A stretch of 64,000 nt of DNA, taken from positions 17,225,718 through 17,289,717 of the forward strand of contig CP099840.1 of the NCBI GenBank assembly GCA_030062745.1, read 5' to 3'. Source of the DNA: Capitulum mitella (Eukaryota > Arthropoda > Thecostraca > Pollicipedomorpha > Pollicipedidae). A program made the translations under genes and the position numbers. The notes under the pieces were generated by a model, which was not told where the DNA came from, searched no databases, and was given only the letters and a program-made list of their open reading frames with translations. Every line of letters begins with the position of its first letter. Position 1 is the first letter of the stretch. Positions 1 to 64,000 of this stretch are shown here, piece after piece.

Positions 1-1334
1 TCGGCGACGACATCCTAATCATCGGAGGTGAAGGAACTGCACCAAACACGGGCAAGAACGGCGGCGTATGCAGTTTTATCGAACTGTTTGGCGGAAGACC
101 AGTTCACAGGGCATCTGCCAGATGCGCCCAAATGAGCTGAACTTCATGGAGTTGTTTTGCTGCTTGGCTGTTGTAACAACAGGACCAGAATCACTTGGAG
201 AACCGATTCTGAAGAGAGCTGGGTGGCGACATGGAGACCAGACCGATTGTTCAGCTGTAACCGGTATGTGGCCATGTCGACGAGCTCCAACCTAATGGTT
301 CAGTCTGAGGAAGCCGAACCATGACCAGAAATCCACTACCGACTGGCGCGGAGCATCCAAGTCGGCCAGGTCCAATGAAAACTAAGACGTTAATACGTTG
401 GTTGAACATTTGCCACGTAATGCGTTAACACCGACACGTTGGTTGAATGACGGTGTGGGTTCTGCGATTATACGTGTGAGATGTATCACTGGACAACGCC
501 CTGCGGCCAGTGTTCACATTGATCCTGAATCGCCACGTGCCGACGTTGTTTCAGATAAAGCGTTGTCCAGAATGTACTGGCGCGGCTAAAAACGTGCACT
601 TTGGTGTGTGCCTCCTGCCAGAGACCCCGGCTGATGAGCAGAGCGTTGTGCAACCAGTGGTACAACACAGCTGCTCCTGTGTTTATCCCCGAAGACGATT
701 CAACCCGCGCTGATGGCAGATGCTGCAGAAGTTCTCTAAAGCGATATCTCAACCATCATGCAGTGCAGACGCAATGAGGAATAAATCAGGGAATATCAGC
801 CGTCAGGGCTGAACTCCTAAGCCAAACTTTGGACGAAACTGGTCGACTGGTCCAGGAAAATCATCTCATAGCCACCTCTCGCTGCCTTCTGAGTGATTCT
901 AACTTGGTGGACATTTCCAGCGGTGCTGTTCCTCCATAACCAGTCCACATACAGGCTGCGGAACGCGCAGTGTCGCTCGTCACGCAGTCGGCAGCATCTG
1001 TCGGGGCCGCGACACGCGTCACGGCCGTATATGTGCCAGAATGAGGCGCGGGAACGCCCGGCCTCTGTTCCAGTCTAAAAACGAGCTTTGCCTTTAGCGT
1101 AGTATGTGTGTCTTTTAACTGATAAGCTCTGCTTTGTCATGTTCATATTTGTTGTCGTGAGAAGACGTCGCTTTGTCTTTCCCCAAAAACCGTACGCATT
1201 CCCTTTGTTGTTTCCATCACGTTATGTGTCATAATTCCCAGCAGTGTGCCTGATCGGGTTAATGCTTAACCCTACTGAGTCATTGATGTATTAAATTAGA
1301 ACTGAGAAGACAAGCAGTGCATTGGCTTTAATAT

Positions 1335-1340
<6 letters not shown>
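1..1340. other. Unassigned DNA, no gene recognised
   Basis: The short open frames here (up to 88 codons) show no family motif and no consistent splice signals. The composition is balanced, with a more GC-rich patch near 900-1080. I see no repeat structure beyond a short echo of cgttggttgaa near 395 and 437. Confidence 0.5.
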
Positions 1341-1391
<51 letters not shown>

Positions 1392-1414
1392 TACATATAT
1401 ATATATATGTATAT
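1341..1414. repeat. (AT)n microsatellite
   Basis: Almost pure AT dinucleotide tract, broken by ACAC and ATAC steps near 1381-1396. The Tyr/Ile open frame across it on the minus strand is an artefact of the repeat. Confidence 0.97.
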
Positions 1415-3194
1415 AAAGTTGTAAATGTCCGATACAGTTCTCTTTTAATACAAGTCTTATCAGACACCACTGCATAAAAGGCGTGAATCATTTTCTTTTG
1501 AGTCCGTTCAATACCTCTTGCCTTTTTCCTAGCCTGTTCATCAAGCTGGCAAATAACGTTACCAAAATCACTTATCGTCTATTAAGTCTCGTCATATTTC
1601 TGACACTATCAAGGCTAAACATGATGATAGCGGTCATGTGAAGACGACTTATGACACAGACTTACTGGATAAAATGTCATGAAAATCATGTCCTGTAATA
1701 CAATTGCAATAATTGAGAAGTCGTGAGAAACATTCCGATCGCTAAAAAATGCACGTCAAAACACTTTCAAAGCCTAAAAATTCTCGGGCAGACAAAACAA
1801 AAATTGGTAACGAGACAAAATTCACAAGGTGAAATGGCTTAAGAACCACGTCCTGAGTAGAGCTCACAGTCAACATTGAAATCTACTTTCAAAACGTGAG
1901 AATTCCATCGTGCTCAAGTTGGTTGTTCATGGACGACTTTGACAGCCAACTCTGCTCCCGACGTGGTAGCTTAGGCGAAGGCTCTAGAAACGTAAAGTAG
2001 AACATTCCGGTAAAAAAAGTGTAGACGGCTATGGCTTTGGGCCAAGCTGTCTTTGATTGGTGTATAGGTTTGACGCCATAAATATGGTGAAAAAGAGGGA
2101 TACATTTGCCCCGCCCGCGGTATTTAGCACTGAAATGCTATGCGCGTTCGGTAGGGGTTTATTTTAAAACTTGATATGAGGATTATCGAATAATTTCACG
2201 CAAAATCGACCGTTAGGAAAAGGGAGCGGAATGTCTACTTGATTCTGTTGATCACAGCTACAACCATTTTTACAGGGCAAATTATTGCATTCGGAATTTT
2301 CTGATATCTAGTACAAAGTGTGCGGCACCTAGCAGCGATTGGCTTGGAGCGCTAACTCGTAATCGGTTGGTGTAAACCACTCGACTATTATACATGTGTT
2401 CATGGAGACCCTCCATAGGCACGTATGAAGATTTTTATAAGAGGTTCATATTGTTACTGATCCTTAAAATGTAGCTTTGCTGTCGCCATAGGGCTACAGA
2501 ATAGCTTGCTGACCCTCCTTGGCTTCTTACAGTGTTTTGATGGGCTGCTTTGCCGCGTTGAACATGGTGGCTTTAGGCCCCCGGTCACTTAGCTTCCTGA
2601 GGTACTACTGTTCGCCAGCGACGTATTCGCGGGCGGATTCATCACTATGCTTACGGTATGTGGCTGTTCATTTCATGCCGATGATTTTACCAGCTATCAT
2701 GTTTTGGTTATATTTGAGCAACGCAAAATAACAGCCGAACCGGCTGAGTCCGCGTCCAGAAGCCCCGCGACCAGTCCGTACCGTTCTGGCATCGGCCACT
2801 GTTGCAGTCTGAGGCGAGGCGGATCCAGTTGAAACCCCACGTCCGACAATCACTCAAGAACCACACTGCGCGGAAGAAGCCGTCCTCTCCCTTCCCCGAC
2901 CGAGGCCCAACGGACGACTGTTCATAAGCGCAACCAGCGCACTCCCCGGCCAGAACCCATGGGAACCGTCCAAACGCCCCGACCGGGTCCTGCCTGGCCA
3001 GCACCCGAGACGGCGAGCCGCCCGGGCCCTGCGTCATGACCGACGGCCCAATAACAGAAATATCGCATACCAAACTTGTAACCGGTACCTAGGAAATAAT
3101 CACGGTTCTTTTTAAGCTTATTCCGCTTAAGTGCCCATCCTTTCCTCCGCCGTTTGGAGACAAATGGCTCCTTGGCGCCGTTTCTCTCCGGCTT
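1415..3194. other. Unassigned DNA
   Basis: AT-leaning to about 2500, then more balanced. Short overlapping frames at 2519-3269 lie on both strands without recognisable domains. Nothing supports a gene. Confidence 0.5.
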
Positions 3195-3279
3195 TTCCAT
3201 CCCACATATTCTGACTGTTCCATCCCACATATTCTGACTGTTGTTTGCTACATATTCTGACTGTTCCATGCTACATATT
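3195..3279. repeat. Short tandem repeat, 23-bp unit
   Basis: The unit begins ttccatcccacatattc and ends tgactg. Copies start at 3195, 3218 and 3241, with a partial fourth at 3264. The first two are identical and the third differs in its first ten bases. It sits just before the large 12-bp minisatellite. Confidence 0.9.
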
Positions 3280-3354
3280 TCGTAGACTTTTCCACCCTAC
3301 CTATGTCATTGCAAAGCAAACCGGCAACCCGTGTGGCAAGTCAAGCGCGACCCG

Positions 3355-3878
3355 GCCCGCCAATCAGCCCGGCAGTCAGTCCGCCAGTCAGCCCGGCAGT
3401 CAGTCCGCCAATCAGTCCGGCAGTCAGTCCGCCAGTCAGCCCGGCAGTCATTCCACCAGTCAGCCCGGCAGTCAGCGCGGCAGTCAGCCCGCCAGTCACC
3501 CGGTCAGTCAACCCGTCAGTCAGCTCGCCAATCAGCCCGCCAGTCAGTCCGCCAGTCAGCCCGGCAGTCAGCGCGGCAGTCAGTCCGCCAGTCGCCCGGT
3601 CAGTCAACCCGCCAGTCAACCCGCCAGTCAACCCGTCAGTCAGCCCGCCAATTAGCCCGCCAGTAAGTCCGCCAGTCAGCCCGGCAGTCAGCCCGCCAAT
3701 CAGCCTGGCAGTCAGTCCGCCAGTCAGCCCGGCAGTCAGCGCGGCAGTCAGCCCGCCAGTCACCCGGTCAGTCAACCCGCCAGTCAACCCGCCAGTCAGC
3801 CCGGCAGTCAGTCCACCAGTCAGCCCGCCATTCAGCCTGGCAGTCAGTCCGCCAGTCAGCCCGGCAGTCGGTCTGCTT
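3355..3878. repeat. 12-bp minisatellite with higher-order repeats
   Basis: About 43 copies of a 12-bp unit of the form cagtcagyccgs. Because 12 is divisible by three, several frames on both strands stay open: Ser-Gln-Pro-Ala/Gly, Val-Ser-Pro-Pro and Arg-Gln-Ser-Ala on plus, Gly-Gly-Leu-Thr on minus. A longer block beginning cagtcagcgcggcagtcag recurs at 3469, 3565 and 3733, spaced by 8 and 14 units, which shows unequal exchange of multi-unit blocks. The open frames (136, 206 and 111 codons plus, 181 minus) are best read as by-products of the repeat, although a low-complexity secreted protein cannot be excluded. Confidence 0.95.
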
Positions 3879-3959
3879 TCTCGCACGGAACACGGGACGG
3901 CGCGGCCGAATATTGCCGTTTGAGGGCGCCGGTGGGAACGTGGTGACCGGCCCTTCCAT

Positions 3960-4275
3960 GTGAGACCGAGGCCGAGCGGACCGGCGGCGGCCGCGCCGGC
4001 CCGTTCTGGCCGAGCGCCGCCGCCGGCGAGTTCGGCCGGACGGCCGTCAGCGGTCCGGCTGGCGACGCCGCTGCCGAGAACGGCTACCGTAGGTCGTCAC
4101 TCACGACAACGCCTGAGAGCCTGGGGAAGAGCCGGACTGGGGACGGCCGGACTGAGGACGAGCGGACTGGGGCTGCTGAACTGGGGCCGATGGGACCAGG
4201 GAACAGCCGGACTGCCGACAGCCGGTCCGGAGACGACCGGACCGGGAGACGACGGGGGCGTGTCGTGAGGCGAGG
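3960..4275. repeat. GC-rich patch with degenerate ~15-bp repeats
   Basis: A strongly GC-rich stretch. In 4120-4240 the motif cggactggggac and variants recur roughly every 15 bases. It ends in a G run at 4276. It adjoins the 12-bp minisatellite and may be an eroded satellite or a CpG-rich patch. The frames on both strands have no recognisable product. Confidence 0.55.
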
Positions 4276-4639
4276 CGAAGCTGGAGGGGGGGGGGATCAG
4301 CAGACCGTGATATCGTCACACGGACGGAAGCAGAGCTTGATTTGTCAGACTACAGTACAGTTCCGGTGGCAACAGCAGGCTATCGGATTAAACAGCACCG
4401 TTTAACTCTGGCCGCTGTCGGATCCCGCACAGCTGATCTCCGCCGCCGTCGACAGCCTTAGGCAAGTGGGAAGAAAACCTTTTTGCGGAACGAGTCGGGG
4501 CCATCGTGGTCAACAATTGAGCGGTCTGTTTGTGTGGGGAGAAACAGCAGCTCCGGGGCCATGTAACCACGCACGCAAACTTTACAGGCCAATCAGCCCT
4601 CCTCACTGTTTGATAGACAGATCAGCTCATCCACCTCAC

Positions 4640-4905
4640 AATCCAACAGACTGGTGAATCCATCTTCATCGCAGTTCGGAGGACGAGTCAGTTCACCGTC
4701 GTCACAGTCCGGCAGGCAGGCCAATCCATCTTACTCACAATCTGACGTACAGGTCAATCCATCCTCCTCACAGTTCGACACACAGGTAAATCCATCTTCC
4801 TTACAGTCTAGCAGACAGGCCAGTCCACTTTTCTCACAGTCCGGAAGACAAGTCAGTCCAATTTTCTGACAGTCCACCAGGTCAATGCGCTCTTCGCAGT
4901 ATGGC
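4640..4905. repeat. 33-bp minisatellite
   Basis: About seven diverged copies of a 33-bp unit with the pattern agtccggmaggcaggycaa followed by tccatcttcctcac. The unit is a multiple of three, so plus frame 4654-4869 reads an 11-residue repeat of the kind SQSGRQVNPSS. It is probably a non-coding satellite; no start context or splice site marks it as a gene. Confidence 0.88.
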
Positions 4906-5317
4906 AGATAGTTCAACCCATACACCCTAACGGTCCTACAGACGGCAAACCCATCCCCCTCATCGTGGGCTAGACAGGTCAGTCTACCAATTAAAACCTT
5001 TTTAAACCGGCATATTATTATGTCGATTATCGCTAGTTCTTTACGTCCAGATTTTGCAGATGTTAGAGTAAACCTAACAGTGGTGATGTCACAGAATACA
5101 CATGTAACGGTGGGATGGTAAATTAGTCTGCCTGCGTTCTGTAGCAGAGATTTGGTTCTTCTCGGGGTGTTCAGCTGGCGTACGCGCGCAGCGTTGTTTC
5201 ACAACAAACCCACACCGAAGTGGACGTGCCGCGTCTAGCTGAGTGGCAGCACGAGTGGCAGAACCCGACAACACACAACATAAAAACAACATTAATTGCA
5301 CATTAGCTAAAATTCTT

Positions 5318-5428
5318 CATTTGGCTATCGTTTAACCTTTCCCACATTTCTGTTCCAAGAATACCATATTTACCGCATTTGGCTATTATTTCACCTTGAC
5401 CACATTTTTTCCAGAAATACCATATTTA
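5318..5428. repeat. Direct duplication of a ~55-bp segment
   Basis: 5318-5372 and 5376-5428 both begin catttggctat and end with ataccatattta. The middle parts (cccacatttctgttccaaga against ccacattttttccaga) are diverged copies. A simple local tandem duplication. Confidence 0.85.
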
Positions 5429-6306
5429 AAGTATGGTGTGGCTGGATGGTCATTTTTTTGAAAAGTTGAAATTTATGTGTAGCATCTGGTATGATGATTA
5501 TAAAGGATATATGTACATCATCTAATAAAGGATATATTTGCTGTTTAAAGCGCACTGATGATGATTCAGTTTAAATATTTAATTCTGAGTTTGAAGTCAT
5601 CCATGGTAACAATAGTGTGTCACCTTAAACCAGTTTAAAATGGCAACAAAAAAGATTTCGGCTGCCAGCTGCCGACTCTGTACCCCAATAAATGGCATCC
5701 GGAAGACGGGTCAACCACCCACTCCCACATCACTAACACCAAGATCACCCGCTGGCCGCCAGAGTCTCCGGGCGTTTCACTGTACATCCGCTGGTCCCGT
5801 TTGGAGTATGTTGGTCGGTTCAGCTCTCGTTTGGTCCCGTTCCCGCCGAGCGCTACTGGCTTTTCTCTCGCCGCAGCTCGGACAGAACCCTGACAGACTG
5901 ATGCCGGACTGAGGGGCAGGCTCGCCACCTGCCAGCATGGATGGCACATTATTGGCGCGGTGGGACCATGACGGACAGCGCTGTTGGCGTGAGCGGCCCG
6001 TTGTGCACCAGAGAGCCATATCGGCGGAAAGTCACGAGGCGTCGCGGATCGTCGCAGCCAGCAGCCGTTGTCGGCCAGTAGTCGAGTCGCTGCTTATTGT
6101 CTGGCCAGTGATGGGTCAAGGGCGCGGCCATATTGCCCAACAGATCACAGCTTGTGTTCCGTCCACAGGCCAGAGTGGACGGAACTTATGTGCCACGCTT
6201 GGCTGGGCCGAAAACTTTCACTGGAACTGGGCCGTCAAAAATTCCCTGAGGCTCGACAGCACCACTTTCGGAAGAACATACACAAACCCGGCAACGCCAC
6301 CTTGAG
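5429..6306. other. Unassigned DNA
   Basis: Overlapping frames on both strands between 5635 and 6305 (up to 122 codons) have no recognisable domains. The section from about 5690 is more GC-rich than its surroundings. Confidence 0.45.
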
Positions 6307-6365
6307 CTCCTCTATCGACTGACAGTAAAACCTGGATTTTACTTTACTGTCAATCGATAGAGGAG
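6307..6365. repeat. Inverted repeat, 23-bp arms
   Basis: Left arm 6307-6329 (ctcctctatcgactgacag...) pairs with right arm 6343-6365 (...caatcgatagaggag) with one mismatch and a 13-base loop. A strong hairpin in either strand. It may be the remnant of a small inverted-repeat transposon. Confidence 0.9.
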
Positions 6366-6380
6366 TCACTGTCAACCTGA

Positions 6381-6412
6381 TTTTACTGTCACCCCTATCG
6401 GTGACAGTAAAA
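6381..6412. repeat. Second inverted repeat, 12-bp arms
   Basis: ttttactgtcac (6381-6392) pairs perfectly with gtgacagtaaaa (6401-6412) across an 8-base loop. The arm sequence repeats part of the neighbouring hairpin at 6307-6365, so the two structures are related. Confidence 0.9.
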
Positions 6413-6418
6413 CCTGGA

Positions 6419-6605
6419 CAGGACCACTTCCTCTGCTCGTGCGAAGATCCAGACATGACCCTTTCGTCTGCTGGTGCGGTAGTCCAGATGGGACCCTGTC
6501 GTCTGCTGGTGCGGCGGTCCAGACGGGATTCCGTCGTCTGCTGGTGCATTGGTCTAGATGGGACTGTCTGTTGGTGCGATGATCCGCACGGGACCCCGTC
6601 TGATG
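6419..6605. repeat. 36-bp minisatellite
   Basis: About five copies of a unit of the form gaccctktcgtctgctggtg followed by cggtagtccagatggg. It begins directly after the two hairpins. The last copies carry small deletions. Confidence 0.88.
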
Positions 6606-8169
6606 CCGTGGCTGGCCGCAGTGTGACGGCAGGGCGGCTCGGGTCGGTTAGCTATGCGCTACTTCCTGTTTATTATGGGCCGTTGGCTGGTGGTTGATTG
6701 TTTGGATGGCGGTCCAGCTACCTCAGCAGGCCAGGCCGTTAGCCTGAGTGTGCCAGTCAGTCGGCGCAGCTAGACGGCCTAGCCGCTGGCAAACAGTATC
6801 GATCCGGAACGGTACACATCTGTAGGAGGGGTTTGGCTCTGCGGGGAGAACGCTACCAGCTGGTTTTGCAGATAGTGCCGAACTAAATGCTGACATGTAA
6901 AGCTTGTTTGTCAGTGCTGGTCCGTAAAGGAAATCGTTGTGTAAGTCTTGGTGACCATTTAGCAGAGCAGATCATTTTGCCATTTTTTTGTGGAAAACAA
7001 CGTCCAAAAAATAATGCTTGGAAGAAAAATGAATGTTCCAAAATAGAATTTCATGACTATACCTGAAATCGCAATCTTCTACTCCCTTGCATCTGTAAAT
7101 TAAGCTAAGCTACAAATCGCCACAAAGGGAATCAAAGCATGTCATCTGTTATGGAACTTACCAAAGGAAGAAACAATGACAAGGAAAAGTAAATAAAGGA
7201 GCTTCAAGATTTGGATTGATCTTCATCCTCGGTAACAAAAATAGCAAAAAAATGAAGATGGAGGAAGCTATGTTTTCTTCTGATGATATGGTCATTGCAC
7301 TGGGCTTTATTTGTAGCTCCTTACCAACACATGTAAAGTCCGATTAATAATGACTCACTAAACCTGTCCCCACACAGGGGGCCACAAAGCAGTCACCGTA
7401 GGCTACAGCCAGCAGCCACGCTACCGCGATATGGACATAGGGCTCCCAATGCCCGCGATGTTTCCAGAATAGTAATGAACAATAAATCACTTTACTGCAG
7501 ATGACAGACATGCCAAACAGTCAAGAACCTACCGTGAAAATCGCATCCCAGCGTGGCAATTCTATTCCGGTGGTTTTTTTCAGTTTTCACCCACCTCCTC
7601 TCACCCACGCTTTACGCACCGTAATTGACACTTGCAACAAAAGAATACAGCCTAGCTCGATATCGGCTTCTTGAGGGTTTGATATTGTGCAGTTATTGGT
7701 GGTACTCTTTCGCACCTGGAGCATAAAATGACTAACGAGTTTTGGTATTTGTGGAGGTTAAAATTTGCTAAATGCATGTATGCCTTTCAAATCTTATTTT
7801 CTGTCGGATCGCAGGATAAAATTACGGAGCTCATCAGCAAAAACGTCTTAAAATTGTCACTTTCAGCCGGAGGATAAAAACCACAGACCACGGATTCCAC
7901 CGAAAGAAACGGACGAAAAACGCAAAACCAACAAAAAGTCTTTCGGTGTTAAATTCAGGCATTCCCCTTACGACTCAGCCACAATAATACTGGAAATCTG
8001 CACAGAAAATCAGGGCATTTTATGATTTATTTCCCAGTCTGCTGATTTCGGGTAACTGGTCTTCTTAAATACCGAGGTTGCGTGAGTTCACCGGGCGTCA
8101 GTCTGTACAAATCCCACAGGTCTCGAAAAGGGCCATCTGGTATGAAATCAGTTCTATTTCCGTCTTACT
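6606..8169. other. Unassigned DNA without long open frames
   Basis: No open frame of 60 codons occurs on either strand. AT-leaning, apparently single-copy sequence. I see no promoter, RNA gene or repeat that I can name. Confidence 0.55.
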
Positions 8170-9376
8170 TTAAACCCTATTCCCGGCAGGGAGGCTGAAT
8201 CCACCCCCTTCGGGTTTATTCCTTGCCAATTCCAGGATTTTTGACGCAGAGTTCCGAAACTTAGTGACTTCTCCTAGTTATTCTTTCTACGTACTGTGAC
8301 AAAATTTCGTAATTGTGTTTTGCTCATGGACGCAGCCAGGCAACGTTTTTGGGAAGCACCTCAAGCCATTTTTGGCCCTTTTGAAGGTAAAAGGAAAATG
8401 TCTGCCAAACATGGTGTTCTTAAGATGAAACTTAAAACCGTATATGGACGTATAGTTCAATAGTTTGGAAACATACAGATGTAGTTTTGTTCATCTGAGG
8501 TCACTTCACAAGGTCAGATCAAGCTCAAAACTCAGAATTTAGGTTCATCGTAATAATTTTAGAGCTTTTTCAAATGCCGAACCCGGAATATGTATTACGA
8601 AGAAGGGTGCTCTCTACTTGTGAAACAAGTTTCAGCTTGATATCAAGCTGGGTCACGGAGCTATGACCTAGAATGTTAGTTCGCGTACCGTATATCACAA
8701 CAGCAGTAAATTGGAATTTTAGAAGTAGAGTGAATTCAGATGATTGGAAATGTTTTCAAATAATATGAAATGCACACAAGACCATTCCAAATGACTCTAA
8801 TGTCACTAGAGGTCATTTAAGGTCAAAGGTCGTAAGCTGATCCGAAGAAAATGTGACCATGACGGTCCCCCTTTTTCATGTCCCTGGCACCGCCTATGCT
8901 AACATTATACAAACATTATAATATGGCTTGTACTTCTTCAGCATAACATGACTGGCATAAAAACTAAAGAGGTGTTTTCAGGTTTTTTGTTTATTCAGGT
9001 TTTGAAAAGCTAAACCTCGTGTTTTCAAAACCCTGTCAACGTCTATGACTTTTCTAAAAATTTCAATGTATGTACCATCGGCAAAAGTCCTATCCATGAT
9101 CTCTCGATTCATGCCAATTTCCTCAAAATCGGTCCATAAACAACAGAGTTACAACAAGTCCAAAAATACCCCTTTTGGATTTTGCCCCTCCCCGCGGTAT
9201 CCGCCCTTTTCAAAATTCTGAAACCTTTTTACAGAAATGCAGTTTACGTCATGGCAAATCGATTGCCGTTTGTTGAAATGAAATCGGATGTGTAGTTCTC
9301 GAGACCTCGGGGGGGGGGGGCGAATCCGTCCCCTGCCGGGAATCGGCCTAGTCTAGCCCTCCGGGAACAGGGTTAA
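8170..9376 (-). mobile_element. TTAA-flanked piggyBac-type non-autonomous element, copy 1 (oldest)
   Basis: Flanked by TTAA (8170-8173 and 9373-9376) with ends of the form CCCTATTCCCGG / CCGGGAACAGGG. It lies in reverse orientation relative to the copy at 34979 and aligns with it along the whole length, but with many substitutions, so it is the most decayed complete copy. TTAA duplications followed by CCC are the signature of the piggyBac superfamily. There is no transposase frame, so it would have depended on an enzyme supplied elsewhere. A G run at 9309-9320 is the subterminal hairpin region. The half-site array at 8800-8832 has lost two of its four perfect sites. Confidence 0.85.
8800..8832 (+). 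promoter_or_regulatory. Decayed AGGTCA half-site array in element copy 1
   Basis: Half-site positions 8800-8805 (atgtca, mutated), 8810-8815 and 8820-8825 (both perfect AGGTCA) and 8827-8832 (AGGTCG, one mismatch). Same 4-4-1 spacing as the intact arrays in the younger copies. Confidence 0.6.
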
Positions 9377-11429
9377 AGAGAACAACAAAGGACCAGTATG
9401 GGAAGAGGTTCTGAACTACTTTCCTGGCATTAAGTCCTACCAAAGTAAATTAAAAATAAACATAAGTGCTGCTAAACCAAATTACTCAATGGCAACACTT
9501 CGTGTGCTCAGAGACACCTAATAATTTGTTGATATAATCCACGGGCACGCAGGTTGACACAGGGATGTGTAGCACAACCGTTTCGTTGCCCTTCCTTTCT
9601 TTTCGTTGGCTGGGCGTATGAACATTCTGTAAGTTGAATAGTTATTTCAGATGTGAGTTCTTGGTTCGACGCAGATCGCAATGGTCATAGAATCAGTGCA
9701 TACGACAAGATATGGAGACTAGTACCAACATAAGCATAAAGACCTCTGACGAATCAATTTATTCACCACAAACCACACATAAACACAACCCAGCCCAACC
9801 AACTTGTTGAGAAAATGCGACGAATGCTGCATTTTGTACTGGCCGGTAGTGCACCGTCTTCCCCTGAAGCGCGCCACGAAGAGTATAGTCATACTAGTGT
9901 GCCAGACTTGGCACTGAACCGGACAGCTGTTCTGTTTCAAAGGTATGATTGTAAGTAAAACGAATTGTATGTTCGAAGTTCAAAACGTATGCTGGAGACA
10001 AATCAGCGAAAGAAACAAAGATATGGTGCCATAAGCAGACATGATGTTTAATGAAATGTTATCCTAGAAGATCCGAGGATTCTGATGGCATAGACCGTGG
10101 CTAACCTATTCATTTAGTTGCATTGCTCACCGGCAGCGACACCGCACTTCTCGCACGAGCGGATTATCTCAGTGCTACACTGTGTTTCCCGAAATGGTTG
10201 CAAACGAATGACGTCTGTTATGGGCGGCTTTGGTGAATAAACTGAACAGTTCTGGTGCGAATGCGTTCAGAAGCGAATATCATTTTGAGCCCCTATCTCC
10301 TTCGTACGACTCTTGCCGGGGGCCGGGCTGATCAGGAGCATGGTACCTGGGATATCCTGGACCGCAAAGGGTCATGAGAGCCGCGTGCTCCAGCCCGGTA
10401 CGCACGATTCCGTGTGTGGGGGCTGATTCTGCCTCTGCGATCTCCAAAGCTATTAGTTCGGTTTCTTATCGGAAAATAGCGTTCGATAGCCTGTAGCGAG
10501 ATCTATGTAAAAAAGAAATGTTGAAAATCCTGAAGAAGGAGAGGATAGGGGCTTTAGAATGAGGTTGTTTGTTCTACTTTGTGTCATTCTACCGGCAGTT
10601 TATACGCCTATCAAAAATGTTAGGAAGAGGTCGATTTTCAAAATCCATAGGCATGTCCCGGGCACATCAAACGGTGTAAACGTTTTTCGGAAATTGTATG
10701 TATTCCGCGAAATATTTTGAGCCTGAGCAGTTTGTAAAATTTGATTTTTTTGTCATGTATTCTAAATCTGGTGAGATTAGATGTGTAAAGAAAACATTCT
10801 CATGTGTGACACACGCCACATTATGTACACATTGCAATTGCTCAAAGGCGGATCCAGGCACCAGAAAAAAGGTGGAACAATAACTACATGCTGTGTTATT
10901 CTGTGCATCGAGCCATGATTTCTCAGGAATAAGAAGGAACAAAATACCCTTTTCACGTTACCCCGGAGCCGCCCATGATTTCCATTTGCACCGAAATATA
11001 TGGCATTTGATCGTAATATATGTGGAGCTAACACATCGAGTCACACAGATCCAGATGTCCGGTATGCCCATTGAATATGTTATTGAACGAAATATGCACC
11101 ACAAAACCGACGCCTGGAGGTGCCCTGGGTAGTATATGTCAATGAATTATGTATGTAAATTAGGACAAAAATGTCTACTTCACATGTTAACTTTGTTTTA
11201 TTCATACAAGGAGTCGTACATTCTTAGCATATTTCACACGTCAGCTTTGCTTTTTTCATACAAGGTATCATACATTCTTAGCAATAAGAAAATACAGAGA
11301 TCCCTTCTACATGCCCCAGGACCCCCCACTGAGAAACATTTTCCCTAAAGATACTTCAAATTGTGCAGGTTATAAATATTTGGACCGTTTGAGGTGTCTG
11401 TTGCGTAATATAGGACATCAAAATAATTC
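9377..11429. other. Unassigned DNA
   Basis: AT-leaning, with scattered short frames (60-91 codons) on both strands around 9719-9940 and 10667-11348, none recognisable. The part after about 10800 may belong to the decayed TTAA element whose right end is at 11430-11694, but the match is too weak to delimit. Confidence 0.45.
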
Positions 11430-11694
11430 ATGACCGCGTCAAAGTGCGCGATCTCGAGAAAGCTCGATATTCCTCAAACATGCCTCCCAAAAACTTGTCC
11501 TGAAACCACCTCTGGAGAAGTTAGATTTCTGAAATTTTATTACATGTGAAAAACATGTTTAGGAAAAGTCACCAAATGTCGTGCGGTAGCTACTAAAAGC
11601 CCAGGAATGGGGAGTGAAAAACCAGCGTGGGCACATTCTGAACCGGTAGACCAGCAGAATCTACCCCTGTCCTAGCACGGAATAGGGCTAAACA
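11430..11694 (+). mobile_element. Decayed right end of the TTAA element family
   Basis: Segments match the right third of the ~1.2-kb family in order: cctcccaaaaac, then taggaaaagtcaccaa, then a stretch like aagcctggaattggcaagc, ending in cggaatagggctaaa in place of gggaatagggttaa. The terminal TTAA is mutated to CTAA. The left part cannot be traced reliably. This would be the oldest copy in the window. Confidence 0.65.
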
Positions 11695-13560
11695 CGTATG
11701 ACCAAAGAACTGTTCTCAAAAAGTCCTCGTGTGTTGTCACTGCATTGACTTATATCTGCACTCTCATTGCTATGTAATCCACGAATGGTTGCTAGTTGGA
11801 CTTCATCCATGCTGACATGACTTCTCGGCTGGATGAGGATGACTGTTTCTGGATCTGTCATTGGACAGGATATTGCACAACGGATTCTGGAATGGAGAAG
11901 TTAATTGTTACAAAGAAACGTTTATAATCGCAGAAACAGAGACAAATAACATCATTTAGCAACATTCAGCTATGCGCACGTATGTTTTTATATGTCACAG
12001 TAATCCAGAGGCGTATGTAGAAATGTCGCTGCAGATGTGTTTCTTTGCTAGCCTTCAGAGGAATGCTTGCTCCAAAATATAATCTATAATCCAACACCAA
12101 AACGGAAACCAAATGTCCATCCCTGTCATTCAGTGATCTGATGAGCCAGTCGTCGTAAAGAGCGAGTGACGTCCTCTTGGACGGGACCCTGTAGTAAAAT
12201 CTCAGAGTAGTAATGACAGCGGCTCTCACCCTCGTTCATTGGGGACAGATAAGATCTGTTGATTAGCGAAAACTGTAGGCAAAACCTTAGCACTCAGTTT
12301 TCACAAAAATGCGTAACGGTAACTTGTAACACTGAGATTGCTTCTTCACGAAAAATATGACTTCTGCACAGCACAGCAACCGTGAGGAGCATACTAAACC
12401 GTAGAGTAGGTGTCCAGTTTCAAAAACTATGATCAAGGGCGAAACCAGACCATGTGCTTTTGGGGGAACCAATTGTCCGTCCATGTGACTTAACCTACCC
12501 CTAAAGGGCGATTTCTCGCAGGATTTTCGTCCCCTTTGTTTCGCCATGTTCGAAAATTTACTTGCATTAAAAGAATGTTTCGAAAACAAATTATTTGCAC
12601 CTCTACGTTGGAAAAAGGGGCCAAAAGGCAAGTTGACCCCTTTTCCAACGAAAGGGTGGGTCATGGCCCTGATTCTTCCCCCCCCCCCCTTCCGATCCGC
12701 CAGTGACTGTAGTGTGATCATGCAATTCAGTGAGGAATAAAGCGCTGTTTTCGTTTCGCCGAATTGGAGCCCGTGCGGCGCTCCAGTGCCAGGGTTGGCA
12801 GATCTCAGCCAGCGTCTGGTTTGATCCGGCTAAAACCACGATTTGAACCGACTGGTATAAATTAATTTATGCCACCTAGTGGCTTAAACCAGACAAAACA
12901 GTGTAATACCAGTCATTTACGGCTTCTTGTCGTGAAGGCATAAAATAAGCTTTTAATTATGGCTAGGTGTCAGTTTTTTTTGAAACTGGCTGATAAAGAC
13001 CAAAGCTACCTTTTTTTAACTGAGGCCTAACACTGCATCAATACAACCTCAATTTAGGCACCCATGACACCCTGTCACAGTCAAGCAGAAATGCTGAGAG
13101 AAAGGAATGTGGAAATGCAGTCATTCTGCAGAATATAACACTGTTGAAGATAAGTGAATCCATTAATCAAATTTCTGGTCTTGTTGGGTGCTAGGAACGT
13201 TTTTAGAATAAGAAAAGAATTAGAATGGAACAGAAATATAATTAGAATTTTTAGACGTTTTATGAGGGGTAATTAAACCGGCCTTGATTAATTTTAGGCA
13301 GTTGAAACCGGCTTGAATTAATAATAGCCAATGGCTGGCGTAAATTCAACTTGAGCAGGCATTTTTCCAACCCTGTCCAGTGCAACTCGTAGGCTTAAGA
13401 ACGAATAGGACTAGGGACGTCCCTCCACATTCTGGAAATTTAAAATAAGCTGTCTGAAAAACGTCTGTGGCGCTCTCCCTTCGCTTTCTTTCGATGCTCG
13501 TACGTTCCTACCACGAGGCGTTCCATACCATTGCTTATGCCACCAGAGAAAGCGTGTGTT
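11695..13560. other. Unassigned DNA
   Basis: Mostly AT-leaning. It contains a hairpin at 12607-12649, a C run near 12670, and short echoes of aaaccggcyttgattaat at about 13274-13325. The short frames at 11966-12839 have no recognisable domains. Confidence 0.45.
12607..12649. repeat. Inverted repeat, ~14-bp arms
   Basis: gttggaaaaagggg (12607-12620) pairs with ccccttttccaac (12637-12649), one base shorter, across a 16-base loop. Confidence 0.85.
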
Positions 13561-13950
13561 CCGTGCGCTGCGCCGTTACACTGGCGCGGTCGAGACCTCT
13601 GAACCCGTCTGCCGGTTAGCAGGTGTGCGCAGCTACCGGATCGCCAGGTGATCCCTGTTTCACCCGTCAGGTGACGTCACGCTGAGGGTGGCGCGCCCGG
13701 CCCGGCTGCGGCGAGCCTGGCGTAACCACCCGACGCCAGGGCTTCCGCCGATGAAAGCCGGGCGTTAATGGGCGGCCGTGGTGGGCGCCCGCTATCTGAC
13801 GTCGAGCACGTCCTCCGCAGCGCGTTTGTGTCGGGAACTGCGGTTGTTTTTCTTGTCAACGAGCGCGCCAGCTGGGGACGGGTGTATTCCCGCCCGCTCA
13901 GACCCTGTGGTCCGCGCGACTCGCCAGGCGTTGACTTGCAGGGTGTAAAG
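13560..13950. promoter_or_regulatory. GC/CpG-rich patch with a perfect CRE
   Basis: A local CpG-rich stretch containing the palindrome TGACGTCA at 13672-13679, the consensus CREB/ATF site. Frames on both strands (13677-13979 minus, 13768-14064 plus) have no recognisable product. It could be a promoter or a decayed exon; only the composition and the site are seen directly. Confidence 0.3.
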
Positions 13951-14043
13951 ACAATGATGTCACAACTCTTGGCGTTCATAATACCAAAACAATTTATTTT
14001 TGGTCGTTGTTTTATTTTCCGCTGTCTTCACTTTTCTTTCCAT

Positions 14044-15004
14044 TTAACCTCTCATGCGGTCTAGCATACCACACACCAGACTGTCCAGATACTCCGCGGC
14101 AACTTTCGACCATGCTCTCTGGATGTTCCTTACAAGAGCCGTGTGACAGGTAGCCGTATACAACTTCGATACGTTCTCTTTGACGATCGCCTGGAGGTTG
14201 TGTATAAGTGACAGGTTTGGGCTATTCTCAGGTCACTCACCCAGTACCCAAGAGAGTTCTCTTGGCTCACAGCGAGTCTCCTTGGTCGTGTCCGGCGGAG
14301 CTCCATCTTGCCGAAAAATTCGTTGCGACATGTTAGGCAGCAGTTCGCTTTTGGTTGGAGGGCCTGGTTCCCTCTCGCGGCGGATAGCTGATGTCGCTGT
14401 CTTCTTCAGTATCTCTTCGGTGCAGTTATCAGCCGTCACACTCTGCCGTAAGCGGATGATATGAGGCTCAGATAGCCCCGGATAATTCATCACCCCTACG
14501 ATCAGAATCTGTAAGGGCTACTTTCTGTCCTTGACATGAGGACTTGTGAACTCTTCCTCGCCCAGACTCTTTCTTTCTGGTGGTTGGGAGTGCTGAAGCC
14601 TGAAATCAGACTCATCGGAGAACATTAGCCACTTCCGATCCTCAGTGGTCTAATTTCGCCCTGTTCGAGCAAATTCAGGCCTTCTTTTCTCCCAAGTTTC
14701 GCTTAACTTTGATGAAATCTGGGTTTGAAGGACCTGAGATGGAGATCTACCCGTAGATACATCCGGTATGATACCGGATACACCCTGACGGTCAGTCTCT
14801 GGTGAAACTTCCTGGTTGACTCCCCTTTCTTCAATGCCGATTTCGCAATAACGATTTTCGTCAGTTATCTTTCCGACGGAAAACCCACCGGTTAACTGAA
14901 CGCACATGAACACCCAGTTCCTTGGCTACCTGGTTTGGTGGCATTACATCGACTACCATTCCAACTGCCTTGTGCCGAATCGTCACATTGTGATCCTCGA
15001 CCAT
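14044..15004 (-). pseudogene. Tc1/mariner-type transposase fossil
   Basis: Read on the minus strand, the pieces fall in the right order for a Tc1-like transposase, about 320 codons in all (intact family members are near 340). An N-terminal helix-turn-helix, with the start codon at 15004-15002, contains GMVVDVMPPNQVAKELGV. Next comes FSDESDFRLQ around the first catalytic Asp (near 14600), then FRQDGAPPDTTKE with the second (near 14300). The C-terminus has a WPENSPNL-like segment followed by an IVKENV / AWSKVAAEYLDSL stretch, ending DRMRG-stop at 14044. The third acidic residue (usually SPDL) reads Asn, a stop interrupts the frame before it, and several frameshifts lie between 14500 and 14900. 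It is clearly inactive. I could not find terminal inverted repeats. Confidence 0.85.
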
Positions 15005-17045
15005 TCTGAGACTCTGAGACGCGCCATGCTAATTGGTCTGGTACTGGTGACCAAGTGATCTCTTGCGCTCGGGCGTCGCCTCGGGTCAGGCAGGGGTGCA
15101 CGTCACGTGACCTACAGGCGTGCGGTGTTGTCCGAAGGCAGGTCGCGGGACTTCCGGCTTTGACTGAACGACGATGTGTTTTGTCCCGCGGACCTTGCGA
15201 CATTTATTTAGACCCCGTAGATGCTCGGACTACATTCAGGTGGTCTGGCCCTAACCAGGCCAACGCATAAAGCGGCGGGTACGCTGTGACGTTGTTGTTC
15301 CCGGAAAGGTGGCATCGTTGCAATCGTCTCCCAAGACAGTCTGCAACTTGCTGTAAATATCGTACCAGGAGCAAACGCAAACCCCGTATCAGTCCAGGAC
15401 CGAGGGTTGCCGGACGAAATATCAAACTGCAAAAATGTCAGTTGGATCGAAAACATAAGCGTCGAACAATCAAGACGTGTACAGTTAACACCGAGGCCGA
15501 GGCACAAGTTCCGGCTGTTCAAAGTTGTCACGTTGACATGGCAGTTATAAATTGTCGTCGAGCTCACCACGTTTGTGAAGGAGATAAACATCCGCGGCAC
15601 TCTGTTCCATTCATAAGCCTTTGTTCCATTCATAAGCCTTTTACATATTGGCTTATGTTGTGCACTGATGACGAATTTGACTCTTCATTATGAACACATT
15701 CAGTTAAGCCCAGGTGGTTGAGCGTCCTAACCCAAAAAATTCAAAATGATGTCCTTGCCAGCTCAGCCCCCGCTACCTGTTGATCTGTCTGATAGGAGTG
15801 ACTTCATTTATGAACACATAAATAAAGTGGGACGACGATCAGTCAGCCCGCTGCGTTTGCCTTTCATAGAGGAATAGCTCTGACCAATCACCGTCCACTG
15901 TTCCATGTCATATCAGATCTCAGCTGATCAGCATTTGGCCCAAAAACGGGTGTGGAGGGACTTGGACTCTGGCCCTGCCCGTCTAGTAGAGCCACGCTTT
16001 CATATCCCTGGCACGAAACAGGCCAACGGGTTAGGAACATCTGCCATCATCTTCATCCGCGGTTAACACAAAACACACTAGTTCAGAAACGAAGGAGCTG
16101 AAAGCGGGCTTTGCGCTCTTTTAGCGAGTGAAATTTCATACACGACGGTTACTGGGAAAAGTTAAGATCGAGGTGTTTGCCAGTGTATCGGTGAGTCCAA
16201 GCTCCGGAACCTCTAGCGCTCCAAGCGCACCAGCCTATAGCGACACAAGTGGCACCATCGGGTGCGTCGACTCGGCGGACAGATTGCGATGCAGGTTTTG
16301 AAGCCGTTCGTGGCGTGTGGCACTTGCCACATAGCGTGAGTCGGACCTCTGCAGAATTCAATCTATCACGGGTACTGGTCAAACAGCGGGCATTGCTGAT
16401 TCAAGACTTGGTGATGGTGCCCACTTCCGGGTACTCGCTTTTGTCGTCGGCACCCACGTGCGATCCACGTGGCTATCCAAACACACGTTTCTGTTTGGAC
16501 TTGGGGACCTCCGAGTGCCGTAAGCAACGACCTATGCAGCTGAAATTTGTTGAGTAGATAGACCAGCATTAGAGATATGCAACGATGTCCCATATGACAG
16601 GTAAAGTGCAGTTGGTCACTTGCAGCGTGCGTGCGCCTCTTTTACGCCCCTGTGTTTCCACTGCGCCAATTGCCGGGACGCAAACAGCGCAGTTTGGTGC
16701 GATAATGGCTTAAAAAGGCGGACGGGTAGCGTGGCCATCAATTTCGATGGATTCAGGTCGAAACGGGGATGCAGCTTGCGTGTAAAGCGCGAAGTGCCTG
16801 AGTCATTAACATCCCTCCTTCACTGCCACGAAACTATTACCGCTAGGTGCTAAAAATTGGGCAGGAGCACGTGATACGCGGCATTCGATATATGTGGCCG
16901 TTTTGCATGCCAGCAGCTTTAGTTTGGTGTGCGCGGGATGCATGTGCTGAAGTGCACCCTTTTGCGATTTAGGCCTGGCGATATATGCAGCCGGGCAGTA
17001 TATGCAGTTTACTGTGTGGTTCCATTTCAGACAGCCAATTTTCCC
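15005..17045. other. Unassigned DNA
   Basis: Frames of up to 141 codons overlap on both strands around 15200-15700 and 16150-16600 without recognisable domains. Small repeats only: the 18-base word tgttccattcataagcct occurs twice, at about 15603 and 15621. Confidence 0.45.
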
Positions 17046-17122
17046 AGGCAGTCGTAGTCGAGTGGCTAGAGCGTAAGTCTCTGCATCGGAGTAATTAGGA
17101 TCGATCGCCGACGGCCGCGGGA
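17046..17122 (+). other. tRNA-like sequence, possible SINE head
   Basis: The sequence contains tagtcgagtgg (17057-17067), fitting an RNA polymerase III A box, and ggatcgatcgc (17098-17108), close to a B box GGTTCGANNCC, about 40 bases apart as in tRNA genes. A proper acceptor stem does not form and no run of T follows. A second tRNA-like pair (gggttgagagg and gggtttcgattct) lies at about 17240-17280. A tRNA-derived SINE or tRNA relic is more likely than a working tRNA. Confidence 0.4.
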
Positions 17123-18283
17123 CATTTTCATACTGCGTTGTTGCATATTTCTTTCACTTTACAGGAGAGCCATTGTGTGGATGATCATATGATTTGCAAG
17201 TATCTTTTACTTATGAGTAGGGGTAATGCTGGTACTAAATGGGTTGAGAGGCATGCGTGCGATACAGGGTTTCGATTCTGACCCCAAATTAACCGTGTAA
17301 TGCGTTGATTTATCTCTAGTTAGGTACACCATTTAATGTTCGTATGTGTACTTTGACTCGCTCAAAGATTTAAATGGGAGAATATATTCAGTCTTTTGTA
17401 GCAATATCATATTTGTTTATACTACTACGTAACAGTGTCATACGTAGCAGTCCTACATACTACGTAGCATTTGTATATGCAGCGGAGTTTGTACTACGCA
17501 AAATACAAAGTGTGTCTGGCAGTACGCATTTGCTGTGTAAACGCGGCTAGTGTTTTCTTTCCTTCTTCCCCAGTGGTCGACGGGGGGGGGAATGGAGGGG
17601 ACCTCTGACCGCGGTTAGCATGCGCGGGCTGTAACCATAGAATCACGGTATGGCCTACGAATACCGTTTCCGATACGCTAGGGAAAGCTGTCTCCAGCAC
17701 GCTGTCATGCGTTGTTAGTAGGTAGAAACGCTTTGCCAACCGTAGTCACAACGTTTCCCAAAAGACCGCTTGGAAAGGAGGGACGCGAAAGTTTTGATAT
17801 TCGGGCTTGACGTTTTCCATTTCGGTAATTATCCGGTGCATTATTAATCTCACTACGATATATCGCAATTCGATATTTTCCCATTTGATATAATGTAATT
17901 TGTCGATATTCATCCTTGTCGATGAATTGTCTTCTATATGTTGCGTCCAAAAAATTGCCACTGAATATTTTGTTTGACGTTATTTCCATTTTGATCGTAA
18001 CTCCTTTTCAATAGTCATCCCTGATCGATATTTTGCTTTCCAGTTTTCCTCCAGTTAATTGTTTCATTCTGTCGATATCTATCTTGTCCGATATTTTGCT
18101 CTATATACCTTGATTTCGATATTGTTTGCTGTTCAGTATTCCGCTAAACGATGTTTTATTTTTCAATCGGGATGAGGACAAGACCATGGAATGGGCGTGG
18201 ATGCCGCGACCACAGAAAAAAAAATGTGACCCTACCAGGATCCGAAATGGGGAGGTATCATCACAAGATCGGACATGGGGCGT
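17123..18283. other. Unassigned DNA
   Basis: AT-leaning. Words containing tactacgtagca recur at 17420-17500, and the motif tcgatattttg recurs at 17870-18120, suggesting decayed simple repeats. No recognisable gene. Confidence 0.45.
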
Positions 18284-18620
18284 GACCGTCCCAGGATCAG
18301 ACGCAGGATGTTAACGTACCAGGATCAGGTAGAGGACATTAACGTCCCAGGATCAACGCCCCAGGATCAGACACAGGACGTTAACGTCCCAGAATCATAC
18401 ACAGGACGTTAACGTCCCAGGATCAGGCGCAGGACGTTAACGTCTCAGGATCAGACACAGGACGTTAACGTCCCAGGACCAGACACACGACATTGACGTC
18501 TCAGGATCAGACACAGGACGTTAACGTCCCAGGACCAGACACACGACATTGACGTCTCAGGATCGAACACAGGACGTTAACATCCCAGGATGGGACACGG
18601 GGCGTTAACGTCCCGGAATC
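18284..18620. repeat. 28-bp minisatellite with palindromic core
   Basis: About eleven copies of a 28-bp unit: ggatcagacacaggacgtta followed by acgtccca. Each unit boundary forms the 12-base palindrome gacgttaacgtc. Because 28 is not a multiple of three, a protein-coding role is unlikely. Some units are shortened, for example near 18350. Confidence 0.92.
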
Positions 18621-18965
18621 AGGCATAGGCGCTCTTGCCCCAGAATCAGACTGGTCTGGCGCGCCGTCCCCGGCAGAAGCTCTACCTGCGGCCGGTAGGG
18701 GCTGGCGGTGAGCAGCGGCGCGCTCCGGTGGTAGCAAATGGCCGCGCCGCGGACCGCCCGACACGGTCCAGTTTGCTCAGCGTGACGGGTGGCGGCACCG
18801 AGTGCTGGCGCCGCCGCCGCCGCCGCCGGCGCTGTTTGGTCACCGGTGACAAACAGAGGCAGCCGGCCGGCGCCCCGGCTGGCCGCCGTTCCGGCGCATC
18901 CTCCGTCTGCTGCCGACCTGTGGCTGCCGGCTGTCACAAGTGGCTGTGACAGGTGCTGGCGCAGC
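18621..18965. other. GC-rich patch, possible exon or promoter
   Basis: A strongly GC- and CpG-rich patch with a (GCC)n run at 18808-18828, open on both strands for 85-120 codons (18605-18967 minus is the longest). No domain is recognisable and both strands look equally plausible. A related short phrase, gtgacaggtgctggcg, recurs at 18945 and 19633. Confidence 0.3.
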
Positions 18966-21900
18966 AAACAACCAGGGAAGCCCGGGACCCCGGAAAGTAG
19001 GTCCAGGAGTACTATCGAAATCGCGTCAAACGGCGCCTTATTCTTGTACTTTTTTCAGTATCCTTCGCGATGTTGATGCTGCCGGTACTTTACCTGTTCC
19101 ATCTGCGACATTTGTCACAACACCTCTTGGCGAATGTCAGCAGACATTCATGATGGCAACTTGGACTTTCTCGAATTGGACTTATCCAATACTCAACACG
19201 CATGTGACACGCCGGCAAACGCGCCGACGTATCCATTGTTCATCACGCATGCTCACCCGCCCGCCAGTTTACATTCAGTTGGCTGTCATGGAAGGGAATT
19301 TTTCTTCTGCACTGCACAAAATTCTTCATTGCGAGGATAAGGAGGCTAAGGCTAAGGAAGTGCAATGATGCTTCTGTCTCACTGTTTGCCCTACAGAACC
19401 CCCCTCCCAAAAAAAACAATGCGTAACAGGAAACTGAATTATTGTGCTTCGAGATGCTGCATCGTTGTTTTTACTAGCATTGTTTTTATGGTGTAAAGGT
19501 TAAACATACAGGAGGGTGTTTCAATGGGTAAGCATTGTTAACACTGCCCAACCTCGAAATCAGCCCATGGGGAACAGACTGCTAGTCTGCTGGCTGTTCG
19601 TCACCAGTCGGTGCCGGGTGTGACACGTGACTGTGACAGGTGCTGGCGTCGGGAACACTGGTTAACGAAGACACCAGTCGGGATACTGGTATACTGGGAT
19701 ACTGGGTGGCGCCTGAGCCCGGCTTGCCGTACGGGCCCGGGCTGATTTGGTTCGGTTTGACTTGATATGTGCCTTGAGTGTTTCTGCCGGCTCAGATTGG
19801 CCCGGCCATGCTCTGCTCGGCCCTGTGGGGTTCCGTGCCGCTGGCGACCAGTGTGTCTGCGTGTTCCGACTGGTGCGGACCAGACCAGTGCTAATCGCCC
19901 GTGTTGGAGGACCGCGTGTGTGGCCACCAACGTCCGTCGAAAGCGTTTAATATCGGCCGTCAGTTATTGGAAGACGCCGGCCGACCGTTGTCTGGCGCAC
20001 ACAATGATGGCCGATCACACGTTTATAACAGGAACAGTGCCGTTATAAGCGTTGTGAGGCGGCGCCGGGCCGCGGCCCGGTGCCGTCCGTGTGAGAGTTC
20101 TCAGTCGCGTAATGTGTCATCTATTGGACTCGTGACTCGAGTTGTGAGCCGAGTCACCCCCGCCGTATTGCGAAGAACAGACGTTGCGCAAGGGAGAGCC
20201 GTCAGACAGCACACTTTGCGCTCCGTACATCCATGCACTTCTGAGGAGGTACTCAGCTGTGAATGCCGATGATACATTTTTAAGACGCCGGTCGTGGGCA
20301 ACCGGCTGTGACTGAGTCTCGCTTAGTCATGCAAATACGCACAACATGATTGCTGAGTCCAGGGCAATGAACATGCCACCAGTAGGGGGGAAGGGGGGCA
20401 GCGGCAGCAACCGCCCTCCCCAGAGCTCGGGAAAACGGAATTTTGTCTCAGTGGCGATGTATGGAAAGGAGATTCGAGAATGTCGTTTGCCCCACTATCC
20501 TTGGTACCTGGCGCCGCCACTGGTCCAGGCTGTCTATGTGGATGACATACGTTATACAATTTGCTCGTTTTGTAGGGCGATTTATCTTGGGAATGCGTCA
20601 ATATTTCCTTGTGGCCTATCCAAAATTCCTCCCCCCTTACGTCTTCCTCTGCACAGAAAGGCCCTTTTGGAGTTTTCTCGTGCCTAAATCTGTTTCATGT
20701 TAATAAAGTCGTGGCCGGGATGTTAACGACGCGCGCTGTGTAAGCGCGTATCTTAAACATCCCGCGGTGCATGAAGCTGCAGAGCCTTCCTAACTTAAGG
20801 ACCACAGTCACAATGCACGAAATTTATCATTTGTGAAAAACGCATGGCGCCACGGAATTCTCCTTGACTGGTGTTGAAGTGGACGCGCCCGACCGTGGAT
20901 TCGGATTCCGTCCGTCTAGGACTGGGCTATTGCGGGCCGGTACCATTGCATAGCTGAACAGCGAGCGGAGCTCCTCATGAATGGTTTGACATGTGCCGGA
21001 AACTGATTATGTGATGAAACATGACACTAAAAAGGACGGAGACCCAGTCCTCGTACCCAGAGACCCAGAGACTTCTGTTTCCTCAGTTCCTCGCGTGACC
21101 ATCGCACGACTGGCTGCTCTGGTACTGCTGGTCATGCTCCGGAGCAGTACACCCGACATAACGGGCAACGAACGTGCATCCACCCCAGGTGAAGCTACCA
21201 CGCTGAGAGGGTCAGCCGCACGTGACTAATTTTGTCACGGACTCTCCGAGTTCCACTCTGTGAACTCCGGTAAATACGTTGTAAGACAATGCCAATCGTG
21301 GGTTGGGAAGGGTCGCAGAGGGCCTGCAGTACAAAGCAGCGGTCAGGACAGTCGTGACGCGTGAAGGTGGCTCGTCTGGGAAACAGGCCATGGGCGGCCG
21401 GTTTGCGGGCCTGACGTGGTCCTGAAGTTAACAGTCGACCGACATAAACATGTGTGGTATTTCGGAAATCAGCAGTTCTTCCTGGCGCCGTTTGCAAATC
21501 CTCTCGTCATTAACACTGTACTTCATTTTTTCTGTTATTTTGTTGCAATGCCAGTTTCTTGGTGGCCTTAGTTATACCGTGCCATTCAGCACACTTTCAT
21601 GAATATTACAGGAGGAATTTTCCCAGTTTGAATCGAAATTTGCGCCTACACTTTTTGTCACTTTGTACCCTTGCAAATGTTCTTTTACAGATTGGGACTA
21701 GAATACCGGTGGTAACCGCAGGCAATTCTGAATGAATTATCCGCCTACTTATTGTACGGCCAAATAAGCAACTAATAATTATAATCATAATCCAACCAGT
21801 AGTCGTGCCGATTCATTCAAAGTCCCACAGCGAAAACCTCGGCACCGAAACGGCTCCGCCTGTGTTGGAAACGACGGATGGAAAGGGATTGACCGTAGCC

Positions 21901-22029
21901 TGATAGTTTTGTTTACTTAGTTTCAATGCTGAACGTTACTGAAAAAGCCAAAACAGTCTTTCAAAAACGTCTTTTGGCTTATAAATTCGTCAGTGAACCA
22001 AGATGTGTCCTATAAGCCGACTTAACCCT
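18966..22029. other. Unassigned DNA
   Basis: Frames of 60-142 codons occur on both strands, none recognisable. Slightly GC-rich around 19700-20150 and AT-leaning from about 21480. Confidence 0.4.
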
Positions 22030-22690
22030 CAAAAACGCATGACGTAAACGATCACCCTGAAATACCCCCGTCTGTCTTATCTACTTGATCAGCACTTGTC
22101 CGTTAAGGCGTGCGGCGAAGGTTCGGGATTTAGGAATAATCTCGGAGGTCAAATTGACATTTTCTCCCCATGCCAGCAGTGCTGCCACCAAAGCAGATAG
22201 ATCTTTAAGATTACTGATTCGCATATTTCAGACCGGTCTTCCAGGACAGAATTTTCGCGGAAGGCACTCCTGAGAGCATTTTACACCAGCAACATCAGAT
22301 CCAGCCTGAAAATCGGAGGTGTTACCTGGTCTTGTGCAGCAAAAACTCATGTCAAGCGTTTGGGAAGAATCCAGCATGAATTTCTGATTTGACTAGCGAC
22401 TTGGACTTAAGGCATGGGCAAACTCACAGATATCGAGTATCGTATACTTCTGAACGTCTTCATTGTTCCATCACTCGAGGCGCGATGTGTTCATTGTGAT
22501 CTCATATTTCTTAGGAACGTATCCTCCGACAAAATCAACTCCTGTTCTCTGTTCGGCTGTTTTCCATTGCATATATCGCACAGCACGCCACGCTGGCCTG
22601 TTCCATGTGCCATATGCCCACGCCCCCGTGTAAAGATAGGAACTTTCTGCAGAGCAGCTTCGTTAACAAACACTTGCTCATAGTGGTCCA
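22030..22690 (+). pseudogene. LINE reverse-transcriptase C-terminal fossil
   Basis: The frame at 22085-22273 contains KVRDLGIISEVKLTFSPH followed by KADRSLRLLIRIF. That is the 'V-x-DLG-I/V ... L-x-F-x-x-H ... KA-x-R-x-L-x-L-I' block found at the end of the reverse-transcriptase domain in jockey/I/CR1-type LINEs. Downstream in shifted frames come an 'IRSSLKIGGVTWSC' block, where the family usually has its 'LVRP-x-LEY-x-x-x-W' motif, and SLEARCVHCDLIFLRNV (22471-22520), matching the 'SLxxRRxxxDLxxLxK' block. Stops and frameshifts separate the pieces. Upstream domains are absent, as expected for a 5'-truncated copy. The short repetitive tail ttcaatttcatttcaatcca (22860-22880) may be its 3' end. 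Confidence 0.75.
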
Positions 22691-24600
22691 GAAGTAGATT
22701 TGTCTTCGAACAGCATTTCTACGTATAAAAGGCTTGCTTTAGCATGTGGCAAATCGAGTCTTGTGTTCGCTCTGTGTATGTGTGTATGTATATTTGTGGG
22801 TTTTGTCGTGTTTGTGTGTTTTATTCCAAGACTTCAACTGTTAGTGGGTAACTGGGTCAATTCAATTTCATTTCAATCCAATCGTCTGTTGACGTCTGGA
22901 CTGAGTAGACGAAAATTAAAAGAACCGATGTTATGTGGTGGCTTTACGGGATGAGCCTTCCGCAACGCCACACATGACCAACCGAAAGAACTGAACTGAA
23001 CTGCGTCCGAAGCCGAGATTAATCCGAAATAACTAACGCCCGATCTCGAATTCTCCAAATAACAAGACATCGACTGTTATCAGACTTAAGATGAGCGATC
23101 GACTGAACCATCAGCCACCAGAGACGTACCTATCTGACATTCTTCAGCTACATTTTTATGGCTTAATGGAATGAAGTGGCACACCCAAAGCCTAAGGGTG
23201 TCGATTGACAAGGACTAAGACTGGGAGCTAAGATGACATTCCAAACGTCTGCTGCTCTCAGCTGTATGGGGTGCTTGAAAGCAAACGAAGCTTTGTCTTC
23301 CCACGTGCACTATCGATGTCCTTTGCGACTCGTTGGGGTCCACTTCCACTTCAAGTCCACTTCATTATTCCCAAACTCAGGTCATGACCGCTGACCGTCC
23401 GACACCGCTAGGCCTTTACTGCGACTGACATAAAGCGCCAAAATGCACTTTCACAACTCGATCATTTCGAATGAAACCGCGATCTCATTTCGTTAGAACC
23501 TTGGTGTCCCAGCTAAAGCTGAGGATTCGGATTCGGATTCGGGAGATTCGAATATTGAGCCGAATATGCCGGTTCTGCCAATGTTCGAACCTCAGGGAAT
23601 ATTCGGTTGGCCACTTTTTCGTCCGAATAGTCGCCGAATGTTCGAATGTCAACCGGGTATGTAAATGCCCTATGCATTCCGTTACAGAATCTGAAGAACA
23701 TAGGGGTTATACGAAACTAAGCGGAATGCTTACCCGTTTGTTAGCCTGCCGTTGTTTTAGCCTCTGCACGTTATTAGGAATTTATGGTATAATATATGAT
23801 ATATAATATGTTATATTATGAATGACAGCAGTGCTGATAGTGACACTACTGAGACGTGTTCCGCCCCCTCCCACTGTGGCACGGATCGTGGGGAGATGAG
23901 TAGCCCTGAGGTCATCTGACATTTGTTCCGCGCCTGACGACGACGGACGAAGACGCCGGGTCGGTATCAGTCGGTGAGTAAAACTGGACGCCACCTTAAA
24001 GTACACCTTAAAGCCTTCTTTATATGGTCTCCTTTATTTTTGTTTATTAAAACGAACTCAGGGAGATACCCGATCTCTGAATACATAAACGGGCGGTGTA
24101 CATGCAGTAAGGTTTTGTACATATGCTGATTTTCCATTATTACGAACATATACTAGTCCGAAATCGAAGCGAAAAACTGCGGCACCGGCAGTCTCTAGCA
24201 CACTTTTCTGGCGGCTAAAATTCAAAATTTTCGTTTCGAAGACAGGGCTATTTTTAGCACTATGTATTTAGCACGACCTAAACCATGCTTAATTGCTCTC
24301 CTTACACAGAAGCAAAAATATGTGTGTTTTGGATTTTGGAAACTGGAAAAACTTTTTGCTGCCGATGTCGCTCATGCGTGTTACGGAATGGTTGGAAATA
24401 TTAACGAAGGCCAAGCGGAACCTAGTCCTTGTTCTAATATTGTCCTAGACTTCGGTGGCGAAGAGTAAGAGGAGTGGATCGTACCAGTTTCAAGGCTGGC
24501 TGGGTTGGATGCTTTCCCATATTCATCTCTTTTCAAACTAATCATTCCGAAGCGCTGTATCGTACAGGCTTGACAGTTTGTACGTCTGGTTACACAGCAG
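22691..24600. other. Unassigned DNA
   Basis: AT-leaning. It contains a tandem hexamer attcgg at about 23524-23560 and an AT-rich stretch at 23785-23820. No recognisable gene or RNA. Confidence 0.45.
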
Positions 24601-24607
24601 CATAACT

Positions 24608-24720
24608 GCCAATCAGAGCATCCTCTGTGTCACGCTGAGCTGACGTCACGCCTCTGCACTGCCTCGGCAGCGCCCGGCCGCCGTCCGCCCGGTGATCGGC
24701 GCCGGCCGCAGCTTTAAGGT
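24608..24720 (+). promoter_or_regulatory. Candidate promoter: CCAAT box, CRE and GC-rich tail
   Basis: gccaatcagag (24607-24617) carries a CCAAT box, a perfect TGACGTCA lies at 24641-24648, and a CpG-rich stretch follows (24660-24712). The order resembles animal promoters. No transcription start or first exon is evident, so this is a motif-based suggestion only. Confidence 0.3.
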
Positions 24721-25375
24721 TCTGTAACATGTTCATACAGTTAAGAATTAGGCTGGTTTTTACATGTTGTTCCGATCTTACGTTCTGAGACGAAGTGGCA
24801 CAGACTTAAAAAGACTGGAATATTCGATCAGAATATGTTTCTTGTATTTTGTGTCCAAGTATCGAATGTACCCATACGGATATTCGAATGCCAAAACCAC
24901 TCCTCAGTCCCGGCAAGACGGATTCAAGTCGTTCCGGGCCTCGATATTTCACCCATGGGCCTGCTGGCACCTGGCCAACACAGGGTGACGTTGACTGCCA
25001 GGCATAGTCTCGTACCTTTGATGGCACGTCACAGTTTCGCCGCAAAATCATCCGTTACCTGGAATTGCACGATCGGGTGAGGAATCGGAACTCATGGAAC
25101 AAGCTCTGCCTAGCACGGATTCCATTTCCTGACGTCGCATAAGAGAACCATTTGGAATAAATCTGTAAAAACAAAAACCTCAGTGGCTGTCAGTTGCCCG
25201 CGATTCCACGCTGCAATCCGCGATATCAGACGTCAATCTGAGACACTTGTTGAAGCACTAGGACATCGACCCTATTCACCGCGCCTTGGTACGTGGTATC
25301 CACAGAGAATTGCCAGTTAATGCGCTGGTGCGCTTGTCGATCTGTGTTTCGATACGTTACCATCTGTTGCCAACC
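24721..25375. other. Unassigned DNA
   Basis: Short frames only. Nothing recognisable before the minisatellite that starts at 25376. Confidence 0.45.
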
Positions 25376-26040
25376 ATGACCGTCCCACGGACCTCTCCCA
25401 CCACCACCCACCACCGTCCCACGGGCCTCTCACACCACCGCCCACCACCGTCCCACGGACCTCTCCCACCATCAGCCCATGACCGTCCCACGGAGCTCTC
25501 CTACCACCAGCCGCCACCATCTCAGGGACCTCTCCCACCACCAGCCACCACCGTCTCAGGGACCTCTCCCACCACCAACCGCCACCGTCTCAGGGACCTC
25601 TCCCGCCACCAACCACCACCGTCTCAGGGACCTCTCCCACCACCAACCGCCACCGTCTCAGGGGCCTCTCCCATCACCATTCACCACCTTCCCAAGGGCC
25701 TCTCCCACCACCACCCACCACTGTCACAGGGGCCTCTCCCACTAACACCCATCACCGTCCCAGGGGCCTCTTCCACCATCACCCACCGTCGTCCCAGGAG
25801 CCTCTCCTCCCACCAACCACGACCGTCCCAGGGGCCTCTCCCACCACTACCCACCACCATCCCAGTAACCTCTTCCATTAGCAGCGATCACCATGCAAGG
25901 GGCCTCTCCCACCACCACTTGCCACCGTCCTAAAAAAACTTCCAACCACCACCACCACCACCGTCTCATGGACCCTCCCACCCCACGACCCTCCACCGTC
26001 CGAAAGAGCTCTCCGACCACCAGCCACCACCGTTCTGGAG
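25376..26040. repeat. 34-bp minisatellite open in all three frames
   Basis: About nineteen copies of a 34-bp unit: accgtctcagggacctctcc followed by caccaccaaccgcc. Because 34 is one more than a multiple of three, a single frame cycles through three different reading phases every 102 bases. The 215-codon frame at 25286-25933 therefore reads a 34-residue super-repeat rich in Pro, His, Ser and Thr. Frames on the minus strand (Gly/Trp/Val-rich) are open too. I read this as a satellite rather than a gene. Confidence 0.93.
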
Positions 26041-26310
26041 CCATTCGGCCACCAGCGGCGGCCCACTGGGAGGCAGCTGTTCCCACGTGTTGGCGGTCAT
26101 TAGCCGGGCGCCGGTCGGAGCGGGACGCCGCCGTTTCCGGTGACGCTGACCCCGGCTCCGGCTCCGCGCCGCCCTCAGGCGGACACACAAGTGGGCCGCT
26201 CCGTCTGCCGGCATATCGGAGCGGAGCGGCGGCCGGGCCGGCGCCGTACCGGGCCGGGTGGTCGACGGCGGCCCTGTAGCGGGACGCCGCCCAGCATCAG
26301 CAGGGCCCGG
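26041..26310. other. GC-rich patch after the minisatellite
   Basis: CpG-rich, open on both strands, no recognisable product. It could be a decayed exon or promoter. Confidence 0.3.
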
Positions 26311-26647
26311 CAGACCTGACCGACTCCTGACGTTACCGCAAACGGTCAGACTGGCAGAACAGACAAACAGGGCCCGGCACTCGTTACCGACTTCTGAAGG
26401 CCTCTACTACTGCTGATGGCCAGATTGACAGAACACACGGTTCCCACGTTTGGTAAATGGTAGTGGAAGACCCAGATACCGAATCAAAGAATAAAACAGA
26501 CTCAGTAATGGAATTAAGCTGCATAGTATTAAGTCTGTGTCGGTCAACGCATCCTGGTTTTGCTGGATGCGTACAATACGATACCATGATATGTCACATC
26601 ATTGGATATAAGAGTTTTGACCTATGCTCCGGACGAAGATGGTGATT

Positions 26648-26648
<1 letters not shown>

Positions 26649-26716
<68 letters not shown>

Positions 26717-26762
26717 GCACGCACGCACGCACGCACCCACGCACGCACGCACGCACGCACGC
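26649..26762. repeat. (CA)n-(CGCA)n compound microsatellite
   Basis: CA repeats from 26649 to about 26711, then CGCA tetramers to 26762 with a single ccac interruption. The flank 26763-26826 holds short palindromic words (agaatcgattct, ctgatcag). Confidence 0.97.
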
Positions 26763-26826
26763 ATTCTGATTCTGATTTAGGAAAGAGTCGATGACTCAGA
26801 ATCGATTCTGATCAGATTCTGAATCG

Positions 26827-27420
26827 CTCGCAAGTCGCGGAGGTTGCGAGACTCTGTACCTGTATATGACACAGGAGTGTGTGCCGGTGCGCTGCCGCCG
26901 GTCAGGCGCCCCCCCCCCCCCCGATCAGCTTAATTGTCCCGCATCCATGGGAACCGTGCTGAGATTGGTACGCCGTCCCCACCGCCGGCGCCGTCCGGCG
27001 CCAACAAAGAGAACACTGCTGCCGCGGACCGAAGACCGATCACATCGGCGTGGCCTGCGATTGTGCCGGCTTATGATCCTGCGCAGGTCTATTAGTGGCT
27101 GCGGCGAACGAGCCGTGTATAGTCGAACGGAGCTGACTGACGCTTTTCTTAGCCGGAGATGGCGAGCAAATACTGTCCGACGCTTGAATTAGTCTGACGA
27201 CAGTCCTGTTCAGCACACTGGTGGGTGTGAGACTGCGGATTAGCCTTAAATCGTATCAGACGTCTCTTTCAGGATGGAAACTGGGTTTCTTGACACGGCA
27301 CGACAACCTTGATCTTTTGTCCGACTCTGTCTCACTTCTTCGTCGGTACAGTGGTACTGCCCGCGAGAGGAGTGGCTGCTGCAGACAGGTCGGAACAGAG
27401 GGCGTTTTGGGACTAATTAA
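26827..27420. other. Unassigned DNA
   Basis: Contains a C run at 26911-26922 and frames of up to 108 codons with no recognisable domain. Confidence 0.4.
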
Positions 27421-27750
27421 GACGCAGCGCGGGCGGTGACGGTGACCTCGGAAAGCCAGACTGCTGCGGCGCAGCAAACGTCAGACCTACGGAGCGGTAT
27501 GCTCTCAGCCGGCTGGTGCCGCGGGGACGTCCGCCCTGTGTTGGCCGGCTCGGCGGCGGCCGCTCTCTGTTGGCCGGGAGTCGGCCTTCCGGCGGCGCGC
27601 GGCGGCCGTCCGGGCGAGCGCAATCCGAGCGTGCGCCGCCCGGCCCGCCGGCGACCGCTTCCGGCCGGCGAAATGAGCCGTGGGAGCGTCAGAAGGAAGT
27701 CAGCGACCTACGGCGAGAGCAGCGCCACCTGGCAACCCGTAGTTTAGGAA
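27421..27750 (+). promoter_or_regulatory. CpG-rich region upstream of the gene, possible promoter or first exon
   Basis: A sharply CpG-rich stretch about 400-700 bases before the coding exon at 28124. Two overlapping plus frames (27436-27747 and 27516-27791) are open but have no recognisable domain. A splice acceptor at 27995 implies an upstream exon, and this patch is the natural place for it. I could not pick a convincing donor. Confidence 0.35.
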
Positions 27751-27975
27751 ACCGCCGCAAGAGGACGCCTTCGACGACAACCATTTTCTAATCCTTGCCG
27801 CTCCTGGTGTCCTTGGGTACAATGCGAACAAGATTGTCCATTGTGTCGCAATTTTTCGCAGACTAGACCATAAGCAGCTGATGCATGAGAAGTCCGCGTA
27901 AACAGAATCTGGCAACTACGCCGTTGTCATCTGGTTCTGTTTTTTTCTGTTTACGACTTATTGGCCCTAATTTTT

Positions 27976-27995
27976 GTTTTGTTTCTGTTTTTAAG
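27976..27995 (+). other. Splice acceptor before the coding exon
   Basis: A polypyrimidine tract (ttttgttttgtttctg, then tttttaag) ends in AG at 27994-27995. The DNA changes from AT-rich to GC-rich just downstream. If used, the exon starts at 27996 and has a 128-base 5' untranslated lead before the ATG. Confidence 0.55.
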
Positions 27996-28123
27996 GCGAT
28001 CACTGCCGGTGCCTGTGATGCCGGCCGAGCGGGGCTCCGTTGTCTCGGCGATGTCCGGTGTAGGCCGGGCGAGCTGAGCTGCACGCCCGGGCCACCGGAG
28101 CCTAGACCGCCGACGGCGCCACC

Positions 28124-30271
28124 ATGCGTATCGTGCTAGAGAGCCTGTGGCCGCGAGAGAAGGCGCACAGTCCGAGCTCAGTCGCGTCGGCGGCCGACAG
28201 GGACTCCGAGCGGCGCGACCTGTGGCCGCGGCGCACCCGCTGGCTGGGAGCCCTGGCCCGCAACAAGAGCGTGCGCCGCACCTCGCAGCGGCTGCACGAC
28301 TGGCTGAGCAGCGAGAGTCTGTCGGCCGGCAGCGGGGCGCCAGCCCAGCGCCCGCCGCCAGACGCCGGGGACTACGGCTTCCTGGAGTACTACGCGTTCG
28401 GCCGCAGGCGGCCCAGCCGGGACGGCAGGGACTGCAAGGGCGGAACGGCACGTGCCGCTGTCGAGCCGCAGCCGCCGCCCTCTCTGCCGCCGCTGACCAC
28501 GCTCAGTCGGCGCGCCAGCTGCGCCAGTGCGGCCGAATTCTACCCGGCCGTTCTGGGCAGCTGCAGTCTGCCCCGACAGCTGGCGGAGCTCGCCGGCGCC
28601 GAGCAGGTGACCGGCTCGGCGGGCCCGGCCGGCAGCCGCCCGTCTGCGGGACCGGACCGTGGCAGGTCGGGCCGGTCCGACCGCCATCGCCGGGACGGCC
28701 ACGGCCGGCCGGCTCTCGCCGACTGGAGCACGCCCAGCTGCCGCGATCAGCCCGACTGGAGCCGCCTGAGCAGGCATCAAACTCCTGCTGCAGACACCGA
28801 CGGCAGCCTGCCGCCGGCCGAACTAGAGAGCAGCAGCGGCTCTCAGCACGCGGCCAGGGCCGCTCGCCGGCCACCGGTCGACTGTAGTCTGGACCCTCAG
28901 TCCAGCTGCGGAGGTGGCGGCAGCGGCGGCGGTGGCGGCGGCGGCGGGTCCCTGCGGTGTCGCCGTCTGGTTTCGGCCTGGCAGCCGCCCTCAGCTCCAT
29001 CCAGCACTGCCGGCTCTTCAGACGCAATCCCGCCGGCGCCGAGGCGGCCATCCCCGCCGGTCCCCCTGGGCGTTGCCGCTGACTCCGTCCCGTACCCCAG
29101 CTCTCTGCTGAGCGCCACCAGTCTGCCGCCGGCGCCGCCGCGGCCTGCCAGAGCTCTGTTCCGCTCCATGAGCATATCGGGACACCTAAACGATCCGACG
29201 CCGTGCGGTGCATTCACGCGCAACTGCACTGTGCGCCGCTCTCGCAGCCGCGACGATCTCCGTCCGCCGCGACCGAACCATCAGCCGTCCAGGACCGTGT
29301 ACCATCACCCGCCTAATGGCACCTACCGTACGCCGGTGGTGCTAGTGCCGCGCGTGCCGGCGCCCGGACAGGCCGACACGCCGCGGCCGTCCGAGTCCGG
29401 CTCTGAGGAGCGGCGGAGTCGCAGCCTGTGTACTCTGCTGGAGGAGCGGCCGCGCGCTAGCCTCAGTCCGCTGTGGCCACCGGCGCTGCGCCCGGCCGGG
29501 CGGCCGACGCTGCGACCAGGTGGCGAGCCGATGGCCAGGGACCGGCTGCCGGCGGAGACATCGCGGCCGAGCGACCCGCAGGTGTATTACCTTCTGGACG
29601 ACTACCTGAGTCCCATCACGGCCGACCAGGCCTCTAAAGCCTCTGCAGAGGCGGAGCCCGGCTCTGGTGGAGTCGAGAGAGAGGCTGCTCGCAACCGGCC
29701 ACACGTCGCCTCGTTCTCCAGCACCAGCCCGGACAGCCCGGACGCGTGGGCCGAACACGAGGTGCGGTCGGACGGTCCGCCGTGCGGCTCGCTGCGGGAG
29801 GAGAGAGGCTCGGCTGGCCGCGGCCGCCGGGCGGCGCCGGTGGCTCGCGGTGCCAGTCTGGACGACCTCAGCGCGCCGGCTGCGGTCGCCTGGCCGTGCG
29901 GCGGGCCCGAGCCGGCGGCGCCGCGGCGCCCGCTGCGACGGCGTGTCTCGCCCGAGCTGCAGCCGCAGAGGGAGGCGGACCTGATGGCCGTCCTGCGGCG
30001 GCGGCGCGACGTGGAGCGTATCCGCGCCGCCTGCCGAGCTCGGCTGGAGAAGGAGCGGCGCGCGCCACGTCCGCCGCCGGCCGCCGCCAGCTGGCATCAG
30101 GTGAACCCGCTGCCGGCGCCGGCGCCGCGCCGCCAGCCGCTCGGCTGGCCTCACGAGGGCCCGCTCTATCGTGACTGCAGCTGCCAGCGCTGCCTGCCAG
30201 CGCCCACCGAACAGGAGCGGTCGCTCAAACGGCGCTCGTACGCCGACCCCCGACATGCGTCGCTCTTCGAG
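28124..30271 (+). CDS. Large GC-rich coding exon: disordered Arg/Pro/Ser-rich protein, 716 residues, 3' partial
   Basis: The one convincing host gene. The ATG at 28124 sits in GCGCCACCATGC, a near-ideal Kozak context, with an in-frame TAG at 28103-28105 that excludes a longer N-terminus. The frame is open to 30451, but a strong donor (GAG|GTGAGC, cut after 30271, phase 0) and a clear drop in GC after it suggest that the last 59 codons are intron read-through. The product is mostly disordered and rich in Arg, Pro, Ser and Ala. Visible items: basic N-terminal RRTRWLGALARNKSVRRTSQ (about 37-56); aromatic DYGFLEYYAFGRR (about 83-95); poly-Gly (about 262-276); proline motif PPAPPRPAR (class II SH3-type) followed by RSMSIS; SRSRDDL and ASLDDL motifs; QVYYLLDDYLSPI (about 486-498); and a basic predicted helix LMAVLRRRRDVERIR (about 620-634). 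These resemble cytoskeletal or signalling scaffolds, but I do not recognise the family. Later exons are not identified. Confidence 0.8.
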
Positions 30272-30277
30272 GTGAGC
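30272..30277 (+). other. Splice donor ending the coding exon
   Basis: GTGAGC preceded by GAG, fitting the AG|GTRAG consensus. The cut falls between codons (phase 0). Downstream codons lose the GC-rich bias of the exon, and the frame stops at 30449-30451. Confidence 0.6.
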
Positions 30278-30522
30278 AAACCGCCCTCTTTCGTCGGAGT
30301 GTCTGGTCCGCCCATGCTCTGGAATGTTCCTGACTGGAATGCTCGTTCGATGCGACTCGCCCGCTATGCAAAGCACGACTTTCAAAATGTGGACATAGCG
30401 AAACAAAGAGCACAGACAGTGATCAACATGGTCCGGATTCATAACTTATAGGAAATCACAAATCTTCAAACAATATCACACTACTAAATGAAGTTATTGT
30501 ATTAACATATTCACAAACAAAC

Positions 30523-30564
30523 GGCGGGGGCATCGCGGCCGAGCGCCCCTCAGGTGTATTACCT
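30523..30564 (+). repeat. 42-bp near-copy of the coding exon in its downstream flank
   Basis: Matches 29551-29592 inside the exon at 38 of 42 positions (mismatches at the 6th, 8th, 24th and 28th bases). The source encodes ETSRPSDPQVYYL; the copy would read SRPSAPQVYYL. It forms a GC-rich island in AT-rich sequence just beyond the exon. Confidence 0.85.
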
Positions 30565-30710
30565 GGCCGGATTCATACTAATGATATTATTTATTATACA
30601 TTATTTATTATTACATGAACATATCAACAAAGAAACTTAATTGTTAATCTGTAAGTTCATGAACAAGAAAAGATTGATAAGCAGTTCTGGAAATCCAGGT
30701 ACAAAAACTA

Positions 30711-30831
30711 TGGTTCGAAGTTGGCTGCTTCGAAAGAAAGTACCAACCTACGGCTCAAAGTTGGGCAGCTTCAAAAGAAACCTACCAACTTACGGCTAAA
30801 GTTGGCAGCTTCAAAAGAAAGCTGCCGACTA
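30711..30831. repeat. Tandem repeat, ~40-bp unit, three copies
   Basis: Copies at 30711-30751, 30752-30793 and 30794-30831 share ggctcaaagttggcagcttc followed by aaaagaaa and then taccaac. They are diverged and differ in length (41, 42 and 38). Confidence 0.85.
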
Positions 30832-33800
30832 AATGCAAACAAATCGAAAGCGCACAGCATACGTGAATAATTCAAAACGGATTACATTGAAAGACGCAAC
30901 TAAACAACAAAGACCACCACAGGCAGCGATGTCGATGATTGGGGGAACCCGCGCCGAGGACCCGACAACCAAACTTCCCCAAACGTGGGTTTCTCAATGG
31001 ATTTAGTCCACATTATTTTGACCAACAGAAATTTATTGTTTTTTGTCATTTTTATGAAATGCAAAATTGCATTCATCCCGGCGTATACAGGTAAATATAC
31101 AGAAGATAGAAAGACAGACAGATACGTCGCTTTAGACTTTATTTTTTACTTTCAGCCTATCTCTTATTTTTTGCAGCTGCTCGTTTTATTATTATTACTC
31201 ATTTCCCTTTAAAAACGGCAGAAAATATTGGCGGGAGGGGCCAAACCAACATTGATGAGCCCAAACCAACAGTGGGTGGACCAGGGCCCTCTCAAAAGAA
31301 TGCAAATCGATTGACTACAGGACTACTACTGTATGGAACATGGGCACGTGATTTTATGCTGACCAGCGGACACCTTTTTCAATCCTTGACAACTTGAGTT
31401 CATGCGGTTCAGGTGTTGAGATCCTCATGGAGAGAACAGGGCCAACTTTACCTAACTTTAACTCACCTAATAACCTAACAACTCACCTAACTTTAAAGCT
31501 AGTGAAGCCCAGCATGTTTCATAACTTTATAAACGTCTATATTTTGCATTGTATATGGACGATGATAACGGATAAATTCATGATTAGGTATCTCTCACGC
31601 TCCATCGTCTCAGAACACCGTTAAGAAGCATGGGCAAGCCCATTCCAAGTGAACAGTAACCTGAAGTTTACGTCTATGTCTTTGAAATCTGACATTTTCT
31701 TCGGAATTCAGTTAAATGAATGATTAGCCTAACTGAGCTACTAGTAGCACACCTTGTGGGGCGCATGCCGAGGAAGGTCTGTTTCGTTTTTGCCTATATT
31801 GTTACTTTCACTTTATGCATTTTGCAAAACGAAGAAATATATATTGATCGATTTTAGTCTTCTGCATCTCAAGAATTGCAAGTTAACACGTCACGCGCAC
31901 CCATGGTATTGATCGCTGCCATTACTGAGCGATTCAAAAACGTCCCGGGAAAAACAGATCCAAGAGCGAAAACATTACTCCCGGAACAGTTCCGTGCAAA
32001 AAGTGCTCGCGAGCTGACGCATTATTCATTGAATATATATTATTAGTCAGCACATAGTACATTGTAAAACATATGAGCTTTCAGAAAGTGTCATGGCCGG
32101 GCTAAGCCCAGCTGGACCGGGCCGCTCCTAATATAAACATGACATAACTACCTTTATTTTGACCATGGGCGGTTCATAACTGGCTTAGTTTGATTATTAT
32201 CTGTTATGTGAAGCAAAGCTCACTCAGCCTTCGGTCTCACTGGCAATAATTGGCCCAATCGGCGTGGAAAACAAATGGACGCATCTGCGTCCATTTCATC
32301 TTTTAAACCTCTGTTTTCAAACCAGCATTTTTGCGTTGTTAAAGGTCTTCCTCAACTACCAGTTAAACTTCGTGTTCACTGAATTCGTCAAATGACATTG
32401 TAGACGGACAGTTTTGACGCCCCCTCTAGAACTTTCACCTTGCATTCAGCACTTGCCTGCATGGTCCAGTTTTTCAGGTAAATCAACAGCTCTTACGTTT
32501 TTTTGTACCTAAGCCACACAATCGTATGCATGGTTTGATGGCAACACATCGCATCAAGAGCAGAACTTTTTTCCAGATTATCCGAGATCCAAACACTATT
32601 CTGAGCTCAATTTCTCCATGCGGCGCCACAGGCGTAATGCGAGTTTTTGCGAAGTTGCCTCCCCAGTTTTCATTAGAGCTCCTCCCATGTATTCTACCCG
32701 TCTCATGATCGTTGTGGTAGGAAGCGCAGTTCTGTTTGCAGAGGGAGACAGTACTATCTGACCTGAAGCGGCTGACGCTAGTCAGACCACACAACGTGCT
32801 TGGCAGTATTTAAGATTCCCCCAGTGGCCTAGTGATCGAGTAGTGCCTCTGACGCCAGACTGATGTCCGGCTGGTATTTGTGTCGACAGTGTTGGGGTCT
32901 GCGCAATGGGCTATGCTTATCACAGGTACTGATCTAAACACTATCGTTTTCGGCACGTTCATCGCAGACTACGGACGCAAAAACATCAAAACGGTTTTGC
33001 TGGCCCCAACGAATAAAAAAGTGCTGCGTTGTCTCCGGTGATCTTGCCATGATAAGCGAGATAACCACTACAAATTGACTGTTTTTAGGAAGCTAGAACT
33101 TTTCGTAACAGTTTGGAGTTGCTTCCACTTTGGACGGGACATTTATCTGTTCATCCACTGTTTTAAGTGGTTGGAGGTACGTGCGTATTAATCTTATGAA
33201 GGGTGGATAGATTCAGTCGAAAACTCTCTTAAGCTAGCAGCACAGTAAGAGCTGCCATTCTGTTTACTGGGAAGTCTGAGTAGAATGCGGATAACATCTT
33301 TCAGTGCCGCTTATTTTAGCGGCCCCCGCCTCCCCCTCCCCAAAAAAGAAGCAACAGAGTTCGTAAGATCATCACAGTCATCCATTTACGAGGGTTAAGC
33401 GACAGGGAGAATTATTTCGCCCACGCAGAAATGCGTACTGTTTTGATGGGATTTGTGGGAAAGGAAATAACTCAGCACCGAATGACTTCAGACCAGGCAA
33501 TGGATCGATCTGTGCAACTTGCCGTACCTTTACGATCTATCGCTAAGCATGCATTATCAACCAGCCTGCAGCCACTCTGACCTATAACCTCATCACATAT
33601 GGTTCACGGCATGGATAGCCCCAGCATGCTTAACGTGGTCGTCAACCGGCGCTCGAAATAATGGAACCGGCGATCGATGCATGGGCCAGCCGATACTTGG
33701 CCGTCCTTGATCGGCCAATCGCAGCGGCCGGAAATCAATGTGGCCGCGATGACGGCCAGCTCGGAGTTTCCACAGCGATCGCGTGTCTTTGTGATGTGGA

Positions 33801-33879
33801 GTGGAGAAACCATGCTGTGGAGACTGTGTACTTTGGCGATCTAACCGTGCCGCGACCTGGGGGCCGTGTGTTTCTGACA
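30832..33879. other. Unassigned DNA
   Basis: AT-leaning, with possible introns or flank of the gene upstream. It has a cctaac-rich stretch at 31445-31495 and a weak tRNA-like phrase at about 32820-32885. Frames of up to 103 codons (32483-32794 minus) are not recognisable. No splice-bounded exon stands out. Confidence 0.4.
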
Positions 33880-34016
33880 GCCGAACTCCCTGAAGTGTCT
33901 ACATTTCGGGATATTTGGAGACCGTGTATCTTGTATGTCGGGCTCCCTGGAGTTTCTGCACACACGGGATATGTGGATACCGCGTATCCCTGGTGTCGGG
34001 CTCCCTGGACAGACAC
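33880..34016. repeat. 57-bp tandem repeat, 2.4 copies
   Basis: Copies begin at 33880, 33937 and 33995 (partial) with the shared start gtcgggctccctgg and a shared cgggatat...ggataccg core. It lies inside the 167-codon plus frame 33661-34164. The repeat spacing (57 then 58) breaks the codon phase, so that frame is probably not a gene. Confidence 0.82.
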
Positions 34017-34978
34017 ACAAACCGTGAAGGACCTTTTTAACATGTTAATTAGGTGTCCAAATAGAAGCCTACTTCGTCGAAATGGACATCCGGTCACGCG
34101 ACAAGGGACACCCAATCATCGAGGGCTTGGGAGGCAGACGTTAGCAATGGTACACTATCACTAAGAATAGCTTTTATAATTTTTTTTAGAAAAAGAAATT
34201 CTATTCTAATTCTAATCTAAAAATCCAATCTAAAAAGCTAATTCTTAATAGAAATCTAGATAAAAAACAAAATATCACCAAAGAATACTTTTTTGTCACT
34301 AGTACCAACCTCGGTTTGTGGAAATCTAGGTTAAAGGCCCTTTATTTGTACATAATGGCATTCCGCAACACATCGTGATGCGTTTGTAACATGATTGTGT
34401 ACATTTGCATGCAACGTGCTTTTTGTGCCCATAATATAATTACTGCGTGTTGTTCGTTATTGCTGAGACCTTGCTTGACAGCTCAGTAACATGGACATCC
34501 ACCACTGCTTATAGTTCATAACACAGAATGTATTTTCTTATTAATCTTTGCAGTTTAAAATTTCGGAACAATTATCTGTCAGTCGAAGGTACCCACAGTC
34601 CTCGACTCACATTTCAAACCTACACGAGCTGCGTATTTTTGCTTTTGAATAATTGCAAAATAGATGCCTTGATCTATGTTTTAGACGTCAGTCGTGGAAA
34701 GCGTAGAAACGGAACCAATAAAAAATGGAATAAATCGCACCCGATTGTTGGAGCCGTTTTAATAATAACTGGAAAGTTGTATCTCCTGCACAGAGGCCGG
34801 CGACACACATTACTGCGTATAGCTCTAGGCTCGTGCTTTGATGATGTTTTGGACTGAATGAGAGATAGAACAGTTGGGAACGGGACTTTGACCTCAGTGA
34901 CGCATTGAGTTATCAGACAAGGTTATTTCACCCATCACTATCAAACAAAGGCGCCTGATGATAAATGCCTGGGCCAAC
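34017..34978. other. Unassigned DNA
   Basis: AT-rich, with a run of attctaatct-like words at 34195-34260. The 109-codon frame at 34528-34857 has no recognisable domain. Confidence 0.45.
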
Positions 34979-36194
34979 TTAACCCTATTCCCGGAGGGCT
35001 AGACGATATGGCCGATTCCCGGCAGGGGGGGGCGGATTCGGCCCCCCCTGAGATCTCGAGAACTACTTATCCGATTTCATCGCAACAAACGGCAATCGAT
35101 TTGCCGTGACGTGAACTACATTTTTATAAAAAGAAATTTTCAAAATTTTGAAATTTGTGGATACAGGGGGGCAAAAATATCAAAATGGGGGGTACTTTTT
35201 GACTTCTTATAACTCCGGTGTTTATGGACCGATTTCGATGAAACTGGCATCAATCGAGAGATTATGGATAGGGCTTTTACCATGGGTATGCAAATTTGAA
35301 ATTTTGAGAAAATTCATGGGCGTTCACAGGGTTTGAAAAATAGGGGGATTAGTTTTCTAATAACTGAATGAACAAAAGAGGCCAAAACACTTTTTTAGCT
35401 TCTGCTAGTCATGTTGTGCTAAAGAAGTACAAATCGCATTACAATGTTTGTATAGTGTCAGCATAGGCGGTGCCAGGGACATAAAAAAGGGGGAGCTGTC
35501 ATGGTCACACGTTCTTCAGATCAACTTGTGACCTTTGACCTTAAATGACCTCCAGTGACCTTGGGGTCACCTGGAATGATGTCGTGTGCATTCAATATTA
35601 TCTGTAAACGTTTTTAATCGATTGAATTCACTCTATTCCAAAAATTCATTTTATGGCTTTTGCGATATAGGGTACGCGCACTGACATTTTAGGTCATAGC
35701 TCGGTGACCCGACCTGATATCAAGCTGAAACTTGGTACACAAGTACAGGGCACCTTTCTACGTCATATATATTCCGGGTTTGGCATTTGAAAAAACGGTG
35801 CCGAAATTCTAGCGAAAAAACAAATTTTGACTTTTGACCTTGACCTGACCTTGTAAAGTGACCTCAGATAAACAAAATTACATATGCACATTGCCCAACT
35901 ATTTAGCTATACATTCATGTAAAGTTTTAAGTTTTATCTTAAAAACTCTGTTTTTGGCAGACATTTTCCTTTTACCCTCAACATGGCCAAAAATGACCTG
36001 AGGTGCCTCCCAAAAACGTTGCCTGGCTCCGCCCCTGAGCAAAATAGAATTTCGAAATTTTGTCATGGCGCGTAGAAGGAATAGCTAGGAAAAGTGACCA
36101 AGTTTCGTGAAGCTGCGTTAAAAAGCCTGGAATTGGCAAGCAAAAAACCTGAGGGGGGGCGGATTTGGCCCCCCCCTGCCTGGAATAGGGTTAA
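34979..36194 (+). mobile_element. TTAA-flanked piggyBac-type non-autonomous element, copy 2
   Basis: TTAA at 34979-34982 and 36191-36194. The ends read TTAACCCTATTCCCGG on the left and TGGAATAGGGTTAA on the right. The left end repeats the CGATTCCCGGCAGGGGG motif about 35 bases inside. Both ends contain a hairpin of G runs and C runs around ggattcgg. No transposase is encoded. A 62-codon frame (35148-35336) also appears in copies 3 and 4 but accumulates replacement changes, so it need not be a gene. Nearly identical by eye to copy 3, hence young. It carries at least nine TGACCT/AGGTCA half-sites. Confidence 0.92.
35529..35561 (-). promoter_or_regulatory. DR1-DR4-DR4 nuclear-receptor half-site array (copy 2)
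   Basis: Four perfect TGACCT words at 35529-35534, 35536-35541, 35546-35551 and 35556-35561, with spacers 1, 4 and 4. On the minus strand this reads AGGTCA x4 with spacing 4, 4, 1; the last pair is the canonical DR1 AGGTCAAAGGTCA. A second cluster lies at 35835-35864. Confidence 0.7.
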
Positions 36195-38022
36195 AGCTGA
36201 CATGATTTTCTGTGTTCTTGTACTTCATCCAGACTGGTACTAATATTGCTTGCAGAAAAGTACGCATCTTTTGTTTGTGTTTAAGATCGTGGTGGAAAGA
36301 GCATTTTTCACCAGTGCTGAGCATTTCAGAACTGTGGGGCTCAAGAGAAAGGTAAAACTGGTGCTCTAATCGTGACGGTAAAAAAGGATCTCTGTGAGAG
36401 AGCTTTGAGGATTGGGATTCGCGAGGATGATAAGGTGGATCATATGCATTAGAGGAGATACGTCCCCACGCTGCAGCAAGAGCGACGTTCGTCTTGCGTA
36501 ATGCATTTATTGATGCCCCAGTCAAATGTTACACGCCTTTTCTCGATTTTCCTGCCGTACGCACCGAGACAAGCTAACCTACGTCAGCACTAATATATTT
36601 AATCATATTACCTGGAATTGCTGGCAAAGTCCTGTATTTATAATTACTACAATAAAGTAACACATGGGCTGCCGTTACTTTGTGTTTTTTGTAGACGTTA
36701 CCCGGCTTTTTTTAGAGTGATATTTGTTCACAGAATCCATGGAAAGCGGATCTTGTCAAACGAAATACGATCCCCTGCCCGTTTGTTACTCAAATGCCAA
36801 TAGTTTTTTTGAAATCATACGTTTCAGAACTTTTTCCCATTGTTCGGTCCAATACGAGCATAATGACACCAATTTAAACAAAATAGGACTATTTGTATGT
36901 GTCACGCAAAGCGACTGAAAACTTCCATGCTTAGAAAAAACGTAAGATTTTCGCAGTTTTTTTACCTAACACTCCTTAAATTGGTGGCAAAAAGAACATT
37001 TATTGTTTTCATGATATTTATCAGCCTTCAGGAAATACACTGGCTTTAATTTCATTGAAATTTACAAACATTTAGGGGTCCCGCATCCACTTTTAAGAGC
37101 AGGGTTTTATTAAGCGCATTGTCATTAACTTCGGAGTGGGTAATTATTCCCCGCGTTCCTAGCACTTTTGGTACCGTAATTCCAGCGCACGGACTCAATG
37201 CGTGATGATTACATGTTTACTATGATTATATGCATACAAATACTAGGATGGTCCCCTGTACTATGGAAGAGTTACGATGACGACTTTCCCAGGGTGCTTC
37301 GTCATGAACTGATTCGTCTTTGGGAGGAAATCGTACGTGCAAAATACGGCCTTGATACAAGATTTTTAGCCACTATCCACGCGGGGGTGAATGTCACTGG
37401 TTCATACCTTGTGCGGTGTAAACCCATTTGCTAAACGTCATCTTGATTTTGATGAATTTTTCTCTGGATTTTCTGCATCTCGAGAAGGTTTAAGCCGAAG
37501 AAGATTATTTTACCTATCCCCAGCAAGAACTCAACTTTAATCTACTGTTGAAGAAGCGTGCATGCTCCCAGCACTTGTCGAGCATTGCTGGAGGTGGTGT
37601 CGAAGTTTCGAAGACGCTATCACGCTATCCGAGTCCTCCCAGTCCTTCAGTCAATGCGCGACAGCGTCGGCTGTTGCTGCGCCAGCTCCGCCTGCGAGCC
37701 TCGGAACACCGAGCAGCTTGGCGACATGTCGTGGACCGGTCACAGTGGCAGGGAGTCGACTCACCTTCTTTCCATCGTCGGGTATCAGCTTGCCGTTTCA
37801 CTGGACCAGCAAGCTAGGTGGCGCGGAGAAGAATGCTAGCTTTTCCTCCGTAATGGCTCTTCTCTGCGATCTGCGCGATCGCCAATTCAGAGGAGCCGTG
37901 GCCGAGGGCCGAGACCGCCGCCCGTAGGAAGCGGATCTCAGTGCGACCACTGAAGCTTGGTCCGATCGAGGGCTGCTGCCAGACCAGGAGTGACGTTGTT
38001 CTGGCTCTCGTGCAGGACTGCA

Positions 38023-38024
<2 letters not shown>
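36195..38024. other. Unassigned DNA
   Basis: AT-leaning to 37540, then more GC-rich to 37930. Frames of 89-121 codons at 37548-37927 (plus) have no recognisable domain. On the minus strand a strong donor-like AAG|GTGAGT lies at about 37757-37765, so a minus-strand exon is possible, but stops interrupt the frame before it. Confidence 0.4.
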
Positions 38025-38104
<80 letters not shown>

Positions 38105-38151
38105 TAACATGTATTACATATACGTGTGTGTGTGTGTTTGTGTGTGTTTCG
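38025..38151. repeat. (AT)n-(GT)n compound microsatellite
   Basis: AT dinucleotides 38025-38088, then GT 38089-38104, a short unique stretch, and more GT to about 38151. Confidence 0.96.
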
Positions 38152-38810
38152 TTTGATGGGCTGGTTTAGGGTACGTATTGAATGATTAATGACAGTCATT
38201 TAAAGATATTTATTTTATGACGTTTCGTCTACCTTCAGACATTTTCAAACACTGTTCATGTGTAGCGAGGCCAGTGAGTGCAAATTTTTCAATTACAGAA
38301 GCTTTTCAAAACATGTGCTACGATTGGAGGCTCTTCTGAGTTAAAGTTGTCTTTATCACACTGAGACAGAAAGACAAGAGAAAAAGAAGAGGTCAGCGCT
38401 GTAGTCCTGAGAACGTGTCCCACAGGATAAGTATTCCCTCAAGGCGCGTTGCGTGTTTAGGGCCGGGCGTTGCTGACGGATCAGGAACGCGTCCATGATT
38501 CGCAGGCGTTTCCTGTTCGGCTCGTGGACAAGGTTCACCGTGTCGTCAGTCAAGTCGTGCCTCTTCAGGACTTTCTCACGTGCTGTTTTGGTGTGGGCCT
38601 GTGGTGCACCGGACTGGAGGTGGTACGTCAGTCTGCCTGACAGAGTGGTTGTCGTTGCCGAGCGGCCGTTGTACCGCTCTTGATTCCGGACACGGCAGCC
38701 GGCGCGGCCGCCCGGCCCGGCCCGGCCCGGCCCGGCCCGGAGTCCCCAGTCCGACAGTGCACAGCTCAGGCCGCCATCGGCGCAGTTTTGCTAAAACATA
38801 GCGCTGATTC
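38152..38810. other. Unassigned DNA with a (GGCCC)n tract
   Basis: No recognisable gene. A pure ggccc pentamer repeat occupies about 38713-38740 within a GC-rich patch. Confidence 0.5.
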
Positions 38811-39600
38811 ATACATAAGTTTGTTTTTGAAAGCACTGAGCGACGACCGAAAAGGACTTCTTAATTTGGGTTTAATTTTCCACCTTGAGTCTAAGTTCCA
38901 AACGTATGACAAGAATACAGAGCTTGAACTTCTGTTCCGGTCGATAACCAAACCTGAAAAAAAGACAAAAAGGTGGCAGTAAACCGAGACTTGCGCCCCA
39001 ACTGCTACCTGAAAGCAGCAAACAGGTGCAGACGGAGAGGTAAGGGAGAGCACCACATTTACTCCACAGTTACGAGCTGCCGTGAAAGTGCTTCGTGAAG
39101 ATAAAGACGTAATCGTGCGCCGAACCGAAAAGTCGTCGATATTTGTCATCTTGGATCGCACTGATAACTCGAAGGGTAATGCCATACTTGAAGAAGATCT
39201 CCCGGGACCCGACAGAAGCTCTTAAAATGAAACTGAACCGTATGATTGATGCACCTAATGCTGGTGCTGACGAGGTTCATGTTCCTAAATTAGTTGTGGA
39301 GTTCACACCAGGATACCCTAATGGCAACGTCAAGATCCATAAAAACGGAAATTCCCGTCCGGCCATCACCTGACAAATTCCGATTTCTTTGTACCAACTA
39401 GCCAGGCAGCAAATTGATCGCACAGTACCTCTCGACTGTAAACATGCTCAGATCAATTGACGAGTTTGTAACGGTACTGAAACTGACGATCCACAGGGGA
39501 TTTTAGCACCACTTGATGCTGGAGGCTCGCTCACAATCGTTTCTGTGAAGGAGACAATTGACACACTATCTATACCTTGACTTCGCACGACTGGATATTT
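38811..39600 (+). pseudogene. Penelope-like element, N-terminal half of the reverse transcriptase (fossil)
   Basis: Translated pieces in order match the Penelope-like (PLE) reverse transcriptase. A stretch LLNLGLIFHLESKF (38858-38899) resembles the 'LNLGLNFCL' region. It is followed by LRAAVKVLREDKDVIVRRTE then KSSIFVILD (39070-39160), the 'DKSSAVVVMD' region. Next come RDPTEALKMKLNRMI, then PGYPNGNVKIHKNGNSRPAI (39310-39370), the PLE 'YG-x-x-KxHK-x-G-x-PxRPI' signature, and finally VSVKETIDTLS (39540-39575), the 'VPVxETI' motif. At least two frameshifts and internal stops occur. The remaining motifs resume only at about 41960 after an apparent insertion. Confidence 0.78.
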
Positions 39601-39904
39601 TGAGAGTGGCGGCTTTACAGCGTATCTCGATTTTCAGGCCATCAGTCCTGCAGCGCCCTATAGTCGGCTGAGATTGCAGCAGCGCCCCGGAATCGGAGTC
39701 GCCTGGGGGTCGATCCAGCCGCTAATTTTGCCCGCCGACCTGTATTTTTTGTCAGTTGTAGGGGTGACGTTACGGCTTGTTAATTCTTGCCGGATGGCTT
39801 TGCTTGTTAATACTCAAAAAACACTTAACGACATTGATTACTTCAAAATTATTACTTTATTCAGTATTTTCATTATCGTACGAAATTATTATAAAACTTA
39901 CTTC

Positions 39905-40044
39905 AAACGATCCAAACTTCAAAATCCAAATATCTCAACGTTTACCCAACAGCATTTGCTAATCCGCTCGGTGTAGTTAAATATTTGGGCTGAAGGAAAA
40001 GTCCCGCACAAATTCACGCACCAAAAATTAGAGGGCGGCTGACA
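39905..40044 (-). repeat. Candidate 3' long terminal repeat of a BEL/Pao element
   Basis: Shares an imperfect direct repeat with 41513-41668, including gtagttaaatatttgggct against gtatagttaaatgtttgggc, then aggaaaagycycgcaca and ttcac. On the minus strand it starts TGTCAGCC immediately after a purine-rich tract (40045-40057), the arrangement expected at the start of a 3' LTR. The far end is not resolved because the two copies diverge there. Confidence 0.5.
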
Positions 40045-40149
40045 TCCCTCCCCCATAGGATGACAGCTACACGCGACATGCAGCACGTGCACCCTGCCCG
40101 CACAGACCACGATACAAATCAACTGCACCCCGTTGCCACTACTAACAAA

Positions 40150-40513
40150 CATAGTGTGTTTGCCGGTCGGTGCATGAATCCGCCGGGTGAGCACAAACGT
40201 GCCGAGTGCACGCGCCCATCTGCACCTGATGGGACCTGCATTATCTGGCCCAAGAGCCAATGTCATCTCGCGCACGCGGTCATCAACAATTAGTAACAAG
40301 TCGCCGGTTTGCAGTGCTCGATAGCTTGCTGTCCATTTCCGACGACAGGTCAGCAGAGGCAAGCACTCCTTCAGCCACGTTCTCCAAAACTGGTCCACCG
40401 CTTGTGATCGCCGCCAAGCTCTTCTGCCTCCCACGTCGCTGGGCTTAAACAGTCCGAGAGGCAGCGCGTAGATATGACGTCCAAACAGAATGGAACCGGG
40501 AGTCAGTGGCACT
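40150..40513 (-). pseudogene. BEL/Pao retrotransposon pol C-terminus (DUF5641-like)
   Basis: The minus-strand frame 39919-40512 begins LTPGSILFGR and continues to LPLGLF, then RRAWRRSQAVDQFWRTWLKE, LPLLTCRRKW and TGDLLLIVDD. This is the block at the end of BEL/Pao pol that follows the integrase ('LTPxHFLxGR ... W-x-x-xQxLxxxFWxxWxxEYLPxLQxRxKW ... GDLVLV-D'). The candidate 3' LTR follows directly, as it should. Nearly all of pol upstream (protease, reverse transcriptase, RNase H, integrase core) is missing, so this is a deletion derivative. Confidence 0.75.
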
Positions 40514-40528
40514 TCCCGAGGCGGATCA

Positions 40529-40724
40529 GAAGTCGGTAGCGGCTCCCCTAGTGGACCTGGAATCAGTGGCAGCTCTTGAGACGGCCGCGGAAGTCGGCAG
40601 GTACCCAGAAGTGATTGCTCCCAGTACTCCCAGTAATCGCCCCTGGGTACCTACCGACTTCTGGGCCGTCTCGAAAGCTGCCACTGATTCCACATCCACT
40701 AGGGGAGCGGCTGCCGACTCCCGG
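40529..40724. repeat. Long imperfect palindrome, ~95-bp arms
   Basis: Left arm 40529-40621 and right arm 40631-40724 are reverse complements with scattered mismatches and a loop of about 9 bases. Example pair: tggaatcagtggcagctctt (left) with a right-arm stretch aaagctgccactgattcca. The two strands give mirror frames (75 codons plus, 67 minus) with the same SVAA-x-ETA phrases. Right-arm sequence continues as a degenerate ~30-bp tandem repeat to about 40830. It lies between the gag-like and DUF5641-like pieces of the BEL/Pao relic. Confidence 0.9.
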
Positions 40725-41060
40725 TTCACTTAGGGGGCCGCTACCTACTTCTAGTCCACCTCAGAAATTGTTACTGACTCCCGGCCCACAAGGGGAGCCG
40801 CTGCCGATTTCCGCTCCACTTGGGGAGCCTCGAATTCTTCAAGTCGTAGCTTGGACAGCGGTGTGTCGTGGCCCTGTCACGGCATTGGGAGCTGGTACAG
40901 CAGTCAGTGGGGCTTTCTCGCTGAACACTCAATCCATCCCTCGATGCGGCCACGACGCTCTTGCGCAGACGGCTGCAGGGGCTGTAGAGTGGAGCAGCGC
41001 AAAAGAACATGGTCCGACTGAGCGGTATATGCCTTGCCTTGGACTGAGCTACATCACCAT

Positions 41061-41267
41061 CTACACGTCTGTGCTGGGGATTTCTCTCATCGTCCAGCAG
41101 GCACAGTTCCAGATTGAGTCCAGCATGATCCCAGGGGCGCATTGCGTCTCCGCCCTGGCCTCCATAGCATCGATCTCTGCCTGATCGCGTGCCCGCGTGA
41201 CGCGCGCGGTTGCGACTCTCTGCGCCTGCTCGACTTTGAGGCGAGAGTGTTCTGCCTTCGTCTCCAA
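41061..41267 (-). pseudogene. Gag-like fragment of the BEL/Pao relic
   Basis: A 68-codon minus frame rich in Ala, Arg and Glu with a coiled-coil look (ETKAEHSRLKVEQAQRVATA, then RARDQAEIDAMEARAE). The N-terminus of BEL/Pao gag proteins is often a charged coiled coil of this type, and the position just inside the 5' candidate LTR fits. Similarity is of character only. The frame ends in unrelated-looking sequence. Confidence 0.4.
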
Positions 41268-41512
41268 TGCACTTATTGATGGGGAAACCGCAGTCGAGAT
41301 CGTTTTCGTCGATAGGGGGACGTCTCTGCTAACCTCATTTCGTGTCTTCAGACCTTAGCCCCCCGGTGCCGACACACGAGGTGCAGATCTGGTTACTCTG
41401 TTGGAGCGATTAAATGTCTCTATGTTGAAATGTCGTGAGATGTCCAGCGACTGATGACAGCCTTGTGATCCGGCTCGGGAAATCAAGAAACGATGCCAAT
41501 TACCTATTACCA

Positions 41513-41668
41513 ACGGTCGAAACTCAAAAATCCAAATCGACTGACGCTTCTCTAACAATCATTGCTGATTCGCTCCTGATGCCCCGGACTTGCTCGGTAT
41601 AGTTAAATGTTTGGGCTACAGGAAAAGCCTCGCACATATTCACATGCCAAAACTATAGGGCTACTCCA
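41513..41668 (-). repeat. Candidate 5' long terminal repeat of the BEL/Pao relic
   Basis: Direct-repeat partner of 39905-40044 (same order of matching blocks, roughly three quarters identical by eye in the best part). The minus strand reads TGGAGTAGCCC at the boundary against TGTCAGCCGCCC in the other copy. The divergence implies an old insertion. Confidence 0.45.
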
Positions 41669-41799
41669 GTTCTGTTGATCGCACGGCTGGGAAGGACGAT
41701 AATATTCGAACGTAAGTACGTCAACGTCACGGCGAAACTATGGATCGGTTCGAAATCAATTTTTTAGGATATCTTCTCCGTGCTATGAACTCACGACAT

Positions 41800-42530
41800 G
41801 CAAAACATAGCATCGATATTTCGCGTGGTTACCGAGCAAATGGTAATTAACTTTGAAAACCAAATTTGCCGATCTGGGGTCCGTTGTGCAACACGGCCAT
41901 TTCCCGCGCAAAATTCAGTACAATGGGAGTCTATGATACTATTCAAGTACGCCAATGACAACGTAGATCTCCAGCTATCCAAACGGCCGAGGAAAATATT
42001 GAGCATGAGTACCGCATGCACAACCGAAGCACCGTTCACATGCCCTGAGGGAAAACTCTACCCACAGACTGACGGTGTTGCGGTGGGTTCTCCTCTCGGA
42101 GCGCCTTTTGCGAACGCTTACATGTGTCATGAAGAGGAAATTGCACTTAATGACGTTTCCAACAAACCCTGCATATGCAAACGCTATGTAGGTGACATGT
42201 TTGTTGAAATCCAGGACGAAAGCATTTTGAGGCAGCTGCAAAAACAGATGCGGACGATTTCCGTTCTTCGTTTTACTTACAAATTGGGCACGGAAAAGCT
42301 CCCGTTTTTTGACGTGCAAATAGACACGTCGAGAAGACACCATGAAATGACAGTGCATCGAAAAAAAGACCGACGGTAGAGACGTCTGAATGCAAGAGCC
42401 GAGTGTTTAGTGCGACTCCGGACAGAAGTCATTAGAACATACCTGAGAAGGACCTTAACATTTGCGCCTCATGGAGCCTTCTACACAAAGAAGTACAGGA
42501 CGTGAAGTAAATGTTCACAAGCAGCGGACC
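41800..42530 (+). pseudogene. Penelope-like element, C-terminal half of the reverse transcriptase (fossil)
   Basis: The 193-codon frame 41798-42379 contains LYPQTDGVAVGSPLGAPFAN (PLE 'Y-x-QxxGxxMGSPLxxxxAN'), then CKRYVGDMF in place of the catalytic box (usually Y-V-D-D), then KLPFFDVQI (PLE 'LPFLDxxI'). The first catalytic Asp is Gly here, so the enzyme would be dead. It matches the downstream continuation of the fragment at 38811-39600. After a stop at 42379 a further decayed piece (LRTEVIRTYLRR ... AHGFP) reaches about 42530. The GIY-YIG endonuclease that many PLEs carry is not seen. Confidence 0.85.
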
Positions 42531-43110
42531 CGCCTAATGCCCACGGTTTTCCGCTGCTGCCCCATCATCTAACTTCTTTGCTTGATAGACTTCAGAGTCA
42601 AGAATCCCGTGAAGTTAGGCCAGCACGAAGTTCTTTAGCCCTCCGTGATGTGGTTTTCCAGGCACGTACTGTTTTAGCTTGCTTTTTCCAGTAAATGAAA
42701 TAATCTGTTTATCTTTGGAGACCTGCCGAGGCCTTGGCAGTTTCAAACAACCACTTTTCACGGTCTCCACCAATTTGTGGAATTTCCTAATTCGGCCTTC
42801 CTTCGTCAGCTCCTCCGACATATCATTGTCATTAACTACTTTCAAGTGTGATCTTATGTGGTGAAAGTGATCCCGACTGAACGCGTCAGCGGTGGCGGCA
42901 ATACGCGTTTGTGGTGTTCAGTACATACGTACCCGGAGAAGCCTAGGGGCCGACATCGGTTAGCTTGCTCCAAAGAACTTCATGCACTCATCGTCCCTCA
43001 GCACAATTCTTTCGCCTGTTTTCATAACAGCGCTCTGGTTTGATCGAATTGCTTTGTCCCAGTATATCTGGGAAGTGATGAAAATGTCCTGATATTCGAG
43101 AGTTTTTCAG
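42530..43110 (-). pseudogene. piggyBac transposase fossil
   Basis: Minus-strand pieces in order: KTGERIVLRDDECMKFFGAS (near 43050, the 'EIxxFxGxxxxMG' region), then FSRDHFHHIRSHLKVVNDND (42895-42830, the 'MSRxRFxxIxxxLHFxDN' region), then VSKDKQIISFTGKSKLKQYV followed by PGKPHHGGLK (42725-42640, the 'V-D-E-QMIPFKGRxxxKQYMPxKPxKxGxK' region holding the first catalytic Asp), and GILDSEVYQAKK in a shifted frame (42590-42555). Order and spacing fit the piggyBac DDE domain. Stops and frameshifts make it inactive, and the C-terminal Cys-rich part is missing. It could represent the kind of enzyme that moved the TTAA-flanked elements here. Confidence 0.82.
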
Positions 43111-43665
43111 TGATGTTTGTAAAGGACCTTCAGGCACTAGAACAATTCGGCTGCTGTGACCTTTAAAGTTTACTAGTAGCTTTTGCTGGCTAGGCCTTTG
43201 CACAAATACTCTTGCTCTCCCAAAACAACCGCCATGGCAGATTACAGTCAGATAAAATGTCGGGAGGGGGATCAAAAACTTTTCCTCGCACGTATCATCA
43301 TCCTATTCCGGAACCTGGCTTGGATCAGGATGGTAGTCATCATTGGAATCATCGATGGATATGTCCAAGTCAAATCATCCAAGGACTGAAGGCAGTCGGA
43401 AAACTCTAGAGGTTCGAAGGAATCTTGGGAAAAGAAGACAAGGATTATCGGACTGGACTCGGGGAAAAACATTGTTTAAACTCGCGGCAGTGATAACGAG
43501 TGTGAAATCAGGTATGCCTGAGTTGCACCATGGTAGACAAAAACATAAGTAGAGGATGCCAGCTGTGTACTACAGTCAACATAGTTGGATCGGAACATTT
43601 CCCCTAGGTGCACTGTGGTGCACAGCACATTAGTATTTTCTTGTCTCTGCATCGAAGTTTTACTT
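43111..43665. other. Unassigned DNA, may include decayed piggyBac N-terminus
   Basis: Lies where the N-terminal part of the transposase would be. Short frames on both strands are not recognisable. Confidence 0.4.
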
Positions 43666-44554
43666 TTAACCCGCGCACGACCGTCGGTCCGTTTCGAACA
43701 CGGCGACTGGGCGGGGGCAGTTGGCCGCCCCTCACTCTAACTCACGAACGGTGGATCGCACAATAAAAATAAGCATACCGTTGGAAAGCTTGTGACGAGT
43801 AGAGCTCGAAACTGGTCTCATTTTTAGTTTTAGATAATATGTAAGCAATTTACGCCCTATATATGTTTTCTCATAGCCGACTGCATGAGACCAAGAAATG
43901 GCCTGGATCTCAAGGGCTGTGACTAAAAACGCATAGGTAAAAGCACCAGCGCACAAGTAAAGGTCCGCGGATGCCGGTACACGTCTAATTTCTCAGATTT
44001 GTTCAATATGTACGCCGAAACGTTGAGTTAAAAACACGGCAATTCTCCCGCCAGCTGTAGGCGTGCGCTGCTGCCGTATGCGGCCACAAATTGATGGGAA
44101 CTAATTTTAGCGTTCCTTTATTTTCGCGAAAAAGACGATCTATGTAAATTTCATTGATCTTAGTGGTTCCTGTGATGGTTTTTCATGCTTAAATTTTTGA
44201 AACATTCATTAATTACCAATCTACACAATTGGCGGAACTTTATTCGCGAGAGCCTGTTTATTTCCAAAATATGCTAGTTTTCTAACTTTTTGAGGTTCCT
44301 GGTCTTACGGCTGTGCAAGCTAGTTCTGCCATTTTCTACCCATTCTGAGTAAGTCATCGCCGATTTTTACGGTGGTACATTTTGGCTCACTACAGTTATT
44401 CGTGGCCTGACCTCAGGCCAATGTCTGGAAGTCATTGATGCTTTTCCCAATGGCAGTAACTATATGTCTGCTCACTCCACACTAAAAATGTTATGAAATA
44501 TTCCGTGAATTTCCGAAAAAAACGACGACATGTCCCAAAAATGGGCTTGACCTT

Positions 44555-44567
44555 AGGTCAATGACCC
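44555..44567 (+). promoter_or_regulatory. Ecdysone-response-element-like inverted repeat (IR1)
   Basis: AGGTCAATGACCC matches every position of the EcR-USP consensus RGKTCANTGAMCY. It lies within the second TTAA element. Binding is not shown by the sequence. Confidence 0.5.
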
Positions 44568-44701
44568 GGAAAATTCCGAAACATCTGAGATATCATATTT
44601 GTTGCATCTATCACGATCACTAATCCCTGAAAGTGTTATTGAGATATCTTGTTTTGCGAAAAAGTTACAGGGCGCTAAACATTTTTTGACATAGATCTGT
44701 T

Positions 44702-44742
44702 TGACCTGACCTAGGTCAGGCACCTGACCTGACCTGAGGTCA
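44702..44742. promoter_or_regulatory. Cluster of everted AGGTCA half-sites
   Basis: TGACCTAGGTCA at 44707-44718 (spacer 0) and TGACCTGAGGTCA at 44730-44742 (spacer 1), plus overlapping TGACCT words at 44702 and 44725. Confidence 0.5.
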
Positions 44743-44884
44743 AAATTCCGGCACGAGATGTAAAATATATGAAGCAAAAGGTACACAAAGTTTCGTGACT
44801 CTGTGTTAGTTCGTTCTCTCGCAATCCCAGAAAACCTCGGGGGGGGGGGCAGTCAACTGCTCCCCCCAGGCGGGGACGGGTTAA

Positions 44885-45730
44885 AGGGATTCTGCTGATC
44901 GTATTGTCACTGTATTGACAGCGCTCCAGATTTCAAGGTGGTTTACTATAATTTTCAGAACAATACTTCTTTCCGTCCGAAATACAAGGCGGATTGCCTG
45001 ATGTTTACCATGATCAACACGGGAAAGTTCTGGCTTCTGGTTTCGAGCAAATCAGCGTGAATGAATTGTTTCGTACGATTACATCATTCATGGCTTGCTA
45101 TGGAGAGATCTAAAACTATCAATGCTTGCAAAAATATCTCGAACAATGCAAAAATCAGCAGCCTGCGCCGTGCACTTTTCGCGTGAAAATGCCATCTCAA
45201 GATACCTCTTGCAGACGCGCAGGAAGCGACATTGAGTCATAGACCCGTCAGATTGTGGGCTTGAGACCTTGATGACTAGAGTAATAAAAGCTACGAAGTC
45301 GGATCGGCGTAAACGCTTATAGCCTGTGTTGGTTTCTCGTGTATTATTGTACACAAATGAGCCAAGAAGATATATATATATATATATATATATATATCAT
45401 TTCCATAAAAATATGTTGCTATCACGCATTCAGTCAGAATACGAGAACTGCGGTGCCAAAAGTGCTAAGAACGCGGAGACATGTTACCCAGTCCGTAGCC
45501 AATGACGATGCGCTTTATGTAAAAAAACTCTTCTCTTGAAGGTGATGCAGGTCCCCTAAATATTCGGCATTGTTAAGGAATTTGATACCAGTTTGTTCCT
45601 CGACAACGAAAGCAGTTCATTTTTGTTTCCTCATGAAGATAAGAAGATAAGAAGGTAACATTTAGCGGAAAAACGCAAAAATGGCCCGTTTTTCGGACAA
45701 AATAGAACTTTAATCGTTTTGCGCGACCAC
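44885..45730. other. Unassigned DNA with a short (TA)n tract
   Basis: (TA)n at 45370-45397. Small frames only (88 codons minus at 45088-45354, unrecognised). Confidence 0.5.
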
Positions 45731-46944
45731 TTAACCCTATTCCCGGAGGGCCAGACGGTATGGTCGATTCCCGGCAGGGGGGGGGGGCGGATTCGGCCCC
45801 CCCCTGAGATCTCGAGAACTACTTATCCGATTTCATCGCAACAAACGGCAATCGATTTGCCGTGACGTGAACTACATTTTTATAAAAAGAAATTTTCGGA
45901 ATTTTGAAATTTGTGGATACAGGGGGCAAAAATGTCAAAATGGGGGGTACTTTTTGACTTCTTATAACTCCGTTGTTTATGGACCGATTTCGATGAAACT
46001 GGCATCAATCGAGAGATTATGGATAGGGCTTTTACCATGGGTATGCAAATTTGAAATTTTGAGAAAATTCATGGGCGTTTACAGGGTTTCAAAAATAGGG
46101 GGATTAGTTTCCAATAACGGAATGAGCAAAAGAGGCCAAAACACTTTTTTAGCTTCTGCTTGTCATGTTATGCTAAAGAAGTACAAATCGCATTACAATG
46201 TTTGTATAATGTTAGCATAGGCGGTGCCAGGGACATAAAAAAGGGGAACTGTCATGGTCACACGTTTCTCAGATCAACTTGTGACCTTTGACCTTAAATG
46301 ACCTCCAGTGACCTTGGGGTCACCTGGAATGATGTCGTGTGCATTCAGTATTATCTGTAAACGTTTTTAATCGATTAAATTCACTCTATTCCAAAAAATC
46401 ATTTTTTGGCTTTTGCGATATAGGGTACGTGCACTGACATTTTAGGTCATAGCTCCGTGACCTGACCTGATATCAAGCTGAAACTTGGTACACAAGTAGA
46501 GGGCATTTTTCTACGTCATATGTATTCCGGGTTTGGCATTTGAAAAAACGGCGCCGAAATTATTGCGAAAAAACAAATTTTGACTTTTGACCTTGACCTG
46601 ACCTTGTAAAGTGACCTCAGATAAACAAAATTACGTATGCACATTGCCCAACTATTTAGCTATATATTCATATAAAGTTTTAAGTTCTATCTTAAAAACT
46701 CTGTTTTTAGCAGACATTTTCTTTTACCCTCAACATGGCCAAAAATGACCTGAGGTGCCTCCCAAAAACGTTGCCTGGCTCCGCCCCTGAGCAAAATAGA
46801 ATTTCGAAATTTTGTCACGGTGCGTAGAAGGAATAGCTAGGAAAAGTCACCAAGTTTCGTGAAGCTGCGTCAAAAAGCCTGGAATTGGCAAGCAAAAAAC
46901 CCGAGGGGGGGCGGATTCCGCCCCCCTGCCGGGAATAGGGTTAA
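45731..46944 (+). mobile_element. TTAA-flanked piggyBac-type non-autonomous element, copy 3
   Basis: TTAA at 45731-45734 and 46941-46944. Nearly identical to copy 2 in the same orientation, about 10.7 kb away. The G run at the left subterminal hairpin is longer (45778-45787). The shared frame is 117 codons here (45867-46220) because one base differs from copy 2, where a stop shortens it. It carries AGGTCA(8)TGACCT at 46444-46463 as well as the four-site array. Confidence 0.92.
46282..46314 (-). promoter_or_regulatory. DR1-DR4-DR4 nuclear-receptor half-site array (copy 3)
   Basis: TGACCT at 46282-46287, 46289-46294, 46299-46304 and 46309-46314, spacing 1, 4, 4, as in copy 2. Confidence 0.7.
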
Positions 46945-49471
46945 ACAAATTTATTCCGAAAATTGCCATTATTATTGTTGTATTGCACGAAATAATGGGA
47001 AAAGCTTTTCGAAAACTGCCCAAAAGTGAGCAACCCTACTGCACATCCGATCGCGTAATTTCGGTGTAGTGGCATAGTTCTGTCTGCGAATGTATGACGT
47101 ACCAGCAAGAAAGCCCTGGTAGTGTAGCAGGAGGTGTGCACATTGAGTACATGCCAATGGCCAGCTGTCCAGGTATCTAGCCGATTCCCAGATATCGAGC
47201 ACCAGAACCGCTCGAAACTCTGCTGTTAGAACTTTGTCTGGGCGGAAGACGAAAGCCCTACGAAATCGCGACAAAACACCACTGCTTAAAAAGAAATGGT
47301 ATTCATGTAATATTTATATCTCACATTTGGATCCTCAGTGGAGTGTATTTTAAAAGAAAACTGGACCGCCCCATGGTGAGTCGTTGGGAAAAAGCTGTCG
47401 CGTCTAGCGCCCAGCACAGTCAGGTTTGGATTTCGGCGTACCAATCAACTAGTATTGATTCGTCGTTGCACATTTAAAAAAAGATGTGCTTCGTTTCTTG
47501 TTTACTGTGGTCTTCACGCACGTCACGCACCGACCGTCGAGTCTGTTGTACGTTGGTCGCCTCTAAGGCTGTGATAGTCGATGCAACATAGTATCATCAA
47601 TCTAAAGCCGTGTACACACAGCTAAAGGTGGATCACAGTATTAAACTGCTGGTACCATTGCCATTTTTTAAGTGATGTAAGTATTACATTGTGTACGATG
47701 AGTACAGAACAAGGTTAGAAATACTAATTTGCCTAGGCACTACGTCCGGAAACTCTGATAAAGTAGGCCCCGAAGACAAGCCTTGGGAGCGAGTCTTCCG
47801 TCGATGAGTTCGAACTAACCAGGTCCGAAAGAGGGCAGTGACTCGACCAAGCCCTCATATGCCGCAGCGTTTGTAACTTTTTATTTTCGTTTTTATTTGT
47901 TTATTTTTTGAAACCAGTGGGCCAAGGCATTTATAAAGGCTCTCTTACAAGGCCGAATCGATACACACTTCGTGGTTTCCGATGGAATCCCCCAGCTAGA
48001 TACCTTTTTTCGCTAGCAGTGAATTTCGCCAGTCAGAGGTCTATTGTTTCGGTTATGATCGCCAATGGCTTTGGTGATCCGCAAAGCTACGTCACTCTGC
48101 TGGTGCGATGAACTTCCTCGTTGAAACGCATTGCAATATTCAGGCGAATCTTCTTCTACGGTGTCGAGTTGCCGTGGGCAATAAAATCCATTTATATTAC
48201 GTGCTTCGTTGCCACTGGTTTTGCAATTGGCAATACGATTTTGTTCGTAATTCCGTTGAGGAAACACTCTTAGAAATGGAATTATGTGTGTAGCAGAGGG
48301 TACCGAAGGCCTGCACCTTGACGGGAGTCCTGTCAGTTTTGCACGTTTTTAACATTTTAACATTTAACATTTAACATTTATGATATTGGAAGGAACGAAA
48401 TCGTCTAAAGCAGCCCTGGCGCACTTTGAAAGCACTTCTGCCTTGATAAATGGACCATTGTATGGCTATGGTTTCTTGTTAAGTCCGATCAGAATGTTTA
48501 AAAGCATGAGAATTGCACACACTGGTGGGGTGTAGCTGCGCATTCTAACGACCTCCCTCCCTCTATCTCCTGCCCTCCAGCCCTCTATCTCCTCATCTGT
48601 TGACCAGTTCCGGCGAAATTCTGCGGGGAGAAAATCTCTGTGGTGATTTTATAACTCGCAGAAACTCGCAGGAAGAAATCTAGATCAAGGTTATCAAGGT
48701 CAGACGAGGTCAAATGTCGGATAAGTAGTATCCTTTCCTTGTTCAGACCTATCAGCTGCTCGCAACAAAATTTTGCGGAACCTTAGTCAGGATGCCAAAC
48801 TTCCTCACCGAAAACCGAGGTTGACCTTGGTCAGGATTATCGAGGTCAACCCAGATCAGTATTTGAAAATGGTCGAATTGGTCTCTGAATTGTTCACTGC
48901 ATGTAGTCGAAATGGAGCATACACACATTATGGGTTCTTCAAACGTTACTTAGAGAAGTGAAAAAGTTGCGGACTGGTTTTACAGTTCCGAACCACAGAA
49001 CATGCGCTAGTAGTTCATCAGCAGATCACAGTTTCTTTGCCATTGTTACCGCGAAATTTATGCACAAAAAACATGGTTGAGCATTTTTTTCGCTCCCCCT
49101 CTCCGCACCAGTGCGCGTATTAAGCTGTGAAGCATCAGACTCGGAAAAGCCACCTAACTGGCTTAAAGCCACACTTCGGAACAAATCGCATGCTTCGAAA
49201 TTCGTGGCTGACAGAAAAGAGTTCCTGGTTCCTGCATCCTGCATTAAAAATAACACTGAGACGGTTTTCTGGAAAGAGGCGCTAGAAAATGCGACCTTCG
49301 TGGCGCAATAAACATAGCTAACTAGATAGTTTGATGATATGCAAATATATGGTTATTTCTTAGTCGAAAGCAAGTATTGAACAACAGACATCGCAAGAAA
49401 CTTTTGCAGTGGTGTTCCTTCAACAAAATGATTGCGTTTCGCACAGGTTCTTGGTATTTGCATCGATGGCA
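46945..49471. other. Unassigned DNA
   Basis: No recognisable gene. It contains a (TTTAACA)n tract at 48348-48380 and several AGGTCA words near 48685-48715 and 48820-48850 not tied to a delimited element. Frames of up to 100 codons (46972-47274 minus) are unrecognised. Confidence 0.45.
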
Positions 49472-49495
49472 TCTCTCTCTCTCTCTCTCTCTCTC
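49472..49495. repeat. (CT)n microsatellite
   Basis: Twelve CT dinucleotides. It sits in the 215-codon minus frame 49322-49969 (giving Arg-Glu repeats), which argues against that frame being a gene. Confidence 0.95.
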
Positions 49496-49559
49496 ATGTG
49501 CGCGCGTGCTGGTGGTTGGTGGCGTGCTGGTGGTTGATGCGTGACGCAGAGGCCAGATG

Positions 49560-49760
49560 AGGTCGATGGCGACTAGGTGAAAGGTCTGGTTCGGCGCAGG
49601 CGCCTGGCCGCGGCGGCACTGCCGGCCGGTCGGCCTATCTGGCTCCAGGCTAGCTGGCCTGGTGCGTCCCACCAGCCGGCCGGAGCGTGCCGATTGCACG
49701 GCCGCCTCAGCCGTGACGCGTGTCCGGGACTTGGACGAATGACCTCGGCCCAGCCACATC
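49560..49760. other. GC-rich patch, possible exon
   Basis: CpG-rich and open on both strands (137 codons plus at 49577-49990; the 215-codon minus frame spans it). No domain is recognised. Confidence 0.25.
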
Positions 49761-52700
49761 GCTACCTGACTTACCCGTGGTCTGAGGGGGACATCCGGGT
49801 CTGGGTACGTTGGCTGCAACCGATTCCTAGTGTTGCCGTATGTTGTTTTGAACGCATAACCAGCCATAACCCCTCTGTTTGCATCGGATGTTTGAGCGTC
49901 CACTGGCGGCTGGTATTTCCCGATGCTGCCTGTTGGCGCAAAAATCGGCCGGTCGTTACAAAGGCGCAATTCCTGGTCGCCCGCTTTTAATTATGCTAGC
50001 TGCATTTTCCAGTACGTAAAGGAATTTCAACGACAGGTAGAACTAATAGAAATGATGCTCTTTTCCCCAACCGATGTGCACTTGAAGGTGTAGGTAAAAA
50101 CATAACATTATAGTTCTACCTTACGCTCTTATAACACGCTCCTGTTGCATTGTGACAAACGGAGGAGAGTTTCTACGCCGACAAAACGGTTTACCACGTT
50201 GCCAGCAAGTGGAACGGTGGGACCATTCTGGTAGTGCCGTTGAGGAAGGAGCCGTATCTACTTTGTCGCCTCAGCGTTGTAACCTTGTATTCGTGCAGGC
50301 GATTTCGCTTGAATCCAGGCAGGGTGATTCAGCCCGTTATTCCACAGCATCGATTTGGACGGGCCGGACTGAAAATGAAAGCCTACGATCTCAATTAGCT
50401 TTTCGTGTAACCAAATGTAGCAAAAACGTCAAGGCACCCCCAAGAAAGCAAAGAAAGGTTAAACGACCGATTTTAACCCTGTAACGCACTATGCTTCCAG
50501 GGCCTGCTTTAACTCCAATGTTAATATTTTAGCCTCTAGTTAGCCCAAAAACTTCTTAAACATTTTTGGAGCAGTGTCATAGAAATGGTCTTTACGTAGG
50601 GGCCTTGATCTACAAGCTTTTGGTTATTTTGCTCTCAGTTTTCCAAATTTAATAGGCCAGTTTCATTAGCCTTATGTATGGCTATGGTTATAACATACTC
50701 AAAACATCAATGACGGGTCCAGGAAATCAAAATAGATCGTGGAAGTACGATTCTAGAAGCGTGAACATTTTATTAAGAAAATCAAACCATCGTTCATAGT
50801 TCCTTCCTTCTACGCGTCTGTGTCACATCAGGTGTGAAAGTGTCAAGAGTGGAACTCCCCCCATCCCCACCTCCTCTTCTGTCGTGTAGTATGGGAGCAT
50901 TTTCATAAATTTTTCTTTGTTTTGAACATGTTTTTCCTGTATCCTGTACGCAATGTGAAAATCGACTTTGAACACTCATCAGACAACTTTCCGTCGCTCT
51001 CTAACGTTATTCTTAGTCTTGTGGACCCAGCCGCGGCGTTCTTCACGTGCATCACGTGCATCACAGGCGACCATCCCTTCTACGGGAGCGTCATCACCAT
51101 CATTAAACTGGACTTGTAAGCTAGGAAGAAATTCTTCTGAAATCGCCGGACGACAACCAAATCACATCTTTTCTACATGTGATTGCAGCAGTACTAAATG
51201 TAGGTGCTCGCAAAGAGGGATCATCAAAATCCTTTTAAAAAGGATGGCCATCCAATCCCAAGTCTTTAGCACCAAAAGAAATGCAATCTAAGCCCAAATC
51301 CCTTATAACCGAAAAAACTGCGATTTATTCCGCAATCCAGTTTGCAGTCCTTTCTTCGAATAGACCATTTTCGCTGAAACAGCCACAGCAGTTGATGTGC
51401 GTGGACTGGTTGAGGAACTGCCTTAGCTACCAGCTTCCCTTTCTAGTCACTAAGAAATGACTGGCTCCATGGGCTGGGGTTTCGATTTGGGTTTGAGCTG
51501 CGTCAGTAATTCTAAGCTGTGCCATCTATCTGTTGTTCATCTCCTTTATCCTCATTACTGTTTTTCTCCACTTCGTCCAATTGTCACTTCTTCTCTTCCA
51601 TATTATCCTTGTCAAAGAGAAATCTTCCTTTTTACTTCCATTCCGTCCTCAGTGTGTGGTTTTTGCGGTGCATTTTTTGCCATTCTTTCCTCTTTTTATT
51701 CTGCACGGTGTAAAATTAAGTGGCACATGGCTTCGTTTTGACTTCCACAGAACTTACAGTGATACACGGAAGAGTATTGTAAAAGACAGTGTGCTGTTCC
51801 TGTGGTGTTAAATTGACGGCCGCACGTGACATGACTGAATGGAAGGATTCTCGCTAATTTTACGAGCAGACCGTTGCGTGAGATTTTGCCACTCTTTCTG
51901 TGTGCTTTTTAATTCCTGCCCCTTTTATTCTCTTTCATTGGCAGGCTAGCCTTTGGCTTGGCAAGATGTCCCCAAACTGACCTCAGTTGCGGACCGGCGA
52001 ACGCTGGGTAGTCAACCTCCCGACTCGCTCTCGTACGTGTCCGATAAGGGCTACTTTGACGCGCGCGGGAAAAGAGACTCGGCCCGTAACGTCATCGTTA
52101 TCAACAAATATCGCGACCATAGCTGCTGCGTACGCGCAGATTGACCGCGGGTCGACTGGATCTCGACAGGCGTCGTTTGGTCCTTTGCACGTATAATGCC
52201 ATGTATGTGACAGCTTACATTAGAACAAATGATCAATAAAGGGCAGTAAGCAAGGACTGCAAAAACGATTGCAAAGGACGGTGCGATCCAACACGCAATG
52301 CATTTCCTTTTAAGGAACTAATTCCACCTGCAGTTTTTAAAATATGGACTGCAATCCGGGATTACAAATCCTGCAATCCAGATCCTGATGATCCCTGCTT
52401 ACAACAATATGGTTCCCATTTATAGCACGTTCCACAGCATTTCCGTTCGCTACAGCATAATAGACATACAGGAGTAGAAAAGCACACGCAGCATTAACAC
52501 AAGCAACATCGAACTAACGGGATACCTTGTGGAGGGCATGACAAGATAGATCCGCGTTATTTCACAGATAATGACGAACAGGATTTATGAGATAAAACTG
52601 GCAATGCTCATCTGATTTCGGGAGCCGAAAATGTCTAAATATCATTACGTACCAGCCTTTCTGTTTTTCAGCCTATCTTCAGTAGCCGACTGACATTACT

Positions 52701-55700
52701 CTCAAGAGCAGTGAAGAACAGTGATGAATGAATGGCAATGCTTATCAGATCCCGGGAGCTTGGAATTGTGAAATATCAGCACGTGTCGGCATTTATTTCA
52801 AACACATTTTGAGCAGAGACTGCACTTAAGAACAAATGTGTCAAAGGCGTGATTTACGACGAAATATGTAAAATACGTAAAACGGGATACATATACACTT
52901 TTTAGCTAAATTCAGCAGTCGATCAAATTGAGATTTCATAAACGCATCGACGCACTCCGAAGAAATGTGTCATGATTCAGTGGAAGTGGAGAACATAATT
53001 TCAGATGGCTGCAAAGTTTTTAACCCATGGCATAAAAGCGTTACTGCGTTTGTATCCAGACCTGATATGAGAAACGCAGTAAATAATGTTAACTTAGGAA
53101 AATACAAATTCAGCCTGTATCACTCCAGCTGAAATCGTTACAATGCCCAACAGGACATTGCTGTTTCTGCCGCATACCGTGATATACAGGTACAGAGAGA
53201 TTTACTACCTCTCTTTTACAACCTATTTATTATCTTACTACCTATTTATCACCCAGAAAATGCCTTTAAGGGGCCAAAGGGTTTTGGACGAAGAATGAGA
53301 ATTCTAGTACTGCTGTTATGCAAATAAGCGTTTCTTACTGCTTAATGACCCAGCCGAGGTCAATACCAGATGAAAAATTGTCAGCGGACTCCGTTCATGA
53401 TTTTGACTTCAGATGAACTGGACCCACATAAGGGCTAAAGTGCGGAGGCCACGAACTCCGTGGGACGGATGGACACCTAGCTGTAGGGTTGCACAAGACT
53501 GCTTTCTGTAAAACACCTAAAATGTTTGCTACCCTATATTATGGTGACCTTCGCTGTATGGTGATATTTCCGTGACTTGTCCTCGTAGGTTAACATGTAA
53601 AGATTTAAAATTTCCAGGGAACGCTTAAAAAAACTGAAAACTCAGAAGCACATTTTTTTTTGGCGATTTCAGCTGTCGTTCGAAGGCCACTTTGAAAAAA
53701 CGCAGAGATGATGCACTAACCAACCAACCCTCTGCACTAGCGGTCGTTAAGGGGCCGACAACAGACGTTGATATGATGGGAAGAGGAAGAGCCGAAGTTT
53801 AGTGGTGTTTCATGTCTCATTTGTGCGTAAAATGTTGTCTGATATAATTTCGTTCGGTTTACGTAAGTACTTAATTCATGACGATGAAGATACAGAAAAG
53901 AATCGTTGTATCCAGACATCGAGGAAGTGGCGGCGTCAGGGTTACGCCACGGGCGAGACACCATCGTGGCTGTAATACTTCGTCAAGGGGATGGAAATAA
54001 TGACCAGTAGCGGCGGAACCTGTGTGGAAATGGGAGGAGGGGCAAACGTGATTTTTACTTCGTTTCTTTTCACGCACCGACGTAGGCTTAATGTCAAATG
54101 TTGCCCAAAGCTGGGGGAAGCAGCTGTCCCTTCTGCTTCCCGGCTGCAACACCCCTGACAGTGAACAGGTATGTTCTGACTCCAAACCCGCATCATGCCG
54201 CTGTTTCGTCCTTGCCTCTCCTTTTTATTCCCAAGGTGCTCGTTCATCCGCTCAGAATCCACGTCTTCCACACATTTCAGTCATTTGTTTCATCACGGGA
54301 TTCCACACATTTGTGCTGCATTGGCACTAATCACAACTGTCCTGTGACAGCTCTAAGACAGTGATACCAGTAAGTAGTCTGTGTTTACACGAACAGCTGA
54401 TCCAAATGGCTTTTTAATCTTCGCCAGGCTGGGATCATGAGAACCCCCTCCGATTTTCTGAGGCTAGTCAAGAAACGAAAACGAGCAGAGGTACTAAACG
54501 TTGAGCACCTTTTCATACATTATTTTTTACACAGTGTGCCAGTTTTTTACTCTGGTCATTTCACGGCATTGACCTAAGACGGTTCAAATAACACCATATT
54601 CCAAAATATGAAACGTCGCATATGGATAGACCATGATAATTGGAACAATTCTGCTATTCGAATTTCTCGGTGATTTCCACGTCCTTGATCTTAGGTCAGC
54701 TGAACTTTCGACCTTTTCGCGTTTGCTATTGGGATTCTGGGACTGATTCGGCGGTTTTGAAGTTGTATGTTTGCCAGGATGCTTCTCACGCCGTTTGATG
54801 TACGCCAGGGTGCTTCTCACACCATTCGCAAATTTTCAGATCCGCAACCAAATACAATTCTTTGGTCTTGGTTGTCTTGGAACGTTTATTGGTAGTCATA
54901 TGTGCTACGGAAGCACTGGTGCTTGAGAAGAACGAATTTGCCAAGGATGGCCTAATCCCATTCAACCCAGGCTGAGCTGATTTGATCTGTTGAAATATCA
55001 AGCTTGTTTTCAACGGAAACACATTTCGCATGGCCACAAATGATAACAGATATACCCATGCCTTCTTTCTATACAGTTTGCACTGGCTCAATCCCTGTAT
55101 TTTGGTTGCCCTTCCCCCTCCCGAAAAAGCTGGAAGTTGCGGAAAATAAGTCCCCGCCACATACCAAGCGGCTGCTTTTCGGCCGTGCCCGCCGTCCGGT
55201 ATCTCAGTGACTTACGTGAAAAATGCTTTCGAGTGCGGTTTTCATGATGTGTAAGGGATATTGCATGACCAGGTGCTATAGGATTTTATGCTGCACCGTG
55301 TGTGATCGGTGGTAAAGTGGCAAATGGTACGACATACACCAGAAACGCCCAACGAAAAGGCATTAATGTACGTTGACCTTGTCCGACTTTAATATGACAG
55401 TTGCAGACTTCGTATTCGTAACGGACACATGTTCGGCGTATTTCAGCCAAGACACGTACTTATACATGCAGAAAACCGAGACTCCTACCTTTGCAAAAAG
55501 ACGATTTTTTACCTCCATTTTCCGCTTTCTTTGAAATGGTAAAAATGAGCCTGAAATGTTGTTGTCCGTTCCACATGGGAACACCAGGCCTTCGTTTTAC
55601 TATTCAACTCGTTTTGAACCGCGTAGAGGCCTGGGTTATCAACGTTTTCCGCCAAAAATGCCAACATGGCAATTTGACCTAGGACGACCTTTGGTGGCCT

Positions 55701-55876
55701 TCATATTGACCTTATTTGGCAAAAGATCTAGGTGCGCTCTTCTAGGCTTCCCAACGGCTTTCCAACGCTGTTTTCACTTTTTGTGGGATTTGTAGTTCTC
55801 GGGATCCTGGAAGGGGCTCTCTTGAGCCCCGGCTCGGTGAATATGACATCCGCCGGAGGCCAGACCGCCGGATCCC
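49761..55876. other. Unassigned DNA, about 6 kb
   Basis: AT-leaning, sparse frames of at most 124 codons (54786-55160 minus), none recognisable. I see no transposon motif, RNA gene or tandem array. Confidence 0.45.
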
Positions 55877-56044
55877 TGGCGCTCCACTATCGTTCCTTAG
55901 CGCCCCACTGTCGCCCCCAGGCGCTCGTTCACAATTCAACCGCGTGACGCTCACTCACACGGTACCAGCAGTGTTCCATGATGTCGCAGAAACACATTCT
56001 GGTACCTTTTCTTGACTTAGCAAGAAAGAAACGATAGGATAAGG
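55877..56044 (+). repeat. Dispersed repeat, copy A
   Basis: Closely matches the reverse complement of 60051-60203, apart from an extra stretch of about 14 bases (near 55929-55945). Shared words include agtgttccatgatgtcgcag and cttgacttagcaagaaagaa. Flanks on both sides are unrelated, so this is a mobile or dispersed repeat rather than a segmental duplication. Confidence 0.88.
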
Positions 56045-56137
56045 GGTTCTGATCGCCGAACCCCATCCGAAGGCGATCCGGAGGCCGCCCTGGCGAGGGT
56101 TAAATTTGTGTACAGGTGGCATTTCAAGCGTACGGTC

Positions 56138-56386
56138 TTACTTCCGCTCGCATTGCTCCTCGTCTCTCATCTTAAGTTTGGATCCCTCCGAAAACCTCCA
56201 CACCGGTACGCGCACTAGTTCGTGATCAACTCTGCGCAAAAAGTGCTTCGCGCGTACGTAAGCTGACGAACCGTAGGTCACCAGCCCTGACATCACGAAC
56301 TTTTCCAACAGAATCAGCGACACTTCGCAGCCCACGCCGCCTCGGCCGGGGCCCCCAGTCAGCTGACGTCGACTCGAGCTGATCAC
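56138..56386 (-). CDS. Possible exon, unrecognised product
   Basis: An 82-codon minus-strand frame whose latter part (CEVSLILLEKFVMSGLVTYG, then YVRAKHFLRRVDHELVRVPV) has the balanced, non-repetitive composition of real protein. A donor-like A|GTAAGA follows in the last codons (about 56143-56138). No homologous family is recognised and no acceptor is certain, so this is a weak candidate. Confidence 0.25.
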   Translation of the reverse strand: MISSSRRQLTGGPGRGGVGCEVSLILLEKFVMSGLVTYGSSAYVRAKHFLRRVDHELVRVPVWRFSEGSKLKMRDEEQCERK

Positions 56387-56399
56387 AGAGCAGGCGGCC

Positions 56400-58108
56400 A
56401 GCCGTCGGACGAGGTGAGGTGGACGGTGCGCCTGGGAGGGGACGGGCCGATGTGTTTTCCACCTGATGCTTGTCAGGGTAGTCGGCGCACTGGCATTTCA
56501 CCCGTGTATAAGTACAGGGAACACTGCTTAAATTTATGACTCAGAAACCGATTCGCATCCTGATTCGCAACTATTTTTGACTGAGACATGTTTGGCAACT
56601 AGCGAATCTTCCGACCTGCTTCCACCTTCATGTGAATTGGTCGAAATTTTGACCTCCAACAAAATCTTCCCGAACCAAGTCAGAAAAGATTCCAAATGAA
56701 GAAGTGTTCTGGCAGTCGTCTGATGCCATTCAGGGACGTCGAGTCGTCATACGAGCTTTCCGCTTTCATTGAATGTTTTATTTTGAGGCTGTTAACCTGG
56801 TAGCTCGAAGTCTTAGAAACCGACGTAGTACATGCATTGTATCTCCAAAGTGTATGTTTGCTGTGTTTCAAAGCGATTTTCCACGAATTCCCCCTGCTTC
56901 TGATAGGTGTGCCTGACGACACGAGCGGGCGCAAGCTAAAAACCCCGTGGCATCAGCATCAACGGGTAACGCCGGAAAACGGCTTTGGTCTGATTCAGAA
57001 ATTCGTTCCAGTAGTTCTTCCCGATACTCCTCAGAAGAAAAACGAGAGCATAAGCCTCGCAGAACGAAGGGATTTTCTCCTAAGCGCCAGACGAACGGAG
57101 GATGGTTGCCACTCCCTACCCTCGCCTATTTCGCGCTCATTTTGTATAGAGCAACGGAACAAGAAGGAGCGTATAACTCGTCATCTTCTAATTTTAATGA
57201 CATCCGATTTGACCCCTTCAGATCACCTCGTTACCTCTCAGATCACTGCAAAAGGCGCGTTTGAGAGCAGCGAGAACAAAGGAGCAATGCCGTTTGCCGT
57301 CTTTGCCGTCATGGTAGTAGTTTTGTAGTGGAAGTGCCTCCGAACCATACTTTTATAGCGACGTGGTGTTGAAATTATTAAACCGTTGTGTTCATTGATT
57401 GCCTTTTTCTCTGGATCAAGGTCAGGTCATTGAGAGACCAAATCTCATTATTGTCTTTTTGACGTGGCTGCCTCAGAAGCTATGTTTTGTTACAATAGAA
57501 CAGTGCCGTCATCGCCGAGAAGGGCAAAAAATAATTGGCGTCACTGAAATCAGCATCGAAAATGGCTCTAAGACCGGTTCAAATGTATTCGTATGTTAAA
57601 GTCAAATAACGCCTGTGGCCTCAGTCGATCTTGGTGTGTTAGCCCGATATGGTGTCAAGCACAAGATAAAACATTTCTACATTAAAAATTAATCTATCTC
57701 GTGAAACTCCTGAGAGAGATGCCAAAACGTATAAAGCTCAGATCTGGGAAATCAGCGTGCAAGGCCTCGACGATGACGTCATAACTTGGTGACCGGACAT
57801 GACCTAATAATAGTGTTCTGGAATAAAAGATGTGGAAAAGATTAAAAGTCAGCTATGGCAGATTGTAGGTTCGTAACCCCAGTCGTTCGCTGGCAGTCTC
57901 AGCAAATCCTCATGGGATGTGACAGTCTCCCTGTCCGGCGAGAATGAAACTTCAACACCGGCAATTTGCAGACCAGGCGAACGTATTTCTGGAAAAAAAA
58001 CGATCAAGATGGGACGTTCCGTTCAATGTGAGATTGAAGAGAGGCATGCTGCTGAGGTAACAAATGTGTACGGCCAACTGGTATTCCTAACACGTCGGTG
58101 TTCCAACA
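56400..58108. other. Unassigned DNA
   Basis: Two overlapping plus frames, 56837-57328 (163 codons) and 56947-57264 (105 codons, Ser/Arg-rich in its first half), are unrecognised. A B-box-like aggttcgtaacc at 57867-57878 lacks an A box. Confidence 0.4.
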
Positions 58109-58109
58109 G

Positions 58110-58269
58110 CGACGTCCTGCTCTTCTTGGAGATCGGTCGTACCAGAACGGCACCGGCGTGTGCGACAGCGACCAAGAGCAAGCGGGCAGTCGGGGCCCGG
58201 CGCTCAGCCTGTCGAGCCCTGTCGGCCGGACCGACCCTCACGGACGACCTCTCCCGCTCAGCCCGGCAG
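58110..58269 (+). CDS. Possible exon bounded by splice signals
   Basis: A GC-rich stretch in AT-leaning flanks. It is preceded by an acceptor-like gttccaacag (58100-58109) and ends at a strong donor, CAG|GTGAGC, near 58269. The frame reads GDRSYQNGTGVCDSDQEQAG, then PVGRTDPHGRPLPLSPAG, plausible disordered protein. Donor phase is 1. Whether it belongs to the gene at 28124 cannot be told from the sequence. Confidence 0.3.
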
Positions 58270-58611
58270 GTGAGCTGTCCAGTCTCAAGTCATCCCAACC
58301 AAACTCGGCAGCTGAATAGCTGGCGAGCATCGTGCCGGAGTGGGGGTGTTGTCGCTGGCGACAGGTTTACCAGCCCTTGGTATTAAGACATGTTTACGTT
58401 CGTCGCTAAGCAAACTTAAACAATATTTTGTGTTGTTCACATGGCTTCCACTCTTAAAAACCGTTGCATGAGCTACAAAAGAGGCCTGTGGGAGCAGAAA
58501 TATAGTCATTTTTCCCTTAATCCTATACCAGTTGTGGCCCTGCCTTCCTTTTTATTTTTTTTTTATTCAGGTGTTTTTACTGTTTCTTGGTCCAAGATGA
58601 GAGTTTAGGAA

Positions 58612-59290
58612 AGGAGAACAAGGGATCGAGGGCATTCGGAAACAGAGTTGCGAGCAGCATTGGCAAATGTTAGACAAGGCAAATCGATTCACAATGCCGC
58701 ACAGAACAACATGGATCGAACAACTTTAACTCGGTATGTAAGAAGCGAGAGGGGAAAAAATTTGGATTGGATATTAAAGCACTGGTGCATCCCAGTAAGC
58801 CTTAAATGGTAACATGGAAAAATAGTTGGCGGACAAAATTAAGTTTTTGGCTGACTAGTATCACAGCCTATCCGTGAACAAGTGCCGATAGCTAGCCCAT
58901 GAGTTGACGGGCACCAATAATATCAGCATCGCGGAGTGCTGGAAGAGGTATGGAAAAGCTGGCGTCGAATGGTTTAAGGTCTTTCGCCAGCGTCTTGACC
59001 TCGCCTACAGCACCGGAGTCCACTTCTCTGGATAGAGCCACTGTTTAAGATAGCACAAAATGGGCCAGTTTTTCGGCAACCTCACAGCGGTCCTCTACAA
59101 ACGCAAGTTTTCACCAGAAGACGATATAATTTTGACGAGTTGGTATCATCTCACTTCGGCCGCGTCCTAAAAGAGTCGCCAGCGAAAAAAAGCAGAAAAA
59201 CCAAATTGGCTCGGTCACCTCCGCCGAGAGAGGTGAACTCGCAACGATCGTGCACACGAAAAACAATTTAGCCAGAAACTGGTGTAATGG
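58612..59290 (+). pseudogene. pogo/CENP-B-like transposase fossil
   Basis: Frame from 58612: HSETELRAALANVRQGKSIH, then NAAQNNMDRTTLTRYV. This is the psq-type helix-turn-helix of pogo/Tigger/jerky-like transposases (pattern 'AxxAVxxGxxSxxxAAxxFxIPxxTLxxYV'). Further pieces in shifted frames fit the same family: YGKAGVEWFKVFRQRLDLAY (58950-59010, the 'AGxxWxxxFxxRHxxLxxR' part of the CENP-B-type domain), GQFFGNLTAVLYKRKFSPED (59060-59120), and SAERGELATI (59218-59250, the 'SxERGxLxTxxxxxN' motif). The catalytic core beyond this is absent and stops are frequent. Confidence 0.72.
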
Positions 59291-60050
59291 AAAGCGCAAA
59301 AATTAGTCCTTTTCTGGAGTCAGTCGAACCGGTTTTACCTGAACCAGAAAAAACTACTCATTAAAAACCACTTGTCGCTCACCTTACACCCATAAACTTG
59401 GTTGAGTTAACAAAATTCGCTGAGCTGGTCCAACAGATAACAAATTATGCTCATCTGATGCCATAAAACTTGTTCAACTTACACGTCCAAGCTGCGTGAC
59501 CTAAACCATGGTCCAAAAGTACAAATGGGACCCTTTTTCTCGGGCACTTCTCGGTGCGACACCCGTAGCGACATGCTGAACCGAATCAGAGAGCACGGAC
59601 CAGCCACGGTTTGGCTCTAGTTTAATTTTACTCATATTAAGCCATTTCGATTGATTTTTACTTGTTTGTCTGTCATCGTTCGTTCCTAAAAATGTTCTTA
59701 TTAGATTGTGTTGCGCTACTGTGTTGTAAATAGGTTTCACATTGTGTGTTATGTACTGTTTTGTACTCCCCACCACCAATGTTGGCACATGTCTTTTAGA
59801 GAGTGCCATTGGCGTAACGCCAGAAAATGTTACGAGCTTTTCCGAACTAAGCAGCTGTTTTAGTAACTACGGGACGACTGGATCTTAAAATGTCATAAAG
59901 TTATCATATATTCACAGGTGCATTGCATTTTGCACTTACGAGGAAAGCCAAAACACATTTACCTCCTTATCACCAACTTTTCTACAGTCATCCAACGTAC
60001 CATGCACCGTCGGGTGAAACAACAGACATTACTGCCTTTCCTACCGTTGG
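59291..60050. other. Unassigned DNA
   Basis: AT-leaning, short unrecognised frames. It may include more of the decayed pogo-like element. Confidence 0.45.
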
Positions 60051-60203
60051 CCTTATCCTATCGTTTCTTTCTTGCTAAGTCAAGAAAAGGTACCCCAGTG
60101 TGTTTCTGCGACATCATGGAACACTGCTGGTACCGCGTGAGTGAGCGTCAGTCGAGCGCCTGGGGGCGACAGTGGGGCGCTAAGGAGCGATAGTGGGGCG
60201 CCA
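60051..60203 (-). repeat. Dispersed repeat, copy B (inverted relative to copy A)
   Basis: Reverse-complement partner of 55877-56044. Its end merges into a degenerate tandem array at 60150-60320. Confidence 0.88.
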
Positions 60204-60320
60204 GGAAGCGACCGTCGGACGCCAGAGAGTGCCGGTCGGGCAATAGGGAAGCGGAGGTCGAACGGCAGTGAGCGCCAGCGCGGCGCCAAAGAGTGACGTT
60301 CAGGCGTCAGTGAGCTTTAT
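60150..60320. repeat. Degenerate ~21-bp tandem repeat
   Basis: Units like gggcgccaggaagcgacagtg (with substitutions) repeat about eight times. The first two belong to the dispersed repeat; copy A at 55877 has only those two, so the array expanded here. Confidence 0.75.
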
Positions 60321-60881
60321 GACAGCGGTACAAGTGGGAACCAGGACACGGCTGTCCTGAGCTGGCTTGTGTACGCCCAATCAACCAAATCCGTCGCAGA
60401 TCTGTCCTGGGACGGAAGGGTGGGAAAGCGGTACAGTTCCAGGCAGTGTGGTACGCATAGTTACCCTGGATTCACATCTGTCCCACGCCGAAAGTAGCGC
60501 TGTGCCTTTGGTGTGCCAATGCGAGTGAGCTTTTGGTTGACTGGAACGTGAACCGGCACCAGGAGACGGCCTTCGTACTATCAGGGTTTGAAACTGGAAA
60601 AAAGCAAATGAGTGGTTTACAATCCACCAGAAAACGTCAGCCCGCCAGCACGCTGTGACAGCGCGGCACAACATCGACATCAGTTTTACTGACGGCGTCA
60701 GCAAAAGGCAGCTGCTCAGGAAGATCTGCTGTGCATCATATCCTCCCTGAAGTACCTCTCTCAAGTTTCTCAAGTAATCGCAGCACTGAACCGCCTGAAT
60801 CGGCAGCTTCAGAGTGCCTCCTGCATCGTCTGCTAGGGGTATGCGAGCCACTATCCAGTATCCACTTATCTAGGTCAGGTC
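60321..60881. other. Unassigned DNA, may hold more of the hAT relic
   Basis: A 156-codon minus frame (60381-60851) is unrecognised. The plus strand could carry decayed upstream parts of the hAT transposase, but no motif is convincing. Confidence 0.4.
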
Positions 60882-61136
60882 GTGCAAAGATGCTCATCTG
60901 CTAATGCCGCAGGTGGCAACATTCCTTCATCCAGCATCGCCACCGCCGAACGTAGCTTTGGCGCTCTGCGCCGCCTGAAGCTCTGGCTTCGCAGCGCAGT
61001 GACATGGAGCCGTCTGAGCTTAAACGCGTTGTGCCATGCCCACCAACAGAAGACAAGAAAGGCGCCGAACCGTGAAGTCGCCGTTGTTTATGCGTCCCTG
61101 AACAAGTCACGAAAGGCGACATTCGGGCCTCTATAG
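60882..61136 (+). pseudogene. hAT transposase C-terminal dimerisation domain (fossil)
   Basis: The 84-codon frame contains ATAERSFGALRRLKLWLRSA followed by VTWSRLSLNALCHAH, the C-terminal hAT dimerisation signature ('xxxERxFSxLxxIKTxLRSxMxxxRLxxLxxLxxH'). The rest of the transposase is missing or unrecognisable upstream, so it is a remnant. The frame runs on to a stop at 61136 after a basic tail. Confidence 0.8.
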
Positions 61137-61673
61137 TCGACTAATCACCAGAAACTCTGACCTCCACGAAACTTTGGTACATGAAAATTACCATTTATTT
61201 TGCCGCGATTGCTCGTTTGACTGTGTGCGCGTCATACTTTACACCCTCCGATCGTTTGCTCGATGGAGTATATGTCAAGGCCAACTCGACTAGCAGGTGA
61301 ACGGATGTGCTCCCTATTGGATCAGAGAGCGTCAAGGTTTCTTTCCAAGTGAACACGACAAAATATGAGTCAGGCAAATCGTTTACTTAGGTCAATGCCA
61401 GAGCGTGATTTTGATACCAGTTTACAGTCTAGGTCAGCACTTGTGTAGAAGCGTCGAGCGCCATTTATTTTGCCACGCTTCCCGAAATACCTGATTGCCT
61501 GTCCAATAGCCCGAGTTTTCTTGGCCACCGATGTGACGTGTGTGTGTTTTTGATGCCAGTGTGCAGCCTAAGGCAGCACGGTTATGTATAGATGAGGATC
61601 ACGGTTTAGTTTTCCACATATGCCGAGATATGCGTTCGCATATCATGTAATACCAGCTTTGTTTTTGAGCTAC
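61137..61673. other. Unassigned DNA
   Basis: No recognisable feature. The phrases agtctaggtcagcac (61426) and cagcctaaggcagcac (61562), with tttgataccagt-like words before each, hint at an old duplication. Confidence 0.45.
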
Positions 61674-62887
61674 TTAACCCTATTCCCGGCAGGGGGGCGG
61701 AATCTGCCCCCACTCGGGTTTTTTGCTTGCCAATTCCAGGCTTTTTAACGCAGCTTCACGAAACTTGGTCACTTTTCCTAGCTATTCTTTCTACGTGCTG
61801 TGACAAAATTTCAAAATTCTTTTTTGCCCAGGGGCGGAGCCAGGCAACGTTTTTGGAAGGCACCTCATGCTATTTTTGGCCATGTTCAGGGTAAAAGGAA
61901 AATGTCTGCCAAAAACAGAGTTTTTAAGATAGAACTTAAAACTTTATATGGATGTATAGCTAAATAGTTGGGCAATGTACAGATATAATTTTGTTTATCT
62001 GAGGTCATTTTACAAGTTCAGGTCAAGGTCAAAAGTCAAAATTTGTTTTTTTGCTATAATTTTGGCGCAATTTTTTAAAATGCCAAACCCGAAATATATA
62101 TGACGTAGAAGGGTGCCTTCTACTTGTGTAACAAGTTTCAGCTTGATATCAGGTTGGGTCACGGAGATATGACCTAAAATGTCAGTGCGCGCGCCCTATA
62201 TCGCAATAGCCATAAAATGAAATTTTTGAAATAGAGTGAATCCAAATGATTGAAAACGTTTACAGATAATATTAAATGCGCACGAGATCATCCCAAGTGA
62301 CTCCAAGGTCACTGGAGGTCATTTAAGGTCAAAGGTCACAAATTGATCTGAGAAACGTGTGACCGTGACAGTTCCCCCTTTTTCATATCCCTGGCACCGC
62401 CTATGCTAACATCATACAAACATTGTAATGCGATTTGTACTTCTTTAGTATAACATGACTAGCAGAAGCCAAAAAAGTGTGTTTGCCTCTTTTTTCATTC
62501 AGTTGTTAGAAAACTAATCCTTCTATTTTTGAAACCCTGTGAACGCCCATGAATTTTCTCAAAATTTCAGATTTGTGGGCCCATGGTAAAAGCCCTATCC
62601 ATAATCTCTCGATTGATGCCAGTTTCATCGAAATCGGTCGATAAACAACGAAGTTATAAAAAGTCCAAAAGTACCCCCATTTTGACGTTTTTGCCCCCCT
62701 GTATCCACAAATTTCAAAATTTTGAAAATTTCTTTTTAGAAAAATGTAGTTCACGTCACGGCGAGTCGATTGCCGTTTGTTGCGATGAAATCGGATATGT
62801 AGTTCTCGAGATCTCAGGGGGGGGGCCGAATCCGCCCCCCCTGCCGGGAATCGACCATACCGTCTAGCCCTCCGGGAATAGGGTTAA
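61674..62887 (-). mobile_element. TTAA-flanked piggyBac-type non-autonomous element, copy 4
   Basis: TTAA at 61674-61677 and 62884-62887, in reverse orientation to copies 2 and 3. It aligns with them over the whole length, with more differences than those two show to each other, so it is intermediate in age between them and copy 1. The shared frame is on the minus strand (62506-62754, 82 codons) with many replacement differences. The G/C-run hairpins are kept at both ends. Confidence 0.92.
62306..62338 (+). promoter_or_regulatory. DR4-DR4-DR1 nuclear-receptor half-site array (copy 4)
   Basis: AGGTCA at 62306-62311, 62316-62321, 62326-62331 and 62333-62338, all perfect, with spacers of 4, 4 and 1 bases. 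Kept intact although the rest of this copy has diverged from copies 2 and 3. Confidence 0.7.
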
Positions 62888-63680
62888 GTCACGACGAGGT
62901 ATGTCTTACTAGATTACAGCTTAGGTCATCACGGTTATGTGGTAGTGACGGTCACATTTTTCGGTTCTTGCTGAGTTTGCGTTCTGGTATCGTGTGACAT
63001 GAGCTCCTTTTCCAGTCAGGCTGGCTATTTCTAGAAAACGATTGTGAGTGCGCTCCTGCACCGTTGTCACACCGTTATTTGTCTGTAAGACCAGCGCAAC
63101 CATTCGCCGTCATACTGCAGTGCAAGGGCACCGGTCCGTGAAATACAGGTTTGCTGTATTTGGCGAACAACATTTGGGAAACACAACTGCGACAGCTGGG
63201 CGCCATTGCCGGATATTGATGCCGAAGTCCGAAAATTAAACCGTTAACATTTAATTAGGTCATTAGCCGGTTTCAGTTAGTATATTTCAGAACGCTTATG
63301 AATTTACATCACATACACTAAAAGGTAGTAGAATGACGATTCATGATCTGTTCGACTTCTGAAACAGTTGAAAACCCAATTAGCGTGCATGGATTTCCGC
63401 TTGTGTTTCGGCTAGCCCGCCGCACTCTGTGCGCATGCAACGGCACACGGCGGATATTATCATTATAAGAAAATAGGTTTTTCAGCCATTCCGAGCTCCT
63501 GTTGTCTGTATCCCAGAGACTACCACATACCTCAGTTCAGCCATACATCACCACTGTATCATTGCATCATTATGAGCCGACACCCTGTCAGGAGGGAACA
63601 ACCCACAATGGAGGTACCATTCGTTAGTCGATTGTTCACATAACATCACTGGACGTTGATTTGTCTGTAGTGCATCGTAT
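62888..63680. other. Unassigned DNA
   Basis: Short unrecognised frames only. Confidence 0.45.
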
Positions 63681-63799
63681 TGTCATCGTAGTTTTTTTTA
63701 TCTAGTTTGGGTGTTATGTGTTGTCATGGTAATTTTCTATCTAGTTTGGGTGTTATGTGGTGTCATCGTAATTTTCTATCTGGTTTGGGTGTTATGTGG
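63681..63799. repeat. Tandem repeat, 39-41-bp unit, three copies
   Basis: Copies start at 63681, 63722 and 63761 (tgtcatcgtaattttctatc then tagtttgggtgttatgtgg). The last two are both 39 bases with only two differences. The 66-codon frame across it reads a repeated VIFYLVWVLCGV, a by-product of the repeat. Confidence 0.92.
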
Positions 63800-64000
63800 T
63801 GTTAAACTATGGGTGTTTGAGCACACACAGCTAGTTGTTGACATAACCCTAAGGCTCATTAGAGCACGCTGGGACAGAGCAGCTCACAATCGTTTGGATT
63901 CACACAGGTAAGGCCCAACGGGAGGGCTACGCGGTCACGTCTGCATACGGCGCCGCGCCCGCGGAGGTGCGTCTCCGACGGAGGCAGACGCAAACTGGCG
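63800..64000. other. GC-rich end of the window, possible splice donor
   Basis: CAG|GTAAGG at 63905-63913 fits a donor. A CpG-rich stretch follows to the end. No exon can be defined with the available sequence. Confidence 0.25.

Follow-up and report, generated by a model that had tools for sequence, protein, structure and literature searches.

A piggyBac-Like, Non-Autonomous Transposon Family That Probably Disperses DR1 and DR4 Nuclear-Receptor Half-Sites through the Capitulum mitella Genome

Introduction

The word AGGTCA and its direct repeats DR1 and DR4 are established binding layouts of nuclear receptors, and Alu, the repeat family with which we compare the elements described here, is a retrotransposon. 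Alu holds 90% of the human consensus DR2 retinoic-acid response elements; CpG deamination is reported to be largely responsible for these sites, and ChIP showed several copies to be bound by receptor (Laperriere et al. 2007, PMC1785376). HNF4-alpha binding sequences are described in Alu and, in part, in Tigger repeats (Bolotin et al. 2011, PMC3252374). A literature search for transposon families that carry receptor sites returned only the Alu cases as close parallels, most subscription papers lying outside its scope.

Here we examine a family of 1.2-kb elements, family A, found in a 64-kb window (the whole stretch of DNA analyzed) of the Capitulum mitella genome. As with Alu and DR2, one repeat family supplies most copies of a direct-repeat receptor motif, and as in the case of HNF4-alpha and Alu, sites of the HNF4 type are spread by repeats. 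Unlike the Alu DR2, family A has the marks of a DNA transposon, the full array of half-sites is present in its consensus, the layouts concerned are DR1 and DR4, and the case is known from sequence alone, whereas the HNF4-alpha study draws on protein binding microarrays, ChIP, and reporters (Bolotin et al. 2011). That repeat families spread receptor motifs is known already, and family A is another such case; its best reading, by analogy, would be as the counterpart, among DNA transposons, of primate Alu. One DNA-transposon family supplies about nine tenths of the sampled perfect DR1 sites, which makes the natural case a large one. Family A would strongly color any count of the motif, or any receptor ChIP, in the species, and with its thousands of copies of varied age one could test directly the frequency with which scattered motifs become regulatory sites.

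Structure of the Element

The window holds four copies of family A, three of them better preserved (E2, E3, and E4) and one old (E1). All four run from TTAA to TTAA and have inverted CCCTATTCCCGG ends, with single changes in E1 and E2 (Table 1). Forty-nine copies yield a consensus of 1,218 bases; TTAA is found at the left end in 43 of those copies and at the right end in 44. Inside the 16-base ends, bases 6-42 on the left match the inverted bases 34-70 on the right at 92%, an inverted match of 37 bases. The initial annotation took the approximately 1.2-kb copies to be transposons of one family in which the array is fixed, and this reading is supported.

Table 1. Features of the window, with positions counted from its first base
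Feature	Position	Strand	Remarks
E1, old family A copy, 1207 b	8170..9376	+	81-82% identical to other three
Array in E1	8800..8832	+	Half-sites 1 (ATGTCA) and 4 (AGGTCG) mutated
Family B, distant family A relative at left and right parts	10389..11691 (approximate)	-	TTAGCCCTATTCC at left
E2, full-length family A copy, 1216 b	34979..36194	-	
Array in E2	35529..35561	-	Four perfect half-sites
Cluster 1 in E2	35835..35864	-	Four more AGGTCA, spacings 7, -1, 0, then AAAGTCA
Decayed piggyBac transposase fragment	42582..43013	-	PF13843, E 2.9e-11, 3 stops; adjoins family C; G000:C2:17268299-17268730
Family C, TTAA-flanked element	43666..44884	-	9 AGGTCA/TGACCT words, layout unlike family A
E3, full-length family A copy, 1214 b	45731..46944	-	
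Array in E3	46282..46314	-	Four perfect half-sites
E4, full-length family A copy, 1214 b	61674..62887	+	TTAA to TTAA; TTAACCCTATTCCCGG inverted at both ends
Array in E4	62306..62338	+	AGGTCA-CTGG-AGGTCA-TTTA-AGGTCA-A-AGGTCA; spacings 4-4-1 (DR4-DR4-DR1), 33 bp

The three open reading frames tested for a family A protein gave no Pfam match, none of seven open reading frames from the window matched Pfam, and Rfam returned nothing at gathering scores. In being non-coding, high in copy number, and uniform in length, family A is MITE-like; most MITEs are shorter than its 1.2 kb. Two marks of the piggyBac superfamily, the TTAA target duplication and terminal inverted repeats beginning CCC, are both present, and the likeness to that superfamily and its non-autonomous derivatives (for example Pokey in Daphnia, PMC3849761) extends to TTAA at both ends, short inverted repeats starting with CCC, and DDE transposases in the genome. 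Family A thus bears the marks of a piggyBac-type, non-autonomous, MITE-like DNA transposon of 1.2 kb that is without a recognized gene.

The arrays of E2 and E3, read on the minus strand, are the same 33 letters as the array of E4, and E1 retains the layout of E4 with two mutated words and one spacer change. The description of a DR4-DR4-DR1 array of four perfect AGGTCA words in the three better-preserved copies, kept as a layout with two sites mutated (the first and fourth words) in the oldest, accordingly holds letter for letter; the further half-sites that had been reported in E2 (cluster 1) are present as well, and the consensus has them at identical spacings. In consensus coordinates the array occupies positions 635-667 and cluster 1 positions 331-360. 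The consensus of 49 copies carries nine AGGTCA words, all on one strand, and its right half beyond the array contains neither AGGTCA nor TGACCT.

This richness is not due to chance, since the consensus of the three better-preserved copies has nine AGGTCA on one strand together with one TGACCT, and 1000 dinucleotide shuffles reach at most 4 (mean 0.43). At the scale of the window, AGGTCAN4AGGTCA with up to two mismatches occurs 24 times, compared with a mean of 4.27 and a largest value of 11 in 100 shuffles. The whole window is rich in AGGTCA (51 words versus a mean of 27 in 50 shuffles), partly through other repeats. The array pattern had no match in viral contigs.

Abundance and Dispersal

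The genome searched comprises 477 Mb in 16 contigs. Allowing up to three mismatches, the 33-mer array occurs 9,516 times genome-wide (4,702 + 4,814), while the reversed pattern does not occur at all, and three other blocks of family A gave 6,844 (a 31-mer), 9,621 (a 30-mer), and 10,183 (a 33-mer with one CpG). Family A therefore has on the order of ten thousand recognizable copies, and the similarity of the block counts to the array count indicates that the array tracks the element. Perfect copies on contig C1 number 5.9 per Mb for the array and 4.3, 5.4, and 7.3 for the other blocks. Among 50 loci picked by a 31-mer outside the array, 49 had a copy that aligned over more than 1,000 bases, the copy at L009 being truncated. 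At L015 and L016, a pair of family A copies lie some 470 bases from each other and point in opposite directions.

A BLAST search with E1 gave 10,950 first-look candidates in the genome, 40 of which were scored. The 41 scored matches were E1 itself, 39 sequences at 80-82% identity, and one 50-base piece at 90%. We considered whether E1 belongs to a separate, close subfamily and rejected the idea, the 39 best full or near-full matches being only 80-82% identical.

The perfect DR1, AGGTCAAAGGTCA, occurs 7,332 times in the genome (3,625 + 3,707), against 55 occurrences of the reversed pattern. Ninety of the first 100 perfect DR1 listed lie inside family A (Wilson interval 83-94%), a sample that is not random, all of it coming from contig C1 up to 9.58 Mb. 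Exact 33-mer arrays account for 52 of this sample, of which eight array-chosen loci (L001-L008) were read and proved in every case to be full elements; among the remaining 48, a further 38 are in family A. A threshold had flagged 39 of these 48 loci and reading of the rows kept 38; in the locus dropped, L096, one end of an element is close by but does not enclose the DR1. At two of the 38 (L098 and L112) the DR1 sits at cluster 1 instead of the array, and nine of the 48 fetched loci had no family A match. Three of these nine (L088, L113, and L123) have one other repeat in common, so that repeat also carries DR1.

A consensus DR motif is, then, both present in family A and dispersed by it, and by extrapolation some 6,600 perfect DR1 genome-wide would lie in family A. 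The initial annotation had proposed that the elements scatter hormone-responsive sites through this genome; as a statement about receptor-type sequence it stands, on 9,516 arrays within three mismatches, 7,332 perfect DR1, and the placing of 90 of the first 100 listed sites in family A.

Nuclear Receptors in the Same Genome

The genome also encodes receptors whose DNA-binding domains are of a suitable kind. The nuclear-receptor DNA-binding domain (zf-C4) has 49 matches, many of them partial. For five of these domains the best structure matches were NR5A2 (two), NR2C2 (two), and ROR-gamma (one), with none singled out as HNF4, RXR, or EcR, and NR5A-like receptor domains are encoded by two exons. 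Two words of the element, CCAAGGTCA and TCAAGGTCA, fit the extended half-site of FTZ-F1/SF-1.

Conservation of the Array

The initial annotation named greater conservation of the array than of its flanks as support for its proposal, and the four copies in the window offer a hint of it. Variable array columns number 0 of 33 in three copies (p 0.07) and 3 of 33 in all four (p 0.06); E1 alone differs at 3 of 33 array positions as against 213 of 1,200 over all; and the longest run invariant in the four copies, 23 bp, falls within the array. For the half-sites alone, Fisher tests in the window copies gave p 0.09 and 0.16.

The larger sample consists of 49 copies chosen by an exact 31-mer located about 240 bases beyond the array, a choice that favors young copies; the 31-mer itself was omitted from the tests. 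Mismatch to the consensus was 2.30% in the array, 2.39% in its half-sites, and 2.05% in its spacers, compared with 2.68% in other AGGTCA/TGACCT words and 3.51% in the rest at non-CpG columns (3.69% over all columns). Of 1,123 windows of 33 columns, 190 had a mismatch no higher than that of the array (255 with CpG columns omitted); when the half-site mask was moved along the element, 322 of its 1,122 placements were at least as low, and for all half-sites taken together 244 of 1,217 circular shifts were. A similar picture comes from the only five old copies to extend into the array, which are 65-81% identical and of which L031 covers it only in part. At non-CpG positions, 27 of 114 half-site bases have changed (23.7%) and 13 of 43 spacer bases, compared with 568 of 2,660 (21.4%) in the rest (p 0.56 for half-sites, p 0.23 for the array). 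The genome-wide array count, finally, lies above that of one other block (6,844, the 31-mer) and below those of the other two (9,621 and 10,183).

Better keeping of the array than of the element is therefore a hint from the window that was not upheld by the 49 copies, by the five old copies, or by two of the three other blocks. The half-sites are no better kept than the spacers between them, and they mutate roughly as fast as the remainder of the element, which is the mutational part of what the initial annotation had named as telling against its proposal. The array looks like any ordinary stretch of the element, if a somewhat better kept one, and its decay is neutral-like.

These data bear directly on the idea that the host has recruited many copies as hormone-response elements of its genes and that selection acts on them at those places. 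Thousands of copies with perfect DR1 and DR4, in a genome that encodes receptors, are what such co-option would draw upon. Of the 49 copies, 29 retain all four half-sites intact, 15 retain three, and 5 retain two, and the exact 33-mer is present in 26. When the mask is shifted to other parts of the element, the number of intact copies averages 23.0 of 49, and it is 29 or more at 259 of 1,122 placements (at 108 of 428 that are CpG-free). Retention of the array is thus within the range found for the mask elsewhere, and we consider large-scale co-option very unlikely.

Selection might act instead on the transposing lineage, and not on single insertions, if the array were a cis-acting part that the transposon needs, for example because a germ-line receptor of the NR5/FTZ-F1 type opens the chromatin and so favors mobilization. 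The nine AGGTCA words kept on one strand in the 49-copy consensus are in keeping with such a role, as are the NR5A-like domains and the fit of CCAAGGTCA and TCAAGGTCA to the FTZ-F1/SF-1 motif; set against it is the lack of excess conservation in both young and old copies. A weak constraint on the transposing lineage is still compatible with the difference between 2.3% in the array and 3.5% in the rest, with the 23-bp run, and with the p values of 0.06 and 0.07 in the window. Taking this evidence with that from the other repeats considered below, we judge a required cis-acting part unlikely.

In our view it is probable that the array belongs, as a fixed internal component, to a piggyBac-like, non-autonomous transposon that disperses DR1 and DR4 passively and on a large scale, with neutral-like decay thereafter. 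Each insertion carries two clusters of AGGTCA, the array contributing one perfect DR1 and two DR4; on this reading the motif is abundant through copying of the element and not through selection at each site, and once inserted the half-sites decay about as fast as everything around them. Mobilization would presumably be of the piggyBac type, by a transposase supplied in trans. Receptors that recognize DR1 or DR4 may be able to bind some copies, which would, by analogy with Alu, offer usable regulatory sites by chance.

Autonomous piggyBac Elements

The piggyBac transposase family (PF13843) has no fewer than 118 matches in the genome, some with open frames, and we read 28 loci that cover 33 of these matches. 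At 24 of the 28, at least one TTAA/CCC end of either of two types was found, CCCATTAACGCCCAG or CCC(T/A)TTAGTGCCCA; neither type was found at L063, L064, L077, or L086. The ends of family A, CCCTATTCCCGG, differ from both types, and none of the 28 loci has a transposase bounded by family A ends. Copies of family A do occur in the flanks of L067, L074, and L085, with a weaker match in L076. At L067 (G000:C14, approximately 7030547-7031656), two pieces of an old family A copy are separated by a piggyBac element that measures about 2.7 kb and has a 613-amino-acid open frame, an arrangement that provides a relative date.

In 16 piggyBac elements both ends could be located by pattern, and none of the 16 has a DR1 or DR4 pair between its ends. 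Where such pairs occur at piggyBac loci they are in the flanks only or, at L086, outside the transposase, the ends there not having been found. L063, whose ends were likewise not found, has three single AGGTCA words no more than 76 bases upstream of its transposase, and these are not at DR1 or DR4 spacing. We had entertained inheritance of the array from autonomous piggyBac elements; for those with both ends located this is rejected, the array being absent from all 16. The same absence counts against a cis-acting requirement for the array.

It also bears on the plainer alternative raised in the initial annotation, that the AGGTCA words are internal repeats bound by the transposase. Repeated short words in DNA transposons are often transposase sites, and such sites would be expected to be subterminal at both ends. 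Transposase binding is unlikely because the array lies in the middle of the element and on one side only, with its words on one strand; no such array was found between the located ends of the 16 piggyBac elements. The alternative is weakened on both counts, and we regard it as extremely improbable.

Half-Sites in Other Repeats

Family B is related to family A (nhmmer E 2.7e-16 and 7.1e-10) and contains no AGGTCA, a further point against the array as a part that such transposons need. Repeats C and F speak on the other side, each having AGGTCA clusters in layouts of its own. The nine half-sites of family C exceed the number found in simulations, which averaged 0.46 and never passed 4, and related copies were found at L009, L030, L036, and L061. 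A tight cluster of mixed direct and inverted AGGTCA lies about 150 bases from the left end of family C. Repeat F (L002:2161-2943 and L076) has nine half-sites in a stretch of 783 bases and is built on a tandem unit of about 150 bases, with only a TTAA-type right end seen; its site in L002, which is the location of L010, adjoins a family A copy.

More generally, AGGTCA is common in several repeats of this genome. Outside family A and the piggyBac interiors, 183 AGGTCA/TGACCT words were counted in 143.5 kb of fetched sequence in which some loci overlap and a few places are counted twice, as against 115 expected from shorter words. The clusters in C and F are not explained by passive carriage of one accidental motif. 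We have asked whether A and C (and F) might have gained or kept receptor sites repeatedly because binding by a germ-line receptor helps them to move. If this were true, the hormone-receptor system of the host would have an entire class of DNA transposons linked to it. The left ends of families A and C are weakly alike (E 1.4e-4), so their clusters need not have arisen independently, and we think repeated gain or retention of this kind improbable. Passive dispersal by family A is the reading we retain for the array itself.

Two other features of the window may be recorded. Tandem arrays begin at position 3248 (a 12-base unit) and occupy 25408-26001 (34) and 18202-18653 (28). On the plus strand, positions 28124-30451 hold an open frame of 775 amino acids that has no Pfam match, appears by eye to be rich in proline and arginine, and is possibly a host exon.
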